From Paenibacillus tianmuensis (GTDB lineage Bacteria > Bacillota > Bacilli > Paenibacillales > NBRC-103111), in NCBI RefSeq assembly GCF_900100345.1, contig NZ_FMTT01000030.1:1-64000 (forward strand): a stretch of 64,000 nt of DNA, given 5' to 3'. The notes below the pieces were generated by a model. It was not told where the DNA came from and searched no databases. It was given only the letters and a program-made list of their open reading frames with translations. The stretch's first letter is position 1, and each line of letters starts with the position of its first letter. The position numbers and the translations under genes were made by a program. Of this stretch, positions 1 through 64,000 are shown in pieces.

Positions 1-1
1 C

Positions 2-331
2 GAGCAAATTGCCGAGATGTACAAGGCAAGATGGGGCATCGAAGTTTTCTTCCGATGGATCAAGCAAAACTTGAATGTCCCTGTTCTGTTTGGATCCACG
101 AAAAATGCCGTATTCAACCAGTTGTTCGCTGCACTCATGACGTATGTCGTCTTGAGATGGCTATATGACCATTCCAAATCGCTCATCATCGCTTGCAAGT
201 CCATGCCACTCATCCGATTTAAGGAACTCATGCAAGAGAATCAATTCCAGGCGGAATGGCTCATTGCTGTTACTAAGATTCTGGATAAATACGTCTATTT
301 CTCACGTCTTGATATCCCAAAAGTTGGTTAA
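2..331 (+). CDS. IS4-family transposase, C-terminal part (cut by window start)
   Basis: The frame is open from the left edge, so only the last ~109 residues of a DDE transposase are visible. It carries the IS4-family Y-(2)-R-(3)-E-(6)-K signature exactly, in YKARWGIEVFFRWIK, which contains the catalytic glutamate of the DDE triad, followed by a hydrophobic stretch and a short C-terminal tail. The element appears to have inserted into the oppositely oriented permease gene that follows. The terminal inverted repeat could not be delimited because the other end of the element lies outside the window. Whether the element is intact cannot be judged. Confidence 0.85.
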   Translation, partial: EQIAEMYKARWGIEVFFRWIKQNLNVPVLFGSTKNAVFNQLFAALMTYVVLRWLYDHSKSLIIACKSMPLIRFKELMQENQFQAEWLIAVTKILDKYVYFSRLDIPKVG

Positions 332-974
332 TCAACAGGCGTGAAATAAAGGGGATGTTTGCTGTTCTCGATAGTCCCTTCTGTGTACTCTCGATTAGAG
401 TAACTAATGGATTCATCTTTATAATCGTATTGGTAATATCAGTAACTGTAGATTTTCGATTACTGTCTAAAATAATTCTCGCGCCGGATGTTATAGGAAA
501 CGGGTTTGGTTTATAAAGCAGTATCAGGTAATCCGTTGAGTTAGCAAAAGAAGCGCCCATAACACCAATTACTTCAAAATCTTCGCCTTGAAATGAAATG
601 TATTTTTTTTCATTATTTTCTTTAACGTATTTTGTCATTTCCTTTCCAATAACAGCTTTTGCACTTTTATCCGTTTTTGAAAAGAAACGACCCGTTATTA
701 TTGGAGGCGACCAATCATCACTTTGTTCCAATAATAAACGATGTGTATCGTTATATTCGATAAAAACTCTGTAACTTGATTTTGATCGTAGAGATTTCAG
801 CCAATCGTAATTATCATTATTAATAAAAACTGCATGATGATTCGTGTAAAGCTCGTTGGATAATACATGAAACCTTTCTTGTTTTTCTATATATATTAGG
901 AAACAATAACAGAGTGAATAAAGACAAATAAAAAAAAGGATAAATATAATGTCTTTTTTTTGGGGTGCAAACAT
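273..974 (-). pseudogene. MacB/FtsX-like ABC permease, N-terminal fragment truncated by the IS
   Basis: The 233-residue open frame begins with one hydrophobic segment (about residues 9-28) followed by an extracytoplasmic domain containing GRFF, AVIGKEM and FEVIGVMG, as in the periplasmic core domain of MacB-type permeases. The three C-terminal membrane segments expected of that family are missing. The reading frame instead runs across the IS end and stops antisense to the transposase, so the last ~25-30 residues are probably IS-derived. Base composition is much more AT-rich than the rest of the window, suggesting acquired DNA. It follows a 47-codon frame by only a few bases. Family assignment is by motif resemblance only; truncation is the most likely reading. 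Confidence 0.6.
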
Positions 975-984
975 GTTACTTTCC

Positions 985-1128
985 TCATTTCACTGTAATA
1001 AAGGTAAAGGCTACTTTAAAAGATAAAGTAGCCTTTATTTCATACACATATGAATTTGATATGTGATCATAAAGGGATTTATTCATTTCCCCAGAAGTAC
1101 TAATTATTACCTTAATTCGCTTTTTCAT
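985..1128 (-). CDS. small 47-residue ORF upstream of the truncated permease
   Basis: ATG at 1126-1128 is preceded by AGGA about nine bases upstream. The frame encodes 47 residues starting MKKRIKVIIS and ends in TGA at 985-987, ten bases before the permease ATG, and the sequence over its stop (TGAGGAAAG) doubles as the permease ribosome binding site. The product is basic with a hydrophobic C-terminal third and is not recognised. The frame contains a perfect 13-bp inverted repeat. It may be a leader peptide, a decayed gene fragment or chance; the spacing and ribosome binding site favour translation. Confidence 0.4.
   Translation of the reverse strand: MKKRIKVIISTSGEMNKSLYDHISNSYVYEIKATLSFKVAFTFITVK
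1006..1036. repeat. perfect 13-bp inverted repeat, 5-nt loop
   Basis: AAAGGCTACTTTA (1006-1018) and TAAAGTAGCCTTT (1024-1036) form a hairpin followed by T-rich sequence on both strands. It lies inside the 47-codon frame and upstream of the truncated permease, so it could terminate or attenuate transcription on the minus strand. Confidence 0.6.
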
Positions 1129-1416
1129 ACTTTAAACATCCTAATTAAAAGTAAATTATAGAAATTCAAACTAAGATGACTTACCTTATTTTATCTCATA
1201 TGGAAAATGAATTACAATAGGATAATTATCCTAGTATGTTTTCGCCTATTCGCTATTCGACATGGGTAAAATATAACTGGAGGGCTGCATGATAGGCTGG
1301 TTTTTACCTACTACATTTTTGGTATGAATGCTTCGTTGCATAGGGTGAAAGGGGAGTGGTTTGGAGGATTCATATGATAGGCAATCGGCGAAATAGAATG
1401 CGTGCCGTAGGAGGCC
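1129..1416. other. AT-rich intergenic stretch, no gene recognised
   Basis: No convincing gene is seen. A plus-strand frame opens near 1356 behind GGAGGATTC but runs antisense through the oxidoreductase gene and has no recognisable features. Composition changes from AT-rich to GC-rich toward the right end, marking the edge of the IS-associated island. Confidence 0.4.
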
Positions 1417-1446
1417 CCCGAAAACTACACTGCCGAAGTTTTCGGG
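1417..1446 (-). terminator. hairpin after the oxidoreductase gene
   Basis: CCCGAAAACT (1417-1426) and AGTTTTCGGG (1437-1446) form a 10-bp stem with a 10-nt loop, just beyond the stop of the minus-strand oxidoreductase gene. There is no long T-run after it, so the terminator call rests on stem strength and position. Confidence 0.55.
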
Positions 1447-1459
1447 CGGCCCCCCGCGT

Positions 1460-2452
1460 TTATCTAAGCTTCACAACAACCTTCCCGCGGACGCCGCTTT
1501 GCAGAATGTGCTGCAGAGCGGCAGGCAGTTCGTCGAGCGTCGTTTCCGCATGGACCATCGCTTCAAGCCGCGGCGGCTTCAGATCGGTCGCCATCCGTTC
1601 CCATAGCCGCTGCCGGAGCGGAAGTGTGCAGTAGGCGGAATCGATGCCGAGCAGGTTCACACCGCGAAGAATGAATGGGAACACGGCCGCCGTAAATTCG
1701 GCGCCGCCGGTCAGTCCGCTAAGCGCCACGGAGCCGCCGCGGCGGATGGCGCTAAGAATATGAGGCAGCGCGGCCCCGCCCACCGGATCGACGGCGCCCG
1801 CCCACCGTTCCTTGGTCAAGGGCTTGACCGTGTCCGGGTACAGCTCTTCCCGGTGAAGAATCGAACCGGCTCCCAGCTCGCGCAGGTAGTCATGCTCCTG
1901 CGCTTTCCCCGTGCTGGCCGTGACTTCGTACCCCGATGCCGCAAGCATGGAGACGGCGTGGCTTCCGACGCCGCCGGTCGCTCCGGTGACGAGCACGGGG
2001 CCGTTCTCGGGGCGCAAGCCGTTCTCTTCCATGCGGTGGACCGACAGCGCCGCCGTCAGTCCCGACGTTCCAAGGATCATCGCCTCGCGGTGAGATAATC
2101 CTTTTGGCAGGGGGATCACCCATGCGGCGGGAACTCTCGCATATTCGCTAAACCCGCCGGAATGCCCGACGCCAAGCTCATAGCTTGTCGCCAGCACCTC
2201 GTCGCCTTCGCGAAACCACGGATCGTTCGAAGCGGCTACCGTCCCGGCGAGATCAATCCCCGGCACGATCGGATAACTGCGGACCACCTGACCCTTCGGA
2301 CTAGCCACCAAGCCGTCTTTGTAATTGACGCCGGAGTAGGCGACCCGAATGAGCACCTCGCCTTCCGACAAATCGTCCAAGCTGAGAGTTTGTACGCCTA
2401 CCAAAAACTGATTCTCCGTTTTGTCCACGACGAGTGCACGAAATCGTTCCAT
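1460..2452 (-). CDS. YhdH/YhfP-family NADPH-dependent oxidoreductase (acrylyl-CoA reductase-like)
   Basis: This is a 330-residue zinc-free medium-chain dehydrogenase. The N-terminal GroES-like domain has the family signature SGVNYKDGL and PGIDLAGTV, and the Rossmann domain has VTGATGGVGSHAVSML for NADP binding. Length and motifs match the YhdH/YhfP/AcuI group, whose studied members reduce acrylyl-CoA or quinones with NADPH in the cytoplasm; the substrate here is not determined by sequence. Start is ATG with a ribosome binding site in the GGGGTACG region upstream. It sits 27 bp downstream of a LysR gene on the same strand and could be co-transcribed with it. Confidence 0.9.
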   Translation of the reverse strand: MERFRALVVDKTENQFLVGVQTLSLDDLSEGEVLIRVAYSGVNYKDGLVASPKGQVVRSYPIVPGIDLAGTVAASNDPWFREGDEVLATSYELGVGHSGGFSEYARVPAAWVIPLPKGLSHREAMILGTSGLTAALSVHRMEENGLRPENGPVLVTGATGGVGSHAVSMLAASGYEVTASTGKAQEHDYLRELGAGSILHREELYPDTVKPLTKERWAGAVDPVGGAALPHILSAIRRGGSVALSGLTGGAEFTAAVFPFILRGVNLLGIDSAYCTLPLRQRLWERMATDLKPPRLEAMVHAETTLDELPAALQHILQSGVRGKVVVKLR

Positions 2453-2479
2453 ATTTACGTACCCCTTCCGAAAATGGAT

Positions 2480-3382
2480 TTAAAGAGACGGCCTGCCTTG
2501 GTTCGTCAAATGCGCCTTCGAGAAGCGGACCCACTCCCGCGCGGCAAACGACAGATAGCGGCCCTTCCGCCAAATCATGCCCAGGTGCCATGGGATGGCC
2601 GGGGCGGTTAGCGTGACCGTGGTGACGCGGTTCGGGTCGAGCATGCCGCAGATGCTTTCCGGCAGCAGGGCGACGCCCATTCCCGCAGCGACCATTTCAT
2701 AGATAAAATCCCACTGCGAGCTTTCGTACCAGATCCGGGGCCGGAATCCGACGCCGCCGCAAGCCTCGATAATCCGCTCGTGCAGCGCAAAGTCTTCCCG
2801 GAACAAAATGAAAGCCTCGTCCCGCAGCTCGGCCAGTCGGACTTCCTTTCTGCCCGCCAACGGATGGGAAGGAGGGAGAACGGCCCGCAAGCGTTCGTTC
2901 ACAAACGAGTACGATTCGAAGACTTCCTCGTCCACCGGCAAAAGCACCACGCCGACGTCCAGCGTGCCGTCCTCCACCTTTTCCGCCAGCTTGACCGAGC
3001 CGTCCTCCTCCAACTGAATTGTCAGACCCGGATACGTATCGCGAAACAGACTCAAAATGCCGGGGAAAAACCTCGCGCCCACCATTGGCGGCAGTCCGAT
3101 CCGGATATGCCCTTTTTTGAAATTCGTCAAATCGCCAAGCTGCAGCTCCAAATGCTTGAACGAAAGGACGATATCCTGCGCCTGATTGGCAATAAGCTGG
3201 CCGGCGTCGGTCAGCTCAAGTGTTTTGCCGGAGCGGACGAAGAGCGGGACACCCAGCTCCTCTTCCAGATTTTTGATCGCTTTGCTGATGGTGGGCTGAG
3301 TAATGTGCAGCGCCTCGGCCGCTTTGGTAAAGCCGCTGCGGCGGATGATCTCCAGCACATACTCCAACTGCCGGATATCGAT
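2480..3382 (-). CDS. LysR-family transcriptional regulator (CidR-like by context)
   Basis: The product has an N-terminal winged HTH (FTKAAEALHITQPTISKAIKNLE) and a C-terminal LysR co-inducer domain, about 300 residues in all. It is divergent from cidA-cidB, the position of CidR, which activates cid genes in response to acetate or overflow metabolism in other Firmicutes. The start is unusual: LysR proteins normally begin MDIRQLEY, and here the matching codons read ATC-GAT-ATC, with ATC at 3380-3382 placed eight bases after a perfect AAAGGAGGT. An in-frame TAA lies just upstream and no ATG or GTG is available. The only conventional alternative is TTG at 3365-3367, which would be 23 bases from the ribosome binding site and would lose conserved residues. 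Confidence 0.88.
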   Translation of the reverse strand: MDIRQLEYVLEIIRRSGFTKAAEALHITQPTISKAIKNLEEELGVPLFVRSGKTLELTDAGQLIANQAQDIVLSFKHLELQLGDLTNFKKGHIRIGLPPMVGARFFPGILSLFRDTYPGLTIQLEEDGSVKLAEKVEDGTLDVGVVLLPVDEEVFESYSFVNERLRAVLPPSHPLAGRKEVRLAELRDEAFILFREDFALHERIIEACGGVGFRPRIWYESSQWDFIYEMVAAGMGVALLPESICGMLDPNRVTTVTLTAPAIPWHLGMIWRKGRYLSFAAREWVRFSKAHLTNQGRPSL

Positions 3383-3390
3383 GCGCGAAC

Positions 3391-3399
3391 ACCTCCTTT
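3391..3399 (-). promoter_or_regulatory. ribosome binding site that decides the LysR start
   Basis: AAAGGAGGT on the minus strand is a near-perfect anti-16S match. Its spacing of eight bases points to the ATC codon at 3380-3382 and not to the downstream TTG. Confidence 0.7.
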
Positions 3400-3491
3400 A
3401 CATAGACGATAGGAATGAAAGAAATTCGATATATTCATTTTACCTATGAAAGGAAGGGGTGTAAACTTTGGATGGAAAGGAGCTGTGCAAC

Positions 3492-3863
3492 ATGGCGGCT
3501 TTTGTGAAAACTTTGGGGCAGGTGCTCTTTTTTGTCCTCGTTTCGTGGTTGTTGAACGGGCTGTCGGCTTTGCTTCATTTACCCGTTCCAGGGAGCATTC
3601 TCGGAATCGTTCTGGTCTTTGTGCTGCTTCAACTGAAAATTATCCGGATCGAATGGATCGATCTGGGAGCCAAGTGGCTTTTGGCGGAAATGCTGCTGTT
3701 TTTCATCCCTGCGGCGGCCGGGATGGTTCAATATCAGGCGCTGCTGCGGGATTACGGCCTGCCGATTATGCTCGTGCTGGTGTGCAGCCTTGTCGTCGTT
3801 ATGCTCTCGGCAGGGCTTGTGGCGCAAGCGATCGTGAAGCGAAAGGAGCGGAACCCATCATGA
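3492..3863 (+). CDS. cidA: CidA/LrgA-family holin-like membrane protein
   Basis: The 123-residue protein consists of four hydrophobic segments with the family motif LHLPVPGSILGIVLVF near the N terminus and a basic C terminus (KRKERN). CidA/LrgA proteins are membrane proteins linked to murein hydrolase control, cell death and carbon overflow metabolism. ATG at 3492 is chosen because AAAGGAG lies nine bases upstream; a TTG at 3468 would add eight polar residues. The stop overlaps the start of cidB by four bases (ATGA), indicating coupled translation. The LysR gene next door is the likely regulator. Confidence 0.88.
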   Translation: MAAFVKTLGQVLFFVLVSWLLNGLSALLHLPVPGSILGIVLVFVLLQLKIIRIEWIDLGAKWLLAEMLLFFIPAAAGMVQYQALLRDYGLPIMLVLVCSLVVVMLSAGLVAQAIVKRKERNPS

Positions 3864-4540
3864 CCTGGCTATCATTCGGTTTGCTGCTCTTCACCGTAGC
3901 CGTTTATTATGGCATAAAAAGCTTGTACCGCAGGAGACCTAAAATCTACCTGTCGCCGCTGCTGCTGACGCCAACGGTTATCATCGTCCTGCTGGTGCAA
4001 GGGGACATTCCTTACGAAACCTACAACGCCGGAGCGCACTGGCTGACGGATATGATCGGACCCGCGACAATTGCCTTGGCCGTGCCGCTCTATAAAAATA
4101 TTACGCTGTTGCGCAAATATGCCGTAGAAATTATGGCCAGCGTGCTGATCGGCTCCGCGGCGGGAGTCGCGACTTCGGTGTGGATCGCCAAGGGGCTGCG
4201 CCTCGACGGGCAGATCATTGACGGTCTGGTGCTGCGCTCCACGACAACGCCGATTGCCATCGCCATCACGGATATGATCGGGGGCATCCCTGCGATGACG
4301 GCGCTGTTCGTGCTGGTCACGGGCTTGCTCGGCACGGTCGTCGGGCCGATGCTTATCCGGCTGTTTCGCATCCGCAGCGGGGTAGCGCAGGGCGTGCTGC
4401 TCGGAACGAGCGCCCATACAGCCGGGACGACGACGGCGTTCGAGTTCGGCGTCGTCTCCGGCACGGTGTCGAGCATTTCCATGCTCGTGACCGCGCTTCT
4501 GGCGCTGGTCGTTGTCCCTTGGCTGGTCCAGCTCCTGTAA
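3860..4540 (+). CDS. cidB: CidB/LrgB-family membrane protein
   Basis: This 226-residue, highly hydrophobic protein contains family motifs including LVLRSTTTPIAIAIT and GTSAHTAGTTTAFEFG. It has about six to seven membrane segments. LrgB/CidB proteins act with their small LrgA/CidA partners in the cytoplasmic membrane; some homologues transport pyruvate or glycolate. Start ATG overlaps the cidA stop, with AAAGGAG eleven bases upstream. Length is as expected for the family (~230). It ends before a strong bidirectional terminator. Confidence 0.9.
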   Translation: MTWLSFGLLLFTVAVYYGIKSLYRRRPKIYLSPLLLTPTVIIVLLVQGDIPYETYNAGAHWLTDMIGPATIALAVPLYKNITLLRKYAVEIMASVLIGSAAGVATSVWIAKGLRLDGQIIDGLVLRSTTTPIAIAITDMIGGIPAMTALFVLVTGLLGTVVGPMLIRLFRIRSGVAQGVLLGTSAHTAGTTTAFEFGVVSGTVSSISMLVTALLALVVVPWLVQLL

Positions 4541-4568
4541 GGCCGCCGGAGTAAAATTCAATGACAAA

Positions 4569-4614
4569 ATAAACCCTCCAGGATCACGTCTGAGCGTGAT
4601 TTTGGAGGGTTTAT
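4569..4614. terminator. bidirectional terminator between cidB and the YqkE-type gene
   Basis: ATAAACCCTCCA (4569-4580) pairs with TGGAGGGTTTAT (4603-4614), with an inner ATCACG/CGTGAT stem. T-rich sequence follows on the plus strand. It separates two convergent genes. Confidence 0.85.
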
Positions 4615-4625
4615 CGTTTTCTCGC

Positions 4626-4889
4626 TCAATTGTACTTCTTCTTCCAGTCCATGCCGCTGTTGTTCAGCAAATACTCGAAGTCGTTGTCCAGCCGCTTCTG
4701 CTCGGCCTTGCGGGCCGCTTCCGTCTGCTTTCTGGCTTCCTCGCGCTGAATCTCGGCTTCGGCCTTCATTTGATCCGCCTGCGCTTTCAGCTTGTTGACG
4801 ACGTCCGGATTCAACAAATCCTTCAGCGTAGCGGGTTTGTCTTGGGAAGCGGCGCTCGAAGGAGCCGCCGGCTTATTTTTCTTCGCCAT
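4626..4889 (-). CDS. YqkE-family (DUF3886) small protein
   Basis: The 87-residue product starts MAKKNKPAAPS and has a long charged helical middle rich in Glu, Lys, Ala and Arg, likely a coiled coil. It ends FEYLLNNSGMDWKKKYN, characteristic of the YqkE/DUF3886 family of Bacillaceae, whose function is unknown. ATG at 4889 is preferred over the GTG at 4898 because AAAGGTG sits six bases upstream of the ATG. It lies 17 bp downstream of a phosphatase gene on the same strand and is probably co-transcribed. Confidence 0.85.
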   Translation of the reverse strand: MAKKNKPAAPSSAASQDKPATLKDLLNPDVVNKLKAQADQMKAEAEIQREEARKQTEAARKAEQKRLDNDFEYLLNNSGMDWKKKYN

Positions 4890-4906
4890 GGCACTCACCT
4901 TTCGCG

Positions 4907-5443
4907 TTAATTTTCGAACAAATACAGCTTGCCGTTCTCTGGTGTGCCGAACTTCGGTCCCCGGAAGCCGCGCGCAAGCAAAGCTTTTCTCATCGCCATC
5001 ATCAAGGCGGCATGGCTGACGATAAGCACATTTCCGTCGCCCTGCCGGAAAATCTCATCCAACGCAGCGTCGGCCCGTTTTCGGGTATCGTTCATGCTTT
5101 CCGGCATCGACCGGGAGGCCTTAAACCACAAGGTTTTGAGCAGCACGGCCCACATCATGAGCGGCAGCCGTACCTTTGTCCGGAACGACGGAGGCGGAAC
5201 CTCACGCAGCATGTTCCAATGCATAATGGTTCCGTCATAAATATGCTTGGCCGTGCGGGCCGCTCTGGGCATATCGCTGGCATAACAACGGTTCCATTCG
5301 ATGCCGCCCAGGTCGGTCTGGCCGAGCTCGATATCGGATTCGTCATACTCCGCGAACCATTGCTCAAGCTCTTGGGCCGAGATTAGAAATTGCGGCGGAT
5401 AATCCTTTTTTACTTTATAATGCCGAACCAAACCGACTTTCAT
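4907..5443 (-). CDS. histidine phosphatase superfamily protein
   Basis: The 178-residue protein begins MKVGLVRHYKVKK, matching the superfamily RHG motif except that glycine is replaced by tyrosine; the nucleophilic histidine is kept. The second histidine lies in LIVSHAALMMAMRKAL, and arginines in YASDMPRAARTA fit the phosphate pocket. Substrate is unknown; members include phosphoglycerate mutase-like and metabolite phosphatases. ATG at 5443 is chosen over 5458 because GGAG lies six bases upstream. The gene directly precedes the YqkE-like gene. Confidence 0.82.
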   Translation of the reverse strand: MKVGLVRHYKVKKDYPPQFLISAQELEQWFAEYDESDIELGQTDLGGIEWNRCYASDMPRAARTAKHIYDGTIMHWNMLREVPPPSFRTKVRLPLMMWAVLLKTLWFKASRSMPESMNDTRKRADAALDEIFRQGDGNVLIVSHAALMMAMRKALLARGFRGPKFGTPENGKLYLFEN

Positions 5444-5560
5444 TTCGTCTCCAACCATCCTTGCTTGTAGAAGTCCGTCTCTTTATCATACCTCGGGTGG
5501 ACGGGATGTTAAAGGGCCAGTTTCCCTATATCGATTTTATCGACCGCTGCGCCGTGTCGG

Positions 5561-5989
5561 TTACCGGTTGGCGACCGGGGGCAGCGGCTCACCGCTGCGG
5601 ATCAGGCGGACCCCGTCCTTGCAGACGCCGTAACGCTCCCAAGGACAGGTCGCGCACAGCAGGCCAATGTCGTCCGGACGCATGGTCGCGGAGACGACGG
5701 TGCAGATGTCCGCCCACGTCATCGCGGTCCCGGTATGCAGTCCAAGCTTGTCCAGCACGCGGGTGTCCCGGTCGTATACGTTATGGTCGTCGCAATGCGG
5801 GGGCTGGTCCTTGGGATACGCGCTGCAGATGTCGTCGGGTCCTTCGACAAGCTCGATTCGGGTGTCCGGCTGCTTCCGGAGCGTTTCGTATACGACCGTC
5901 ATATTGTCGCAAAACGAATCGGAGTACCCCATTCCACGGTACCCGAGCAGGCAAAGTAAATGATGGCCGCGGAGCCGGATGCTGTTCAT
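5561..5989 (-). CDS. DUF1284 domain protein
   Basis: The 142-residue cytoplasmic protein carries the family hallmark IRLRGHHLLCLLGYRGMGYS at its N terminus, and pairs of Cys and His (PPHCDDHNVYD, CATCPWERYGVC) suggesting a metal or iron-sulfur site. The family is found mostly in anaerobic and facultative bacteria and has no established function. It is transcribed alone, from an ATG preceded by GAGAGG. Length agrees with the family. Confidence 0.85.
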   Translation of the reverse strand: MNSIRLRGHHLLCLLGYRGMGYSDSFCDNMTVVYETLRKQPDTRIELVEGPDDICSAYPKDQPPHCDDHNVYDRDTRVLDKLGLHTGTAMTWADICTVVSATMRPDDIGLLCATCPWERYGVCKDGVRLIRSGEPLPPVANR

Positions 5990-6171
5990 AGACCTCTCTC
6001 CATTTTCGCATGGATATGCAGAATATTGTTAACTGATTATATCATAATTGCTTGCTTAGCTTCGCGCCCGCCGAATGATTGTTGAAGCCAACATGCTTGA
6101 AAATAAAACGTTAGATTTTGAATAGATAAGGCGTTAAGAATAATGAATCGAATTTTAAGGGGGAATCAATT

Positions 6172-6651
6172 TTGAGACCATTGGCTGCAAAAACGGTAAT
6201 GATGGCCGTACTTGCGATTGCCCTTGCAATTCCTGGACAAGCTATGGCGGCTAAAACGCCGCCACCGCCGCAAGATGCTACTCCATGTACTTCATGTACT
6301 CTATTTACCCGGTTTGACCCCAATCATAAATACCTCGAAAACGGTAACGCTTACATAAGTTATAGCGGGGAAGGGAAGGCAAGTGTATGGGGGGAAAGCA
6401 TTGCGACTCGTAGAGTGAATACAGTCGGGTTACAGTTGGTTTTACAGCGTTGGACGGGAAGTGAATGGATTGACGTGTACACAGGAGAGAAAACGGAGAT
6501 GGGCAATTCATCGCGGATGAATACGACCATCGACAATTTGTCCGTTTCGAGCGGCTATTATTATCGGGTGAAATCGTACCATTGGATTACTTACGGTAGT
6601 ACAAATGAAGATGGTTTTCGTCATTCCTCCGTCTTGCTCATTCCGGATTAA
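6172..6651 (+). CDS. secreted protein of unknown function (DUF6147-like)
   Basis: TTG start at 6172 lies nine bases after AAGGGGG. Residues 1-26 form a Sec signal peptide ending PGQAMA-AKT. The mature ~133-residue domain is preceded by a PPPP stretch and a CTSCTLF motif, and contains YISYSGEGKASVWGES and VLQRWTGSEWIDVYTG, resembling small secreted beta-rich DUF6147 proteins of Firmicutes. No enzyme motif is seen. The two cysteines could form a disulfide or be modified. It lies upstream of a sigma-factor module oriented toward it, separated by a terminator. Function is not assignable. Confidence 0.72.
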   Translation: MRPLAAKTVMMAVLAIALAIPGQAMAAKTPPPPQDATPCTSCTLFTRFDPNHKYLENGNAYISYSGEGKASVWGESIATRRVNTVGLQLVLQRWTGSEWIDVYTGEKTEMGNSSRMNTTIDNLSVSSGYYYRVKSYHWITYGSTNEDGFRHSSVLLIPD

Positions 6652-6659
6652 AGAAAAAA

Positions 6660-6692
6660 AGCGAATAGGGGGGTTCTTCCCCCTTGTTCGCT
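6660..6692. terminator. bidirectional terminator
   Basis: AGCGAATAGGGGG (6660-6672) pairs with CCCCCTTGTTCGCT (6679-6692) with a short loop. It is flanked by A-rich sequence and lies between convergent genes, the secreted-protein gene and the putative anti-sigma gene. Confidence 0.75.
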
Positions 6693-6694
6693 AT

Positions 6695-7480
6695 TCACTG
6701 CAATGATGCTCCAATCTTTAGAACGTCCTCTTTGGCGATGGGACCGGAGATATAAATTTTAATTCGGTCTTTCGTCAGCCATTCCAAGCTTGTTATGCCG
6801 CCATTACGATCCACGAATAAGATCGCCGGATGTTCCCCCACAAAAACGTCAAAAAATTCCCCCGCATCGCTATGAATGTCCGTTTTAAGCGCCCCTGTTT
6901 TTCCTTCGATTTTTCGTTGACTGATCTTTAACAGCTCTCCATCTTCATCAAGGTATTCAAAGTAGGCATCATGATATGTTCCGTCCGCTTCCTTTGTGAT
7001 GAACACGGCATCTAACCTGAATTTTTCAGGTACGTAAGATGGAGTCAAGAGAGGGAAGGCCATTTTATTTTTTGCTTCTTCTAAGCTGGTTTTCTCGGGA
7101 GCGAAGCTGCTGCCGGGACGATTCGAGACAGGCAGTTTTTCTTCCGGAGGTGCCGTTGTTTTAGCGTTTGCAGCTTCCTGACTCGGCGGAGCCTCATAAA
7201 AAATTTCAATAATATTGCCCTGAACCTTTTTCAGCAGCGAGGCAATTTGCGCGTAGGATGTAGAGAAATCGCTATTCAGAAAAAAGCTAATGACAAAGGA
7301 ACAGGCGATAATCGCCGCGGTTAGCTTCATGCGTCGGACGAACATTTTACGGCGGCCGATCTTTTTTAGCCTGTGCTGCACTTGCAGCCAGGACGCCGAG
7401 CCGTTGGGAATTTCTACGTTGGCATGGTTACGTTTTAACATTTCCTTCAGATTGTGATCATCATGGTCTAAATTACGCAT
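6695..7480 (-). CDS. putative membrane-bound anti-sigma factor (DUF4367-like)
   Basis: The ~261-residue protein has a cytoplasmic N terminus of about 50 residues, one membrane segment (near AAIIACSFVISFF) and an extracytoplasmic domain ending SGPIAKEDVLKIGASL, as in DUF4367-type proteins encoded with ECF sigma factors. The ATG at 7480 overlaps the sigma-gene stop by eight bases; a TTG at 7489 is an alternative. One-membrane-span proteins encoded directly after an ECF sigma gene usually hold the sigma factor inactive. The classical zinc anti-sigma motif is absent, so the role is inferred from context. Confidence 0.65.
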   Translation of the reverse strand: MRNLDHDDHNLKEMLKRNHANVEIPNGSASWLQVQHRLKKIGRRKMFVRRMKLTAAIIACSFVISFFLNSDFSTSYAQIASLLKKVQGNIIEIFYEAPPSQEAANAKTTAPPEEKLPVSNRPGSSFAPEKTSLEEAKNKMAFPLLTPSYVPEKFRLDAVFITKEADGTYHDAYFEYLDEDGELLKISQRKIEGKTGALKTDIHSDAGEFFDVFVGEHPAILFVDRNGGITSLEWLTKDRIKIYISGPIAKEDVLKIGASLQ

Positions 7481-8045
7481 CTTGATCAACCCATTTTCTT
7501 GAGAAATAATAAAACAATTTCTTGCGGGCTCTTGTTAGGATTTGAGCGAGGGCTTGTTCTGATATCTGTAATTCCTGTGCGATTTCACGGTATGGTTTCT
7601 CTTCGATGTAAAACAAAAGCAGCACATGCCGGTATTTGAGATTCAACTGATTGAGAGCTTCATGGAGCATTTCGTCGCGGATTATTTCTTCTACCTGATC
7701 AGCTACGGTACGTTCTTCGGTTGGAGAAAAGTACTCATTGTCTTTAACGAGCTGCAGATCGGATACATGCCGGTATTTTTTGTTTTTTTTAAAGCAGTCG
7801 TAAGCCGTGTTCCGGGCCACTTTCTTGAGCCAAGCTTTCATATTTAAAGTGTTTTTCAGCCTTGGTGCTTTTTCTATCACTTTTAAGAATGATTCTTGTA
7901 CTACATCTTCGGCTAAGGCATGATCCCTGAACAGAAAGTATATGTCGTGATAGATCAGTTCCCGAAAAGAATGATAGATCAATTCTTGAGATGAGTTGTC
8001 CAGGTGATGGAAATTGTTGCGTAAAAACGTGAGCCATTGCTCCAT
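7473..8045 (-). CDS. ECF-type RNA polymerase sigma factor
   Basis: The 190-residue protein has sigma region 2 with DHALAEDVVQESFLKVIEKAP and MKAWLKKVARNTAYDCFKKN, and region 4 with LNLKYRHVLLLFYIEEKPYREIAQ and the HTH LQISEQALAQILTRARKKL. Domain order and length fit ECF sigma factors. GGAGG lies six bases before the ATG. The downstream gene overlaps its 3 prime end and encodes a membrane protein likely to control it. The signal and regulon are unknown; nearby genes do not identify them. Confidence 0.92.
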   Translation of the reverse strand: MEQWLTFLRNNFHHLDNSSQELIYHSFRELIYHDIYFLFRDHALAEDVVQESFLKVIEKAPRLKNTLNMKAWLKKVARNTAYDCFKKNKKYRHVSDLQLVKDNEYFSPTEERTVADQVEEIIRDEMLHEALNQLNLKYRHVLLLFYIEEKPYREIAQELQISEQALAQILTRARKKLFYYFSRKWVDQDA

Positions 8046-8335
8046 TTATATTCCTCCAACACCATTCTCTTGTATACAATTGCTAAAACGAGCATTTTGT
8101 GTAATTTGTTTCTTTTTTGCGAATTTTTTTGTCAAGTTTGTTCTTGATAGATCGTTATATGTAGTAGGAATCGTGTCTTGTTGGATGATGTACAGATTGA
8201 TGAGATGGTGAAGAAGGGGTATCCTTCACTTCTATAACGGAAAGGAACTCCAAAAGCTGACGATGGTATATTTATCCTTATTATAGCAGGATTTGCAATG
8301 GATAAGCTTATTCTAGGTTACGGGAGTATGGGAAT

Positions 8336-8746
8336 ATGAGAAAAACGGGCATCGTCCGACATGTGGACCATCTGGGACGTCTTAATCTGCCGATTGAACT
8401 GCAGCGAACTTTGAGTATGGGATTTGGTGATGCAATTGAATTTTTTGTCGATGACGAAAAAAGGCAGGTGCTGATCCGGAAATACCGAGCGGAGGAATGT
8501 ATTTTTTGTTCCTCCACGGAGCGGCTTGTCTTTTTTCGCGGACGGTTTATCTGCTGGGCCTGTTTAAAGGCGTTGCCCGGGAACAATGAACCGCTGGCTG
8601 GAATGAAGCAAAAACGGAATAAGGACACGCGGCTCCTCTTGGCTTCGGTGATGAAACAGTATCCATCGGCTTCGCAAACAGAATGGGGTCATATGATCGG
8701 CGTATCGCAGGGCTGGATCAGCCAACTGCTCAAGCAATTGAAATAA
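8336..8746 (+). CDS. AbrB-like regulator with Cys4 motif and C-terminal HTH-like segment
   Basis: Residues 1-50 form an AbrB/SpoVT swapped-hairpin DNA-binding domain (RKTGIVRHVDHLGRLNLPIE). They are followed by C55-x2-C58 and C73-x2-C76, a likely zinc ribbon, and a C-terminal segment (SQTEWGHMIGVSQGWISQLLKQL) that reads like a helix-turn-helix. AbrB-type regulators control transition-state and sporulation genes. The Cys4 insertion is known in some AbrB relatives; the added HTH is unusual. The gene is monocistronic, ending in a strong terminator. Target genes are unknown. Confidence 0.8.
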   Translation: MRKTGIVRHVDHLGRLNLPIELQRTLSMGFGDAIEFFVDDEKRQVLIRKYRAEECIFCSSTERLVFFRGRFICWACLKALPGNNEPLAGMKQKRNKDTRLLLASVMKQYPSASQTEWGHMIGVSQGWISQLLKQLK

Positions 8747-8770
8747 GCTTCCCGCTACGGGAAGCTTATT
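8742..8770. terminator. terminator after the AbrB-like gene
   Basis: AATAAGCTTCCCG (8742-8754) and CGGGAAGCTTATT (8758-8770) form a perfect 13-bp stem with a 3-nt loop, overlapping the stop codon. It may also serve the convergent kinase gene. Confidence 0.85.
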
Positions 8771-8815
8771 CTTGCCGCACAATTTTGCCAACTTGAGCGA
8801 TATTGTTCAGCATCC

Positions 8816-10669
8816 TCACGCCTCCCCCGGACGTCGTCCGGCATCCAGCTCCGCCCGACTGGATACATATGGCGCCGTCCGCGGCACGCACGGCAGCCGG
8901 ATCGTCACCGACGTCCCGATGCCCAGCTTGCTGTAGATGCTCACGCCGTACGGCTTGCCGTAATGCAGCTCGATCCGTTGGTGAACGTTGCGGATGCCGT
9001 ACCCGGCTTCTTCGCCGTCGTCGAACTGCGAGATGCGCCGCAGCGTCTCCGGCGTCATTCCGACGCCATCATCGATGATGCGGAACTCGATGTCTTCGCC
9101 GATGCGTCGTCCAGCAACCCGGATATGCACCCGGTCGCCAGTCCAGGCATGCTTCAGCACATTTTCCAAAAACGGCTGCAAAATCAGCTTGACCATCTCG
9201 TAGCGCAGCAGCTCCGGCTCAATCTCGAACAGGACGTCCAGTCGGTCGGTGTACTTCACCTTTTGAATATCGAGATAGGCCTTTGCTTGCTCCAGCTCGT
9301 TCGCTACCGGAATAATCGTGCGTCCTTCGTTGAGCGAAAGCCGGTAAAACAACGCCAGATTGCTGACCATCCGGTGCAGCTGCTCGACTTGCCCGAACTT
9401 GGCCAGCAAGCTGATCGAGGACAATGTATTGTACAGAAAGTGCGGATTGATCTGGGCCTGCAGCGATTCCAGCTCGGCTTCTTTCTTCTTGATGCTGGCT
9501 ACGTACACCTGTTGAATCAGCCCGTCGATATGCTCTGCCATCGTGTTGATGGATTGCGAGATCGTCAAGAACTCGTCCTTTCCTTTGAAGCGTATCCGCT
9601 TATGGAAGCTGCCGTGGCGGAACGAATCAAGCACCTTCACAATGTGCGACACCCGCTTGGAGAAGTAGCGGGACAGGAACCCGCCCACGCCCAGAAAGAG
9701 CAGGAAGCTGGCCGACCCGATGACGGCGGTTAGCACCTTCACTTTCTTCGCATCCTTCTCGACCCATTCCTTCGGAATGCTGGCCACGAGCTTCCAGTCC
9801 AAATCTTGGAACGGCTCCGTTATCGTCAGATAATTACTTTCCCCGACTTGGGCAATCCGGTCGGTCGTCCAGGCGCCCCGCTCGAACAAAATTTGCCCTT
9901 GTCCGTCCTCGATCCGAACCGACGTGCCTTCCCCGAAGTCCGGAGAGACGGTCTCGAACATCTCGGTCAGCTTCACGGTGAGCCGCATGAACCCGAAATC
10001 CAACTGGCGGTTGAAGGAAGTCGTATCCACGAGCCGCCGCAGGAGCGAAATATTGCCGAATTCGGCATCCCGGTCGATCTGCCGCCATTGCATGGTCATC
10101 CCGTAACGCTCCGGGGGAAAGTCCTTATACCACGAGTTGTCAGCGATCCGCTTCAAATACATCATGTTATAGCTCTTGCCGGCATAGATCAGCGGGTCCG
10201 AATCGTTATAAAACGAATAAATCTCAGGCAACGTTTCGTTGCGCAAGTAAACGACGAGCCAGATGCGGTGGTTCGTCGCCTTGATAACGCTGTCGAACTT
10301 GGGTTCCAAATACTGCGTCACCGATTCGTAGCCGTAGTAGCCTTCATTCAATCTTCTCAGACGGGAAGCGACGGTCTCGTCGTAATAGATCATATCCGAC
10401 AGACGAACCGTATCCTTCATCCGGTATTCGATATTGTCCTTCATCTGGCGCAGTGTCGCCTGAACGTTCTCGCTCGTCTGCTTGCGGACCGAATCCACGA
10501 AGATCCAATTGGCAAAATAACCGAACAAGATCACGTGAACCAAGGTAAGCAGCATATAGGACAGCATCAGCTTGTACCCGAAGGGCATGTATCTTGCTTC
10601 CGGCCCGGAAGCGGCAGCGTTATTTTGCCGGAATCGACGGAGTATGGATCGGATTCGACTATTGGCCAT
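8816..10669 (-). CDS. YesM-type sensor histidine kinase
   Basis: The 617-residue kinase has a membrane segment near residues 30-50, a ~250-residue extracellular sensor region, a second membrane segment near 305-325, a HAMP domain, the His_kinase domain with AQINPHFLYNTLSSISLLAKF (phospho-accepting His) and a HATPase domain with ILQPFLENVLKHAW and GIGTSV. This is the LytS/YesM class that pairs with AraC-type response regulators to control sugar importers in Paenibacillus and Bacillus. Its start overlaps the end of the response regulator gene by 11 bases, so the pair is co-translated, downstream of the Lpl-type transporter it probably senses for. Confidence 0.93.
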   Translation of the reverse strand: MANSRIRSILRRFRQNNAAASGPEARYMPFGYKLMLSYMLLTLVHVILFGYFANWIFVDSVRKQTSENVQATLRQMKDNIEYRMKDTVRLSDMIYYDETVASRLRRLNEGYYGYESVTQYLEPKFDSVIKATNHRIWLVVYLRNETLPEIYSFYNDSDPLIYAGKSYNMMYLKRIADNSWYKDFPPERYGMTMQWRQIDRDAEFGNISLLRRLVDTTSFNRQLDFGFMRLTVKLTEMFETVSPDFGEGTSVRIEDGQGQILFERGAWTTDRIAQVGESNYLTITEPFQDLDWKLVASIPKEWVEKDAKKVKVLTAVIGSASFLLFLGVGGFLSRYFSKRVSHIVKVLDSFRHGSFHKRIRFKGKDEFLTISQSINTMAEHIDGLIQQVYVASIKKKEAELESLQAQINPHFLYNTLSSISLLAKFGQVEQLHRMVSNLALFYRLSLNEGRTIIPVANELEQAKAYLDIQKVKYTDRLDVLFEIEPELLRYEMVKLILQPFLENVLKHAWTGDRVHIRVAGRRIGEDIEFRIIDDGVGMTPETLRRISQFDDGEEAGYGIRNVHQRIELHYGKPYGVSIYSKLGIGTSVTIRLPCVPRTAPYVSSRAELDAGRRPGEA

Positions 10670-11462
10670 TGCGGAATTCCAGCGGGGTCATCCGGTACGT
10701 TTCCTTGAATTGCTTGCTGAAATAAGGCATATAGCGGTAACCGACCCGATAAGCGACCTCATAAATGCGCAGCTTCGGATCGCGGAGCAGCTCTCCGGCC
10801 TTTTCCATACGCAGCGCGACAAGATATTCATGGAACGTCTGACCCGTCGCTTCCTTGAAGATTTGCCCGAGGTAATTCGGCGAGAACGAGAATCGATCCG
10901 CCACTTCCTTCAGCGTGAGCGGCTGATCCAGCCCGCTGCGCATCATGCCGATCATTTCTTGAATCAGCTTCCCGTTTTTGCCGATCCCGTCTGCAGCCTT
11001 GCCATCGATAGCTGCGGATGGGGCAGGCCTTGCGCCGCCCGACAGCATCTGCCGGACCTCATGCTCCGCTTGCTCGCGCATGCGGGCGTCGTCCAGATCG
11101 CGCCGAATACGCTCAAGCGATTGAATGAGCTCGTCCTCGTTCATCGGCTTCAGCACGTAGCTGTAAGCTTGCAAGCTCAGGGCTTCCTTCACATACTGAA
11201 AATCTTTGTAACCGCTGACGAAAACGATCCGCACGTCGTGGAAACGCTCCTTCACACGTTTCGCCAGCTCAAGTCCGGACATGTTGGGCATATTGACGTC
11301 GGTGACCAGCACATCGATCTTCTGGGTCTCGATCAGCTCGCAAGCGGAGAATCCGTTCGTCACGGCGCCCACAATCTCCATCCCGAGCGACTCCCAGGGA
11401 ATAAACGTCTTCATTCCTTCCAGATCCAGCGTCTCATCGTCTGCGATCAGCACTTTGTACAT
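10659..11462 (-). CDS. YesN-type response regulator, REC plus AraC HTH
   Basis: The 267-residue protein starts MYKVLIADDETLDLEG, with the phospho-acceptor Asp in VLVTDVNMPNMSG and the conserved Lys in YVLKPMNEDEL. An AraC-type double HTH follows, with RFSFSPNYLGQIFKEATGQTF and VAYRVGYRYMPYFSKQFKETY. ATG at 11462 is chosen because GGAGG lies six bases upstream; a longer frame exists but adds no conserved sequence. It partners the overlapping kinase gene and lies 83 bp after the sugar-binding protein gene. It likely activates the importer operon. Confidence 0.93.
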   Translation of the reverse strand: MYKVLIADDETLDLEGMKTFIPWESLGMEIVGAVTNGFSACELIETQKIDVLVTDVNMPNMSGLELAKRVKERFHDVRIVFVSGYKDFQYVKEALSLQAYSYVLKPMNEDELIQSLERIRRDLDDARMREQAEHEVRQMLSGGARPAPSAAIDGKAADGIGKNGKLIQEMIGMMRSGLDQPLTLKEVADRFSFSPNYLGQIFKEATGQTFHEYLVALRMEKAGELLRDPKLRIYEVAYRVGYRYMPYFSKQFKETYRMTPLEFRNGQ

Positions 11463-11545
11463 GTCGGTCCTCCTCTGCCTTGGATCTTCGAATGAAATGG
11501 AAAAGCAGGTGCGCTGGTAGCGCACCCTGCCTTGTCTGCATGTCC

Positions 11546-13207
11546 TTATTTCTTCTTCATTTTCTCTTCGTTTTCCTTCCAGCGCTTCGTCAAATATTCG
11601 TTCAGCTTGTCGATGCCGAGCGTTTGCGCGTCTTTCTCGCCTTTGTCGATGATTTCAATCACTTCTTGCTCGCTTTTGGCGAGAATCGCTTGGGCGCGGA
11701 CTTTCTTATACAATTCGATCCAGCGCTCGCGAATGAGCCCTTCGGGGCTGTCCTGCGGCGGCTCGATCCCGCGAAGCGTCGTCAGGTCCATATGCGTCTT
11801 CCAGGTGATGGCATCCTGGTATCTCGTTTCCCAAGAACGCTTCTCTTCCGGCAAGGAAAGCTCGGCCTTCACTTTGATTTTGTCGTTGTACGTCGAGTTG
11901 CCGACAATTTGAAGGTCGGTCGTCGCGTTCACGTTCTTCGTACGTTCCGCCGGATCGCTGAAAAATTTGTCCGTCAAGTTCGGCAAGCCCTCGCTGTCCA
12001 GACCTTTCCAGTACTGACCTTCCGGACCCCACGCGATTAAGCGCATGCCCTCCGGACTGGTCATCCAGTCCAGCACCGCAAAAATTTTCTCCGGGTCCTT
12101 TGCCGTCGTCGTAATCGCTGCGGCGTTCCAGCCCAGCCGGTCGTAGTGGGCCACTTTAATTTTGTTTTTGTCCAGTCCCGGCTTATGGATCGGCCAGATC
12201 ATGAAGTAGCCGGCATTCGGATCGGATTTGGTCAGCTCGGCATGCGCTTTGGAAGCGTAGTCGGTAGCGGTAATGTCAGCGTATACGGCGACGCGGCCTG
12301 TATTGAGCTTTTCGCGGACCTGATCGACCGTTTGCGTCAGCGCGTCCTGCGTCATCAGCTTCTCGCGGTGCAGCTTGTTGACGAAGGTCATCACCTCTTT
12401 GTACACCGGATCGGCGAAGATCGACGTGAACTTGCCGTCCTTCGGCACGGCGCGCAGCGTTCCCGCGTAGCTCGCCGGGTTATTTTCCGCGAAGGCGGAG
12501 AACAGCAGGTCGACGCCTTTGCCTTCTTTGGCCTGGCCTGGCTCGAACGGAATGATGTTCGGGTACTTCTCCTTGACGAGCTTCAAGTAATTGTACAGGT
12601 CGTCAGTCGTTTCCAGCTTCGGCTTGCCGAGCTCTTCGTAAATTTTCTTGTTTATAACGTAACCGGCGTTGCCTGTCGGCTTGTTCGTGTACCAGTTCGG
12701 GAACATATACAGCTTGCCGTCTTTGGCGCGCAGCATGTTCAGAATTTCGTCGCCCGCCCATTTTTTCAGGTTCGGGTATTTGTCCAGATACGGGTCAAGC
12801 GGCACGAGGACACCGTTCTCGCGCAGCCGCTCGAACTTGTCGCGGTCGCCCCAGATGACGTCCGGCAGGTCCTTGCTGACGATCATTGTGCTCAGCTTGG
12901 CTTCCGCGTTGCCACCGGCGTTGATAGCCGTAATGTTGATTTTATACTGCTCTTGAATGTGCTTGGAGAACGCGTCTTTGCCCCAAGGAGGCATTGTATA
13001 CCAGCTGTAGTTGCCGAAGAACGTGAAGCTTACCGGCTCGCTGCCGATTTTCCACGGCTCCGATGACGATGCGGTCGGCGTCTGCGTTCCGGACGCCGCT
13101 TTGTTGTCGGCAGGAGCGCTGCCTCCGCCGGAGCACCCGGAGATGACCGTGCCTAGCGCCATGACGGCTGCCAGCGGCCCCATTCCTTTTTTGACCCAAT
13201 TGTTCAT
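11546..13207 (-). CDS. extracellular solute-binding lipoprotein (LplA-like)
   Basis: The 553-residue product begins with a lipoprotein signal peptide ending at the lipobox VISGC-S, followed by a Ser/Ala/Thr linker and a large binding domain with ITAINAGGNAEAKLSTM and LDWMTSPEGMRLIAWGPEG, typical of the LplA/YtcQ group of carbohydrate-binding lipoproteins of Paenibacillus. It is anchored outside the membrane and delivers an oligosaccharide, whose identity is unknown, to the permease pair encoded upstream. No ATPase gene is nearby, so a shared MsmX-type ATPase is presumably used. AAAGGGG precedes the ATG by eleven bases. Confidence 0.9.
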   Translation of the reverse strand: MNNWVKKGMGPLAAVMALGTVISGCSGGGSAPADNKAASGTQTPTASSSEPWKIGSEPVSFTFFGNYSWYTMPPWGKDAFSKHIQEQYKINITAINAGGNAEAKLSTMIVSKDLPDVIWGDRDKFERLRENGVLVPLDPYLDKYPNLKKWAGDEILNMLRAKDGKLYMFPNWYTNKPTGNAGYVINKKIYEELGKPKLETTDDLYNYLKLVKEKYPNIIPFEPGQAKEGKGVDLLFSAFAENNPASYAGTLRAVPKDGKFTSIFADPVYKEVMTFVNKLHREKLMTQDALTQTVDQVREKLNTGRVAVYADITATDYASKAHAELTKSDPNAGYFMIWPIHKPGLDKNKIKVAHYDRLGWNAAAITTTAKDPEKIFAVLDWMTSPEGMRLIAWGPEGQYWKGLDSEGLPNLTDKFFSDPAERTKNVNATTDLQIVGNSTYNDKIKVKAELSLPEEKRSWETRYQDAITWKTHMDLTTLRGIEPPQDSPEGLIRERWIELYKKVRAQAILAKSEQEVIEIIDKGEKDAQTLGIDKLNEYLTKRWKENEEKMKKK

Positions 13208-13274
13208 TGTGTGTATAGCCCCTTTCCCATTGTAAATTCAAGCTATGCTTAAAGCGATGCGCTTTGAAGCCGGA

Positions 13275-14162
13275 CTATTCTTTCAGGGAGCCGACAAGCA
13301 CGCCCTTGACGAAATACCGCTGCAAGAACGGATAGACGAGAATGATCGGAATCGTCGTGACCATCATGGTAGCCATGGTAAGCGACTTGGTCGTGAACGA
13401 TTGCCGCTTGGCGAGAAAGCTTTGGGCCGCCGAGTCCTGAGTCATCTCGGAAGCGATATTGGAATCGAGCGTCTGCTTCAGCAGCGCCTGAACCGGCAGC
13501 AGGTCCTGATTGTTGATATAGATGGACGCGACGAACCAGTCGTTCCAGTGAGTGACGGCCGTGAACAGCGAGAGCGTTGCGACGACCGGACCGGACAGCG
13601 GCAGCACGACGCGCAGGAACGTGCCCCAATAGCCGCAGCCGTCAATCCGCGCCGCATCTTCGAGACCAGCCGGAATTTGGCGGAAGAACGTGCGGAAGAT
13701 GATCATGCTCCATACGCTGATGATCGACGGAATGACGAATACCCAGAACGAATCGAACAGGCCGAGACCGCGAATCAGCAGGTAGGTTGGAATCAAGCCG
13801 CCGCCGAAATAAAGCGTGATGATGCAGAATGTCATGTAATAGTTCCGGCCGATCAACTCCTTGCGGGACAGGCCGTAGGCTAAGATGGACGTCGCCGCGA
13901 TCGTCAGGAAGGTGCCGACGAGCGTACGGGCGATGGATACGCCGAAGCCTTTCAATATTTTAACGTCTTTTAACACGACTTGGTAATTTTCCAAGGTAAA
14001 GGCTCTGGGCCAGAACGTAATGCCTCCGAGGCTCGTATCCGAACCTAGGTTGAACGAGATGACGGCGGCGTTCCAGAACGGATAGAACGTTACGAAGGCC
14101 AGAAAGAGCAGCGCAATATGGATAAAGACGCTAAAGACGCGATCCTCCAATGCCAGTTTCAT
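13275..14162 (-). CDS. carbohydrate ABC permease (LplC-like)
   Basis: The 295-residue integral membrane protein has six predicted segments and the inner-membrane EAA-type loop GLEDAARIDGCGYWGTFLRVVLP, which contacts the ATPase. It belongs to the CUT1 second-permease group (LplC/YtcP). ATG at 14162 is preferred over an upstream start because AAGGAGG lies eight bases before it. It follows the first permease gene by 13 bp and precedes the binding-protein gene, so the three form one transporter operon. Confidence 0.92.
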   Translation of the reverse strand: MKLALEDRVFSVFIHIALLFLAFVTFYPFWNAAVISFNLGSDTSLGGITFWPRAFTLENYQVVLKDVKILKGFGVSIARTLVGTFLTIAATSILAYGLSRKELIGRNYYMTFCIITLYFGGGLIPTYLLIRGLGLFDSFWVFVIPSIISVWSMIIFRTFFRQIPAGLEDAARIDGCGYWGTFLRVVLPLSGPVVATLSLFTAVTHWNDWFVASIYINNQDLLPVQALLKQTLDSNIASEMTQDSAAQSFLAKRQSFTTKSLTMATMMVTTIPIILVYPFLQRYFVKGVLVGSLKE

Positions 14163-14175
14163 CAATACATCCTCC

Positions 14176-15138
14176 TTACCACAAGCTGTTGCCGGTTTTT
14201 CTCGCGAGATAGTTCGCAAGAGTCAGCAGTCCGACGCTCACGATGGCCTTAAACAAGCCGACGGCTGTCGCGAACGAATAGCGGTTTAACGTAATCCCCA
14301 TCCGGTATACATACGTGTCCAGAACCTCCGATACGTCGCGCAGCGCCGGATTGACGCCCAACAGCAGCAAATCCTCGAAGCCCGCGTTCAGCAAGTTGCC
14401 GATAGCCAGAATGGAGAAAACCATCACGACCGGCAAAATGGATGGAAGCGTTATCAAATAGGTCATACGAAAACGGCTCGCTCCGTCGATGGCGGCGGAT
14501 TCGTACAGGTGAGGATCGATGGAAGCGATTGCGGCCAAGTATACGATAGAGGCAAAGCCAATCTCCTTCCATACGTTCGTCGAGACGAGGATCGTCCAGA
14601 AATATTCCGTGACCGACAAGTAAGGAATCGGTTCGTCGATGATTCCGAGATTTTGCAGCAAAATGTTTACGCTTCCATTATCGGTCGAAAGCAGGGAGAT
14701 CACGAAGTTCGCGACGATGACCCAAGACAGGAAATACGGCAAGTAGCTGACCGTCTGCACGAAGCGCTTGAAGACCATATTTTTGACTTCGTTCAGCAGA
14801 ATCGCCAGAATGATCGGCGCCGGAAAGCCGATAGCCAGCTTCAGGAAGCTGATGACAATGGTGTTACGCATCACGACCCCAAGCTCGGGCGCTTGGAAGA
14901 AATCGATGAAATGCTTAAAGCCGACCCACGGGCTGGCTGCGAATCCTTTAAACACCGAGAAATCCTGAAATGCGATGATCACACCGTACATCGGGAAATA
15001 GCTAAACACTAAGACCAAGACGAGCGCGGGCAGCACCATAAGCTGCAAATCCCATTGCTGGAGCCAGACCGCGACTTTCGTCTTCCCCGGCTTTGCCGCC
15101 TGACGACCCTTAGGGACCGCTGTCGCGGTTTCTTTCAA
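14176..15138 (-). CDS. carbohydrate ABC permease (LplB-like)
   Basis: The ~320-residue membrane protein has a cytoplasmic N-terminal extension of about 30 residues, six membrane segments and the EAA-type motif LYESAAIDGASRFRMTYLITLP. It is the first gene of the importer operon and the partner of the LplC-like permease. TTG at 15138 is favoured because AAAGGGTGG lies about five bases upstream; GTG at 15147 would overlap that ribosome binding site. No promoter was convincingly identified in the 240 bp upstream. Confidence 0.9.
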   Translation of the reverse strand: MKETATAVPKGRQAAKPGKTKVAVWLQQWDLQLMVLPALVLVLVFSYFPMYGVIIAFQDFSVFKGFAASPWVGFKHFIDFFQAPELGVVMRNTIVISFLKLAIGFPAPIILAILLNEVKNMVFKRFVQTVSYLPYFLSWVIVANFVISLLSTDNGSVNILLQNLGIIDEPIPYLSVTEYFWTILVSTNVWKEIGFASIVYLAAIASIDPHLYESAAIDGASRFRMTYLITLPSILPVVMVFSILAIGNLLNAGFEDLLLLGVNPALRDVSEVLDTYVYRMGITLNRYSFATAVGLFKAIVSVGLLTLANYLARKTGNSLW

Positions 15139-15305
15139 GCCGACCACCCTTTCTTGTAGATTATTGTCGATCTGTCTTTATCTTAAAAGGGATACGATGC
15201 GCGCGGCTACTTGCCTAATCAATGAAATGTTATATAAATCAATGATCAGGAACAATTTTCTTCCGTTATGAGAAGTTTGGAGGGGAGAGGGCGGCGGGGA
15301 ACAAA

Positions 15306-15358
15306 AAAACAGCGGTCTCCCCGGGAACCGAATCGTCCCGGCGGGAGAGCGCTGTTTT
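15306..15358 (-). terminator. terminator of the second sugar operon
   Basis: Outer arms AAAACAGCG and CGCTGTTTT enclose a GC-rich inner stem (CTCCCCGGGA/TCCCGGCGGGAG). On the minus strand it is followed by a run of seven T, just past the stop of the MalG-type permease gene. Confidence 0.85.
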
Positions 15359-15380
15359 GACGCATAAGCTTGGTGTGGTT

Positions 15381-16211
15381 TTACTTGCCGCCCGTAAACG
15401 TAATGCCTTTGATGAAGAAGCGGTTGAAAAAGGCGTAGATGAGCAGCGCCGGCAGCGTGAACACCATCGACGCGGCCATGATATAGTTCCAGTAGCTGAT
15501 GTATTGGCCTTTGAAGGTGTTCAGACCGAGCGTCAGCGTGAACATCGACTTGTCGGAAACGAACATGAGCGGCTTCAGGAACTCGTTCCAGGCGCCCATG
15601 AACACGAAGATCATCTGCGCGGCAAGCGCCGGAACGGCCAGCGGCAGCGCGATGCGGAAGAAGATGCCGAAGCGGCTCAGCCCGTCAAGCTGGGACGCTT
15701 CCTCCAGCTCCTTCGGGAAGTTGATGAAGAACTGGCGCATCATGAACGTGAACGTGGCGTTCGCCATCATCGGTACCGTCAGCGCGGCGTACGAATTCAG
15801 CCACCCGAGCTCTTTCATGATCAAGTACGCGGGCACGATCGTGAGCTGGCCCGGAATCATCTGCACACCCAGGATGATGAGGAACATCACTTTGTTGCCG
15901 ATGAAATCGATGCGTGCAAGCGCATAGCCGGCCATCGAGTTGAACAAAATGTTGCAGACCGTCGCAACGACCGCGATCAGGGCGCTGTTAAACATCCAGC
16001 GGGTGAACAGCGGCTCGCGGACGAAAATATCATAGTAATTTTGCAGTGTAAAATGCTTGGGAATAAAGCTGATGCCTCCGGCGACAATCTCTTCCAACGT
16101 CTTGAACGAGGAGGAGAGCGCCCACAGGAACGGCACCATCGTCACCGCAGCGTACAGGAACAGCAGTGAGTAAATAACGTACTTGATCCACGGTTTCGGC
16201 TGTTTAGCCAT
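15381..16211 (-). CDS. carbohydrate ABC permease (MalG/UgpE-type)
   Basis: The 276-residue membrane protein has six segments and the EAA-type loop FPKELEEASQLDGLSRFGIFFRIALPLAVP. It is the last gene of the debranching-enzyme/transporter operon, 13 bp after its partner permease gene, and is followed by a strong terminator. It belongs to the CUT1 family importing di- or oligosaccharides; the neighbouring glycosidase suggests an alpha-glucan or related oligosaccharide. Confidence 0.92.
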   Translation of the reverse strand: MAKQPKPWIKYVIYSLLFLYAAVTMVPFLWALSSSFKTLEEIVAGGISFIPKHFTLQNYYDIFVREPLFTRWMFNSALIAVVATVCNILFNSMAGYALARIDFIGNKVMFLIILGVQMIPGQLTIVPAYLIMKELGWLNSYAALTVPMMANATFTFMMRQFFINFPKELEEASQLDGLSRFGIFFRIALPLAVPALAAQMIFVFMGAWNEFLKPLMFVSDKSMFTLTLGLNTFKGQYISYWNYIMAASMVFTLPALLIYAFFNRFFIKGITFTGGK

Positions 16212-16224
16212 CGTCTCAGCCTCC

Positions 16225-17124
16225 TCAGTTCAGCTTTTCTTCGGCGAACAGCTTCCGCTGCAGCAGCGTCGCGATCATGATGACCAGAGCCAGCACGACG
16301 GCGAGCGCAGAGGCGTAGCCGAAGTCCAAATTTTTGAATGCGTACTGGTAAATCAGCAGCGCCACGGTCAGCGTGGAGTTGTTCGGTCCCCCGGACCCCG
16401 CCGAGAAAATGTACGACTGGTCGAACAGTTGGAACGTTCCGATGATGCCCATGACGACGGTGAAGAAGGTCGCCGGCTTCAGCATCGGCAGCGTGATGGC
16501 GGTGAATCGTTTCCATGCGCCCGCTCCGTCCAGCATCGCCGATTCGTAGAGCGCATCCGGGATGTCCTGCAGCGCCGCGAGAAAGACGACCATGAAGAAC
16601 GGCGCCGTCGACCAGATGTTCATCAGCATGATTCCCTTAAGCGCAACGGCGGGATCGCCTAGCCAGTTGTAGCCGGGCAGTCCGATCGCTTGCAGTGCAT
16701 GGTTGAGCAGCCCGTTGGAGTTATAGATCCACATGAAAATGAGCGTCAGCACGGCGGACGAGGTGACGGTCGGCAAAAAAAAGACGATGCGGAAAAAATT
16801 CCGGAATTTCAGCTTTGCATTCAAAATGGACGCGAGTCCGAGCGCCAGCGCCGTTTGCAGCGGCACGACGAAGAGGGCGAAGGAGGCGGTGTTTTTCAGC
16901 GCGATCCATGCCCGCTCGTCCTGCACCATTCGCTCGAAGTTGCTGAAGCCGACCAGCTTGTAGCTGACCTCGCCCAGCAGATTCACTTTATGAAACGACA
17001 GGAACAGCGAATAAAACACGGGTAAAAACAAAAACGTGCCGATGACCAGCAGGGTAGGGAGTAAAAACAAATAGCCGGTGATCGTGCTTCTCAGCTTCCG
17101 CTTCCAAACCGAACGGCTTGCCAT
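16225..17124 (-). CDS. carbohydrate ABC permease (MalF/UgpA-type)
   Basis: The 299-residue protein has six membrane segments (first near YLFLLPTLLVIGTFLFLPVFYS) and the EAA-type loop IPDALYESAMLDGAGAWKRFTAITLP. It pairs with the MalG-type permease encoded immediately downstream. The upstream gene for the binding protein is frameshifted in this sequence, so whether the importer works as assembled here is uncertain. AAAGGGAGG precedes the ATG at good spacing. Confidence 0.92.
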   Translation of the reverse strand: MASRSVWKRKLRSTITGYLFLLPTLLVIGTFLFLPVFYSLFLSFHKVNLLGEVSYKLVGFSNFERMVQDERAWIALKNTASFALFVVPLQTALALGLASILNAKLKFRNFFRIVFFLPTVTSSAVLTLIFMWIYNSNGLLNHALQAIGLPGYNWLGDPAVALKGIMLMNIWSTAPFFMVVFLAALQDIPDALYESAMLDGAGAWKRFTAITLPMLKPATFFTVVMGIIGTFQLFDQSYIFSAGSGGPNNSTLTVALLIYQYAFKNLDFGYASALAVVLALVIMIATLLQRKLFAEEKLN

Positions 17125-17206
17125 AGGGAAACCTCCCTTTCAAAAGAGGCAGGGGAGCCGTGTCAGACTGAACAGGATGACGTCCCCCGCTTTTTAAGTG
17201 GATGAA

Positions 17207-17228
17207 GGGAGGGGCACAGCCCCCTCCC
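17207..17228 (-). promoter_or_regulatory. GC-rich intercistronic hairpin after the binding-protein gene
   Basis: GGGAGGGG (17207-17214) pairs with CCCCTCCC (17221-17228), lacking a clear T-run. In binding-protein-dependent operons such hairpins commonly protect the upstream message or reduce read-through to the permeases; that role is inferred here. Confidence 0.45.
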
Positions 17229-17240
17229 GGTTCAGCTTCG

Positions 17241-18525
17241 TTACTTGCCGGCAGCAATCTCTTTGTTGGCAGTTTCCTGCGCTTTTTTCATCGCATCTTC
17301 CAGCGAGGATTTGCCCAGGAACGCGTCGAGGAACTGGTTGTTGAAGTTGTTCATGACCGTCGGCAGTGTCGGTCCTGCTTGCCATGGCGTCGAATAAGCC
17401 GAGCCTGCAACCAGGGCGCCGCGCAGCGGGTCCTTATCGTAGCCGAGCTCCTTGGCGACGGATTTGCGCGTCGGCAGGGCGAACCCTTTGCTAGTCCACG
17501 TTTTCATGCCTTCCTTGCCGGTCAGGTACGAAATCAGCTCCCAGGAAGCTTCTTTTTTCTTGGACGCTTTGTTCATAACGTAGGCAACCGTGAAGGCCAT
17601 CGTGCCTTTTTTGCCGTTTACCGTCGGCAGCTCGGCGGTTGGCGTATTGAAGGTCTTTATAGTTGTTGTTCAGGAACGGAATCGCCCAGTTGCCTTCGAA
17701 GACGATGGACGCTTTGCCTTGGCCGAACATCTCGCCGCCCCAGCCTGCGCCGACTTCCTTCGGCTCGCCGGACGATTTGTCCTTGTTGTGCAGGTCGACG
17801 ACAAGCTGCAGCCCTTTGAGCGCTTCCGGGGAAGCGTAGGCGGCGTTGCCTTTGTCGTCGGACACTTTGCCGCCGAACGCCTGCGCCATGTACATTTGCC
17901 GCGCTAGCTCGGGAGCGACGCCGAAGCCGAAGCGGACGGTTTTGCCGCCTTCGGTTTTGGTCAGCTTTTTCGCGGCGTCCTGCAGCTCTTCCCACGTGGT
18001 CGGCGGCTTGGTAATGCCTGCCTCTTCGAAATGCTTCTTGTTGTAGAACATGGCCAGCGTGGAGGAGTCTTTCGGGAAGCCGTATGTTTTGCCGCCGATC
18101 TTGAACGCGTTCAGCAGCGGCTCTTCGAAATCCGCCACGTCGAATTCAGGCTTCACGTAGCTGTCGAGCGGCTCAATGACACCTTTCTCGATCAGAGCCG
18201 GAGCTTCGAACGCATCCAGATAAAACACGTCGGGGCCTTCGCCGCCGATGAGCCGCGTCTTGATGACGTCCATGTACTGGTCGGCGATCACTTCGTATTT
18301 GACTTTGACGTTCGGATGCTTGCTTTCGAACTCTCGAATCGTCTGCTTGAGCAAATCCTGCTCCTCCGGCGAAGATCCCCAGCCGGCCAACGTTACGGTT
18401 ACAGGCTCGCCGCTTTTCGGAGCATCGCCGGCCGGAGCCGGCTTAGCTTCTTGTTTGGCGCAGCCCGCCAGCACCATGCTGGAAGCCAGACCTACGGAGA
18501 GAATGACGGATAGCGATTTTTTCAT
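17241..18525 (-). pseudogene. extracellular sugar-binding lipoprotein, frameshifted
   Basis: The reading frame starts with a lipoprotein signal peptide (lipobox LAGC) and a typical CUT1 binding domain (EFESKHPNVKVKYEV, DSSTLAMFYNKKHFEEAGI) up to about 17655. There the frame leaves the homologous sequence. The remainder, from about FNTPTAELPTVNGKKG through WELISYLTGKEGMKTWTSKGFALPTR to the end at 17241, is intact in the next frame. The total span of 1285 bases is not a multiple of three. One inserted base, or two deleted, near 17649-17656 explains it; no slippery heptamer is present. Either a real inactivating mutation or a sequence error. Start has GAGGAGG nine bases upstream and overlaps the glycosidase stop by ATGA. 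Confidence 0.85.
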
Positions 18526-20651
18526 TTCACAACATCCTCCTCAAATGGTTGAATAAGAACTTGATACCCCGTATGATTCTCCAAAATGTCCACTTGATAC
18601 GGCGCGTTGACGTTTCCGGTTCTGCTGACCCGCAAATGCAGCGTTCCTTGACCGATGCGCAGGTTCGTCACTTCCAGCTCGCTCATGCCGGGGAGCAGCA
18701 GCGGCCGCAGCTCGATCGTTGCGGTCAGCGCATTCGGGCGGATGCCCAGCATCGTCTGCAGGAACGTCAGCGGTGTGCCCGCGGCCCATGCCTGCGGCGA
18801 GCAGGCGACCGGATAAGGAACGGGATGCCCGAGCTCGTCGGAGTAACCGCAGTACAGCTCCGGCAGTCTGGCATATTCGAAGCCATCCGCCGCTTTCATC
18901 AGCCCTTGCATCACCTTCAACGCCTCGGTCCCGTATCCGCCGAGACTCAGTCCGAGGAGGCAGAGGGAGTTGTCGTGCGGCCACACGCTGCCGTTGTGGT
19001 AGCTCATCGGGTTATACCCGGACGAGCCGGTACTCATCGTGCGGATGCCGTAGCCGCCGAACATGTCGTCTGTGACGAGCCGCGACGCGACGGCGCGGGC
19101 TCGCTCCGGCGACGCGATGCCGGACATCAGAATGTGACCGGTGTTCGAGGTCACCGACTGCACCTGCTTTTTGTCCCGGTCCAGCGCGATGGCGTAATAC
19201 TGCTCGTCTTCCATCCAGAACGACTGCTCGAACTGCTCGCGGAGCACAGCCGCTTCTTGCTCCAGACGGTCGGCGTCTCCGCTGCGGCCGAGCGCGCGGA
19301 AGATCGGAGCGAGGCGCGTTTTCGCCTGATACACGTATCCCTGCACTTCGACGAGCGCAATCGGCGCCTGGCCGTAATCCCCGCTGCGGTGAACGACGGA
19401 GTCGGCCGAATCTTTCCAGCCTTGGTTGGCGATGCCTTTGGAAGACTCCTGGAAATATTCCACGAAGCCGTCACCATCCCGGTCGCCGTAACGCTCGATC
19501 CAGGCGAGCGCCGCTTCGAGATTCGGCATCAACTGCTCGATCAGCGCCAAATCGTTCGTCCAGTGGTAATATTCCGCGGCCAGCATCAGGAAGAGCGGCG
19601 TCGCGTCAATCGTTCCGTAATACGGTGTGAACGGCACCATCCCGGCACCCGCCAACTCGCCGTAGCGAATTTCGTGCATGATTTTGCCCGGCGTTTCGTC
19701 CCGCCAAGGATCTTCATTCTGCCCTTGGTAAGCGGCCATCGTGAGCAGGGTGCCTTTCGCCGCCTGCGGGTTCAGCGAAAGCATCTGCAGCGCGGCGATC
19801 AGGCTGTCGCGGCCGAATGGGACTGAGTACCACGGAAGCCCGGCCACCGGGAACGGCCCGTAGCCGACATCGGTCAGCAGCACGCGCAGGTCTTGAACTC
19901 CCCGGTGAAACAGCTTGTCGAACGCGGCGTTGTCGCTGCGGACGGCCGTCGATCCGGCGTTCCAGCCGGCATAGCTCGCTTCGAGCTTCGCCATTGCCAC
20001 CGGCGGGTCATAAAACCGGGGGCCTTCTCCGTTCACGAACGGCGCGACGAAGAACGTGATTTCCCGACTCTCGCGGTGGTCGAGACGAACCCGGAAGCCG
20101 ACGGTGTTCGTCGTCTCGTCGATGAAGCTTTCCTGCGGCTGCCAAGCGATGCGGGTTTCCCGGGCGACATGGTCCGCGCCGGCGTAGCCGATCGTCAGCC
20201 CGCCGTTCTGCCTCTGCGTTCCCGTCTTGTGGCCCGTCTCGCCGTGCTGGAAGCCGCGCACCGTGAACATATCCGTAAAATCGGCGTCGGCCAGCACCGA
20301 GAAGTCGAACTCGATCGGCTTCGGATAATAGCTGGTCAGGCGGAAGGTTTCGTAGAGCCCGCCTTCGTAAATAAACCGCGTACGCTCGATCTCGACGGAT
20401 TCCCGCCAAAGAATCAGCTCGCCGTTCTGCTCCATATGCGGATTCGTTAGCCGGATGACGGATATGTAGTTCGCATCCGCCGCGGAGGACAGCAGCACCG
20501 GCTTTTGGCCGTTGATGGCAATTTCCAGCCGGCTCAGAAAGCGGGTATCCTTGGTGTACAGCCCGTAGCCGGACGGATGACCATGCGGAATATCGCCGTC
20601 CTTGTCGGAGTAGAGGAAGAGATCGTTTTCTTTGATGATTCGATAATCCAA
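18522..20651 (-). CDS. glycogen-debranching/amylo-alpha-1,6-glucosidase family protein
   Basis: The 709-residue cytoplasmic enzyme has an N-terminal beta-sandwich domain (DLFLYSDKDGDIP, GYGLYTKDTRFLSRLEI, about residues 1-230) and a C-terminal six-hairpin glycosidase domain with LPWYSVPFGRDSLIAALQML, GDRDGDGFVEY and GSVWPHDNSLCLLGL. The FGRDS and WPHDN motifs are usual in this family. It probably hydrolyses the oligosaccharide taken up by the co-encoded importer; exact linkage is not predictable. TTG at 20651 is favoured (GAGGTGA five bases upstream) over GTG at 20660, which overlaps the ribosome binding site. First gene of the operon, under LacI-type control. Confidence 0.88.
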   Translation of the reverse strand: MDYRIIKENDLFLYSDKDGDIPHGHPSGYGLYTKDTRFLSRLEIAINGQKPVLLSSAADANYISVIRLTNPHMEQNGELILWRESVEIERTRFIYEGGLYETFRLTSYYPKPIEFDFSVLADADFTDMFTVRGFQHGETGHKTGTQRQNGGLTIGYAGADHVARETRIAWQPQESFIDETTNTVGFRVRLDHRESREITFFVAPFVNGEGPRFYDPPVAMAKLEASYAGWNAGSTAVRSDNAAFDKLFHRGVQDLRVLLTDVGYGPFPVAGLPWYSVPFGRDSLIAALQMLSLNPQAAKGTLLTMAAYQGQNEDPWRDETPGKIMHEIRYGELAGAGMVPFTPYYGTIDATPLFLMLAAEYYHWTNDLALIEQLMPNLEAALAWIERYGDRDGDGFVEYFQESSKGIANQGWKDSADSVVHRSGDYGQAPIALVEVQGYVYQAKTRLAPIFRALGRSGDADRLEQEAAVLREQFEQSFWMEDEQYYAIALDRDKKQVQSVTSNTGHILMSGIASPERARAVASRLVTDDMFGGYGIRTMSTGSSGYNPMSYHNGSVWPHDNSLCLLGLSLGGYGTEALKVMQGLMKAADGFEYARLPELYCGYSDELGHPVPYPVACSPQAWAAGTPLTFLQTMLGIRPNALTATIELRPLLLPGMSELEVTNLRIGQGTLHLRVSRTGNVNAPYQVDILENHTGYQVLIQPFEEDVVK

Positions 20652-20678
20652 TGCGGTCACCTCACGATAGAAAAGTCA

Positions 20679-20694
20679 TCCGAAACGTTTCGGA
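20679..20694. promoter_or_regulatory. LacI-type operator 1
   Basis: TCCGAAACGTTTCGGA is a perfect 16-bp palindrome in the 5 prime leader of the glycosidase operon, 28 bases before its start codon. Confidence 0.85.
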
Positions 20695-20744
20695 AAACGG
20701 GTAAAAAAATATTTCTTCTTTGAAAAAGAAAGGAAAGTTCTCTT

Positions 20745-20760
20745 TCCAAAACGTTTTGGA
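20745..20760. promoter_or_regulatory. LacI-type operator 2
   Basis: TCCAAAACGTTTTGGA is a perfect 16-bp palindrome, about fourteen bases downstream of the operon -10 box on the minus strand, where a bound repressor would block initiation. Confidence 0.85.
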
Positions 20761-20773
20761 TACGATATACTTG

Positions 20774-20802
20774 ATTATATTGCAAGCTGAAAGCATTTAC
20801 AA
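20774..20802 (-). promoter_or_regulatory. sigma-A promoter of the glycosidase operon
   Basis: On the minus strand TTGTAA (20797-20802) and TATAAT (20774-20779) are separated by exactly 17 bases. Predicted start of transcription is near 20767, just upstream of operator 2. Confidence 0.75.
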
Positions 20803-20857
20803 CTGCTTTTTTTAGCAAATATTTTTTTGCGGCTGCCAACAAGATAAACATCATAGA

Positions 20858-20873
20858 TTCAAAACGTTTCGGA
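20858..20873. promoter_or_regulatory. LacI-type operator 3, overlapping the lacI-type ribosome binding site
   Basis: TTCAAAACGTTTCGGA resembles the other two operators with one imperfect arm and overlaps the GGAGGAGAG ribosome binding site of the regulator gene, suggesting autoregulation. Confidence 0.75.
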
Positions 20874-20882
20874 GGAGAGAAC

Positions 20883-21893
20883 ATGGTTACGATTAAAGAT
20901 ATCGCCAAGGCGGCCGGCGTGTCCGTTACAACCGTATCGCGGGCGCTGAACGGGTATGACGACGTCAATGAAGTTACGCGCCAGAAAATCAAGGATATTG
21001 CGCAAGGGCTCGGGTACAGCCCGAATATGGCCGCCCGCTCGCTGATCTCGAAGAAAACGAAAACGCTTGGCCTGCTGCTGTCCAACGTGACGCGGGCCAG
21101 CTCGAAGGACAATATCGCTTTTGAAATATTGTGCGGCATGAACGACCGGGCGGGAGAGCTCGATTACGATCTCGTACTGTTCAGCACGACGCCGCAAAAG
21201 CAAAAAATTAAATCGTACAAAACGCTGTGTCAGGAGCGCGGCGTGGACGGCGTCATTATTATGGGCATCCGCTTGGACGACGAGTACTTGAAGGAAGTCG
21301 TTTCGTCTCAAATTCCTTGCGTGCTCATCGACATTCCGCTGGAGGGGCCGAACGTCGGGTACGTGACCTCCGATAACGTCGGCGGCGCGAACCGTGCCGT
21401 CAGCTATTTGCTGGAAGCGGGCCACCGCAAAATCGGCGTCATCAACGGCCATTCCCAGGCGGACGTCAGTGTGCAGAGGCTGAAAGGGTACAAGCAGGCG
21501 CTTGAGCGCTTCGGCATCCCGTTCGACGAGTCGCTCGTTATGGACGGCTACTTCTCCGAGGCGGGAGCCAAAGAAGCGGTGTACAGGCTGCTGGCGCAGC
21601 AGCCGGACATCACGGCGCTGTTCTGCATCAGCGATCTGATGGCGCTCGGGGCATTGCAGGCCGTCCGCGGGTTAGGGCTTCAAGTGCCCGGGCACATTTC
21701 CGTCGTCGGCTTCGACAATATCGACGTGACGACGTACTGTTCGCCGGCGCTCACAACCGTAAACCAGAACAAATACGAGATGGGGTACCAGGCCGCCCAG
21801 ATGCTGATCGATCTGCTCGAAGGCCGCAAGGTGAGCCATCAGCTCATGTTGGACACGGAGCTGATCGTTCGGGAGAGCGTGAATCCGCGGTAG
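20883..21893 (+). CDS. LacI-family transcriptional repressor
   Basis: The 336-residue protein has the N-terminal HTH (TIKDIAKAAGVSVTTVSRAL) and hinge helix (NMAARSLISKKT), then a periplasmic-binding-protein-like effector domain with ALFCISDLMALGALQAV and VVGFDNIDVTTYCSPALTTV. It is divergent from the glycosidase/importer operon and flanked by three matching palindromes, so it very likely represses that operon and itself; the inducer should be a sugar handled by the operon. GGAGGAGAG lies at good distance from the ATG. Confidence 0.94.
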   Translation: MVTIKDIAKAAGVSVTTVSRALNGYDDVNEVTRQKIKDIAQGLGYSPNMAARSLISKKTKTLGLLLSNVTRASSKDNIAFEILCGMNDRAGELDYDLVLFSTTPQKQKIKSYKTLCQERGVDGVIIMGIRLDDEYLKEVVSSQIPCVLIDIPLEGPNVGYVTSDNVGGANRAVSYLLEAGHRKIGVINGHSQADVSVQRLKGYKQALERFGIPFDESLVMDGYFSEAGAKEAVYRLLAQQPDITALFCISDLMALGALQAVRGLGLQVPGHISVVGFDNIDVTTYCSPALTTVNQNKYEMGYQAAQMLIDLLEGRKVSHQLMLDTELIVRESVNPR

Positions 21894-21959
21894 GGTAGGG
21901 TGATTCTTCGCGCAATCAGCGAAGGTCCGAATCATTTGTATTCACGCAGCAGCAGAAGC

Positions 21960-22006
21960 AAAAGAACCTCCGAATCCACCGATATCGTGGAAATGGAGGT
22001 TCTTTT
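21960..22006. terminator. bidirectional terminator after the LacI-type gene
   Basis: AAAAGAACCTCC (21960-21971) pairs with GGAGGTTCTTTT (21995-22006), with an inner CCAC/GTGG stem. It separates the repressor gene from the convergent ABC permease gene. Confidence 0.85.
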
Positions 22007-22029
22007 CATGCCTGGGGTCCGGCTCCTAC

Positions 22030-23685
22030 TTATCCCTTGTCCCGTAAGGCATCCCACGAGATGGCAAACCCTTTCCGCCAGACCACGGCATTCAGCACGA
22101 CCAGCAGCGCCATATACGCGTAGACCCCGCCGGTAACAAACGTGCTGGCCAGATGAACGCCGGCGAACAGAGCGAGGAGCAGCAGAAGCGGTAAGAAAGT
22201 GAGGCTGTCATTCTGCTTTACCGCCTCGAAAGACTCCGAGAACGGCAGCGCCTTGCGGAAAGTTCGGAAGCAAATGACTGTGTACAGCAGCACGCTCAGC
22301 GCGACGACGATTAAATCCGGAACGATGCGCACCCCGAACAGCGCGATAAAAATAACGCTCTCGATCAGGTAAACGGGCATAAACAGCCTGACGAGGAACG
22401 CTTTGATCGTCCCCCGGAAAATCGGCGCCGGACTTGACAGCGGCATCGTTTTGTAGAGCCAGGCACCCTTGGGCTTGCCGGAATAACGCAGCATCATGAC
22501 GACGGTCGGAATGAGCAGCGCGCAGAAATAAATGTTCAGATACCACTTGCTCGCTGCGATCTCGACGAAGGATTGGTTCCGCAGCACGTTGAAAAAGAAA
22601 ATGAACGGAAACACGATCGAGAAGCCCAGCGAAGGATATACCTTGAGCTTAAATTCCCTTTCGTTGCCCATCATCAGCGAGCTGAACCGGAAAAAGGTGC
22701 GCTCCTCCCGTCCTGAACAAATGAATCTGGAAACGACATCCAACCATCTTCCGTGCTCCCTGCCTTTTTTCGCGCTATCGTTCGCCAACTTGTGCAAGCT
22801 GCGCTCGAAGAAGGGCACCAGTCTCGTGTAGATCAGAATTGAAACGATCGGCGTGACGAACGCCAGCAGCGTAAAGACAATGAAATGCGGAGCCGCCTGA
22901 CCGCGCAGCAGCCATTCGAACGACGCGCCAAACCACAGGGGAGGAATCAACGCCTGCCACCATTTCGGTTCGAACGCGACATGAAGCTGCATCAGGTCGA
23001 ACGACCGTCCGACGAATTGATAGCCGACGGTAATCGCGATGGACAGGATGATCTGCACGTTGTTGATCATGTCCTTCAGCTTTTCCCCATCAAAAAACTT
23101 CAGAATCAGCATGTACAAAAAGGCCGTCACAACGACAATCAGCACGTCCGTCAGCACGATTTCTACCACAAACAAGAGAAAAAACAAAACGCCATGCTTG
23201 ACCAATGCCGCAATCATCGGCGCAGCGCAGAGCGCTGCGGTCAAAAAGAACAAATAAAGCAAAATATGCAGCGTCTTCGCCATGCCGATCGTCCGGCGGT
23301 TGACCGGCTTCGAGGCGATAATATTCCGGTCCCGGATATCGAGCAGCACGGTAGAAAAGTCCGAAATCAGGGAAGTCATGACCAGGAACATCAGCACGCC
23401 GAACAAAAAGCTCATCTGGAACATATAGTTGTCGCCCATGACGACGAAGGGGACCATAATCAGCCCCATCAAGGCATACAAGCCGAGAGACTTCACGAAA
23501 TTGTTCTGATCACCCGTCTCATGCCCGTTCTTTTTGGCGGACTGGTTGAAGATGGTAGGCATCCGCCGTCCGTCCATCGTCAGCTTGATCTGCAAAATTT
23601 TACGCATCAACGGGTAATCAACGCCCAGCCTCTCGAACAGGGTTCTGAACCGGTCCAGCACCTTAAGCGATACGAATTCCCTCAT
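22030..23685 (-). CDS. ABC-2-type transporter permease subunit
   Basis: The 551-residue membrane protein has roughly ten to twelve hydrophobic segments arranged in two halves around a central hydrophilic region (LHKLANDSAKKGREHGRWLDVVSR). No soluble domain or enzymatic motif is seen. It follows an ABC ATPase gene by three bases and so is its permease partner; such two-gene exporters move peptides, lipids or drugs outward. Substrate is unknown and no resistance or biosynthesis gene is adjacent. Confidence 0.8.
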   Translation of the reverse strand: MREFVSLKVLDRFRTLFERLGVDYPLMRKILQIKLTMDGRRMPTIFNQSAKKNGHETGDQNNFVKSLGLYALMGLIMVPFVVMGDNYMFQMSFLFGVLMFLVMTSLISDFSTVLLDIRDRNIIASKPVNRRTIGMAKTLHILLYLFFLTAALCAAPMIAALVKHGVLFFLLFVVEIVLTDVLIVVVTAFLYMLILKFFDGEKLKDMINNVQIILSIAITVGYQFVGRSFDLMQLHVAFEPKWWQALIPPLWFGASFEWLLRGQAAPHFIVFTLLAFVTPIVSILIYTRLVPFFERSLHKLANDSAKKGREHGRWLDVVSRFICSGREERTFFRFSSLMMGNEREFKLKVYPSLGFSIVFPFIFFFNVLRNQSFVEIAASKWYLNIYFCALLIPTVVMMLRYSGKPKGAWLYKTMPLSSPAPIFRGTIKAFLVRLFMPVYLIESVIFIALFGVRIVPDLIVVALSVLLYTVICFRTFRKALPFSESFEAVKQNDSLTFLPLLLLLALFAGVHLASTFVTGGVYAYMALLVVLNAVVWRKGFAISWDALRDKG

Positions 23686-23688
23686 CGC

Positions 23689-24477
23689 CTACACCTCTTG
23701 CACGACGGAGACGAACCGTTCCGCGATCTCTCTATGCTCATGGAAGCCCGTCAACCGGTTGAAGATTTCTTCGAGCGATCCTTCCCGGCTCTGCGCCTTC
23801 AGCTCGTCGAAGCTTCCGTCCGCCACGATCTCGCCGCCGTCCAGCAGCACGATGCGGTTGCTGATCTTTTCGACCACATCCATAATGTGCGAGGAATAGA
23901 AGATCGTCTTGCCCTTCGCGGCCAGCTGCGCCAAAATTTCTTTCACCACCATGACGCTGTTCGCATCCAGGCCGCTCAAGGGCTCGTCCAAAAACAAAAT
24001 GTCGGGGTTGTGCAGCAGGCTGGAGATGAGCAGCACCTTTTGGCGCATGCCTTTGGAGTATGAAACGATCCGCGCGTTATACGCGTCTTCCAGCCCGAAC
24101 AGGTCAATCAGCCGTTTGGCTTTCCATTCCGCCTGCTCGTCCTCCAGTCCGTACAAATTGCCAATAAAGGTCAAATATTCTTTCGCCGTCAGGGCGTCGT
24201 ACACTTCGGCCGTTTCGGGCACATACCCGATCCGCTGCTTATACTCCAAGCTGCCGTCCGAGATGTCCTTGCCGAAAATACGGATTTCTCCGGTGTAGCC
24301 CTCCACGAGGCCGAGCATCGTTTTGATCGTGGTGCTTTTGCCCGCGCCGTTCGGCCCGATATATCCGATGATTTGTCCCGGATATACTTCAAGATCGATT
24401 CCTCTGAGCACATAGTGGTCTCCATACGTCATTCGCAAGCCGCGAATGGACAGGATCGCTTCTCTTGCGGTTTCCAT
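23689..24477 (-). CDS. ABC transporter ATP-binding protein
   Basis: The 262-residue ATPase has Walker A GPNGAGKST, the signature YSKGMRQKVLL, Walker B DILFLDEPLSGLD and switch histidine in FYSSHIMDVVEK. It is of the CcmA/NatA-like exporter class. ATG at 24477 is chosen because GAGAGGTG lies five bases upstream; the longer open frame lacks conserved sequence. It is cotranscribed with the ABC-2-type permease that follows directly. Confidence 0.92.
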   Translation of the reverse strand: METAREAILSIRGLRMTYGDHYVLRGIDLEVYPGQIIGYIGPNGAGKSTTIKTMLGLVEGYTGEIRIFGKDISDGSLEYKQRIGYVPETAEVYDALTAKEYLTFIGNLYGLEDEQAEWKAKRLIDLFGLEDAYNARIVSYSKGMRQKVLLISSLLHNPDILFLDEPLSGLDANSVMVVKEILAQLAAKGKTIFYSSHIMDVVEKISNRIVLLDGGEIVADGSFDELKAQSREGSLEEIFNRLTGFHEHREIAERFVSVVQEV

Positions 24478-24637
24478 CAGCACACCTCTCATCCCTGAAC
24501 TCCATCCGAAATAAAAAAGCATGGCCGTTTCCAGGCTTCGGCCGGTTCGGTCATGCAACCCCATTTTATGCCACGGTCCAATTCAAGTCAATGCGCAGCA
24601 GGCTTATGGAAAAATGTTCAAGAGCGAACGGAGGGGC

Positions 24638-25117
24638 TCATTTGGGCGAGTCCTCCCCCGATTTGCCGCCGTTGCCGCTGCCGTTAAACAGCGCCTCCGT
24701 CAGCGTTCGCAGCTTATCCATCAGCTTGCCATAGCCGAATCCGACGAGAAACGCAATGCCGATCTTCGCTTCCATTGAGGCGCCGGTCTGGAGCAGCATA
24801 ATGCCGCTTTTGAACAGGACGATCGTCATCATGGCCGCCCCGGCGCACTTGATCGGACGAAGCAGGTACCACCAGTACCAGCGCGGGGTCATGCTGTCGT
24901 AATACTCGAAAAACAAGCGCATGGCGTACATAGTGCCTCCGATGGCTCCGGCAAGCGCATAGTAAGCGTACTCCGTGACAGGGGGAAGAAGCTCAATCCC
25001 CAGCCATTGCGTGATACGGCCGCCGCGGATGGCGCCTGTCATCCAGAAGCTTCCGACGAACCAAGCGAGCATATAAACGAGCACTCCGAGCTTGAACCCA
25101 TGTTCCCGGGTCATCAT
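24638..25117 (-). CDS. membrane protein of unknown function
   Basis: The ~159-residue protein has four hydrophobic segments (LGVLVYMLAWFVGSFWM, YAYYALAGAIGGTMYAM, CAGAAMMTIVLFKSGIMLL, IGIAFLVGFGYG) and a Gly/Ser/Lys-rich tail. No family is recognised. ATG at 25117 or the adjacent ATG at 25114 follows AAAGGGGCGGGAG. It lies 160 bp upstream of the ABC exporter genes in the same direction but is probably a separate unit. Confidence 0.6.
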   Translation of the reverse strand: MMTREHGFKLGVLVYMLAWFVGSFWMTGAIRGGRITQWLGIELLPPVTEYAYYALAGAIGGTMYAMRLFFEYYDSMTPRWYWWYLLRPIKCAGAAMMTIVLFKSGIMLLQTGASMEAKIGIAFLVGFGYGKLMDKLRTLTEALFNGSGNGGKSGEDSPK

Positions 25118-25293
25118 GGCTCCCGCCCCTTTCGCTTGCATCCTTCTTCTAATTCAACCTATGCGCTGTCCGGGAAAATGATGAAATAAGGGGATGATAT
25201 AGAAACATTATCCAGATCTGATGCGTCTAATGAATGAGGAGAATGGGCCTTTGCCGCCTTTTCCCATCCTACAGACGGAGTTGAATTGTCGTA

Positions 25294-27735
25294 ATGAACA
25301 CGCCTTATGTTCCAAAAAAGCAGTGGCTGGAAAGCCGGGAGCAGGAGAAGGGGTCGCTGCTTTTTTATTCGGTGCTCGGATTCGTCCTGTTGTTTCTGTT
25401 CATCGCCCCGTTTCACCAGGGATTGTTTCTGATGTTCTCCTACGAAGCCAAGCCGGGGAACAACATCTTTTACAACTTCCCGCTGTACAGCTCCTATATT
25501 TTTGTTTACATCGCTTTGTTCCTGACTTCGCTGTTTCTGATGACCTCGTTTAAAGCAACCGGCAAGCGGGACATGCTGCTGCTGCTGGTGGTATGGCTCC
25601 TTCCGCTCGCTTATCTCATTCCCGTATTGACCCGTCCGGCGTCCTTGCACTTGGCGCTTCAAGGATGGTACGCCGAGCTCATGTATGCGGCGTTTTTTGT
25701 CATCAGTTGGGCGCTGGCCCGGAACAAAAAAGGGGCGGCCCTCGTTCAATCCGGCATTCTGTATTCGGGGTACGCGCTCGTCATCTACGGGCTGCTGGTC
25801 TGGTACGGCAATATCCAGGCCCAGGGTATCATCATAGCCGACAGCAACGGCATGCGCTTAACGTCTTCCTTTACTTACGCCAACTCGTATGCCGCCTACT
25901 TAATTGCCATCATCCTAGGCGCGTTGTATAGGATCGCCTCTTCCTCCAAATGGGCCGCGGCCGCAGGGAACGCCTTCATTTTGGCGCCGGCTCTGCTGTC
26001 GCTCATCCTGACCTTATCCCGCGGCGGTCTCGTGCTGCTGCCGGTCGTGCTGCTCGCTCTGCTGCCTTTTATCCGCTTGTCCGGGCAAATCGTCATGATA
26101 CTCAATCTGGGTATCGCAGCGGCTGCCGCCTTCATTCTGTCCGGGCCCAGTACGCGGATCGGAGCGGAATTGTTCAAGACCTCGAACGCAGCGCTGTCCG
26201 CGCAGGCTTGGCTGCAATTGGCGGCCGGATCGGTTGTGGTGGCGCTGCTGTCGGCGGTCATTCACAAGTACGTGCCTCCGGCTGTCCAGAAGCTGGAGGA
26301 GAAATTCAAGCTTCGTTATGCCCGGCTCTGGTTCCCGCTGGTGATCGTGCTGGTCGGCGGCATCGGCATCGCGGTCGTGCTGAACAGCCAGTGGGTGCTG
26401 AACCTGCTGCCGGAGAACCTGCAGCAGCGGATAGCAAGCATCAACTTCCAGCAGCACAGCGTGCAGGAGCGGGGGTATTTTTACAAGGATGCGATGCAAA
26501 TCGTAAACGAAGCGCCATTGTTCGGGAAGGGCGGCGGGGCATGGGCCGCGCTGTATCAATCGCACCAAAGCTACGGCTACGCTTCGAACCAGGCTCATAA
26601 CTTTTTGTTCCAGACCTTGACGGATATCGGTTGGGTCGGCGCGCTACTGCTGTTTGCTTTTATCGGCTGCATTGTGTACGTTTACGTGCGCCATGTTATC
26701 AGGCATCACGAGACGGAGGACGGAAGGCGGCATTTCGTTTATTTCATCGTGCTGGCGGCTATCCTTGCTCACAGTTTCATGGACTTCGACTTAAGCTACG
26801 GTTATTTGTCCGCTCTTGTCTTTATAGGCCTGGGAGGGCTGCTGGCGGGCGCTGCTCTGCCGGGGACCAAGGATCAAGAGCGGCCGGTCGCATCGGGAAA
26901 AGCGAAATGGATTTACCCGGGGTTCATCCTGCTGGTCAGCTTGTGCATGCTCATCGTATCCATTCGACTGCTGAAAGCGAACACCGAAGCGGGCAAGGCG
27001 TATAATGAGTTTTCGCAGCAATCCGTCAAACTGGAAAAGTTTATCGGCTTCATCGACAACGCCATGGCGCTTCATTCGACCAATGTGGATTATGCGCTGT
27101 TGAAGATTCGGATTCTGAACGACGTGTACAACCAGACGAAGGACAAGCAGTATCTGCAAGAGGCCCAGCAGCTCGCCACGAGGTTTATGGACAAGGAGCC
27201 TTACGCGCACGGCATCAATGAGTACCGGTACCACTGGGCGGTTCAGGACAATGCCCAGCAGGCGCTGGCGATCGCGAGCGAGTCGATCCCGAAATACCCG
27301 TGGGATATGATGTGGTACGAACGGGCGATGGTGCTTTTGTACGAGCTGGGATACGCTGCGGGAGAGGGGAAGAAGCCGGCGGAACGAGACGCGTATTATC
27401 AAAAAGCCGTCGGTATTTATCAGCACGTGCAGGAAAAACGGGAGTCGCTGAAATCGATTCCGTCTTCGATCAGCGTGCCTCCTTTCGAGATTTCGAAACC
27501 GATGCTTCTGGTTTTGGGGAGAATCTCCTACGACCAAGGCAAGTATACTGAAGCGGCGGATATTTTGCGGCCGGCCTTATCGGACAACATGGATTCCTCG
27601 GTCCATCGGTATATCGCGCGCTGGTACGTGGCGGCGCTGCAGAAGCAGGGCAAGACGGATCAGGCATGGGTGGACAAGCTGGTCGCCAAAGACCCGAACG
27701 AAGCTGAAGAGCTTAAGAAGCTGGCGGGAGCTTGA
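25294..27735 (+). CDS. O-antigen-ligase-like membrane protein with C-terminal repeat domain
   Basis: The 813-residue protein has about twelve membrane segments over residues 25-560. The Wzy/WaaL-type signature region lies around SRGGLVLLPVVLLALLPF and a large extracytoplasmic loop with GYFYKDAMQIVNEAPLFGKGGGAW and SNQAHNFLFQTLTDIGWVG. Residues ~575-813 are soluble and helical (AQQALAIASESIPKYPWD, SYDQGKYTEAADILRPAL), resembling TPR repeats. Proteins of this family polymerise or ligate glycans on the outer face of the membrane. No glycosyltransferase genes are nearby, so the substrate is unclear. Confidence 0.82.
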   Translation: MNTPYVPKKQWLESREQEKGSLLFYSVLGFVLLFLFIAPFHQGLFLMFSYEAKPGNNIFYNFPLYSSYIFVYIALFLTSLFLMTSFKATGKRDMLLLLVVWLLPLAYLIPVLTRPASLHLALQGWYAELMYAAFFVISWALARNKKGAALVQSGILYSGYALVIYGLLVWYGNIQAQGIIIADSNGMRLTSSFTYANSYAAYLIAIILGALYRIASSSKWAAAAGNAFILAPALLSLILTLSRGGLVLLPVVLLALLPFIRLSGQIVMILNLGIAAAAAFILSGPSTRIGAELFKTSNAALSAQAWLQLAAGSVVVALLSAVIHKYVPPAVQKLEEKFKLRYARLWFPLVIVLVGGIGIAVVLNSQWVLNLLPENLQQRIASINFQQHSVQERGYFYKDAMQIVNEAPLFGKGGGAWAALYQSHQSYGYASNQAHNFLFQTLTDIGWVGALLLFAFIGCIVYVYVRHVIRHHETEDGRRHFVYFIVLAAILAHSFMDFDLSYGYLSALVFIGLGGLLAGAALPGTKDQERPVASGKAKWIYPGFILLVSLCMLIVSIRLLKANTEAGKAYNEFSQQSVKLEKFIGFIDNAMALHSTNVDYALLKIRILNDVYNQTKDKQYLQEAQQLATRFMDKEPYAHGINEYRYHWAVQDNAQQALAIASESIPKYPWDMMWYERAMVLLYELGYAAGEGKKPAERDAYYQKAVGIYQHVQEKRESLKSIPSSISVPPFEISKPMLLVLGRISYDQGKYTEAADILRPALSDNMDSSVHRYIARWYVAALQKQGKTDQAWVDKLVAKDPNEAEELKKLAGA

Positions 27736-27878
27736 GGCCGCTGGTCCGGGCCGCTGATCTCGTGCGGTTAATTGACCACTTGTTGGCGGAGTGGTCATCG
27801 CGTACGTTTTCATGTATGGCTGCCGGGCGGATCGGAGACACTACGGGCGAATCCCAAATCCCGGAAGGAGGCGTCCCA

Positions 27879-27971
27879 ATGTCCCGAGACAATGCCAACA
27901 ACAACGGCAAAAAATCGCAGCCCGGCAACAACCGAGACTCGGAAGTAGCGGAGTCCAAAACGAAAAAATAA
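27879..27971 (+). CDS. small hydrophilic protein, 30 residues
   Basis: ATG at 27879 follows AAGGAGG by seven bases. The product (starting MSRDNANNNGKKSQPG) is Asn/Lys/Ser-rich and uncharged-hydrophobic residues are almost absent, like small acid-soluble or stress-type proteins of spore formers, but it matches no family I can name. The frame ends directly before a perfect terminator, which supports its being a real gene. Confidence 0.6.
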   Translation: MSRDNANNNGKKSQPGNNRDSEVAESKTKK

Positions 27972-27981
27972 CGGGACTCCA

Positions 27982-28008
27982 AAGCCAGCCGTTCGCGGCT
28001 GGCTTTTT
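27982..28008 (+). terminator. terminator after the 30-residue gene
   Basis: AAGCCAGCCG and CGGCTGGCTT form a perfect 10-bp stem with a TTCG tetraloop, followed by TTT. Confidence 0.9.
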
Positions 28009-28100
28009 GGTTTAACGAGGAATACGTCATTTGGTAAAATGCGGCGTAAACCGTTATACTGGGAACGTAGGACAACCTTTCATTAGTTGGAGGAATTTTA

Positions 28101-29339
28101 ATGAGTACATTTGCCCAAAAATTGGAAAAATATGCAACGCTGGCTGTTCGGGTAGGCGCCAATGTCCAACAGGGACAAACGGTGGTCGTCACGGCTCCGG
28201 TCGCCGCTGCGGAGCTGGTGCGGCTTGTCGCCGTCAAGGCTTATGAGGCTGGCGCGAAGAATGTCATGGTGGAGTGGAACGACGAGGAACTGACGCGGAT
28301 CAAATACAAGATGGCGCCGATGGAAGCATTCCACGAATTTCCGATGTGGAAGGCGCAGGGCTTGCAGGAGCTGGCGGAGAACGATGCGGCCTTTATTCAA
28401 TTTTACGGACCGAATCCCGACCTGCTCAAGGACGTCGACCCGGAGCGGGTCTCCACGGCGAACAAAACGAGTTCTATCGCATTGAAAGGGTACCGCAGCC
28501 AACTGATGGCGCACCGCGCGTCTTGGACGCTGATGGCTTACGCAACCCCCGAATGGGCGTCGAAAATATTTCCCGATTTCTCGCCGGAGGCCGCTCTCGA
28601 TGCATTGTGGGAGCGTATTTTCGAAGCGACCCGCGTGAACGCGGACGATCCTGTCGAGGCTTGGAAGGAGCATAATGCCCGCCTGGCCCGGACCGTGAGT
28701 TACTTGAACGATAAACGGTACAAGCAGCTCGTATACGAAGCGTCGGGCACGAGCTTGACCGTGGACCTTCCGGAGAAGCACCTCTGGCTCGGCGGCGCGA
28801 AAGAGAATGCCAAGGACGCTCCCTTCAACCCCAACTTGCCGACGGAGGAAGTGTTCACGATGCCCCGGCACGACGGCGTCAACGGCGTCGTTCGCAGCAC
28901 GAAGCCGCTTAATTATGGGGGCCAGCTGATCGAAGGGTTCTGTCTGACGTTCAAGGACGGCAAAGTCGTCGATTTCTCGGCGGACAAAGGCTACGAGATG
29001 CTGAAGCGGCTGCTCGATACGGACGAGGGAGCGCGCAAGCTTGGCGAGGTCGCCTTGGTTCCGCACGAATCGCCGATCTCCAATACGAATCTGATCTTTT
29101 ACAACACGCTGTTTGACGAGAACGCATCGAGCCATTTCGCCCTCGGACAAGCGTATCCGGTCAATCTGGACGGCGGTACGGAGATGAAGGAAGAGGAATT
29201 TTCCCGGCACGGGGCGAACAGCAGTCTTGTGCACGTCGATTTCATGATCGGCTCGGCTGACATGAACATCGACGGGATTACGCAGGACGGCGTACGGGAG
29301 CCGGTATTCCGCTCCGGCAACTGGGCGCTGCCCGTCTAA
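28101..29339 (+). CDS. M29-family metal-dependent aminopeptidase
   Basis: The 412-residue cytoplasmic enzyme matches thermophilic-type aminopeptidases (AmpS/AmpT/PepS). Metal-ligand regions are visible: EGFCLTFKDG, EVALVPHESPISN, ASSHFALGQAY and SSLVHVDFMIGS. Length (~410) fits the family. It removes N-terminal residues from peptides using Co or Zn. GGAGG lies nine bases before the ATG, and the gene stands alone between two terminators. Confidence 0.94.
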   Translation: MSTFAQKLEKYATLAVRVGANVQQGQTVVVTAPVAAAELVRLVAVKAYEAGAKNVMVEWNDEELTRIKYKMAPMEAFHEFPMWKAQGLQELAENDAAFIQFYGPNPDLLKDVDPERVSTANKTSSIALKGYRSQLMAHRASWTLMAYATPEWASKIFPDFSPEAALDALWERIFEATRVNADDPVEAWKEHNARLARTVSYLNDKRYKQLVYEASGTSLTVDLPEKHLWLGGAKENAKDAPFNPNLPTEEVFTMPRHDGVNGVVRSTKPLNYGGQLIEGFCLTFKDGKVVDFSADKGYEMLKRLLDTDEGARKLGEVALVPHESPISNTNLIFYNTLFDENASSHFALGQAYPVNLDGGTEMKEEEFSRHGANSSLVHVDFMIGSADMNIDGITQDGVREPVFRSGNWALPV

Positions 29340-29344
29340 AAAGC

Positions 29345-29383
29345 AAAACGGAGCAAGGCGCCGAGGCGCTTCGCTCCGTTTTT
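29345..29383 (+). terminator. terminator after the aminopeptidase gene
   Basis: AAAACGGAGC pairs with GCTCCGTTTT around a GGCGCCGAGGCGC inner region, followed by T-rich sequence. Confidence 0.85.
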
Positions 29384-29481
29384 GTATTCCGTTGATCGAC
29401 TATATAAATTTTCGCAACTATGGCTTCGCATCAACCTTGATAAACGCGCCGGTCCCTGTAAGACAAGGACGGCGCAGCCGT

Positions 29482-30069
29482 TTATTCCGGTGAATGGGGT
29501 TGCGTTTGTTTTTTTTGCATGGAGTAGCATTTGCGGCATACCGGCAAATAGCTTTCGTTGCCGCCGATTTGAATCTGCGCGCCCTCAAATACCGGCTTGC
29601 CGTCGGCCAGGCGCATATTCATCGTCGCTTTGCGGTCACAGTACCAGCAGACCGTCTTGATTTCCTCGATTTTGTCCGCCAGCGCCAACAGATGATAGCT
29701 GCCCTCGAACAGTTGGCCGAGAAAATCCGCCCGCAGCCCGTACGCAATGACGGGAATGCCCAGCGTATCCGCGATTTCCGTAAGCTGCAGCACCTGCTGC
29801 TTGTTCAGAAACTGCGCTTCGTCGATCAGAATGCAGTTCGGCCGCTCAGCCGCCGCCATTCCGATCATGTCGAGGCTGTCGTCAATGACAATGCCGTCCT
29901 TCTTCATCCCGATGCGGGAAGCGACGACGCCAACCCCGTCCCGGTTATCGACCGCAGGGGTGAAGAGCAGCACTTTCTTTCCTTGCTCCTCGTAATTGTG
30001 TGCGACGCGCAGTACTTCGATCGACTTGCCGCTGTTCATCGTTCCGTAACGAAAATATAGCTTGGCCAC
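29482..30069 (-). CDS. tdk: thymidine kinase
   Basis: The 195-residue type II thymidine kinase has the P-loop GTMNSGKS, Walker B region CILIDEAQFLN, and the zinc ligands C-WY-C and C-RK-C in the C-terminal lasso domain (GGNESYLPVCRKCYSM). It phosphorylates thymidine to dTMP for nucleotide salvage in the cytoplasm. It is monocistronic on the minus strand. Length and motifs are as expected. Confidence 0.96.
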   Translation of the reverse strand: MAKLYFRYGTMNSGKSIEVLRVAHNYEEQGKKVLLFTPAVDNRDGVGVVASRIGMKKDGIVIDDSLDMIGMAAAERPNCILIDEAQFLNKQQVLQLTEIADTLGIPVIAYGLRADFLGQLFEGSYHLLALADKIEEIKTVCWYCDRKATMNMRLADGKPVFEGAQIQIGGNESYLPVCRKCYSMQKKQTQPHSPE

Positions 30070-30425
30070 GCCTCTAGTCCGCCTCTCCCTGAGAAATCAT
30101 GAAGATTATCATAGCACAAGTTGAGGGGGAGGTACAGGTTTTGATCTGAGGATTATTGATCCAGATATAAGTTATAATGTATAATTATGGTCGTCGAAGA
30201 ATTGCAGATGAAGGGGGTTCGTATGATCTATAGAGCAAAATTGCCGCTACTCAGAGTAAGTACCTCGCCAATTATACTCAGGGATGAAATGGGGAACTGA
30301 AATATTAAAGCCCAAGTGGTTTGTTTGACTGGACTGAAAAAACGGCTTATATCCGAATCTTCCCTACGCTTCCGGCGGCGCTTCCCGTATGATGGTTCTA
30401 TAGACTAACGCGAGGAGGAACCGCT
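30070..30425. other. intergenic region, AT-rich, with one possible small frame
   Basis: The stretch holds TATAAT-like sequences near 30172-30186. Apart from the candidate 25-codon frame at 30223-30300 nothing is recognised; no riboswitch or terminator is evident. Confidence 0.3.
30223..30300 (+). CDS. candidate 25-residue peptide
   Basis: ATG at 30223 follows AAGGGGG by five bases, and the frame encodes MIYRAKLPLLRVSTSPIILR plus five more residues. TATAAT-like boxes lie about 40-50 bases upstream. No homology is claimed; the case rests only on the strong ribosome binding site. Confidence 0.25.
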   Translation: MIYRAKLPLLRVSTSPIILRDEMGN

Positions 30426-30884
30426 TTGAGGAACGCGCCGAAGGTAAGATTCGAAGCCATTCATCAGGACAATTGGGAAGATTGCGTGAAGCTGGAGGTG
30501 AAGGAGGAGCAGCGGAAGATGGTGGCGCCCAACTGGTATTCGATTATTCAAGCCGCCTACGACAAAACGTACACGCCACTTTCCATTTATCACGAAGACA
30601 CGATGGTTGGCTTTTTCATGTACGGTAAGGACCCGGAAGACGAACTGTACTGGATTGTGCGGCTGATGATCGATAAAAGATTTCAAGGCCGGGGCTACGG
30701 CGAGGCTGCGATTCGGCTGGGCCTAGAGCTGATCGAGCGTCTGGAGGATTGCAGCCCCGAGATCGTCATCAGCTATGTGCCGGACAATGAAGCGGCCGGA
30801 AAGCTGTATAAGCGCGTCGGCTTCGTGCCGACCGGACGGATCGTCGAAGGGGAGACGGAAGCGAGATATAAGGTTTTGAGATGA
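30426..30884 (+). CDS. GNAT-family N-acetyltransferase (BltD/spermidine acetyltransferase-like)
   Basis: The 152-residue GNAT protein has the acetyl-CoA loop DKRFQGRGYGEAAIRLGLE and the C-terminal NEAAGKLYKRVGFVPTGR motif. The N-terminal half (VKEEQRKMVAPNWYSIIQAAY) resembles BltD-type spermine/spermidine acetyltransferases, which use acetyl-CoA to acetylate polyamines; substrate is inferred. TTG start has GAGGAGG eight bases upstream. Confidence 0.88.
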   Translation: MRNAPKVRFEAIHQDNWEDCVKLEVKEEQRKMVAPNWYSIIQAAYDKTYTPLSIYHEDTMVGFFMYGKDPEDELYWIVRLMIDKRFQGRGYGEAAIRLGLELIERLEDCSPEIVISYVPDNEAAGKLYKRVGFVPTGRIVEGETEARYKVLR

Positions 30885-30909
30885 GCGTGGCCGGACGTTC
30901 GCGCACACG

Positions 30910-30942
30910 AAGGCTCCCTTATCGTCGGATAAAGGAGCCTTT
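30910..30942. terminator. bidirectional terminator
   Basis: AAGGCTCC-CTTATC pairs with GATAA-AGGAGCCTT. It lies between the GNAT gene and the convergent kinase gene. Confidence 0.8.
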
Positions 30943-30966
30943 GCTTGTGGCAGGTTCTTACGTGCT

Positions 30967-32799
30967 TTAAACCGGTAACGTAACCGTCACGGTCGTTCCC
31001 ACGCCGGCTTCGCTTGTGATGGCCATGCGGCCTTTATGCTCGGTGACGATTTTTTGGCTTACCATCAGACCGAGGCCCGAGCCGTTTTCTTTCGTCGTAT
31101 AGAAGGGCTCGCTGATCCGCAGTAGCAGCTCGGCGGGAATGCCGTCGCCCTCGTCCCGGAAGGTGATCGCGAGCGTGCCCGGATCGGCCAAGACCGCCAC
31201 AATCTCCACGGTTCCGCCCAGTGGCATCGCTTCGACGGCGTTTTTTACGATATTGATGAACAGCTGCTTCAATTGATTCTCTTCACAACGAACCGCAGGC
31301 AGGTCCGGTTTGATCCACGTCTTGAAATGGACGCTGTTCAGATTCGCTTGCGCTTCCAAGAGGGAGAGGACATCGGCGAGAATGGGGCCAATTTGCTTAT
31401 AATGGAAGATGGCCGCTCTAGGCTTGGCCAGCAGCAGCATTTCGCTGATGATGTGCTCGATGCGCGTGAGCTCCGACGACATGATGTCCAAGTACTGCTC
31501 CTTGTAATGTCCGGCCGTCTTCATAAACTGCGTAAAACCTTTCAACGAGGTCAGCGGGTTGCGGATTTCATGGGCAATGCCGACGGCGAGCTGCCCGGCG
31601 ACCGACAGCTTCTCCGAGTTGCGTAGCAGCTCCTCGGTAGCTTTGCTCTCGCTAATATCCCGCCCGATAATAAAGACCCCGGTAATGTCCTGATCCTTAC
31701 CGACAACGGGGGAGATTGTGAGGCTTATATCGAGCGGCGTGCCGTCCTTGCGCATGCGCTTCGTTTCGTAGCTGGAGATTTGTTTGCCTTGCAGCGCTTT
31801 GCGGAACAGCAGCTCCGACTCGATCCATAGCTCCTCTGGCACGTTCGGCGGACGCTCGCCGATCAGCTCCGCTTCGCTATAGCCGAACAAGTCGATGAAC
31901 GCTTTGTTCACCTTGGTCAGCCGGAGGTCCGCGTCGAGAATCGCAATGGTGTCCGCAGCATACTCAATCATGGAATCAAGCTGCTGCTTGGTCGCACGGA
32001 GCGTCTCTTCCTGTTCCTTGTGCCGGGTAATATCCCGGATAAAGACGGACAAGCCGGGCTTGCACGGATAGCAGCTGACTTCCAGCCATTTTTTGACCAA
32101 TGGATAATAACCCTGATAAAAGACGGGGACCGCTTCCTCTATCGCCCTCCAGCATGCTTTGTAAAAACCCGCGCCAAGCCACTCCGACGCCATGCCCCGA
32201 ATGCCGTGTCCGAGCAGCTCCTCCCGCCTGAGCTGCAGGAGCTGCTCGGCGTTCCGGTTCACATAAACGAGCTCTCCGCTTCGATTCAGCATAATATAGG
32301 CGTCGGCAAACGTTTCGAGGAGGGACGTCATGCGGATGAGCGATTCCTGAAGCGCACTTTCGGCAACTTTTTGTGCGGTGATATTCTGGGTTTGCATATA
32401 TATGTAAGCTGGTCCGTCGCTGCCGTCCTTAAGTTCGACCGCATAAACGTTCATCCATAAGGGTTGTCCGTCCGCGCTTAGCCAGCGTATCTCGGTTTCG
32501 TAACGGGAAAGCTGGCCTGATACGAGCTGGCTCATATGGTGCATGCACAGGAGAAGCTCCCCGGGATGCACCAAGGCCTGAAGATTCATACGCTCCAGTT
32601 CTTCCGTCCTGTAACCGAGCTTCTTGCCAAGCGATTCGCTGGCCATCAGCATGTTGCAGTCCTGATCAAGCAGGAGGGAGCCGGTGTGGGGACTGGCGAA
32701 GCTTTTCAGCGCCAGGTCGACAAACATTCGTGAAAAAGTCCCATCCGCTGTGGTTTTCAATTGCTCCGGGACGGATGGCGATGCGAGCAAATCGTTCAT
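30967..32799 (-). CDS. PAS-domain sensor histidine kinase (sporulation-kinase-like)
   Basis: The ~610-residue kinase has no membrane segment. It has three PAS domains (about residues 30-150, 155-270 and 285-400, the last with PVVGKDQDITGVFIIGRDIS), then HisKA with VAGQLAVGIAHEIRNPLTSL and HATPase with NAVEAMPLGG, DEGDGIP and GSGLGLMVSQKIV. Cytosolic PAS kinases of this build include KinA/KinE of the Spo0A phosphorelay; no response regulator is adjacent, consistent with an orphan phosphorelay kinase. ATG at 32799 is chosen because GGAGGGAG lies eight bases upstream. Confidence 0.9.
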   Translation of the reverse strand: MNDLLASPSVPEQLKTTADGTFSRMFVDLALKSFASPHTGSLLLDQDCNMLMASESLGKKLGYRTEELERMNLQALVHPGELLLCMHHMSQLVSGQLSRYETEIRWLSADGQPLWMNVYAVELKDGSDGPAYIYMQTQNITAQKVAESALQESLIRMTSLLETFADAYIMLNRSGELVYVNRNAEQLLQLRREELLGHGIRGMASEWLGAGFYKACWRAIEEAVPVFYQGYYPLVKKWLEVSCYPCKPGLSVFIRDITRHKEQEETLRATKQQLDSMIEYAADTIAILDADLRLTKVNKAFIDLFGYSEAELIGERPPNVPEELWIESELLFRKALQGKQISSYETKRMRKDGTPLDISLTISPVVGKDQDITGVFIIGRDISESKATEELLRNSEKLSVAGQLAVGIAHEIRNPLTSLKGFTQFMKTAGHYKEQYLDIMSSELTRIEHIISEMLLLAKPRAAIFHYKQIGPILADVLSLLEAQANLNSVHFKTWIKPDLPAVRCEENQLKQLFINIVKNAVEAMPLGGTVEIVAVLADPGTLAITFRDEGDGIPAELLLRISEPFYTTKENGSGLGLMVSQKIVTEHKGRMAITSEAGVGTTVTVTLPV

Positions 32800-32874
32800 G
32801 AATGAGACTCCCTCCACTTTTTTAGGCTGAAAGTTAACATTCGTCAAAAATGAACACAATCCCTTTTTTTGAAT

Positions 32875-32980
32875 TGCTATAATAAGAATCGGATGGTAAT
32901 ATAAAACATAATGAGCATCAGGGATTTCATAGAATTGTCACATCTGGACGTAGACTGAAGGAGCTATCCCTCTTTTTTTG
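32875..32980 (+). ncRNA. candidate small RNA or short transcript
   Basis: An extended -10 element TGCTATAAT (32875-32883) is followed about 85 bases later by a hairpin whose outer arms are AGGGAT (32920-32925) and ATCCCT (32966-32971), with possible inner TTCA/TGAA pairing and a run of seven T at 32973-32979. No ribosome binding site or reading frame fits between. The -35 region is poor. This could be a small RNA divergent from the kinase gene. Confidence 0.35.
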
Positions 32981-33112
32981 TGAACATAACTTCATCTCTA
33001 TAAAGCACCACCTTTTTTGCCCAAAATCCGAAATGAAAGGTTTCGCGAGGCGGCGAGAGAGGCGGAATGGTATTTTATGGGTTTCAAGAACCTGTCACGA
33101 AGACAACGAAAT

Positions 33113-33150
33113 AAAGGGCGAACGGCGTCGAAGGACGCAGTCGCCCTTTT
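33113..33150. terminator. strong hairpin without an obvious upstream gene
   Basis: AAAGGGCGA (33113-33121) pairs with TCGCCCTTT (33141-33149), with inner GGCGTC/GACGC pairing. No protein gene ends immediately upstream on either strand; only a 15-codon frame (33069-33116) ends at it. Confidence 0.6.
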
Positions 33151-33227
33151 CGCAGCTTTACGGCAGGTGTCGTTTTGATGTCCGGACATGTCGTTTTTAG
33201 TCATATATAATAGGAGGCGGAAGTCCA

Positions 33228-33596
33228 ATGGTGGGAAAGGACTCGAAAAGCTTGTTATCGCCGCAGGAGCTCGAAGCATTGACGCATCGCCCTGAAGGAA
33301 ATGGAGCGGGAAGCGACGGGCGTGCGGAGTTGGAGAGCGAACTGGAGCGGCTTCGTCTCGAAACGGCCCGGTTGGACCTGACGGTCGCCCGGCTTATCGA
33401 ACGGGTGGAGCAGCTGGAGCTCTGGCTGGAAAGCCACTCCGCGTACGAAGCGGTCGGGGGCGTCTCCGAGGCGTCCGCGGCAGGCGAATGGAATGCGCGG
33501 GAAACCGCTGCCGCGAAATCCGTTACGGCCCCACCCGCCCCGGAGGAGCCGACGCTTTCCCGGGTGAGAACGTACGGCCGCAAAAAGCGTTCCTAG
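33228..33596 (+). CDS. coiled-coil protein of unknown function
   Basis: The 122-residue soluble protein has a central heptad-like helix (about residues 33-70, ELERLRLETARLDLTVARL) flanked by low-complexity Ala/Glu/Ser segments and a basic C terminus (YGRKKRS). No domain is recognised. TAGGAGG lies nine bases before ATG. It faces the lipoprotein gene convergently. Confidence 0.6.
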   Translation: MVGKDSKSLLSPQELEALTHRPEGNGAGSDGRAELESELERLRLETARLDLTVARLIERVEQLELWLESHSAYEAVGGVSEASAAGEWNARETAAAKSVTAPPAPEEPTLSRVRTYGRKKRS

Positions 33597-33673
33597 GGAA
33601 AGCGGACTACCTTTCGCGGCCGTTACCCGGAACCGGGAGCTGCGGAATCCTCAGAAACCGAAGAGGATCGCCA

Positions 33674-34414
33674 CTACGACTGCGGCATCCGCGGCGTCAG
33701 GAACCGGCCGATTTCCTCCGGCAGCAGCTCCGTGTCCGACGGATGGAAGTAATAGTTGTTGTCGTCGCGGAACAAGCTCTGCTTATGCGCGACCGGCTCG
33801 CCGGTTTGAAACACGATGCGGTACTCTTTCGGGTCTCCGCCGTTCACGACCGGCCGGTAGTTTTCTTTCTTTTGCCCGTGTCCAAGCAGCTCCATGAACA
33901 GCCCGCTATCGGCTCTTTCGAGCGAACGGAACCGCTGCCAGGCGTCCGCTTGCTTGGAATAGACATACACGTCGATTCGTGTCACCCGCCCGGCCGGAAC
34001 GTCCTTGTAGCTCCAGGTGTGGGCAAGCTTGCCCTCTGCGTTTTTTGCGCTGTACAGCTTGTAGCCGCCCACTTCGTTGTCCGCCTTGGCGGCAATCAGC
34101 GAATGGTCCGGGTACCCTTTGACGGCATAAAGGCGCGTGCCTTCCTTTAAAAACGCCGCATCCCCGTCCTTCGTCGCATAGCTCGGGTTGGTGACGGCTC
34201 CCTCGACCCTGAACTTCACGGTGCCGACAACCTCATCCGTCACGGCGTCCGGGGAGGCGGCCACCGCTTCATAAACCCTGTTATATTCCTTTCCGTTCAG
34301 CTTGACGAAATCCACCCAATCGATAACGGTATTTCCCGTCTTCCATGGGTCCGTTTTGGCATTGCAGGCAGGCAGTACGAGTAGCAGCAGGCAGAGCAGC
34401 AAACGCCAAACCAT
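33674..34414 (-). CDS. lipoprotein of unknown function
   Basis: The 246-residue product has a lipoprotein signal peptide (WRLLLCLLLLVLPAC, Cys at about 16). The mature part contains VDFVKLNGKEYNRVYEA and TRLYAVKGYPDHSLIAAK, repeats seen in several unassigned Bacillales lipoproteins. ATG at 34414 is preferred because AAAGGAAG lies eight bases upstream; the frame is open further but lacks signal-like sequence. It is predicted to be anchored on the outer face of the membrane. Role unknown. Confidence 0.68.
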   Translation of the reverse strand: MVWRLLLCLLLLVLPACNAKTDPWKTGNTVIDWVDFVKLNGKEYNRVYEAVAASPDAVTDEVVGTVKFRVEGAVTNPSYATKDGDAAFLKEGTRLYAVKGYPDHSLIAAKADNEVGGYKLYSAKNAEGKLAHTWSYKDVPAGRVTRIDVYVYSKQADAWQRFRSLERADSGLFMELLGHGQKKENYRPVVNGGDPKEYRIVFQTGEPVAHKQSLFRDDNNYYFHPSDTELLPEEIGRFLTPRMPQS

Positions 34415-34586
34415 CGTTGTCACTTCCTTTCGTACCGGGCAAAGTGTGTAATGTAATGGACGCATGCCTTCGTCCGAAAGTTGCGCAGCGGCAAGAGCGA
34501 AGGCGTCCCCTACAAAACCTTTACCCGGCTGTAGCCGCAATAAAACCGGCCGGGGCCTTGGAATAAAGGCGCCGTCGGTGAACCGT

Positions 34587-35135
34587 TCAATTCCGGTGTG
34601 GAGCGAGGCACTTTTTCTCGTTCCGGCAGCACTGCTTGCCGATGGCCCCGGTTCCGGCGGCGCAAACATGCTTCGCACGGTAAGGCACCGAGCGGGCCGT
34701 GTTCGCCTGAGGAAGGAAGCGGATCGAAGCGGCGATGCGGGGAGCGTCCTGATTGACCATTCGCTTGAGCAAGCGGATGGCCGCCCCGTACCTTTTGTAG
34801 TCGTAGTCGTTCGTCTTCGGATCGTAGAAGGCTTCCGGGAGCTCCTCTGGCGTCATATAAGCGAATACGCGGCCGCCGTGCTCCGCGAGGAAGACGAGCG
34901 GCGAATCGCCGTAGCCTTCGCGGTTCCATTCCTGACGCGTTATGCGGAACACCAGAATGGCTAGCGCGTCGTCATACACTTTGCCTTTGTACCTGAACCG
35001 GAAATGCAGCTCGTACTCCGTATCGCTGTTCTGTCTCCGCCGGTCGACGACCGCATACGTCCTCCACCATGCTGGGAAGCGGAGGGTAAATCCGTATCTC
35101 GCGTTGCGATACACGAAATGGCTCGGCTTGTTCAC
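34587..35135 (-). CDS. hypothetical protein
   Basis: The 182-residue protein starts at GTG (MNKPSHFVYRNARYGFTLRFP) with AAAGGGG eleven bases upstream. The first ~145 residues look like an ordered alpha/beta fold, starting with a YGFTLRFPAWW segment also seen at the start of other Bacillales extracytoplasmic or stress proteins. The last ~35 residues are Cys/Arg-rich and low in order, so a frame change near the 3 prime end is possible. No signal peptide. It lies 170 bp upstream of the lipoprotein gene on the same strand. Confidence 0.5.
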   Translation of the reverse strand: MNKPSHFVYRNARYGFTLRFPAWWRTYAVVDRRRQNSDTEYELHFRFRYKGKVYDDALAILVFRITRQEWNREGYGDSPLVFLAEHGGRVFAYMTPEELPEAFYDPKTNDYDYKRYGAAIRLLKRMVNQDAPRIAASIRFLPQANTARSVPYRAKHVCAAGTGAIGKQCCRNEKKCLAPHRN

Positions 35136-35239
35136 GTCGCTCGGGTCCCCTTTCGAACCTAAGGTTGTGTTACTACTGTATTCGTAGAAGCCCCGGATTA
35201 TAATCCTGCGTCGTCAAAGCCCCGTATCGCCCCCGTCAG

Positions 35240-37036
35240 TCACGGCTTAAACCAGATGTTTTTGAACTGCACCCAGTCCAGCGCGTCCAGCGAAATGCCC
35301 TTGACGGATTCGTGGTAGATCGTTTTCAATCGTTTGAAATATAAAAAGTGAAGCACCTGCTTGGCGGTCAAATGCGCTTCAATCGCCTGCAGCAGAGCCG
35401 AACGGCGGCTGGATGACGACTCGCGCAGCGCCTCTTCCGTCAGTGCGGCGACTTTGGCTTTGACCGCAGGCTCCAAATGCCGCTGCATGCTCTTGTACAA
35501 GTCGATGAGCCGAAGCTCCGCATCGTTGTCCAGCATGATGGAGAACAGCAGCAGATCGGCGTGCAGCCGCTGCTCGCTCTTGAACTCCTCCACGGAAAGC
35601 AGCTTGATCTCCACGGAAAAGCCGGCTTCCTGAAGCAGCGCCTGCACATGCAGCGCATCCGGCTCGTAATGCGTGATCGTGCACAGCGTCAGCCGCTGGC
35701 CGTCATAGGCGGCTCGCTTGAGCAACGCGCGGATGCGGTCGGTTTCATGGGCAAGCGGCTCCGCTTCCTGCCCCGTGCTTCCATGCCCGTGGCCGATAAA
35801 GCTGTCGGCCGTATAGATGGCGTCGCCGCCGATCCGCTCCAGCAGCTTGCGGCGGTTCAAGGCGGCGCATACCGCGCCTCGCAGTGCAGGATCGCTGAGC
35901 GGCCCCTGCTTCAGCAGGTTGAAGGTCAGGAACCGGCACGTCGCTCCCGGCTGCTGTACTTGCTGCCAGGTTTCGGAAGCTTCGTCGGGCAGACGGTAGT
36001 TGTGGATAATCTGAAAGCTCTCCAGCGTCCGCTCGCTGCCCTGCACCTGCATGTCGGGAATATGCCACAGCTCCACGCGGTCGAGGTGCGCCCGGCCTTG
36101 GAAATAAGCGGGGAAAGCATCGAGCACGCACATGGACGCATCCAAGTGCGTCAGCTTGAACGGGCCGGTGCCGACGGGAGCGAGCGCAAACCGGTCACCC
36201 AGCTCCTCGCACAGCTCGGCCGGGACGATGGAGGCGCGGTTCGTGCCGGCATATTGAGGCAGCAGCTCGCAAGGCTCGGAGAGCCGGATTCTGACCGTGA
36301 TCGGATCTGCCGCTTCCACGGAGTCGATATGCCGGTGCACCCAGCCGTACAGCGCGCCGGTCGCCAGCCGCTTGAGCCTCTCGAACGTATACGTTACGTC
36401 GTCCGCGGTCAATTCTCTGCCGTGATGGAACTGGATGCCTTTGCGCAGATGAAACGTCCAGACCGTCCGCGCTTCGTTTACCTCCCAAGCGTGAGCGATA
36501 TGCGGCTCGATCGTTTGGGTCAGCCGGTTGTAGCGTACAAGCGGATCGAACAGCTGGTGCACGAGGTGGGCTTCCGTCCGGAAATTGGTCATGGCGGGAT
36601 CGAGTGACAGCAGCGACTGGGTGAGCGGAAACCGCAGCGTATCGAAACGCTTGCTGCCCAGCATCTCACTGCTGTAGCCAAAATAGCCAGCCAGCCAGCG
36701 GTGAAAGCTGTCTTTTAGCGACCCTTCCGGCGAAGAGACGTTCAACTGCTCAAGCGCGCCCCGCAAATCTTTGCGCTCGACAAGGTCTTGCGCGATCGAG
36801 AGGATGAGATCCTCGGCAGGTTTATAGAACGTCAGGGCAGACTTTTGGCCGCGCCCGCGCTTCGGCAGCCAATCGAGCCAGGCTTCGCTTTGCATTTTCT
36901 TGAGCAGCAGCACGACATTGCGGTGCGTGCAGCCGAGAACGGCCGCCAGTTCGTCGAGATGGACGAGGTGCGGCTGCTGCTCGGCGATATGCGGGTACTG
37001 TTCGCGAAGGCGGATATAGCGGTTTGCCAGCTTCAT
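35240..37036 (-). CDS. SgrR-like regulator: N-terminal HTH fused to a family-5 solute-binding domain
   Basis: Residues ~1-110 form an SgrR-type winged helix (LDELAAVLGCTHRNVVLLLKKM). Residues ~150-500 form an oligopeptide-type substrate-binding domain (LVHQLFDPLVRYNRLTQTIEPHIAHAW, FHLRKGIQFHHGRELTADDV, GTGPFKL). There is no signal peptide, so it acts in the cytoplasm. In enterobacteria SgrR activates the sRNA SgrS under sugar-phosphate stress; Firmicute homologues are usually uncharacterised. No transporter genes adjoin it. Its ATG is preceded by GGAGGTTGC. Confidence 0.87.
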   Translation of the reverse strand: MKLANRYIRLREQYPHIAEQQPHLVHLDELAAVLGCTHRNVVLLLKKMQSEAWLDWLPKRGRGQKSALTFYKPAEDLILSIAQDLVERKDLRGALEQLNVSSPEGSLKDSFHRWLAGYFGYSSEMLGSKRFDTLRFPLTQSLLSLDPAMTNFRTEAHLVHQLFDPLVRYNRLTQTIEPHIAHAWEVNEARTVWTFHLRKGIQFHHGRELTADDVTYTFERLKRLATGALYGWVHRHIDSVEAADPITVRIRLSEPCELLPQYAGTNRASIVPAELCEELGDRFALAPVGTGPFKLTHLDASMCVLDAFPAYFQGRAHLDRVELWHIPDMQVQGSERTLESFQIIHNYRLPDEASETWQQVQQPGATCRFLTFNLLKQGPLSDPALRGAVCAALNRRKLLERIGGDAIYTADSFIGHGHGSTGQEAEPLAHETDRIRALLKRAAYDGQRLTLCTITHYEPDALHVQALLQEAGFSVEIKLLSVEEFKSEQRLHADLLLFSIMLDNDAELRLIDLYKSMQRHLEPAVKAKVAALTEEALRESSSSRRSALLQAIEAHLTAKQVLHFLYFKRLKTIYHESVKGISLDALDWVQFKNIWFKP

Positions 37037-37192
37037 AGAGCAACCTCCGGGGGTTCTGAAAAATATGAAATTTATATTTCAAAATTTACTCTTTTTATTC
37101 GTGTTTTTCAAGTTACAATAAACGTGGATGGGCAATTCGACAAAATTATAACGAAATGGAAAATAGTTCATCAACATTGAGGAGGAATTCGG

Positions 37193-37546
37193 ATGTACTG
37201 TCCTTCATGGTCCGATCAAGAGCAAATTCGAGGAGTAAAGCGGCTTCCGCTTACGGTCGCCTGGGGCGATCAACTGCTGTCGGAGGCCGAAACGGCCGTG
37301 AACGTGGCGCATACGGACGAGGAATTGCGGAGGGCGGTATGCTCTCTGGCGCGGCTCGCCTACGGGCATATTCACGGAAAAGACCTGCTCGACCTGCTGC
37401 AAGTCGACGACGAGGAAATTTTGCGGGATCTCGCGGGGGATAGCGATCGTATACAACAAGCAAGTTTTTACGAGCTGCGGCAATGGGCTAACCGATGGAG
37501 CCGGCAAATCCGGCAAAGCAAGCATGAGGCGGCCCTGCTGCAATAA
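37193..37546 (+). CDS. hypothetical protein preceding the DUF4173 gene
   Basis: The 117-residue soluble helical protein (MYCPSWSDQEQIRGVKRLPL) shows no recognised domain. GGAGG lies seven bases before the ATG. It is 24 bp upstream of the DUF4173 membrane protein gene and likely in the same operon, divergent from the SgrR-like gene. Confidence 0.6.
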   Translation: MYCPSWSDQEQIRGVKRLPLTVAWGDQLLSEAETAVNVAHTDEELRRAVCSLARLAYGHIHGKDLLDLLQVDDEEILRDLAGDSDRIQQASFYELRQWANRWSRQIRQSKHEAALLQ

Positions 37547-37570
37547 ACTTAAAGGAGGCTCGGAAAGCTC

Positions 37571-39100
37571 ATGAAGACGGAATCCGCTCCGGTTCGGAGC
37601 GAAGGAAAGCTGCTGCTTGCCGCGCTCGGCTGCGCAGTCGTCCATCACTATTTGTTTTACGTAAAAACGTGGGGCGTCTCGTTTCCACTGTTCGTGTTAT
37701 TATTTTACGTTTATTATTATTGGGCTGTCCGGGAAAAGCGGGAGCTTAGGTTGGAGCCGTCCTTGGCGTTGGCCGTTCCCGTGCTCCTGCTGTCCTTTAC
37801 ATATGCGGTGCATTCGAACATGCTTCTGCTCATTCTTAACGCTTTGGCGGTGCCGCTGCTGATTGTGGCGCACACGACTTGGCATATGTCGGAGGGACGG
37901 CCGAAGATGCCGTTCTTCCTCCGCATGCTCGATCAGGTGTTCGTGCAAACGCTCCGGTACGTGCCTCAACCGGTCGTCGTCGCCTTTCGGGCCTTATCGT
38001 TCAAAACGAAAGCAGGCCGCTCCCAAGAGCTGATAAAGGTGTTGATCGGTCTGATCGTTTCGATCCCGCTGCTTCTCGCGGTCATCGCCTTGCTGGCTTC
38101 CGCCGATTCCGTGTTCGACCGCACGCTGGCCTGGCTGCCGGAGCTGGCAAGCGGCCTGGAGCTCGGCCGTACGCTGTTTCGCGCCTTATGGATCGTCTGC
38201 ATCGCGACGGGATTGTTCGCTTACGTGCGGGGCTTGCTTCAGCCGAAGCGTTGGCCGCCCCGGGTCGCGAAGGAAGACTTCGCCCCCGGAGATGAACCCC
38301 CGGCAATTACTCCGGCGGCGGCTGCCGTCACACCATCGGCGGGGGTGCCTCGTATCGATGCGACCGTCGCAGCCACCATCCTGGTTGTGCTGAACGCCGT
38401 GTACCTGCTGTTTGCCTTCGTGCAGTTTTCATACTTCTTCGGAGGCGGCGCCGCCGAGCTGCCGGAAGGCATTACCTACGCTTCCTATGCGCGAAAAGGC
38501 TTTGCCGAGCTGGTTGTCGTCACGCTGATCAATTTGACCGTTCTGACGATCATGCTGTACGGAGTGAAGCGTCCGGGTCTCGCCGCCTGGCGGTTTCTGC
38601 GCACGCTGCTTGCGGTGCTTGTCGGCTGCACCGGCATTATGCTGAGCTCCGCCTACTTGCGCCTCTCGATGTACGAGCAGGCCTACGGCTATACCGAGTT
38701 CCGGCTGCTGGTGCACGCGTTCATGCTCTTTTTGCTTGTACTGTTCGTACTGGCTCTCGTCAAGCTGTGGCGGGAGCGGCTGCCGCTGCTTCGCTGCTAT
38801 GCGGCCGTCACCGTGACAGCGTATGTCATCGTCAATTATATCGGCGTTGATGCGGCGGTGGCGCGGGGCAACATTCAGCGCTATGAGGCGACAGGCCAGA
38901 TCGACACCGCTTATTTGAGCAGACTGGGCTATGAGGTCGTGCCGCTGCTGCTGGAGCTGAAACGGAAGCATCCGGAAGATATAGGGGTGTACGAAGCGCT
39001 TGAGAGCTTCCGAAGCCGTGTCAAGCACGGGGAGCCCACCTCGTGGACGGAATTCAACTGGTCCAAATGGAGAGCTGCGAAAGCGTTGAAGGAATCATAG
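37571..39100 (+). CDS. DUF4173/DUF4153-type polytopic membrane protein
   Basis: The 509-residue protein has about ten to twelve membrane segments and family features such as VFDRTLAWLPE, FAFVQFSYFFGGG, TYASYARKGFAELVVVTLINL and a C-terminal soluble segment with YLSRLGYEVVPLLLELKRKHP. The family has no established function. AAAGGAGG precedes the ATG. The following gene is a sensor kinase 64 bp away; whether they are cotranscribed is unclear. Confidence 0.82.
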   Translation: MKTESAPVRSEGKLLLAALGCAVVHHYLFYVKTWGVSFPLFVLLFYVYYYWAVREKRELRLEPSLALAVPVLLLSFTYAVHSNMLLLILNALAVPLLIVAHTTWHMSEGRPKMPFFLRMLDQVFVQTLRYVPQPVVVAFRALSFKTKAGRSQELIKVLIGLIVSIPLLLAVIALLASADSVFDRTLAWLPELASGLELGRTLFRALWIVCIATGLFAYVRGLLQPKRWPPRVAKEDFAPGDEPPAITPAAAAVTPSAGVPRIDATVAATILVVLNAVYLLFAFVQFSYFFGGGAAELPEGITYASYARKGFAELVVVTLINLTVLTIMLYGVKRPGLAAWRFLRTLLAVLVGCTGIMLSSAYLRLSMYEQAYGYTEFRLLVHAFMLFLLVLFVLALVKLWRERLPLLRCYAAVTVTAYVIVNYIGVDAAVARGNIQRYEATGQIDTAYLSRLGYEVVPLLLELKRKHPEDIGVYEALESFRSRVKHGEPTSWTEFNWSKWRAAKALKES

Positions 39101-39164
39101 CGCGTTTGCCCCGGTGGCATCAAAATCTTTTTAATTCGACGGGGTAAAAGGAAAGCCGGAACGT

Positions 39165-42100
39165 TTGTCGAAATTTACAGCTATGACGCAGACACCAAAC
39201 AACAAAGCTCTCAAAGTGAGTGCCATAATTTTATTGTTCCTGTCCGTTCTTCTGGGCCTTCGGTGGTTTTGGTTTTGGGCGTATGCGGCCCCGGAGCATC
39301 CCCGCGCGGTTCAAGGTGTGCTGGATCTGCGGGGCTGGAATCTGGAGCATTCCCGCACCTTTACGCTCGATGGCGAGTGGGAATTTTACCCTGGCGCCTT
39401 CCTTTCCTATGAAGACCTAGGGAGTCCATCTGCCGGCCATCCGAATGTTGTCCAAGTTCCCGGGGACTGGAGCAAAGGGATGCCTGAAGGCTCGGAATCG
39501 TCGTTCGGCTACGGTACCTATCGGCTGCGCATCCTTGTTGATCAACCGTTAAGCCAGCCGTACGGCTTCTGGATTCAGGAGATCATGGCCTCGTCCGTTA
39601 TCGAAATTAACGGGCGGAAGGTGGCAGAATTTGGCCGGCCAGCGGAGAACGCGAAGGCGTACGAACCGAGAAAAGTTTCGTACACCGCAACGTATGAGCG
39701 GAACGACGTGAAAGAAATCGAACTGCTGGTGCGTGCAGCCAATTACGAGAATCCTCATTCCGGAGGAATTATCAAGTCGATTCGCTTCGGCTCTCAGGCG
39801 GCCATTGACTACCAACGCGGGTATTCCATCGGGTTTCAGCTCGTTACCTACATGGTGCTGCTGCTGCATGGCTTGTACGCCGTCATCTTATATTTGTTTA
39901 ACCCGCGGCATAAGGTGCTCCTGATCTTTTTCCTGCTGCTTGCGGATGCAGGCATTTCTGTCGTTTCCGATCATGATACCCTGCTTCTGCTCTGGCTGCC
40001 GCTAAATTTCGCCTGGGCCCTGAAAATCAAGCTGCTTTCCTACTTATGGCTGCCCTTCTTCATGCTGCTTCTGGCCAGAAACTTTGAAGGCTATGCCGCC
40101 GGTAAGCGATGGTTCCGTGCTTATGGCGCCGTGTTGGGGAGCTACTCGGCATTTCTGCTCGCCGCAACCCCGCCGCTTATTTACGATTCGATAGACGCCC
40201 AAGTGTTCGTTTTGCTTTATTTGTTTCCCGTCGTCTGGTTTGCGTATCTGCTCGGCCGCAAGGTGGCCCGAAACGAACAAGACGCCTTGTTTTTACTGTT
40301 TACCGCGACGAGTATTGTATCCAGCATTGCCTGGGGCGTCCTCTCCCCTTATAACGCAGCGGGAAGCGTGTATTATCCAATCGACATTATCGCAGCCATT
40401 GTTTGCTTCTCGGCCTACTGGTTCAAGCGGTTTTTCCGCAACGCCGAGGAGAACGCCAAGCTGAACGAGCAGCTGCGGGCGTCCGACAAGCTGAAGGACC
40501 AGTTCCTTGCGAATACGTCGCATGAGCTGAGAACGCCGCTGCACGGCATTTTGAATATCGCCCGGACCGTTGCGGTCAAAGAGAAGCATGCCATGGACCG
40601 CGCCAGCTTCGAGAACATGGAGCTGCTGATCACGATCAGCCGCCGGATGTCGCAGCAGCTCGACGACCTGCTCGACGTGGCGCAGCTTCAGGAAAAGCGC
40701 ATCGTGCTGCAGAAGGAGCCGCTGCGCATTCAAGCGGTTGCTTCCGGCGTCGCCGGGATGCTCCGGTTTATCACCGATTCCAAGCCCGTTCAGCTAAAGA
40801 TTGAGATTGCGGATGCGGTGCCGCCGGTATGGGCGGACGAAAAGAGACTTGTGCAAATTTTGTTCAACCTGATACATAATGCTCTGAAATACACGGACGA
40901 AGGAACGGTGGTCATTTCCGCCGATGCCAGCGGCGAGCTGGTAGTCGTTCAGATCTCCGACAGCGGCATCGGGATGGATGAGGAGACGCAGGCGCGCATC
41001 TTTTTGCCCTATGAGCAGGGGGCTCACGGACGAAGCGACAGCGGGGGAATCGGCCTTGGCTTAAGCATCTGCAAGCAGCTGGTGGAATTGCACGGCGGCG
41101 AGCTGATGGTCCGCTCCGAACCGGGCCGTGGCTCTGTATTCAGCTTTGCGCTTCCGCTGGCCGCTGCGTCGGGCCTCCCGCCGAAGCACACTCCGCAATC
41201 ACAGGCTGTTGAAGAGGAGAAAACGGGGGGCGGCCTGAGCCTGTCTGAGGAGTTAAGCGGCGTGTGGCCTGACCTGCCGTCCACTGCGCCTTCCTTTGCC
41301 GGAGAAAAAATGAATATTCTCGCGGTCGATGACGATCCGGTCAACCTGAAGGTGCTCGTCGGTATTCTCTCTGCGGAGCCATACTATATCAGGACCGTTT
41401 CGTCAGGCCGGGAGGCGCTGGAATTGCTTGACGCGGAGCCTTGGGACTTGCTGATTGCCGACGTCATGATGCCGCATATGTCCGGCTACGAGTTGACACG
41501 GCGGGTGAGGACTCATTTTTCCATTTCGGAGCTGCCGGTGCTGCTGCTGACCGCCCGAAGTCAGCTTGCGGACATCTACACCGGATTTTTGTCCGGGGCC
41601 AACGATTACGTGACCAAGCCGGTCGATGCGCTTGAGCTGAAATACCGCATCTGGTCGTTAACTACGTTGAAGCAATCCGTCAACGAACGGCTGCGTATGG
41701 AAGCCGCTTACTTGCAGGCGCAGATCCATCCTCATTTTCTGTTCAACACGCTGAACTCGATTATGGCTTTGAGCGACATGGATACGGACAAAATGCGCGA
41801 TTTAATCGACGCCTTTGCGTCGTATTTACGAATCAGCTTTGATTTTCTGAATTCGGGCAGACTGGTGGAGCTTACTCATGAGCTGGAGCTTGTTGAGTCG
41901 TTCCTCTATATCGAACAGGAACGGTTTGGCGACAGGCTATCTGTCGTGTGGGAGGTTGAGCCCGATATGGATTTGACGCTTCCTCCGCTGACGATCCAGC
42001 CCCTTGTGGAAAATGCGGTCAAGCATGGCCTCCTTGGCCAAGGGAAGGGCGGCACGCTCATGATCCGGATTGTCCGTCGCGAGGGCTCCGTACGGATTGA

Positions 42101-42296
42101 AGTTAAGGATAACGGCATCGGGATGGAACAAGAACGGGCCGATCAACTGCTGAATCTGACGATGAGAAGCAAAGGCGGAATCGGGCTGTCCAATACGAAC
42201 CGGCGGCTGAAACAGCGATATGGGAAAGGCTTATCGATCCAAAGCAAGCCCGGCGAAGGCACGACGGTATCGTTCGCGATCCCGGACATAAAGTGA
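39165..42296 (+). CDS. 7TM hybrid sensor kinase with two kinase modules and a receiver
   Basis: The 1043-residue protein begins at TTG (39165; ATG at 39183 possible). Order: membrane segment (~12-32); extracellular jelly-roll 7TMR-DISM domain (~45-215, LDGEWEFYPG, GYGTYRLRI); seven membrane segments (~225-430); HisKA with NTSHELRTPLHGI (His near 453); HATPase with NALKYTDEG and GIGLGLSICKQL; receiver with Asp near 765 (LIADVMMPHMSG) and Lys in YVTKPVDALE; then a second, LytS-type kinase with QIHPHFLFNTLNSIM (near 851) and its own HATPase (LVENAVKHGLLG, GIGLSNTNRRLKQRYG). Two complete kinase modules around one receiver are unusual. No separate output regulator adjoins. Confidence 0.92.
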   Translation: MSKFTAMTQTPNNKALKVSAIILLFLSVLLGLRWFWFWAYAAPEHPRAVQGVLDLRGWNLEHSRTFTLDGEWEFYPGAFLSYEDLGSPSAGHPNVVQVPGDWSKGMPEGSESSFGYGTYRLRILVDQPLSQPYGFWIQEIMASSVIEINGRKVAEFGRPAENAKAYEPRKVSYTATYERNDVKEIELLVRAANYENPHSGGIIKSIRFGSQAAIDYQRGYSIGFQLVTYMVLLLHGLYAVILYLFNPRHKVLLIFFLLLADAGISVVSDHDTLLLLWLPLNFAWALKIKLLSYLWLPFFMLLLARNFEGYAAGKRWFRAYGAVLGSYSAFLLAATPPLIYDSIDAQVFVLLYLFPVVWFAYLLGRKVARNEQDALFLLFTATSIVSSIAWGVLSPYNAAGSVYYPIDIIAAIVCFSAYWFKRFFRNAEENAKLNEQLRASDKLKDQFLANTSHELRTPLHGILNIARTVAVKEKHAMDRASFENMELLITISRRMSQQLDDLLDVAQLQEKRIVLQKEPLRIQAVASGVAGMLRFITDSKPVQLKIEIADAVPPVWADEKRLVQILFNLIHNALKYTDEGTVVISADASGELVVVQISDSGIGMDEETQARIFLPYEQGAHGRSDSGGIGLGLSICKQLVELHGGELMVRSEPGRGSVFSFALPLAAASGLPPKHTPQSQAVEEEKTGGGLSLSEELSGVWPDLPSTAPSFAGEKMNILAVDDDPVNLKVLVGILSAEPYYIRTVSSGREALELLDAEPWDLLIADVMMPHMSGYELTRRVRTHFSISELPVLLLTARSQLADIYTGFLSGANDYVTKPVDALELKYRIWSLTTLKQSVNERLRMEAAYLQAQIHPHFLFNTLNSIMALSDMDTDKMRDLIDAFASYLRISFDFLNSGRLVELTHELELVESFLYIEQERFGDRLSVVWEVEPDMDLTLPPLTIQPLVENAVKHGLLGQGKGGTLMIRIVRREGSVRIEVKDNGIGMEQERADQLLNLTMRSKGGIGLSNTNRRLKQRYGKGLSIQSKPGEGTTVSFAIPDIK

Positions 42297-42297
42297 C

Positions 42298-42333
42298 AAA
42301 ACCCCTGGTCGCTTTGGCGATTCGGGGTTTTTA
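42298..42333 (+). terminator. terminator after the hybrid kinase
   Basis: AAAACCCC pairs with GGGGTTTT with inner GTCGC/GCGAT-like pairing; TTT follows. Confidence 0.75.
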
Positions 42334-42385
42334 ATACTTCCATCCGTCCGGGGGATCGCTACTCTCGGCATCCAACTCGGTACGT

Positions 42386-44296
42386 TCAAGACCCGTATTT
42401 GTTCCTGTAATGCGCCAGCGCCAGCAGCGGCCAGATCGCGTTGTAGCTATGATAGCGCACGTAAAAATCCCCGGGCAGCGCCGCGCCGGTAGGATACTTG
42501 GCCGGCCAGGAGGCGTCCCCGGCCTCCAGCATGTCCGCCAGCGCACGCGCCGCCCGGTTGATGGCGTCCGTCGGCGTCGGATGCACGGCGATCAGCGCAT
42601 CGAGCGCCCAAGCGGTCTGCGAGGGCGTGCTGGCGCCAAGCGGGATGTAGAGCTTGGCCCGGTCGCTGCGGCACGATTCGCCGAAGCCGCCGTCCGGGTT
42701 TTGGATGCCGGTGAGCCACCGCACCGCTTGCTGCAGCTCCGGCTGATCCGGTGGAACCCCGACAGCCGCGAGCCCGGTCACGGCGGCCCAGGTGCCGTAA
42801 ATGTAGCAGATGCCCCAACGGCCGTACCAAGAGCCGTTCCGCTCTTGGCGGCCGAGCAGCCACCGGACGGCGCGCCGGATGAACGGCTGCTCTTGGCGGA
42901 TTCCCGCCCAAGTGCCCAGATATTCCAGCGTGCGTCCGGTCAGGTCTGCGGCCGAAGCGTCAATCGCCGCCTCCGCGCCGTCGATGGGAAGGGCGGCGAG
43001 CAGTGGGGAATTTTTGTTCCGCTCGAAGGCCGGCCAGCCGCCGTCGTCGTTCTGCAGCGACAGCACCCAATGAAGGCCGCGGCTTCTTGCTTCGCCGTAC
43101 CCGGCCTCGGGCCGCCCCGGACTCCGGCGCAGTGCCCGCAGCGCAGCGGTCGTATCGTCCACGTCCGGCACGATCGTATTGACGTCGGAAAACCCCCAGC
43201 CGCCGGGAACGGGGTTCGCGACATCGGCGCTCCAATCGCCGAGCTTCGTTTGCTGGCGCGAGAGCAAGTAGGCGTCCGCCCGCCGGATCGCCGGATGCGA
43301 GGCCGGCAGCCCCGCTTCCTGCAGCGCATGGCTAAGGAGCGCCGTATCCCAGACGGTGGAGGGGGAGTTTTGGATGTGAAGCTGTCCGTCGGGTTCGCAG
43401 GCGAGCGAGATCAGCCCTTGTACCGCTCTTGCGATGACGGGATGCCGCTCGTCGTATCCGAGCGCCAGCAGCGCATACACCATCAGGAACGTGCAGGATG
43501 CATAGCTGTACAGCGTCCCGTTCGGTTCGATCCGCTCAAGCATATAGCGCTCGGCATGCCGAAGCGCCAGCCTGCGGAGCTCTTGCGGCAGGTAAGGCAG
43601 CTTATGCAGAGCGCGTTGGATGTCGTTCCACCAGCCGGAGAGGCGGCGGTCTTCCCCGACATCCCCTTCCTCGGCATGCGCCGACCAGCGCCCGCGGGCC
43701 GGCAGCAGCTCGGACAAGTCGGGCATCCCCGCCGTTTTGACCGTGAACTGCCGGACGCCCAATATCGCAACGGGCGCCAGATGCACGCGCGCGTAACTGG
43801 AAAAACGATAAAAGCTCAGCGGGAACGACCGGGGAAGCAGCAGCAATTCAGGCGGAAAGGGGAACGGCCGCGGCCAAGGGTACTGACCGATGACAGCCAG
43901 CATCGCCTTGGTCAACAAACCGCTGACGTTCCGCAGGCCGCCCTTGGATAAAATAAACCGTCTCGCCCGCCGCAGCGCTTCGTCGGAAGCGGGCAGCCCG
44001 GCATACCGCAGCGCCGCATAAGCCTCGACCGTCGCCGACAAATGCCCGTCGCCGTCGTCGTAAAACCATTTCCACGCGCCGTCCGCTTCCTGCTTCGATA
44101 AAATCCGGTTTGCTAAACGCCGTATAAGGTTTTCGTCCTTGACGTTTAACGATCTTAATAACACGATCAGATACCCGTCCGTTACGATCCCGTTTTCAAA
44201 ACAAAAACGCCACGTCCCGTCCGGCGATTGCCGCGTCAGCAGCATCTGCATCAAACGATCGGTGGCGGTTTCGACAATCCGGTGAAGGCTGCTCAT
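42386..44296 (-). CDS. sqhC: squalene/tetraprenyl-beta-curcumene cyclase family (sporulenol-synthase-like)
   Basis: The 636-residue protein consists of alpha-alpha barrel terpene-cyclase repeats with many QW-type motifs (QSPDGTWRF, QEADGAWKWFYDD, QNDDGGWPAFE, QERNGSWYGRWG, QNPDGGFGE). The class II catalytic DxDD is at residues 378-381 in VPDVDDTTAALRAL. Length matches B. subtilis SqhC and Alicyclobacillus SHC (~630). SqhC cyclises tetraprenyl-beta-curcumene to sporulenol in spores; SHC makes hopene. The substrate cannot be fixed by eye. ATG at 44296 has AAAGGGTG seven bases upstream; the frame also has an ATG at 44302. Confidence 0.88.
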   Translation of the reverse strand: MSSLHRIVETATDRLMQMLLTRQSPDGTWRFCFENGIVTDGYLIVLLRSLNVKDENLIRRLANRILSKQEADGAWKWFYDDGDGHLSATVEAYAALRYAGLPASDEALRRARRFILSKGGLRNVSGLLTKAMLAVIGQYPWPRPFPFPPELLLLPRSFPLSFYRFSSYARVHLAPVAILGVRQFTVKTAGMPDLSELLPARGRWSAHAEEGDVGEDRRLSGWWNDIQRALHKLPYLPQELRRLALRHAERYMLERIEPNGTLYSYASCTFLMVYALLALGYDERHPVIARAVQGLISLACEPDGQLHIQNSPSTVWDTALLSHALQEAGLPASHPAIRRADAYLLSRQQTKLGDWSADVANPVPGGWGFSDVNTIVPDVDDTTAALRALRRSPGRPEAGYGEARSRGLHWVLSLQNDDGGWPAFERNKNSPLLAALPIDGAEAAIDASAADLTGRTLEYLGTWAGIRQEQPFIRRAVRWLLGRQERNGSWYGRWGICYIYGTWAAVTGLAAVGVPPDQPELQQAVRWLTGIQNPDGGFGESCRSDRAKLYIPLGASTPSQTAWALDALIAVHPTPTDAINRAARALADMLEAGDASWPAKYPTGAALPGDFYVRYHSYNAIWPLLALAHYRNKYGS

Positions 44297-44405
44297 TCTC
44301 ATCACCCTTTCCCCATCATTGTATGGGGGCTCCTGGCAAATCATGCGCGGGTTCGCGAGGAAACGGGACGAGCCTGCGGGCCTCCGGCCCGGTATTCGGC
44401 GGTGG

Positions 44406-45164
44406 TCAGGAGCCTGCAGTGATTTTCGCAGCGGTATAATCGCGAATCGTTTCGGGGATGTACCGCAAGGAAGAGAGCGTGAAATAGGCGCCGGAAGGTT
44501 CTACGTCCACTTCGACCTGATTGTAGGCCCACTCCAGCTCCACGGGCATGAAGATGGCGTGAATACCCGCCTTGAGCGCCGGGATAATATCGGTGCGAAG
44601 CGAATTGCCGATCATCCAGGTGTTGTCCCGGTCGAATTCTTTCATGCGGATGAGTCCGTCGAGGTAATCGGCGTTTTTATGGCGCGTGACATAGATCCGG
44701 TTGCCGAAGAACCGTTCCAGCCCCGCTTCTTTTACCTTGCGCATCTGAACCGTCGGGTCCCCTCCGGTATACAAGTGAAGCGTATGGCCGTCTTCTTGCA
44801 GCATGCGGAGTGTCTCTTCCATATAAGGATACGGCTCGATGCTGTGACCGTAGACGGAAGCGCCGAGCTCGATCAGCCGTCTGACTTCCGCTTCATTTTT
44901 GGATCGGCCGGTCAAATCGGCATAATATTCGTACGTATCAACGAACGATTGGGGGAAGAAGTCCGGCACAAAGCCGCTGACAAGCACCCGCTCCAAATCG
45001 ATTTCCGCTTGTTTTTTCTTGATTTCCACGATGGACAGGTGGTAGCCGTGAAACCACGCTTCCATTTGGTCCGCGAATTGGTCGATCACCATGTCGAAAA
45101 ATTTGTTGCAATACAGAAGCGTATCGTCCATATCAAACAGAATCGTCTGCTGCACTTTGGTCAT
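44406..45164 (-). CDS. HAD-superfamily hydrolase
   Basis: The 252-residue protein has HAD motif I ILFDMDDTLLYCN, motif II in LHLYTGGDPTVQ, the lysine region and motif IV in WMIGNSLRTDIIPALKAG. The alpha-helical cap is large (C1 type). Members are phosphatases of small metabolites; substrate unknown. ATG at 45164 is chosen because AGGAGAAA lies about eight bases upstream; the longer frame has no conserved extension. It lies 110 bp upstream of the cyclase gene on the same strand. Confidence 0.87.
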   Translation of the reverse strand: MTKVQQTILFDMDDTLLYCNKFFDMVIDQFADQMEAWFHGYHLSIVEIKKKQAEIDLERVLVSGFVPDFFPQSFVDTYEYYADLTGRSKNEAEVRRLIELGASVYGHSIEPYPYMEETLRMLQEDGHTLHLYTGGDPTVQMRKVKEAGLERFFGNRIYVTRHKNADYLDGLIRMKEFDRDNTWMIGNSLRTDIIPALKAGIHAIFMPVELEWAYNQVEVDVEPSGAYFTLSSLRYIPETIRDYTAAKITAGS

Positions 45165-45186
45165 AGCGATTTCTCCTACTCTCTCT

Positions 45187-45273
45187 AAGCTTTTTGTTGT
45201 TTTTTGAATTCCTTTTTCTCGCAGGCCGGACGCAGCCTGAAGCACGGCAATCAACCTCAACAACAAAAAGCTT
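45187..45273. repeat. 15-bp perfect inverted repeats flanking 57 bp
   Basis: AAGCTTTTTGTTGTT (45187-45201) and AACAACAAAAAGCTT (45259-45273) are exact inverse copies between the bactofilin and HAD genes. On the minus strand the right-hand copy follows the bactofilin stop by ten bases. It could be a long-loop terminator or a miniature element end pair. Confidence 0.6.
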
Positions 45274-45282
45274 TTCTCTTCA

Positions 45283-45684
45283 TTATAGCACGGCTATCAC
45301 GAGAGACGCATCCTCCTGCGGCGCTTGGCCCATCTCGCTCTGGCCTTGGAACACGGCCCCGGGCTCGATAATAAGCGTAGCGGCGCGGACGGTGCCGACC
45401 AAGCGTCCAGTCGGAGTAATGCGAACAGTGCCCTCCGCCTCAACGCGCCCGTCCAGCCTTCCGGCAATGACAACGTCGCGGGCGCGCAAATCGGTAGAGC
45501 GAACGATCCCTTTCTCTCCGACCGCTACCTCGCCTGCGGCTTGAAGCACGCCTTGAAACTCGCCTTCGATACGCACGTCGGCTTCCGAGCGGAACGCTCC
45601 TTCGAGGACGCTCCCCTCGCCGATCAGCGAGACAGAGTGCCCGGAACGCGAAGACTGGCTTCGCCAACCGTTCATTCGAAACAT
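45283..45684 (-). CDS. bactofilin-family polymer-forming protein
   Basis: The 133-residue protein shows the bactofilin beta-helix pattern (SLIGEGSVLEGAFRSEADVRIEG, GEVAVGEKGIVRSTDLRARDVVIAG, GTVRITPTGRLVGTVRAATLIIEPG), with a six-residue periodicity and short disordered ends. Bactofilins polymerise on the membrane and position cell-wall enzymes. Its ATG overlaps the stop of the M23 peptidase gene (TGATG), so the two are translated together. Confidence 0.9.
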   Translation of the reverse strand: MFRMNGWRSQSSRSGHSVSLIGEGSVLEGAFRSEADVRIEGEFQGVLQAAGEVAVGEKGIVRSTDLRARDVVIAGRLDGRVEAEGTVRITPTGRLVGTVRAATLIIEPGAVFQGQSEMGQAPQEDASLVIAVL

Positions 45685-46694
45685 CACTTGTTCCTCTCCT
45701 TTTTTCGATTATCGTTTGGTATATAGGGGGCAGGATCGGTGCTTTTGCCGCTAAGCAGCACCTCGTAGTGAAGGTGGGGTCCGGTGCTGCGGCCGGTTGT
45801 TCCCAGTTGACCGATCGCCTGTCCTTTATCGACCGGATCGCCCCGATCCACCTGCGCGCTGTTCAGATGCATGTACCACGTCCGCAGCCCTTTGTCATGC
45901 TCGATCACAACGTTATGCCCGTGCAGCCGGTCATAGCCGGCCGAGTGGACGACGCCGCCCGCGACCGCATAGACCGGATCACCCAGCTTACCCGCAATGT
46001 CGATGCCGCGATGGAAGCTGAGCTTTTTCGTAAACGGGTCTTTGCGGTAGCCGTAAGAGGAGGTAACGACTTTGGATAACGTAGGCCATATATCGGGCGT
46101 GCGCTGCTGCCGCTCCTGCTTTTCCTGAAGCTGCCGCTTCGTTTGGCCGAGCCGGGAGGCGAGCTCCTTCATCTCGGCGTGCAGCGACGCGTAACGGGCT
46201 CCCGTCGCCTCGGCCAGCTCATGCGTCTGCTCCTCGGTTACGGGGAACGCTTCGCCGCCCATCCCCCCTTCACCGGCAGAAACGGCTGAGGATACAGGCT
46301 GTCCGTCGGCTTTCCGGCGCTCGATGCTGCCGGGAGCCAGCTTGTGCAAATCCTGCTCGAGCCGCTGCATCCGCTCCATTTGGCTCCGAACTTCCGCGGC
46401 TTGCTTCGAAAGCGCATAAATATCGTTTTGCAGCCGTTCGATGGCCGCGTTTTTCCGATGCAAATCTTGCTCCAGCTGCACGGTTCGCCCCTTCATCTCC
46501 ACCGATTTCAGCGAAATGGACACGGTGGAGTGCAGGCTGCGAACAGACAGAACGCAGGTTGTCCCGAACAGCAGCAGCATAAGAGAGGCTGCGCACCATA
46601 GGGCGGCGCGGGGCAGCTTGAGGCGTACCACGCTTCCGTTCGCCTCGGGAATGATGACGAACGTCAGCTTGCTTTGAAACCACGTGAACTTCAT
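45684..46694 (-). CDS. membrane-anchored M23 peptidase with coiled coil
   Basis: The 336-residue protein has one N-terminal membrane anchor (about residues 30-50, LWCAASLMLLLFGTTCV), a coiled-coil region (~65-120 and ~165-200) and a C-terminal LytM domain with zinc ligands in SFHRGIDIAGKLG and HLHYEVLLSGK. Such proteins cut peptide cross-links in peptidoglycan or act as activators of amidases; intact ligands favour activity. It is translationally coupled to the bactofilin gene, a pairing linked to cell-shape or localised wall remodelling in other bacteria. Confidence 0.92.
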   Translation of the reverse strand: MKFTWFQSKLTFVIIPEANGSVVRLKLPRAALWCAASLMLLLFGTTCVLSVRSLHSTVSISLKSVEMKGRTVQLEQDLHRKNAAIERLQNDIYALSKQAAEVRSQMERMQRLEQDLHKLAPGSIERRKADGQPVSSAVSAGEGGMGGEAFPVTEEQTHELAEATGARYASLHAEMKELASRLGQTKRQLQEKQERQQRTPDIWPTLSKVVTSSYGYRKDPFTKKLSFHRGIDIAGKLGDPVYAVAGGVVHSAGYDRLHGHNVVIEHDKGLRTWYMHLNSAQVDRGDPVDKGQAIGQLGTTGRSTGPHLHYEVLLSGKSTDPAPYIPNDNRKKERNK

Positions 46695-46819
46695 GACGGC
46701 TCCTTTCGGTGGATCTGCCTCGGCCCGAAACGGTTATTTGGCGAGGTCGGTCTAGAAAAGTCCTTCTTTCTCATACACATACCTAATAGAACAGATTTGT
46801 GTATGATGGAGGGATTCGC

Positions 46820-47200
46820 TTGGCATTTTTACATACAACCCACATGGACCTGCTGGAGCGTCTGACGCTTCATCTGAAGCAGGATATCGCTCTGCAGGCC
46901 GAAGACTTCGAGAGCGGAGCAGACGTGCTGAATCAGGTCGGCAAACGGTTTATCCGGATGGGTGAGCGCTATTTCGTACCCGCCTCGATGCAGGAAATCG
47001 TCCTTTTTGATATCCGGAAGAAGGGGGCGGGCTCCCGCGTAAACGTCCGGACAACGTATGCCGGCACATTCGAGGCGGTTCTGCTCTGCACCGGGGCCGA
47101 TTTTGTCGAGCTGCTCGTAAACCGGGCCGAAGAAGAGGAGGAACTGGTCATTCTCATCCCCTTGAGCCGGATCGTTGGGATCGAGCGTGCCAGGTCATGA
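46820..47200 (+). CDS. hypothetical protein, divergent from the M23 peptidase gene
   Basis: TTG at 46820 follows GGAGGG by six bases and gives 126 residues (MAFLHTTHMDLLERLTLHL). The C-terminal half is beta-rich (YFVPASMQEIVLFDI, GTFEAVLLCTGADFVELLV, LVILIPLSRIVGIERA), which looks like a small Sm- or YlmC-like barrel for surface or RNA contact, but no family is claimed. No signal or membrane segment. Its end overlaps the GerAB-type gene by six bases on the opposite strand. Confidence 0.6.
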   Translation: MAFLHTTHMDLLERLTLHLKQDIALQAEDFESGADVLNQVGKRFIRMGERYFVPASMQEIVLFDIRKKGAGSRVNVRTTYAGTFEAVLLCTGADFVELLVNRAEEEEELVILIPLSRIVGIERARS

Positions 47201-48625
47201 CGTCTGCGCCGAATGGGGGGAACTCCTCGCGGCAAGGTCCTTGGCTTTCCGCATCTCCATGTGCGTAACGAATAGCAATAACGCCAGAACGAGCGCATAG
47301 CCGAAGCCGGCCAGCTTGCCGATGACCGCATAGTTCCGGCTGAAGATAAGGCCCGCGCCGACGAAAACAAATCCGAGGGCGAGCAGCACATTGCCGGCTC
47401 GCAGCCAGGTACGGCCTGATATCGCGTCCAGACGCGAGCCGAGCTGTTTCCCCGGGTGGCGATTTCCCCCTTTGGACATCCCGTCCCGGTCATGTCCCTG
47501 ACTTTTTCCCGAAGATCCTTCCGCATGGCGCTCGGGGCTTCGTTTCGGGAATCTTCGCATGAGCAGCAGCATAGCCGCCAGCAGCACCGGTTGATAGCTG
47601 AGCACCAACACGGGCGAGCTGTAATTGCCAAAGCTGAAAACCTCCGGCGTGCTCTTGAAAGCAAGAATCGTGGTCAGCAGCAAAAAGAGGCTGACCGGGG
47701 AATTAATAAGCGTGTAGTCCCTTTGCCGGATCAGGCTGGTGATCCCGATCAGGAAGGCAAGATAAATGAAGATCATCTTGCCGACGATAATCGGGAACCA
47801 GATGCTCAGAATGAGCAGATCCATCCGGTCCAAAAAGTCCGTAATTTGAATGTGCTGTACCAAGCTGTAGCTCGGATAAATCAGGTTGCCGGGAATGTTC
47901 GGCCCGAGGACGGACACTTCCATCAAGAGGAAAAGCGACAGCAGCGCCGTAGCCATCAGCGAACCGTGCCGAAGGGCGGAGTGAATCTGACTGGAATTCC
48001 AGATCATATGCAAAAACGCCCCTGCAACGATGATATCCCCGTACCAGCCGACACTGAGAAGGCCTGCGTATCCAAGCTGCTTAGGCGAAGTCGTCAATAC
48101 CGGCTGCAGTAGATGGAAGCTCATTTCGTTGGACAACAGGAACGGCAGCATTAACGTGAGCGCGAAGAACACGGGAAAAAACAAATCGTTGACCCGGGAA
48201 ATCACTTCAGCACTGGTCCGGCCGTAAAACATAAGCATCACGACGAGGAGCAGAACGAGCATTTCCTCGGGAGTGTTCGGGAGAAGAAGCGTGCCGATGA
48301 ACTTGCCGAACATCCGAAGATCGCGCAGCAGGATGAACCATAGGTGGATCAGCAGTATCATGTTCGCAAGCATGCCGAACCAGCGGCCAAACAAAATAAA
48401 GTTGATCTCGAAAAGATGCTTTCCCGGAAGCCGCATACTGAGCTGTGCAAAAACGTATGAGATGAAAAGAATATAGACGGTGGGCAGCAAATAGACGAAC
48501 CAGATATCCATATGCGAGATCCGGACCAGATCGTGCTGGATGCTAAGCAGCCCGCCGCCGATTAGCAGCGATCCCACCAGCCAGGAGAGCTGTCTTTGGT
48601 TAATGACTTGCGTGTTGACAGGCAT
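47195..48625 (-). CDS. GerAB/ArcD/ProY-family germination receptor B subunit with C-terminal extension
   Basis: The first ~365 residues contain ten membrane segments of the APC-type GerAB/ProY fold (QLSWLVGSLLIGGGLLSI, GYAGLLSVGWYGDIIVAGAF). B subunits sense germinants such as amino acids in the spore inner membrane. The protein is 476 residues long, ~110 more than usual: after a hydrophilic, basic linker (about 365-410) come two extra membrane segments (VLLALGFVFVGAGLIF and FGYALVLALLLFV). It is last in the operon, 31 bp after the D-type gene. Confidence 0.88.
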   Translation of the reverse strand: MPVNTQVINQRQLSWLVGSLLIGGGLLSIQHDLVRISHMDIWFVYLLPTVYILFISYVFAQLSMRLPGKHLFEINFILFGRWFGMLANMILLIHLWFILLRDLRMFGKFIGTLLLPNTPEEMLVLLLVVMLMFYGRTSAEVISRVNDLFFPVFFALTLMLPFLLSNEMSFHLLQPVLTTSPKQLGYAGLLSVGWYGDIIVAGAFLHMIWNSSQIHSALRHGSLMATALLSLFLLMEVSVLGPNIPGNLIYPSYSLVQHIQITDFLDRMDLLILSIWFPIIVGKMIFIYLAFLIGITSLIRQRDYTLINSPVSLFLLLTTILAFKSTPEVFSFGNYSSPVLVLSYQPVLLAAMLLLMRRFPKRSPERHAEGSSGKSQGHDRDGMSKGGNRHPGKQLGSRLDAISGRTWLRAGNVLLALGFVFVGAGLIFSRNYAVIGKLAGFGYALVLALLLFVTHMEMRKAKDLAARSSPHSAQTS

Positions 48626-48655
48626 GCGTTCACCCGCTTTCCTCCATCGCTTCGT

Positions 48656-48889
48656 TTACTGAGGATGGATAATTGAGAAAACCCACGGCGATACCCGATC
48701 GATAAAAAAACGTGTCGGCATCGGGGGTTGATAGCCGGACGCCACGCAGAGAAAGAGACCCAGCGTCACAAGCGTAATGCATGTGTACAGCCGTGCTGTT
48801 GCCTTCGGCTGTCTCGCCCAATGCTTCATGTTCAAAAATAAATGAAACGCCATCAGCACCATGAACCAGACGAGAAACTGGGAGTTCAT
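48656..48889 (-). CDS. GerA-type receptor D subunit (small two-span membrane protein)
   Basis: The 77-residue product has two hydrophobic segments (FLVWFMVLMAFHLFL and LYTCITLVTLGLFLCVA) and short polar ends. Its ATG overlaps the GerAC stop (ATGA). Size, topology and operon position match the D subunits described for GerA-type operons in Bacillus, which modulate germination receptor function. No sequence motif proves it; the assignment is by topology and context. Confidence 0.75.
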   Translation of the reverse strand: MNSQFLVWFMVLMAFHLFLNMKHWARQPKATARLYTCITLVTLGLFLCVASGYQPPMPTRFFIDRVSPWVFSIIHPQ

Positions 48890-50067
48890 CGGGCAGGCTC
48901 CGCTTTCGTCACGTTCTCGTAAATCAGACCCGTTTCCGTAAGCACGCTTTTTACCTCTATGCGGAAATCGGCGTCCTTCATCCCGGCCGGCCAGCGCGAT
49001 GCGTACTCCTTCTCCCAAAGCCCCGGATGCTCCCGCCACAAATACGATCCGAATTGTGCGGAGTCGGTGTCATTGCCGATCATTTTGCGGATCGCTTTCC
49101 GCATCGCTTGTTCGATGTAACGGTTCATCGCTTCCTCCACCTTTTGGACCTTGCCGGTTTGACTGAGGTCGTACATGCCCAAGCTTTCGGTTACTTTGGC
49201 CTTGGCTTCCGTGCGGATGTCAAATCGAAGCTTCCCGCTTACCGTATGGGCCCGAATCTGGCTTTTCGAATCGAAGATGCTCAGCGTAATCGTATACCGG
49301 TCGTCGATTTTTACGGTAGCGGTCGACTGTACGGGCATGTTTTTCAGCCAGGCGAGCCCGCTTGCCTCCGCATTCTCGAACACGCCGGTCATTTTGTCAT
49401 TGCGAAATTGCGCATAGCCCAGGAACTCGATTTCCTTCGATTTCTTCGCATTTTTGGAGGTTTTCTCCGATTCTTTCACGCCCATGTAGACCGTTACGGC
49501 ATCGCTGCCGGGGCTGCTGAGCGCGAGGGCGACTTGCTTCATGTTGATATGGATGACGTTCCGGGCCTTCACAAGCTCCCGGATCGCTTCCGACGGGAAG
49601 CGTTCGAACTGCGGCGTTGCTTGCAGCAGCTCGTAAGCTTTTCCTCTGGTGACGACCATATAAATCGTCATCCGGCTTTCCGGAGAGCGGGGCGTCGTAT
49701 CGAAGACGTTCCGGATCCCCTGTTTGGCAAAATCCTCGCCGATCAACAACGTTCTGCGGTGCGCGAAAAACATGCGGCGGGACATCCGCCGCTGCAGCCG
49801 GGCCTGCGCCTCCCGAAACGTGGTGCCGACTTCGGAATCGATGTAGTAGCTTTTGGTTCCGGCCGTTCCGCCTCCTCCTCCGGAGGCTCCGCCCATATTG
49901 CCGGGGAGCGGCATCATTACGCTGTACCGGATCTTGCCGTCTTGCTCCACATCCACCGCAGTCGTCAAAATAAAGGCAGTGTCGTTGATTTCCACCCGGT
50001 CCCAGCACCCGGTCAGGCAGAGCAGGGAGAGTAGAACGAGGAATAGGCGGGTCCGGCGCAAGCTCAT
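48886..50067 (-). CDS. GerAC-family germination receptor lipoprotein (C subunit)
   Basis: The 393-residue protein has a lipoprotein signal peptide with lipobox LTGC-WDRVEINDTAF, the hallmark of GerAC proteins, and C-terminal features of the three-domain fold (RKMIGNDTDSAQFGSYLWREHPG). It is lipid-anchored on the outer face of the spore inner membrane and required for nutrient germination. A Gly-rich loop (GGASGGGGGTAG) sits near residue 60. ATG at 50067 has AAGGAG eight bases upstream and overlaps the GerAA stop by four bases. Confidence 0.93.
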   Translation of the reverse strand: MSLRRTRLFLVLLSLLCLTGCWDRVEINDTAFILTTAVDVEQDGKIRYSVMMPLPGNMGGASGGGGGTAGTKSYYIDSEVGTTFREAQARLQRRMSRRMFFAHRRTLLIGEDFAKQGIRNVFDTTPRSPESRMTIYMVVTRGKAYELLQATPQFERFPSEAIRELVKARNVIHINMKQVALALSSPGSDAVTVYMGVKESEKTSKNAKKSKEIEFLGYAQFRNDKMTGVFENAEASGLAWLKNMPVQSTATVKIDDRYTITLSIFDSKSQIRAHTVSGKLRFDIRTEAKAKVTESLGMYDLSQTGKVQKVEEAMNRYIEQAMRKAIRKMIGNDTDSAQFGSYLWREHPGLWEKEYASRWPAGMKDADFRIEVKSVLTETGLIYENVTKAEPAR

Positions 50068-51692
50068 TCCACAGGCTCCTTTCTTTCCTCTTTCGTATGG
50101 TCGATGGTTTTGCCCCGCTGGCCGGATTGCTCCGTAATTTCCTGCGGCAGCGTATCGTCTATCCTCTTGCTGTCCTGCAGGGGCATAAAGGACTGACGTT
50201 GTCCCATCGCCCACCAAGGCGCGCGGAAGAGAATATCCTTCAGGTCGCCGGAGGATAGCGGCCCGATCGGCGATAAGTAAGGAATGCCGAAGGAGCGGAG
50301 GTTAGCCAGATGTCCCATGATCAGCATGATCATAATCAAGATGCCGTACATTCCGAACAGCGAGGCGGCGATCAGGATCGGAAACCGCAGCATCCGGATC
50401 GCGATCGCTCCATTAAACCGCGGGATCGTGAACGAGGCGATCCCGGTGAGCGATACGACGATCACCATCGGCGCAGATACGATGCCTGCCTGCACCGACG
50501 CCTGTCCGACGACGAGCGCGCCCAGAATACTGACCGCCGACCCGATCGCTTTAGGCAGCCGGATGCCCGCTTCTCTGAGCGCCTCGAAGGTCACTTCCAT
50601 GATCAGCGCTTCGATGACGGCCGGGAACGGGATCGCTTCCCGGGCGGCGGCGACCGACAGCAGCAGAGACGTAGGGAGCAAGTCCTGATGGTAGGTTGTA
50701 ATAGCGACGTATAAGGCCGGCGTCAGCAGCGACAGCACCATGAACGTATACCGCAGCCAGCGGATCAGCGTGGCCACCTGATACCGCTCGTAATAATCCT
50801 CGCTGGCCTGCATAATTTCGGCGAAGACGAACGGCACGATGAGCGTAAACGGCGTCCCGTCCACCATAATGCCGACGCGTCCCTGCAGCAGGGCGGCCGC
50901 GACGACATCCGGCCGTTCGGTATATTGAAGCTGCGGAAAGGGCGAATACGTCGAATCTTGAATGAATTCTTCGATATAGCCCGATTCCAGTACGGCATCG
51001 ATGTTTATTTTTTCGAGGCGTTTGACCACTTCATGGACGACGCTCGGGTCCGCCAGATCGTCCAGATAAGTAACGACGACATTGGTGTTGGTTTCCCGGC
51101 CGAGCGTCATCGGTTTCATTTTCAAATGCGGCGTTTTCAGCTTGCGGCGGATCATGGACGTGTTCGTCCGGATATTTTCTACGAACCCTTCGCGGGGGCC
51201 GCGTACGACCGATTCGGTATCGGGCTCGTTGATGGACCTTTTTTCCATCCCCCGCATGCCGAGCAGCAGCGCCTTGTTGTTGCGCTCGACGATCAGCCCC
51301 GTGTCGCCGCCGAGTACGGAAAGCAGCATATCCGCATAATTGTCCGCCTTCTGAATCTGGGAGACGGGCAGCGTCATATCGGAGATGTTGTCGATCAGTT
51401 CCTCTCCGCCCTCCAGAATCATCAGCGACTTCATCGTCTCGTTCACCAGCTCCGTCTTGGCCATGCCGTCGACAAAAAACAAAATCGCCGGCAAGCTTTG
51501 CTCGATGCGGAACTCGCGAATGACGAAATCGGAGCAGTCCTTGAACAGCTCCTCCAAATAACTTTTGTTTTCTTCGACGCTCATAAAGACAGGCACGGAG
51601 CGCAGCTCGTCGATAAAACGGTATTCCGCTTTCCGCAGCGGGTGTTCCGAGGCGTCCTGTCCTTTTTTCTTGCGGCTTTTCGGTTGGGTCAT
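50064..51692 (-). CDS. GerAA-family germination receptor A subunit
   Basis: The ~542-residue protein has an N-terminal cytoplasmic domain (VTYLDDLADPSVVHEVVKRLEKI, GRVGIMVDGTPFTLIVPFVFAE), four to five membrane segments in the C-terminal half (TLIRWLRYTFMVLSLLTPALYVA, PMVIVVSLTGIASF) and a short hydrophilic tail. A subunits form the ion-conducting part of spore germination receptors. ATG at 51692 is chosen because AAGGAG lies about six bases upstream. Operon order A-C-D-B resembles gerK of B. subtilis. Confidence 0.93.
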   Translation of the reverse strand: MTQPKSRKKKGQDASEHPLRKAEYRFIDELRSVPVFMSVEENKSYLEELFKDCSDFVIREFRIEQSLPAILFFVDGMAKTELVNETMKSLMILEGGEELIDNISDMTLPVSQIQKADNYADMLLSVLGGDTGLIVERNNKALLLGMRGMEKRSINEPDTESVVRGPREGFVENIRTNTSMIRRKLKTPHLKMKPMTLGRETNTNVVVTYLDDLADPSVVHEVVKRLEKINIDAVLESGYIEEFIQDSTYSPFPQLQYTERPDVVAAALLQGRVGIMVDGTPFTLIVPFVFAEIMQASEDYYERYQVATLIRWLRYTFMVLSLLTPALYVAITTYHQDLLPTSLLLSVAAAREAIPFPAVIEALIMEVTFEALREAGIRLPKAIGSAVSILGALVVGQASVQAGIVSAPMVIVVSLTGIASFTIPRFNGAIAIRMLRFPILIAASLFGMYGILIMIMLIMGHLANLRSFGIPYLSPIGPLSSGDLKDILFRAPWWAMGQRQSFMPLQDSKRIDDTLPQEITEQSGQRGKTIDHTKEERKEPVE

Positions 51693-51883
51693 GACACTCC
51701 TTCCTGCCCGCGGCATCTTATCCAAGCATTGCCGGAGCGTGTCTTGTATATTTTCCACCATTTGCGAAATTTTATGACAAACCGTTGGGTTCCTGTGCCA
51801 TGATGGGGAATAGGCGGGCGGGCGGAAGTAAAAGCTAGAACAGATTGGCAAGCGCCTGTTGTTTCAAAAGGAGGAATGACGAC

Positions 51884-53314
51884 GTGCTGTGGCTCGTCAT
51901 CGCACTGACCTTATTCATCATTCAGATTCTCACGATTCTGGTCGGGGAGTTTCGCCGCCCGGCCAAGGCGATGGCGTGGCTTTTCATATTGTTTCTCATC
52001 CCGGTCATCGGCTTTGTAATGTATTATTTTTTGGCCAAAGAATACACACAGCGGAAAAAAGTGAAGCGCAACGGGCTGCGGCTCGTAAACGATATCCGGC
52101 ATCTCGGCAAAAAGCAGCATTCGGCGGATTTCCAACCCGAAGAGGACCGGCTGCGCGGCTGGCGGCACGAGCCCAGACTGTTCTCGCTGCTCAATAACAT
52201 TCCCGGGGCTCTCATTACAATGCATAACGAGGTGCGGGTGCTGACCGATGCCGCCGCGGCGTATCCGGCGATGCTTGCTGCCATGGAGCAGGCGAAGGGG
52301 CATATTCATTTTGAGTTTTACACCATTCGTAACGACGGCATCGGCCGGCAGTTCCATGAGCTGCTGATCCGCAAGGCGCAGGAAGGCGTGAAGGTGCGCT
52401 GCATCTTCGACGGCATCGGCAGCTACCAGCTCGATAGCCGGTTCGTGCAAGAGCTGAAGCAGGCCGGGTGCGAGGTGTACTTCTTTTTGCCGGCGGTGAT
52501 TGCTTTTTTCGACAAGCGGATGAATTACCGGAATCATCGCAAAATCGTCGTCATTGACGGCGTCCGCGGCTTTCTCGGAGGAATCAACATCGGAGACGAA
52601 TACCTGGGGGCGAATCCCAAGCTAGGCTACTGGCGGGATACGCATTTGGAGCTGGAAGGCGACGCGGTGTACTCGCTGCAGTATACGTTTCTGACCGACT
52701 GGATGTTTGTGAGCGGAAAGCGGCTGGCGGATTCGGAATTTTTTCCCGAGCACGATTGCGCGGGCCGCAAGCCCGTACAGATTATTTCAAGCGGACCGGA
52801 TGCGCATTGGGATGCCGTTCTGGAAATGTTTTTCGCATCGATCACTGCAGCCAAACGAAGAATTTACATTACCACTCCATACTTCATCCCCGATCCGAGC
52901 ATTACCATGGGGCTAAAGACGGCGGCGATCAGCGGGGTGGACGTCCGGATCATTTTCCCGCAAAAGGCGGATTCGCGCATCGTGAACTATGCTTCCCTGT
53001 CGTATCTGGAGGAGCTGATGCAGGCCGGAGTCCGCTTCTATGCTTATCAAAAAGGGTTTATCCACGCGAAGGTCCTCCTAATCGACAATCTGCTTGCTTC
53101 GGTCGGTTCCGCGAATATGGATCTGCGCAGCTTTTACAATAATTTCGAGCTGAACGCCGTCTTTTTCGACAAAGAGACGATTCATCGGCTGGAAACCGAT
53201 TTTATTCTCGATTTGAAGGAAAGCCGCGAGGTCAAGCTGGGGACATTCGAGAAGCGCTCCCGCTGGCAGAAGGGCAAGGAAGTCATTGCGCGGCTCCTGT
53301 CGCCGCTTTTCTAA
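51884..53314 (+). CDS. cls: cardiolipin synthase
   Basis: The 476-residue protein has two N-terminal membrane segments (LWLVIALTLFIIQILTILVG and AMAWLFILFLIPVIGFVMYYFL) and two phospholipase-D HKD motifs, NHRKIVVIDG and HAKVLLIDN. It condenses phosphatidylglycerol into cardiolipin at the membrane. GTG at 51884 is preferred because AAAGGAGG lies nine bases upstream; length equals that of B. subtilis ClsA. It diverges from the germination operon; no regulatory site is evident between. Confidence 0.94.
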   Translation: MLWLVIALTLFIIQILTILVGEFRRPAKAMAWLFILFLIPVIGFVMYYFLAKEYTQRKKVKRNGLRLVNDIRHLGKKQHSADFQPEEDRLRGWRHEPRLFSLLNNIPGALITMHNEVRVLTDAAAAYPAMLAAMEQAKGHIHFEFYTIRNDGIGRQFHELLIRKAQEGVKVRCIFDGIGSYQLDSRFVQELKQAGCEVYFFLPAVIAFFDKRMNYRNHRKIVVIDGVRGFLGGINIGDEYLGANPKLGYWRDTHLELEGDAVYSLQYTFLTDWMFVSGKRLADSEFFPEHDCAGRKPVQIISSGPDAHWDAVLEMFFASITAAKRRIYITTPYFIPDPSITMGLKTAAISGVDVRIIFPQKADSRIVNYASLSYLEELMQAGVRFYAYQKGFIHAKVLLIDNLLASVGSANMDLRSFYNNFELNAVFFDKETIHRLETDFILDLKESREVKLGTFEKRSRWQKGKEVIARLLSPLF

Positions 53315-53341
53315 CAAGCGGCGCGGCGCCGGGTTCAAGGA

Positions 53342-54247
53342 TTAACGAATAAAGGACAGCACGTGATCCAACTGCTGCGGGGGGACTTGAGCGATCAGGT
53401 CTCCTTTTTGCTGCAGGCGCTGCATAATGTTCAGGAGGTGAAAGTCCCGGGGATCGGGGCGGAGCGCCACTTCGTCCCAAGTCAGCGGAGTCGACACCGT
53501 GGCGTCCTTGCGGGCGCGCGGCGTATAGGGAGCGGACAGCGTTTTGCCGTACCAGTGTTGGAGATAATCGATGTAAATCAAGGTGCCGCGATCTTTTTTG
53601 AGCCGCTCGACGGTGAACAGCTTCGGGTGTTTTTGCACCGCAAACGTGGCGACGAACTGTCCGATCCGCCGGAGCTGCTCGAACGTATAGCCGCGCTCCC
53701 GGGCAATCGGGACGTAGATTTGCACGCCCGTGGCGCCGGACGTTTTCGGTACGGACCGGATGTTCATGCCATCCAAAATGCCGCCGATAATATGGGCCGC
53801 CTCCATAATGCGCGGCTCGGGGTCGACGCTCGGATCAATATCGATCACCCATTCGACGGGCAGCGTTTCGCCGATTCGGTGAAAAGACGGATGGAACTCC
53901 AGGCAGGCCAAATTCCCCAGCCACAGCAGCGTCGGCAGGGAATCGAGATGAACGTAGCGGATCGATTCCAGCATCGCCGTCTTGACGAAATCCGGTGTCG
54001 GCTCGGGAGCGTTTTTCTGGTAAAACGACTTGTCGTTCCAACCATGGGGAAACCGGATAGTCGTCAGATAGCGGTCGCGGCAATACGTCAGCAGGTAGGG
54101 GGACAGCTCGGCGAGCTTTTGCAAATACATCGCTTTCGTGATCTTCTTCTCCGGCCACAGCGGCTTATCCGGATTCGTCACCGTCAGCTCCCGGCCTTCG
54201 ACGATCAGCGTGCCTTTCGTTTTCGGATATTTGGCGGGTGCGGACAT
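53342..54247 (-). CDS. LigD-type polymerase/primase domain protein (end joining)
   Basis: The 301-residue protein corresponds to the LigD polymerase domain alone: LTVTNPDKPLWPE at the N terminus, YLTTIRFPHGWNDKSFYQKN, the metal-binding WVIDIDPSVDPE, VPKTSGATGVQIYVPI and APYTPRARKDATVSTPLTWDEV. It fills gaps with ribonucleotides or deoxynucleotides during non-homologous end joining. In B. subtilis it is fused behind a ligase; here the ligase is a separate gene 2.6 kb away. AGGAGGGAG lies before the ATG. Confidence 0.93.
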   Translation of the reverse strand: MSAPAKYPKTKGTLIVEGRELTVTNPDKPLWPEKKITKAMYLQKLAELSPYLLTYCRDRYLTTIRFPHGWNDKSFYQKNAPEPTPDFVKTAMLESIRYVHLDSLPTLLWLGNLACLEFHPSFHRIGETLPVEWVIDIDPSVDPEPRIMEAAHIIGGILDGMNIRSVPKTSGATGVQIYVPIARERGYTFEQLRRIGQFVATFAVQKHPKLFTVERLKKDRGTLIYIDYLQHWYGKTLSAPYTPRARKDATVSTPLTWDEVALRPDPRDFHLLNIMQRLQQKGDLIAQVPPQQLDHVLSFIR

Positions 54248-54429
54248 CGGCTCTCCCTCCTGTTCCTGAAATATATTAGCTAGTATATACTCGCTCTCCC
54301 CTTTTCATAAGGCTGTCGGGCAAAATTCGTTGGGTAGACGGCGAGGGCAAGCTGAAAGTTCGCTGAATCACTCCGAACGCTTCCGTCAACGGGCAGGGAT
54401 TGGTGTACAATGAAAAGAGAGGTGACACT

Positions 54430-55113
54430 ATGCAGCCAATCAAAGGCGTGAAAATATTAATCGTCGACGACGAACCGAATATCGTCCAGTTTTTGGAGCT
54501 GGGCTTGCAAAACGAAGGCTTTGAGGTTTTTACCGCGCCGGACGGATTTACGGCCGTCACGTTAGCCAAGCAAGCCCGGCCGCACATCGTCATTCTGGAC
54601 GTCATGATGCCCGGCATGGACGGGTTTGAAGTGTGCCGGATGCTGAAGAAAACCGAGCAAGTCGCTATTATCATGCTGACGGCCAAAGAAGAAGTGGAAG
54701 ACCGGGTCAAGGGACTGACGCTGGGGGCCGACGACTATATGGTCAAGCCGTTCAGCTTCGAGGAGCTGCTGGCCCGGATTTATGCGCGGCTGCGCAACCA
54801 GTTTCCCCATCTGTTCGCGGAGGTGGCGTACGGGCCGTTTCGCATTGACGACCGCCGCAAAGAAATCCGCTACGAAGAACGGGTGCTGGAGCTTTCGCCG
54901 ACGGAATACGAGCTGCTGTCTTTTTTGGTCGTCAATCACGGTCTGGTCCTGAGCAAAACGGTCATTTTGGACAAGGTCTGGGGGTATGATTTCCGCGGGG
55001 AGGACAATATCGTCGAAGTGTACATCCGCTCGCTCCGCGATAAATTGAACGACAAGGAGCACCGGATCATTCGGACCCTGCGGGGATCGGGCTACCGGGT
55101 GGATTTCGGATGA
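54430..55113 (+). CDS. OmpR-family response regulator
   Basis: The 227-residue protein has a receiver domain with IVDDEPNIVQFLEL, phospho-acceptor Asp in VILDVMMPGMDGF and Lys in YMVKPFSFEELL, then a winged-helix DNA-binding domain with LSPTEYELLSFLV and RGSGYRVDFG. ATG at 54430 is chosen because AGAGGTGA lies three to four bases upstream. The stop overlaps the kinase start by four bases, so both are one unit. Confidence 0.94.
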   Translation: MQPIKGVKILIVDDEPNIVQFLELGLQNEGFEVFTAPDGFTAVTLAKQARPHIVILDVMMPGMDGFEVCRMLKKTEQVAIIMLTAKEEVEDRVKGLTLGADDYMVKPFSFEELLARIYARLRNQFPHLFAEVAYGPFRIDDRRKEIRYEERVLELSPTEYELLSFLVVNHGLVLSKTVILDKVWGYDFRGEDNIVEVYIRSLRDKLNDKEHRIIRTLRGSGYRVDFG

Positions 55114-56591
55114 TACGGAGGTGGCACCGGCTTCGCCATGTTTTCGCGCCCCGCTCGCTTCGTCTTCAGCTTCTGTCACGTTCCCTGTTTATTTTGGCGG
55201 GCTTGCTGCTGTTGATCGGCGTGCTGCAATATGTGTTCATGGAGCAATTTTTAATTAAAAACAAGGTTGCCAGCATCCAAAGCCAATTTTTTTCCGTTTC
55301 GCTGGATATATGGGTCAATACAAATTCCGACAATGGCCGATCAAGAGGCCTTTTTCTGCCCGAAGCTTCGCTGGCGTTCGTCGGCCCGGGCGACAGCTTC
55401 CGGATCATTTCAACAAATCCCCGTTCCGGTTCCGTGCCGCGGCTTTCCGCCGAAGATTACAGGGAAGCTTTGGGACGGGAGCAAAGGCCACCGCATTATC
55501 GGATCGTCAAGGACGACAAGGGGATGGAGCAGTTGGTCATTCTCCAGCGGATCGCTCCGCGCGGGCGTCTTGCGCAGATCAGCACGAGCATGGAGCCGAT
55601 TCGGAATGTGCTGGTCAGCCAGCTTTGGACCTTTCTAGGTTTGGCTGCGGTGGCTCTGGGAATGGGGGTTGCGGCATTTCTTCCCGTTTTGCGCAGAACC
55701 CTCGTGCCGCTTTCCAACATGATCGAAACCGTCGAGCAGATCGATGCGGGGAAGCTGGACGAGCGGCTGCCGGCGCATCAAGGCCAGTTGGAGATCGACC
55801 GGCTCTCCCGATCGTTCAACCGGATGCTGGAGCGGCTGGAAGCCTCGTTCGAAACGGAGAAAGAGGCGAAGGAGCAGATGCGGCGCTTTATCGCCGACGC
55901 TTCCCACGAGCTGCGCACACCGCTGACGTCGATCCACGGATTTCTGGAGGTGCTGCTGCGCGGAGCAGCCCAAAAGCCGGATCAGTTGGACAAAGCGCTC
56001 CGAAGCATGTACGGCGAGTCGGAACGGTTGAACAAGCTCGTTCGGGACCTGCTGCTCTTGGCCCGCTTGGATCGTCATCCAACCGCGGATTTGAAGAAAG
56101 AATCGCTGAGCGGTATCGTCGATGAAATGGAGCCGCAGCTCCGGCTGCTGGCAGGCAGAAGGAACGTGCAGTTCTCCGTTCAGCCTGATGTGTCCGCCTG
56201 CATCGACAAGGACAAAATCAAGCAAGTGCTGCTCAACTTGTTCCACAACGCCGTGCAGCATACCGATCCCGACGGCGGAACCATCCGCGTTTCACTGGAA
56301 CAAACGGAGGAGGAGGCCCTGCTGACGGTCCAGGATAACGGAAGCGGCATCCCGGAGGAGCATGTATCGCGCTTGTTTGAACGATTTTACCGGATCGACT
56401 CGTCGCGCGCCCGCATTCACGGAGGGGCCGGGCTGGGACTGTCGATTACGAAATCGATCGTCGAGCTTCACGGCGGCGCGATTGAAGTGAATAGCCGGGT
56501 CGGCGAAGGCTCCAGCTTTGTCATTCGCCTTCCCGTACATGGGATCGCCTCGTCAGGAGACGGCCCGCAAGAGGATGAGTGTCGTCCGTAA
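55110..56591 (+). CDS. sensor histidine kinase partner of the OmpR-type regulator
   Basis: The 493-residue kinase has two membrane segments (SLFILAGLLLLIGVLQYVF near 30 and LWTFLGLAAVALGMGVAAFLPV near 175), a ~110-residue extracellular sensor, HAMP (IDAGKLDERLPAHQG), HisKA with FIADASHELRTPLTSIHG and HATPase with NAVQHTDPDGG, GSGIPEEHVS and GAGLGLSITKSIVELHGG. Signal unknown. The pair lies between two end-joining genes without an obvious functional link. Confidence 0.94.
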   Translation: MIRRWHRLRHVFAPRSLRLQLLSRSLFILAGLLLLIGVLQYVFMEQFLIKNKVASIQSQFFSVSLDIWVNTNSDNGRSRGLFLPEASLAFVGPGDSFRIISTNPRSGSVPRLSAEDYREALGREQRPPHYRIVKDDKGMEQLVILQRIAPRGRLAQISTSMEPIRNVLVSQLWTFLGLAAVALGMGVAAFLPVLRRTLVPLSNMIETVEQIDAGKLDERLPAHQGQLEIDRLSRSFNRMLERLEASFETEKEAKEQMRRFIADASHELRTPLTSIHGFLEVLLRGAAQKPDQLDKALRSMYGESERLNKLVRDLLLLARLDRHPTADLKKESLSGIVDEMEPQLRLLAGRRNVQFSVQPDVSACIDKDKIKQVLLNLFHNAVQHTDPDGGTIRVSLEQTEEEALLTVQDNGSGIPEEHVSRLFERFYRIDSSRARIHGGAGLGLSITKSIVELHGGAIEVNSRVGEGSSFVIRLPVHGIASSGDGPQEDECRP

Positions 56592-56616
56592 ATATGCGTG
56601 TTATTTCCGCACCCTG

Positions 56617-56649
56617 AAAGCTCCCAGCTATAAGATTGGGAGCTTTTTT
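56617..56649 (+). terminator. terminator of the two-component operon
   Basis: AAGCTCCCA (56618-56626) pairs with TGGGAGCTT (56637-56645) and is followed by TTTTT. Confidence 0.9.
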
Positions 56650-56710
56650 GTTGATTGGGAATTTGCGCGGAGCCGAAATTTGTGAGTTTTTGTGAGAATC
56701 GTTTGTTAGA

Positions 56711-56740
56711 TTACACAAGGTTGGTACCAACCTTGTGTAA
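56711..56740. repeat. 30-bp perfect palindrome
   Basis: Half-site TTACACAAGGTTGGT (56711-56725) is followed directly by its exact complement to 56740, with no loop. GTTTTTTTG follows at 56741, so on the plus strand it resembles a terminator, but it lies beyond another terminator and upstream of the ligase gene. It may alternatively be a protein-binding site. Confidence 0.8.
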
Positions 56741-56834
56741 GTTTTTTTGTTTTGGAATCATGCTTTCTTGAAACAAACCATAGGATATGGGGGATAATTG
56801 AATATGAATTATAGCTAATTTTGCGAGGGAGATT

Positions 56835-57788
56835 ATGGAGCTAAAGCCGATTTTTCCGTTCGAACCTGTCAGTACGAACGTCTCCCCATCCGGAAGCGAT
56901 TGGGTAGCCCAAATAAAATGGGATGGGGTAAGGATGCTGCATTATTTTAACGGGGTTGAAACCCGGTTATTTAACCGGAAGCTGAATGAGCGGACGTTAC
57001 AGTACCCGGAATTGCTTGATACCAAAGCATTCTGTCATGCGGACTCTGTTATTCTTGATGGCGAGATCATTGCTTTCGACAACAACAAGCCCTCCTTTCA
57101 TGAAATCATGAAGAGGGATAGTCTGAAACAAACTCAGAAGATCCAATTATCTATTGCCAAGGTCCCCGTAACCTATATGATTTTCGACGTATTATTTTAC
57201 AACGGAGCATGGATGACCGGGAATACATTAGCGAATCGACTACAATTACTGGAGAGAATCATTACGCCGAGAAATAACATTCAAGTGACGCAAAACTTCC
57301 CAGATGGAAGCGCACTATTCAGTCTTATGAAGGAATACCGGATGGAAGGCGTGGTGTATAAAGATCTTTCCAGCAAATACGCCATCAACGGAAAGGACGG
57401 AAGGTGGAAAAAACAAAAAATTTATAAAGATCTTTATGCGATCGTAGGGGGCGTCACCCTTCGGAACAAAATTGTTAATTCCTTGTTGCTGGGCTTATAC
57501 ACGAACGAGCAAGATCTATTATATATCGGCCACGCGGGTACGGGAAAATTAACAAACCACGATTGGGTGCGGATTACGGAACTGACCAGCCGCATGGTTA
57601 TTGACCGTAAGCCTTTCATGAATGAACCGGAAAGGTCCAAAGACGCAGTTTGGGTAAGGCCGGAGCTCAAAGTGAAAGTTGAATTTTTAGAGTTTACCCC
57701 AAACGGCACGATGCGGCATCCGAGTATCCAGTCAGTAGTGAACGTGTCAAAAAAAGAATGCGCGACGGATCAAATAACCGTTACATGA
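56835..57788 (+). CDS. ATP-dependent DNA ligase (LigD ligase-domain type)
   Basis: The 317-residue protein has the adenylation lysine K28 in QIKWDGVR, motif III ILDGEIIAF, motif IV MEGVVYKD and motif V region WKKQKIYKD, then an OB-fold with WVRPELKVKVEFLEFTPNGTMRHPS. It seals DNA breaks, probably with Ku and the LigD-type polymerase encoded nearby. Base composition is visibly more AT-rich than its neighbours, suggesting separate acquisition. GAGGGAG lies before the ATG. Confidence 0.93.
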   Translation: MELKPIFPFEPVSTNVSPSGSDWVAQIKWDGVRMLHYFNGVETRLFNRKLNERTLQYPELLDTKAFCHADSVILDGEIIAFDNNKPSFHEIMKRDSLKQTQKIQLSIAKVPVTYMIFDVLFYNGAWMTGNTLANRLQLLERIITPRNNIQVTQNFPDGSALFSLMKEYRMEGVVYKDLSSKYAINGKDGRWKKQKIYKDLYAIVGGVTLRNKIVNSLLLGLYTNEQDLLYIGHAGTGKLTNHDWVRITELTSRMVIDRKPFMNEPERSKDAVWVRPELKVKVEFLEFTPNGTMRHPSIQSVVNVSKKECATDQITVT

Positions 57789-57816
57789 ATATCGTCCTGA
57801 CTCCGGTTTCTGCCGC

Positions 57817-57846
57817 TTGACACAACAGGCAGTGGCTCGGTATAGT
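57817..57846 (+). promoter_or_regulatory. sigma-A promoter of the ABC-F gene leader
   Basis: TTGACA (57817-57822) and TATAGT (57841-57846) are separated by 18 bases. Transcription would start near 57853, giving a ~300-nt leader before the ABC-F start codon. Confidence 0.78.
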
Positions 57847-57892
57847 TGAAGGTGCAATATAACTAACTTTGGGATAACGAGGTGGAAAGGAA

Positions 57893-57934
57893 ATGTTTTT
57901 CTTATCGACTGTTCTGAAACGGAATTTGGCTTAA
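57893..57934 (+). CDS. leader peptide (13 residues) of the ABC-F gene
   Basis: ATG at 57893 is preceded by GAGGTGG at eight bases. The frame encodes MFFLSTVLKRNLA and stops with TAA at 57932-57934. It lies between a strong promoter and a terminator, and its codons overlap the left arm of a large stem-loop, the layout of a ribosome-stalling attenuator. Confidence 0.65.
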   Translation: MFFLSTVLKRNLA

Positions 57935-57982
57935 ACGGGAGAAGTCTGCCCATTTTTCACCCTAAGCCAACCGAAGAACAGT
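57908..57982 (+). promoter_or_regulatory. leader stem-loop overlapping the leader peptide
   Basis: ACTGTTCT (57908-57915), CGG (57920-57922) and TTGGCTTA (57926-57933) pair in order with AGAACAGT (57975-57982), CCG (57971-57973) and TAAGCCAA (57963-57970). A ribosome on the leader peptide would open this stem and free AAACGGG (57933-57939), which is complementary to the right arm CCCGTTT of the downstream terminator. Confidence 0.68.
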
Positions 57983-58026
57983 AGATAAAGAACTCGATTC
58001 CTTTCGTTCAAATGATACAATTTGCA

Positions 58027-58060
58027 ACGGGTCAGGGCGTGTTCGCCTTGCCCGTTTTTG
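58027..58060 (+). terminator. attenuator terminator before the ABC-F gene
   Basis: ACGGGTCAGGGCG pairs with CGCCTTGCCCGT around a TGTT loop, followed by TTTTTG. It lies inside the leader of the ABC-F gene, ninety bases before its ATG. Confidence 0.82.
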
Positions 58061-58151
58061 TTTTCTATACAACCTAGACTAATTGAATAGAGCTTTGTCC
58101 GGCTGTTTCTCCGGTTGGCTTCGAACCTGAAGCGAAAAGGAGAAAGCTTTT

Positions 58152-59687
58152 ATGAGTATGTTAAACGTTGAACAGCTTACCCATACGTATGGGGACAAAA
58201 AAATATTCCAAAATATCCAATTCCGGCTGCTGCGGGGAGAGCATGCGGGACTCGTCGGCAGCAACGGGGCCGGCAAGTCGACCTTGCTGCGCGTCTTGGC
58301 GGGACAACTGCTTCCCGATGCAGGCAAAATCGAATGGCTTTCGCAAGCGCGGCTCGGTTATTTGGAGCAGCATGCCGATCTGCAGGCGGGAATGACGATT
58401 ATGGACTATTTGCGAGGCGCTTTCGCTCATCTGTATGAGCTGGAACGAACCCTGCATCGGGTCGCGGAGCAAATGGCCGCGGCGGACGCCAACCTCGAAC
58501 CGCTGTTAATCCGGTACGGCGAGCTGCAAAGCCGGCTAGAGCATGCCGATTTTTACGGTATCGATTCCAAGATTGAAGAGGTAGCTGCCGGATTAGGCAT
58601 TCTTGAGCTCGGCAAAGACCGGGAGGTCGATAAGCTGAGCGGGGGGCAGCGCACGAAGCTGCTGCTGGGCAAGCTGCTGCTGGAGGAGCCGCACGTATTA
58701 TTGCTCGACGAGCCGACCAACTACTTGGACGACGTGCATATCGAATGGCTGACCGGCTATTTGAAGCGCTATGAACAGGCGTATCTTGTCGTCTCGCATG
58801 ACGAAGCCTTTCTGAATGAAATTACAACGACGATCTTTCATTTGGAGCATCAGACCATCAAGCGTTACGCCGGGAACTATGCCGCGTTCGTCAAACATTA
58901 CGAACTAAGCCGGTTGCAGTGGCAGGACGCCTACGAGCGCCAACAGAAGGAAATCGACCGGCTGGAGAGCTATATCCAAAAGAACCGGAACCGGAAAGCC
59001 AAGCAAGCGAAAAGCCGGGAAAAAGCGCTGGAGCGAATGGAGCGGATTGAGAAACCGACGTCGGGGCCGCGGCCCCGCTACAGCTTTCATGTCCATATGG
59101 AACCCGTGACCCGGATCATGGAAGCGAAGCAGCTGCAATTCGGCTATGCGGAGCCGCTATCCGTTCCTGTAAACCTGCAAATGAAACGCGGGGAAAAAGT
59201 GGCGGTTGTCGGGTACAACGGCATCGGGAAGTCGACCATGCTCAAAACGATGCTGGGCCTGCTGCCGCCGTTACGCGGCACGGTACAGCTCGGCGAACGG
59301 GTCGTACCGGCTTATTTCGCCCAGGAGCAATTGCCTTCGGACGAAACGGCGCTGGAGCGGCTGTGGTCGCTGCGGCCAGATAAGACGCAGAAGGAAATCC
59401 GGCAGACGCTCGGCATGGCCGGCCTGACCGAAAAGCATATCCGGCAGCCTCTTAGCTCGCTTAGCGGCGGGGAGCAAGCGAAGGTCCGCCTGTGCGAGCT
59501 CATGCTGACAGACAGCAATCTTCTCGTGCTGGACGAACCTACGAACCATCTGGACGTCAGGGCGAAGGAAGCGTTCAAGGAAGCGCTGAAGGAGTACAAA
59601 GGGACCATTCTGCTCGTTTCCCACGAGCCGGAGTTTTATAAAGATTGGATTACTCAGGTTTGGTGCTTGCAGGACTGGAGCAAGTAA
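58152..59687 (+). CDS. ABC-F family ATPase (ribosome-associated translation or protection factor)
   Basis: The 511-residue soluble protein has two ABC domains and no membrane segment. Walker A motifs are GSNGAGKST and GYNGIGKST, signatures LSGGQ and LSGGEQ, Walker B motifs VLLLDEPTNYLD and LLVLDEPTNHLD. Between them is the ABC-F linker (~residues 240-300, RLQWQDAYERQQKEIDRLESY). Overall it most resembles YfmM-like ABC-F proteins. ABC-F members bind the ribosomal E site and relieve stalling or antibiotic inhibition. The leader suggests induction by translation inhibitors. An in-frame ATG at 58158 is possible; AAAAGGAG precedes 58152. Confidence 0.9.
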   Translation: MSMLNVEQLTHTYGDKKIFQNIQFRLLRGEHAGLVGSNGAGKSTLLRVLAGQLLPDAGKIEWLSQARLGYLEQHADLQAGMTIMDYLRGAFAHLYELERTLHRVAEQMAAADANLEPLLIRYGELQSRLEHADFYGIDSKIEEVAAGLGILELGKDREVDKLSGGQRTKLLLGKLLLEEPHVLLLDEPTNYLDDVHIEWLTGYLKRYEQAYLVVSHDEAFLNEITTTIFHLEHQTIKRYAGNYAAFVKHYELSRLQWQDAYERQQKEIDRLESYIQKNRNRKAKQAKSREKALERMERIEKPTSGPRPRYSFHVHMEPVTRIMEAKQLQFGYAEPLSVPVNLQMKRGEKVAVVGYNGIGKSTMLKTMLGLLPPLRGTVQLGERVVPAYFAQEQLPSDETALERLWSLRPDKTQKEIRQTLGMAGLTEKHIRQPLSSLSGGEQAKVRLCELMLTDSNLLVLDEPTNHLDVRAKEAFKEALKEYKGTILLVSHEPEFYKDWITQVWCLQDWSK

Positions 59688-59713
59688 GCATGGAGAGGGA
59701 GCTCTCCCGGCAT

Positions 59714-59748
59714 AAAGAAACGATCGGCGCTTAGCCGATCGTTTCTTT
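59714..59748. terminator. bidirectional terminator between ABC-F and Ku genes
   Basis: AAAGAAACGATCGGC and GCCGATCGTTTCTTT form a perfect 15-bp stem; the Ku stop codon lies in the loop. Confidence 0.92.
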
Positions 59749-60591
59749 CGTTTTTGCTTTGCCTTTTCTTGGTTTCGCGGCTTTAGCTTTCTCGGTCGTC
59801 CCCGGCGTAGGCTCGGTTACGACTGGTTTCACCGCTTCGAGGCTCGCCTGCAGCGCGGCCATCAGATCGATAACGTTCGCTTTATGCGGCTCCGGCGCGA
59901 CGCGGACCTGCTGGCCGGAAACCTTCGCCTCGATCGCTTGCAGCACGGCCGCACGGTAATCGTCCTTGTATTTTTCCGGCTCGAACTTCGTCGCCAACTG
60001 GCCGATCAACAGCTTCGCCATTTCGAGCTCCTTCTCGTTGACGTTGCTCTGCTCCGGGAGATTCGGCACATGTTCCACCGAGCGGATTTCATCCGGGTAA
60101 AAAATCGTCTCCATCGCAATGCACCGGTCGATAATGCGAATGGCGGCCAAGCTGCTTTTGGACCGGATGGACACTTTGGCAATGCCGATTTTGCCCGTTT
60201 GCCGCATCGCTTCGAGCAGCAGACTATAAGCCCCGGCGCCGGTTTCGTTCGGAGCGAGGTAGTACGTTTTTTGAAAATAAACCGGGTCGATGTCCGACAA
60301 GTCCACGAAATCGAGAATCTTGATTTCTTTGGTGATCTCCCCGGTCAGCTTCTCCAGCTCGTCCTTCTCGAACAGCACGAACGAGCCCGGATCGTACTCG
60401 TAGCCTCGGACGATTTCCCCCCACTCCACTTCGCGCTCGCAGTGCTGGCATTTGCGGATAAAATTCAGCGGAGTATTGCAATCCTTGTGAATCATGCGCA
60501 TCGAGATGTCCTTGTCTTCCGTCGCCGAGAACATCTTGACAGGCACGTGCACCAAGCCGAAGCTGATGGCGCCTTTCCAAACCGTATGCAT
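59731..60591 (-). CDS. ku: Ku protein (non-homologous end joining)
   Basis: The 286-residue protein begins MHTVWKGAISFGLVHVPVKM, the classic bacterial Ku start. Further features are MRMIHKDCNTPLNF, RKCQHC, VRGYEYDPGSFVLFEKDEL and the C-terminal YKDDYRAAVLQAIEAK, followed by a Lys/Ala-rich tail likely to contact DNA or the ligase. Ku encircles broken DNA ends and recruits the ligase and polymerase. In B. subtilis this pathway acts in spores. The gene is monocistronic and ends in a shared terminator. Confidence 0.96.
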   Translation of the reverse strand: MHTVWKGAISFGLVHVPVKMFSATEDKDISMRMIHKDCNTPLNFIRKCQHCEREVEWGEIVRGYEYDPGSFVLFEKDELEKLTGEITKEIKILDFVDLSDIDPVYFQKTYYLAPNETGAGAYSLLLEAMRQTGKIGIAKVSIRSKSSLAAIRIIDRCIAMETIFYPDEIRSVEHVPNLPEQSNVNEKELEMAKLLIGQLATKFEPEKYKDDYRAAVLQAIEAKVSGQQVRVAPEPHKANVIDLMAALQASLEAVKPVVTEPTPGTTEKAKAAKPRKGKAKTKETIG

Positions 60592-60675
60592 GGCTGTACC
60601 TCCCGAGGGCCTGAGCTGGCCGTCTGCTTTCTATACAGTATACGCAAAATGGAAGCGTCCCATTACACCGCGCAC

Positions 60676-60706
60676 GAATGTCGGTGCAAGAAATTGGGAC
60701 ATGCTA
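60676..60706 (+). promoter_or_regulatory. possible sigma-G promoter before the small spore genes
   Basis: GAATG (60676-60680) and CATGCTA (60700-60706) fit the forespore sigma-G boxes GnATR and CATnnTA; the spacer is 19 bases, one more than the usual 18. It lies 85 bases before the first of two coupled small genes ending in sspH. Confidence 0.4.
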
Positions 60707-60790
60707 CAGAAGAAGGCTGCATGGATCGCCAAAAAGCATCGTCATGCCGGCCAGAAACAAAACATTTCGATCAGAGGAGGAAAAGGAAGC

Positions 60791-61000
60791 ATGAGCGAAG
60801 CCAATACGCCAGGCGGCAAGTTTACAGATGATGCGGCCCATGAAGGGCGGGACTCCAATTTTATGGACATCGACCGGATGATCAACGAAGGTCTTGGCGG
60901 CGGGCAGGTGACGATCCATAACGGACTGATCGAGGAATCGACGACCGATACGATGGATCATCCCGAATCGGTTATCAGCGGGGAGGACAACGGGTCATGA
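60791..61000 (+). CDS. small acidic protein coupled to sspH
   Basis: The 69-residue product (MSEANTPGGKFTDDAAHEGR) is acidic and hydrophilic, with GLGGGQVTIHNGLIEESTTD in its middle. GAGGAGGAAAAGG lies before the ATG. Its stop overlaps the sspH start by four bases (ATGA). Overlap with a spore gene and a possible forespore promoter suggest a spore role; no family is claimed. Confidence 0.7.
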   Translation: MSEANTPGGKFTDDAAHEGRDSNFMDIDRMINEGLGGGQVTIHNGLIEESTTDTMDHPESVISGEDNGS

Positions 61001-61179
61001 AAGTATACCGCGCTCAAGAAATTATGAAAGCCGAAGAAAAAGTCAGCGTGGAGTTGAACGGCGTATCCGTATGGATCGACAGCGTGGACCCCGAGCAGGA
61101 GACGGCCAAAGTGCATGTGGAAGACCGCCCTGCCGACGCCCGCGTCGTTTCGGTCGGAGAGCTTCAGGAAGTCCAATAA
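60997..61179 (+). CDS. sspH: H-type small acid-soluble spore protein
   Basis: The 60-residue protein matches the SspH family: MKVYRAQEIMKAEEKVSVEL at the start, GVSVWIDSVDPEQETAKVHV in the middle, and VVSVGELQEV at the end. H-type SASPs are minor spore-core proteins made under sigma-G. It is translationally coupled to the preceding 69-residue gene. Confidence 0.9.
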   Translation: MKVYRAQEIMKAEEKVSVELNGVSVWIDSVDPEQETAKVHVEDRPADARVVSVGELQEVQ

Positions 61180-61203
61180 CTCCCGCGAGGATCGTGTTTG
61201 AGC

Positions 61204-61263
61204 AAAAGCTTTCCGAAAAGCATGCAGGCCGAGAGGGCCCATGGCTGGGGGAAGCTTTTTTTT
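61204..61263 (+). terminator. terminator after sspH
   Basis: AAAAGCTTTCC pairs with GGAAGCTTTT around a long GC-rich loop (GGCC/GGCCC), followed by a T-run of eight. Confidence 0.75.
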
Positions 61264-61411
61264 GCTGCGTAAAGTGGCTTCGGGGCTCAAGCAATCGGGC
61301 AAGCCGATAGTCAGTAATAGGGAATCGGTGTTATTATATACCTAAGATCCGGGGGCGATGGAACGTTTCGAACGGTACCGGGCGGCTTTGACGATAGGCA
61401 AAACGGCATGT

Positions 61412-61440
61412 TTGTCTAGATACAAAGGAACGGCTATAAT
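61412..61440 (+). promoter_or_regulatory. sigma-A promoter of the thiL-tsaE-tsaB operon
   Basis: TTGTCT (61412-61417) and TATAAT (61435-61440) are separated by 17 bases, 33 bases before the thiL start codon. Confidence 0.75.
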
Positions 61441-61473
61441 AATTGTCAATACGAGAGCGGAGGCGGATAGATT

Positions 61474-62511
61474 GTGAGCTCGGTCGACGAATTTACTCTG
61501 ATCGACCTGCTGAACGGCGGGAAGCAAACGATCGCTTTTCAACGGGCCGGCGGCGTGGAGACAGGGATCGGCGACGATGCGGCCGTCGTTCGCGCCTCTT
61601 CGGATAGCCGGTGGATTCTCACTTGCGATACGATGACGGAAGACATTCATTTCAAGCGGGTGACGATGCGCGATGCGGATGTCGGGTACAAAGCGATGGC
61701 TTCCGCCGTCAGCGATATCGCTGCGATGGGAGGGACTCCGCGGTATGCCCTCGTGGCGCTCAGCATGCCGAAATCGACGCCGGTGGAGCGTGTGCGCGCA
61801 ATGTACGACGGGCTGTACGAATGTGCGAACCGCTACCGGGTCGTTGTCACAGGCGGAGATACGACTTCGTGTATCGGGGGCGTCACACTGACCGTAACGG
61901 TGATCGGAGAGACGGAACCGGACAAAGCGCTGCTCCGTTCGGCAGCCAGACTGGGAGATGCCGTATTTATTACCGGTTTTACCGGCGATTCGGCGGCCGG
62001 ACTGGAATGGCTTCTGGGGAAGAACAAGCCGTCGGAGGAATGGGACACCGATCCGGAGCTGAAGCGGTATCCCGGACTGATCCGGGCGCACTGCCGTCCG
62101 GAGCCGCAGATCGAGGCGGGCGAGCTGCTGCGGCGGTCCGGCTTTTGCCATGCGCTCAACGACGTCAGCGACGGGATCGCCAGCGAAGCGTGGGAGATTG
62201 CTGTGGCGTCGAATATCGGAATCGACCTGATCGAAGACCGGATTCCCGTATCCGGCGAGCTGCTGGACTATGCCTCAAGGCAGGGGAAGGCCTCGCTGGA
62301 TTACATGTTGTACGGCGGCGAGGATTACCAATTAATCGGAACGGCGCCCGCCGAGCACGCCGTCGAGCTGCAGATGCAGTTTAAGGAAGCGGGACTGCCG
62401 CTCTATCTGATCGGATATGTCCACGGGAAGCATTCCGGCGTACGGCTTGTGCGCAGCGACGGCAGTGCAGTACCGCTCGCCAAGCGCGGCTATAATCATT
62501 TTACCGGATGA
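61474..62511 (+). CDS. thiL: thiamine-monophosphate kinase
   Basis: The 345-residue enzyme has GIGDDAAVV near the N terminus, ILTCDTMTEDIHF (metal and substrate binding), DVGYKAMASAVSDIAAMG, VVTGGDTTS, ALNDVSDGIASEAWEI and YMLYGGEDYQLIG, all typical of ThiL in the AIR-synthase-like superfamily. It phosphorylates thiamine monophosphate to thiamine pyrophosphate. GTG at 61474 has GGAGG ten bases upstream. First gene of a run with the t6A genes, a common arrangement in Bacillales. No TPP riboswitch precedes it. Confidence 0.95.
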   Translation: MSSVDEFTLIDLLNGGKQTIAFQRAGGVETGIGDDAAVVRASSDSRWILTCDTMTEDIHFKRVTMRDADVGYKAMASAVSDIAAMGGTPRYALVALSMPKSTPVERVRAMYDGLYECANRYRVVVTGGDTTSCIGGVTLTVTVIGETEPDKALLRSAARLGDAVFITGFTGDSAAGLEWLLGKNKPSEEWDTDPELKRYPGLIRAHCRPEPQIEAGELLRRSGFCHALNDVSDGIASEAWEIAVASNIGIDLIEDRIPVSGELLDYASRQGKASLDYMLYGGEDYQLIGTAPAEHAVELQMQFKEAGLPLYLIGYVHGKHSGVRLVRSDGSAVPLAKRGYNHFTG

Positions 62512-62526
62512 AGGGACGATCCTGAC

Positions 62527-63003
62527 ATGGCCACTTATGCATTTCAAGCCCGTCACGTCGCCGATACTTCCGTATTGGCGGAACGCTTGGCCTCGTTGTT
62601 TATCCCGGGAACCGTCATTACGCTCGACGGCGACCTGGGGGCGGGCAAGACGACATTCTCGCAAGCGGTAGCCAAGGCGATAGGTGTCAAGGACATCGTG
62701 AACAGTCCTACGTTTACGATCATCAAAGAATATGAGGGTTCCGCGTTCCCTTTCTACCATATGGACGTGTATCGGTTGTCTTTGGAGGAGGCGGATGACT
62801 TGGGGCTGGACGAATATTTTTACGGAAACGGCATTACGCTTATCGAATGGGCTTCGCTGATCGAAGAGATTTTGCCTCCGCAGCGGTTGGAGATTCGGAT
62901 TGAGACCGACGGAGAAAACGAGCGAAGCTTCACGCTCAAGCCGTCAGGCGACCCTTATGAAGCATGGTGCGCGAAGCTACAACAGAACGGATGGTTAACA
63001 TGA
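62527..63003 (+). CDS. tsaE: tRNA t6A biosynthesis ATPase TsaE
   Basis: The 158-residue P-loop protein has Walker A LDGDLGAGKTTFSQAVA, NSPTFTIIKEYEG (switch I), HMDVYRL and ITLIEWASLIEEILP. TsaE energises the TsaB-TsaD-TsaC complex that adds threonylcarbamoyl to A37 of ANN-decoding tRNAs. It overlaps tsaB by four bases (ATGA) and follows thiL by 15 bp. Confidence 0.95.
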   Translation: MATYAFQARHVADTSVLAERLASLFIPGTVITLDGDLGAGKTTFSQAVAKAIGVKDIVNSPTFTIIKEYEGSAFPFYHMDVYRLSLEEADDLGLDEYFYGNGITLIEWASLIEEILPPQRLEIRIETDGENERSFTLKPSGDPYEAWCAKLQQNGWLT

Positions 63004-63863
63004 TTCAGAATACGGCATCAGATTCGACTTTATACGGCGACGGCAAGCTTATGCTGTCCGTCGATACGTCAACCGTATCGATGACAACCGCGTTGACCCG
63101 GGGACGGGAAATCTTGGGGGAAATTACTTCGAAAGCGGAGCGAAACCATTCGCTTTACCTTGTGCCGAACTTGCAGCGGCTCATGGCGGAGTGCGGCGTA
63201 CGGCCGGACGAGCTGTCGGCGTTTGCCGTCGGCGTCGGGCCCGGTTCTTATACCGGCGTGCGGATTGGCGTGACCGTGGCCAAAACCTTTGCCTGGACGC
63301 AGAAGCTGGCTTTGCTCGGCGTCTCTACGCTCGAAGCGTTGGCGCTCGGCGGAGCTGGTTCCGCCTCGGAATTCGGCGCGCTTCAAGACGGGGAAATCGT
63401 GCGGTGCGGTGCGCTTCAGGCGATGGATACGCTGCTTGACGCGGCGCGCGCGACGGGGGAACCGACATGGGTCGTCCCGCTGATCGACGCCCGCAGGGGG
63501 CAAGCGTTCACGGCGCTGTACGCCGCTTCGCCCGAGGGCTGGAAGTGCCGGGTGCCGGACGGGATTCGTCTGACCGCCTCTTGGACGGATGAGCTCCTTT
63601 CCTTGGGTGCATCGGCGGAAACCGGACCCGGCCGCGTCATATTTACGGGCGAGCTGGAGCTGCATCGGGAAGCGATCCGTTCGTTTGCCTCCCGTTGGGA
63701 CGGATCGGTAACGGAAGCTCCGCATGAGCTGCGGGCCCGCCATATCGCCGAGCTTGGCCAGATGCGGTGGAAGCGGGGGGAGACGGAGGATGTTCACGGA
63801 TTGGTTCCGAACTATACGCAATTGGCGGAAGCGGAAGCCAAACTTCTCGCCAAGAAATCTTAG
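63000..63863 (+). CDS. tsaB: tRNA t6A biosynthesis protein TsaB
   Basis: The 287-residue protein has the ASKHA-fold start LMLSVDTSTVSMTTAL and the family hallmark FAVGVGPGSYTGVRIGVTVAKTFA. It scaffolds TsaD in t6A formation. It is longer than usual (~230), with insertions around residues 115-150 and an N-terminal tail of about 16 residues; ATG at 63051 would give a typical start. It overlaps tsaE and is followed by rimI, the usual order. Confidence 0.93.
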   Translation: MIQNTASDSTLYGDGKLMLSVDTSTVSMTTALTRGREILGEITSKAERNHSLYLVPNLQRLMAECGVRPDELSAFAVGVGPGSYTGVRIGVTVAKTFAWTQKLALLGVSTLEALALGGAGSASEFGALQDGEIVRCGALQAMDTLLDAARATGEPTWVVPLIDARRGQAFTALYAASPEGWKCRVPDGIRLTASWTDELLSLGASAETGPGRVIFTGELELHREAIRSFASRWDGSVTEAPHELRARHIAELGQMRWKRGETEDVHGLVPNYTQLAEAEAKLLAKKS

Positions 63864-63879
63864 GGGAGGCCTGTCCGAC

Positions 63880-64000
63880 ATGGAATCTAAACGCGAAGCG
63901 CAACCTGTCTATGACGGGGCTATGCATTTTCGCCCGATGAACACGGACGACATCCCCGTGATCTGTGAGATCGAGCAGGAATCGTTCCCGACGCCTTGGA
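63880..64000 (+). CDS. rimI: ribosomal-protein alanine N-acetyltransferase RimI, N-terminal part (cut by window end)
   Basis: ATG at 63880 follows GGGGAGG at about eleven bases. The visible 40 residues include MHFRPMNTDDIPVICEIEQE and SFPTPW, the standard start of RimI GNAT enzymes that acetylate ribosomal protein S18. Its place after tsaB supports the call; the acetyl-CoA site lies beyond the window. Confidence 0.85.
   Translation, partial: MESKREAQPVYDGAMHFRPMNTDDIPVICEIEQESFPTPW

Follow-up and report, generated by a model that had tools for sequence, protein, structure and literature searches.

The window, by which we mean the whole stretch of 64,000 nucleotides that was analyzed, carries an ABC-F gene preceded by a promoter, a 13-codon leader open reading frame (ORF) with a ribosome binding site (RBS), a long stem, and a terminator. 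All of these were found where the original prediction had placed them. The features of the locus are as follows, with SD for Shine-Dalgarno sequence and with segments numbered along the RNA.

57817..57846, + strand: promoter TTGACA-18-TATAGT, 11 of 12 consensus matches
~57880-57891, + strand: leader SD, AGGTGGAAAGGA, ahead of the leader ATG
57893..57934, + strand: leader ORF, read directly, with ATG at 57893, 13 codons (MFFLSTVLKRNLA), and stop TAA at 57932-57934
57899-57931, + strand: segment 1, within the leader ORF
57935..57957, + strand: near-invariant core ACGGGAGAAGTCTGCCCATTTTT, 23 nt right after the leader stop, between segments 1 and 2
57963..57989, + strand: segment 2, predicted partner of segment 1 (OFF) or segment 5 (ON)
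58026..58059, + strand: intrinsic terminator (3:4), a terminator-like match
58103..58122, + strand: segment 5, which nearly repeats the leader (CTGTTTCTCCGGTTGGCTTC), predicted partner of segment 2
58103..58149, + strand: SD-sequestering hairpin 5:6, covering the ABC-F RBS AAAGGAG at ~58136-58142
58152..59687, + strand: ABC-F coding sequence, 511 aa, with a short interdomain linker

The same promoter is present in the leaders of three close relatives (L002, L006, and L009), and the region from 57853 to 58075 folds at -74.7 kcal/mol (z = -5.2), a value that none of 200 shuffled sequences equaled. Across the stretch, promoter-like matches (2 versus 1.6 expected) and terminator-like matches (2 versus 4.2 expected) are no commoner than chance. 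Since such matches alone do not rise above chance, the case for an attenuator rests on conservation.

The 511-aa protein passed the NCBIfam model NF000355 (ribosomal protection-like ABC-F) with 418.7 bits against a cut-off of 380, and none of the named resistance subfamily models scored above its own cut-off for this protein. Its best solved relatives are PoxtA and YheS (258.1 bits each), and we take it to be YfmM-like. Within the genus, 13 of 25 genomes carry a copy with at least 65% identity. A separate ABC-F copy in the same genome is 50% identical (C102:39421-40959), and on this ground the window gene is regarded as accessory. In Paenibacillus sp. P25 (L013/L078), the orthologue contains a stop as well as a frame change around query residue 439, and its leader is intact. 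The gene is flanked by genes of the nonhomologous end-joining (NHEJ) type (window:53342-60591), namely, a LigD-polymerase-like gene assigned by eye (53342-54247, minus strand), an ATP-dependent ligase gene (56835-57788), and a Ku gene (59731-60591, minus strand), and the Ku neighbor recurs in related genomes.

Leader peptide and predicted ribosome-dependent RNA folding

As judged from codon comparison, the leader is under selection at the peptide level: in a set of 24 unique leaders of 13 codons, synonymous changes made up a fraction of 0.578 of the differences versus 0.274 expected. The consensus is M-x-x-L-S/T-T-V-L-x-R, in which Arg10 is preserved across exchange of CGG and AGA and Leu8 across four codons. 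The upstream ORF (uORF) is conserved together with its SD, and the selection on the peptide suggests that it is translated. Some leaders end directly after Arg10 or one codon later, and these early stops, like the conserved residues, agree with a putative arrest around codons 8 to 10, which is also the arrest site required by the folding model. The RLR arrest motif is absent from the window leader; the core downstream of it is shared with RLR leaders.

A four-helix layout is conserved among the orthologous leaders. Helix 1:2 was paired in 84% of the cells of the alignment, with 46 double-change cells, and helix 2:5 in 75%, with 76 double-change cells; for neither helix was the count reached by any of 300 shuffles. 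Segment 5, the near copy of the leader just 5′ of the ABC-F gene, can take segment 2 as its partner in the orthologues, and the 2:5 duplex gave a mean z of -4.4 against shuffles in 38 leaders, with 35 of them below -2. Each of the 38 leaders examined has a stable hairpin at 5:6, and the covariation of 5:6 is weak with the window's own pairs imposed. Both the leader frame and the pairings are kept in dozens of orthologues, far beyond chance, and the ribosome-sensing part of the attenuator that had been proposed for this locus is thereby supported. Segment 5, and the sharing of the element behind the leader stop with Erm, Cfr, Mph, Mef, RlmA, and other leaders, had no place in the original prediction.

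Folding was predicted at equilibrium for naked RNA. Without a ribosome, helix 1:2 of the window had a probability of 1.00 and hairpin 5:6 a probability of 0.96; once a ribosome stood at or beyond codon 8, 2:5 formed with a probability of 1.00, 5:6 dropped to 0.05, and the SD was largely open. In the computation, the SD hairpin and 2:5 are mutually exclusive structures set by ribosome position. Over 33 leaders, the median SD accessibility rose from 0.034 with no ribosome to 0.50 with a ribosome at codon 10, and at several of these loci the SD opened little in the stalled state. The window terminator was predicted with a probability of 1.00 in every state, ribosome stalled or absent. Folding with and without a ribosome on the leader predicts a switch at the SD hairpin and not at the terminator. 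Terminator-like hairpins occur in 95 of the 100 leaders taken as representatives, some of the stems being mis-assigned. This constancy of the predicted terminator favors translation attenuation over antitermination, and because the equilibrium folds gave no antiterminator, control of transcription is putative.

We consider it probable, at roughly 0.78, that the region as a whole is a ribosome-sensing attenuator of the ABC-F gene. On the best reading, drug-stalled ribosomes would induce this accessory ABC-F by translation attenuation, with the terminator as a second layer. When no drug is present, the 13-codon leader would be translated, the ribosome would be released, and segment 1 would pair with segment 2; most transcripts would then end at the terminator (~58059), and those that read through would keep the ABC-F start site hidden in hairpin 5:6. 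We infer that a drug would stall the ribosome near codons 8 to 10 (L-x-R), where it would cover segment 1, and that segment 2, freed by the stall, would pair with segment 5 and so open the ABC-F SD.

Distribution of the core and the genes behind it

The core located between segments 1 and 2 has the consensus ACGGGANNAGUCUGYCCWUUUU and is nearly invariant over ~20 nt while the surrounding sequence varies (1.64 bits per position versus 0.17 in the flanks, values that are ascertainment-biased, partly from searching with the core itself). The pattern ACGGGAGAAGTCTGCCCNTTT was found at 73 exact loci in 257 Gb, where a letter-count estimate gives ~1 chance match. A two-mismatch search of 399 Bacilli genomes matched 83 genomes versus 2 for the reversed pattern, and a model built from the 73 cores matched 177 of 300 genomes at E≤0.05, a threshold at which ~15 are expected by chance and at which E values are rough for so short a model. 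Those of its weaker matches that were re-fetched lay mostly upstream of ABC-F genes. The core is rare outside Bacilli: an exact-pattern search of 398 genomes of the phylum had hits in just three genomes from other classes, and one case is chloroflexotan (L061). The three best matches in the genome of the window itself precede the window ABC-F gene, a SAM methyltransferase gene (L281), and a second ABC-F gene (L282). A plasmid search with the window leader returned no relative; with the core alone it returned Priestia plasmids, and the one inspected has the core before a macrolide phosphotransferase gene.

No Rfam 15 family matched the core at gathering score, and relaxed thresholds added only rliI (RF01487), a weak match below threshold (30.7 bits versus a gathering score of 45) over the core-bearing ABC-F leader L142. 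This family is listed as a Listeria sRNA, and its consensus holds only a degenerate core. The uup RNA motif, mentioned in PMC11477304 and of unconfirmed accession, was absent from the Rfam 15 scan matches. In a search largely of literature open without subscription, we found no paper giving the core sequence or a shared core, and the core is likely, but not certainly, new to the literature.

Among 151 non-redundant core sites, 127 precede resistance-type or related genes, which were assigned by sequence similarity to the following classes.

ABC-F, several subfamilies: 96 of 151 sites
MFS exporters, including Mef-like: 7 of 151 sites
Erm: 6 of 151 sites
DUF1062: 5 of 151 sites
RlmA-II: 4 of 151 sites
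Cfr: 3 of 151 sites
SAM methyltransferases: 2 of 151 sites
RidA-like: 2 of 151 sites
CatB/Vat-like: 1 of 151 sites
Mph: 1 of 151 sites
None of these classes: 24 of 151 sites

The names Erm, Cfr, Mph(L), CatB/Vat, Mef-like, and RlmA are backed by HMM matches. The core lies in the sense orientation in 92 of 114 cases and in antisense in 4. Two of the 24 unclassed sites (L077 and L113) have a FusB-like gene behind the core, and for L077, the one protein to which the domain match applies, the domains are EF-G-binding_N and FBP_C. This EF-G-binding gene, of the fusidate resistance type (L077:4852-5617; also L113 and L114), lies behind a core variant and is divergent from a core-bearing ABC-F gene.

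Through genes of less familiar classes, the core may serve as a handle for genome mining, with DUF1062, the SAM methyltransferase family, and RidA-like genes becoming antibiotic-response candidates. The DUF1062 genes behind the core (L153, L157, L167, L170, L177, and L193, minus strand) are candidate drug-response genes. Their loci have short uORFs such as MPTTTL, MPSNSL, and MPAYL, one of the proteins also matches an S4 RNA-binding domain, and the DUF1062 gene of L193 is near a core-bearing RlmA gene in the opposite orientation. The SAM methyltransferase family, found in the same genome (L281, C64:27208-27229) and at L140 with the uORFs MSFRIVRGI and MSYRLVRSI, is possibly a new rRNA or drug methyltransferase. 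RidA-like genes follow the core at L146 and L144, the former divergent from a core-bearing ABC-F gene within ~330 nt.

Several core matches lie in other settings. The same 19-mer also turns up at transposase ends and, in Bacillus sp. SA1-12, within a group II intron-like element; these matches were treated as unrelated or due to chance. At nine loci (L062, L068, L097, L102, and L122; L034, L039, L055, and L057) the core letters are exact or have one mismatch; the copies sit within a group II intron-like element and at the ends of transposase genes (frame KREKSA), and they are probably due to chance, multiplied by copy number. Four Lachnospiraceae loci (L087, L104, L107, and L130) have the core in conserved sequence with CCTAT/ATAGG flanks and no resistance gene downstream, perhaps the end of a mobile element. 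A group II intron RNA (Rfam match; L141:2021-2577) is inserted downstream of a core-bearing attenuator, and the end of L031 has intron-like sequence past the terminator.

Possible role of the core and comparison with known attenuators

The core is carried by several unrelated leader classes, including TVLxR peptides that end just 5′ of it, MTHSMRLRFPTLNQ-like peptides that end 40 to 50 nt ahead of it, and longer ORFs of ~35 to 55 codons that cross it, each of the three frames being represented. In the commonest frame of the translated core, 29 synonymous and 819 nonsynonymous differences were counted (3.4% synonymous versus 24% expected), which is the opposite of the peptide signal upstream. 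Because synonymous changes are depleted and three frames are crossed, the core acts as DNA or RNA, and a role as leader peptide was rejected. An extended hairpin was likewise rejected, as positions 6 and 11 lack covariation; in leaders with RLR, its pairing partner is the start of the leader, and by eye the variable NN positions covary. The core is a separate nucleic-acid module common to many resistance leaders.

The consensus of the elemental RNA polymerase pause is G-11 G-10 T-3 Y-1 G+1, and the core fits it in 122 of 127 cases. The strict NusG motif TTNTTT, which NusG-dependent pause leaders (tlrB and vmlR) carry in the non-template strand past a pause hairpin, is present in just 54 of 127 cores and missing from that of the window, which ends CCCATTTTTCA. 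A conserved Arg (24 of 26, TVLxR class) or His (21 of 21, [AS]-[IMV]-[FT]-H class) lies 15 to 16 nt 5′ of the core, so that a ribosome with that codon in its A-site would end flush with the core. The function that we find most likely, tentatively and at somewhat less than even odds, is that the core pauses RNA polymerase, which would give a ribosome time to load and to close up ahead of the synthesis of segment 2; the patchy presence of TTNTTT and an invariance of the core beyond the need of any known pause hairpin count against this explanation.

Other roles of the core were weighed against the same data. An antiterminator strand, with UCUGYCCWUUUU set free by a stalled ribosome for pairing with the terminator's 5′ arm, could draw on strong complementarity in some loci (z of -4.9 in L110; also L013, L031, L128, and L141) and on p≤0.05 in 19% of 95 leaders versus 5% expected. 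Yet the mean z is only -0.6, too weak for a general rule, the terminator arms vary and the core does not, and the window terminator never yields in the predictions; such a strand is therefore unlikely. We regard as equally doubtful a cis-acting antitermination or factor-recruiting element that is active when no ribosome covers the core, whether as a put-like RNA or as ops-like non-template DNA read by NusG/RNA polymerase. The core is invariant without a pairing partner or a reading frame, it matches the pause consensus, and the terminator is otherwise never disrupted, all of which would suit such an element; NusG paralogues, however, are not codistributed with the core (4 of 20 core-bearing genomes versus 2 of 20 without it), and a specialized paralogue as its reader was rejected.

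The pairing put forward in the original prediction, between AAACGGG at 57933-57939 and CCCGTTT at 58051-58057, is complementary in the window. Of the two strands, AAACGGG belongs to the core, which with its ACGGG is nearly invariant in the leaders of the orthologues, but CCCGTTT occurs in just 14 of 38 of them; unlike the leader and the stem, this pairing is not conserved far beyond chance. This switch is highly improbable, and that part of the proposed attenuator was abandoned. A short invariant RNA before functionally related genes could also be an aptamer, and the leader a ligand-binding riboswitch or a general sensor of slow translation rather than of drug stalling. Several observations make these alternatives very unlikely: the core is ~20 nt and lacks extended structure, in 49 cases it is part of a leader that is translated, conserved peptides (e.g., RLR or TVLxR) occur in the leader classes, and most gene classes behind the core concern translation inhibitors.

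A broader proposal, which we hold a little more loosely than that of a polymerase pause, is that antibiotic-sensing leaders in Bacilli widely use the core as a plug-in module. It would be ops- or put-like, and RNA polymerase, alone or together with NusG, would read it at the front edge of a ribosome stalled by a drug. On this view, the module would be joined to leaders and resistance genes from unrelated families and would be a beacon for unrecognized drug-inducible genes. To our knowledge, resistance-gene attenuators have been studied singly and are thought to have a principle, not a sequence, in common. The core in ABC-F, Erm, Cfr, Mph, Mef, RlmA, CatB/Vat, and FusB leaders would point to a common step between the stalled ribosome and RNA polymerase.

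The principle that we propose for the window has been shown experimentally for vmlR, tlrB, and cplR (PMC9226507, PMC6851288, PMC10201436), and the vmlR and tlrB leaders join leader stalling, pausing, a terminator, and an SD hairpin (PMC9226507, PMC6851288). Bacillus subtilis vmlR resembles the window in its uORF within a stem, its terminator, its SD-sequestering hairpin, its ABC-F target, and an alternative pairing that opens the SD; its uORF is MIN, in contrast to the 13-codon peptide of the window, and the core is not vmlR SL-2, since the sequences differ (SL-2 is GCUAUUU, with the pause motif TTATTT) (PMC9226507). Clostridioides difficile cplR is similar to our model in that a stalled uORF attenuates an ABC-F gene at both transcription and translation, but that uORF is MRI, the SD lies within the terminator hairpin, and no such core was reported (PMC10201436). 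B. subtilis tlrB/yxjB combines leader peptide arrest and pausing with a terminator and an SD hairpin, as proposed for the window; its leader is MIIQFIRYR, and its published text mentions no such core (PMC6851288). The RlmA-II genes of our set also carry the core. The ermK/ermD-type attenuator leader, MTHSMRLRFPTLNQ in the form quoted in PMC4335068, has RLR, unlike the window leader. Peptides nearly identical to this quoted form (e.g., MTHFMRLRFPTLNQ, L193) accompany the core here, and the genes that follow this class of leader are of the Erm, RlmA, Mph, Mef-like, and ABC-F types.
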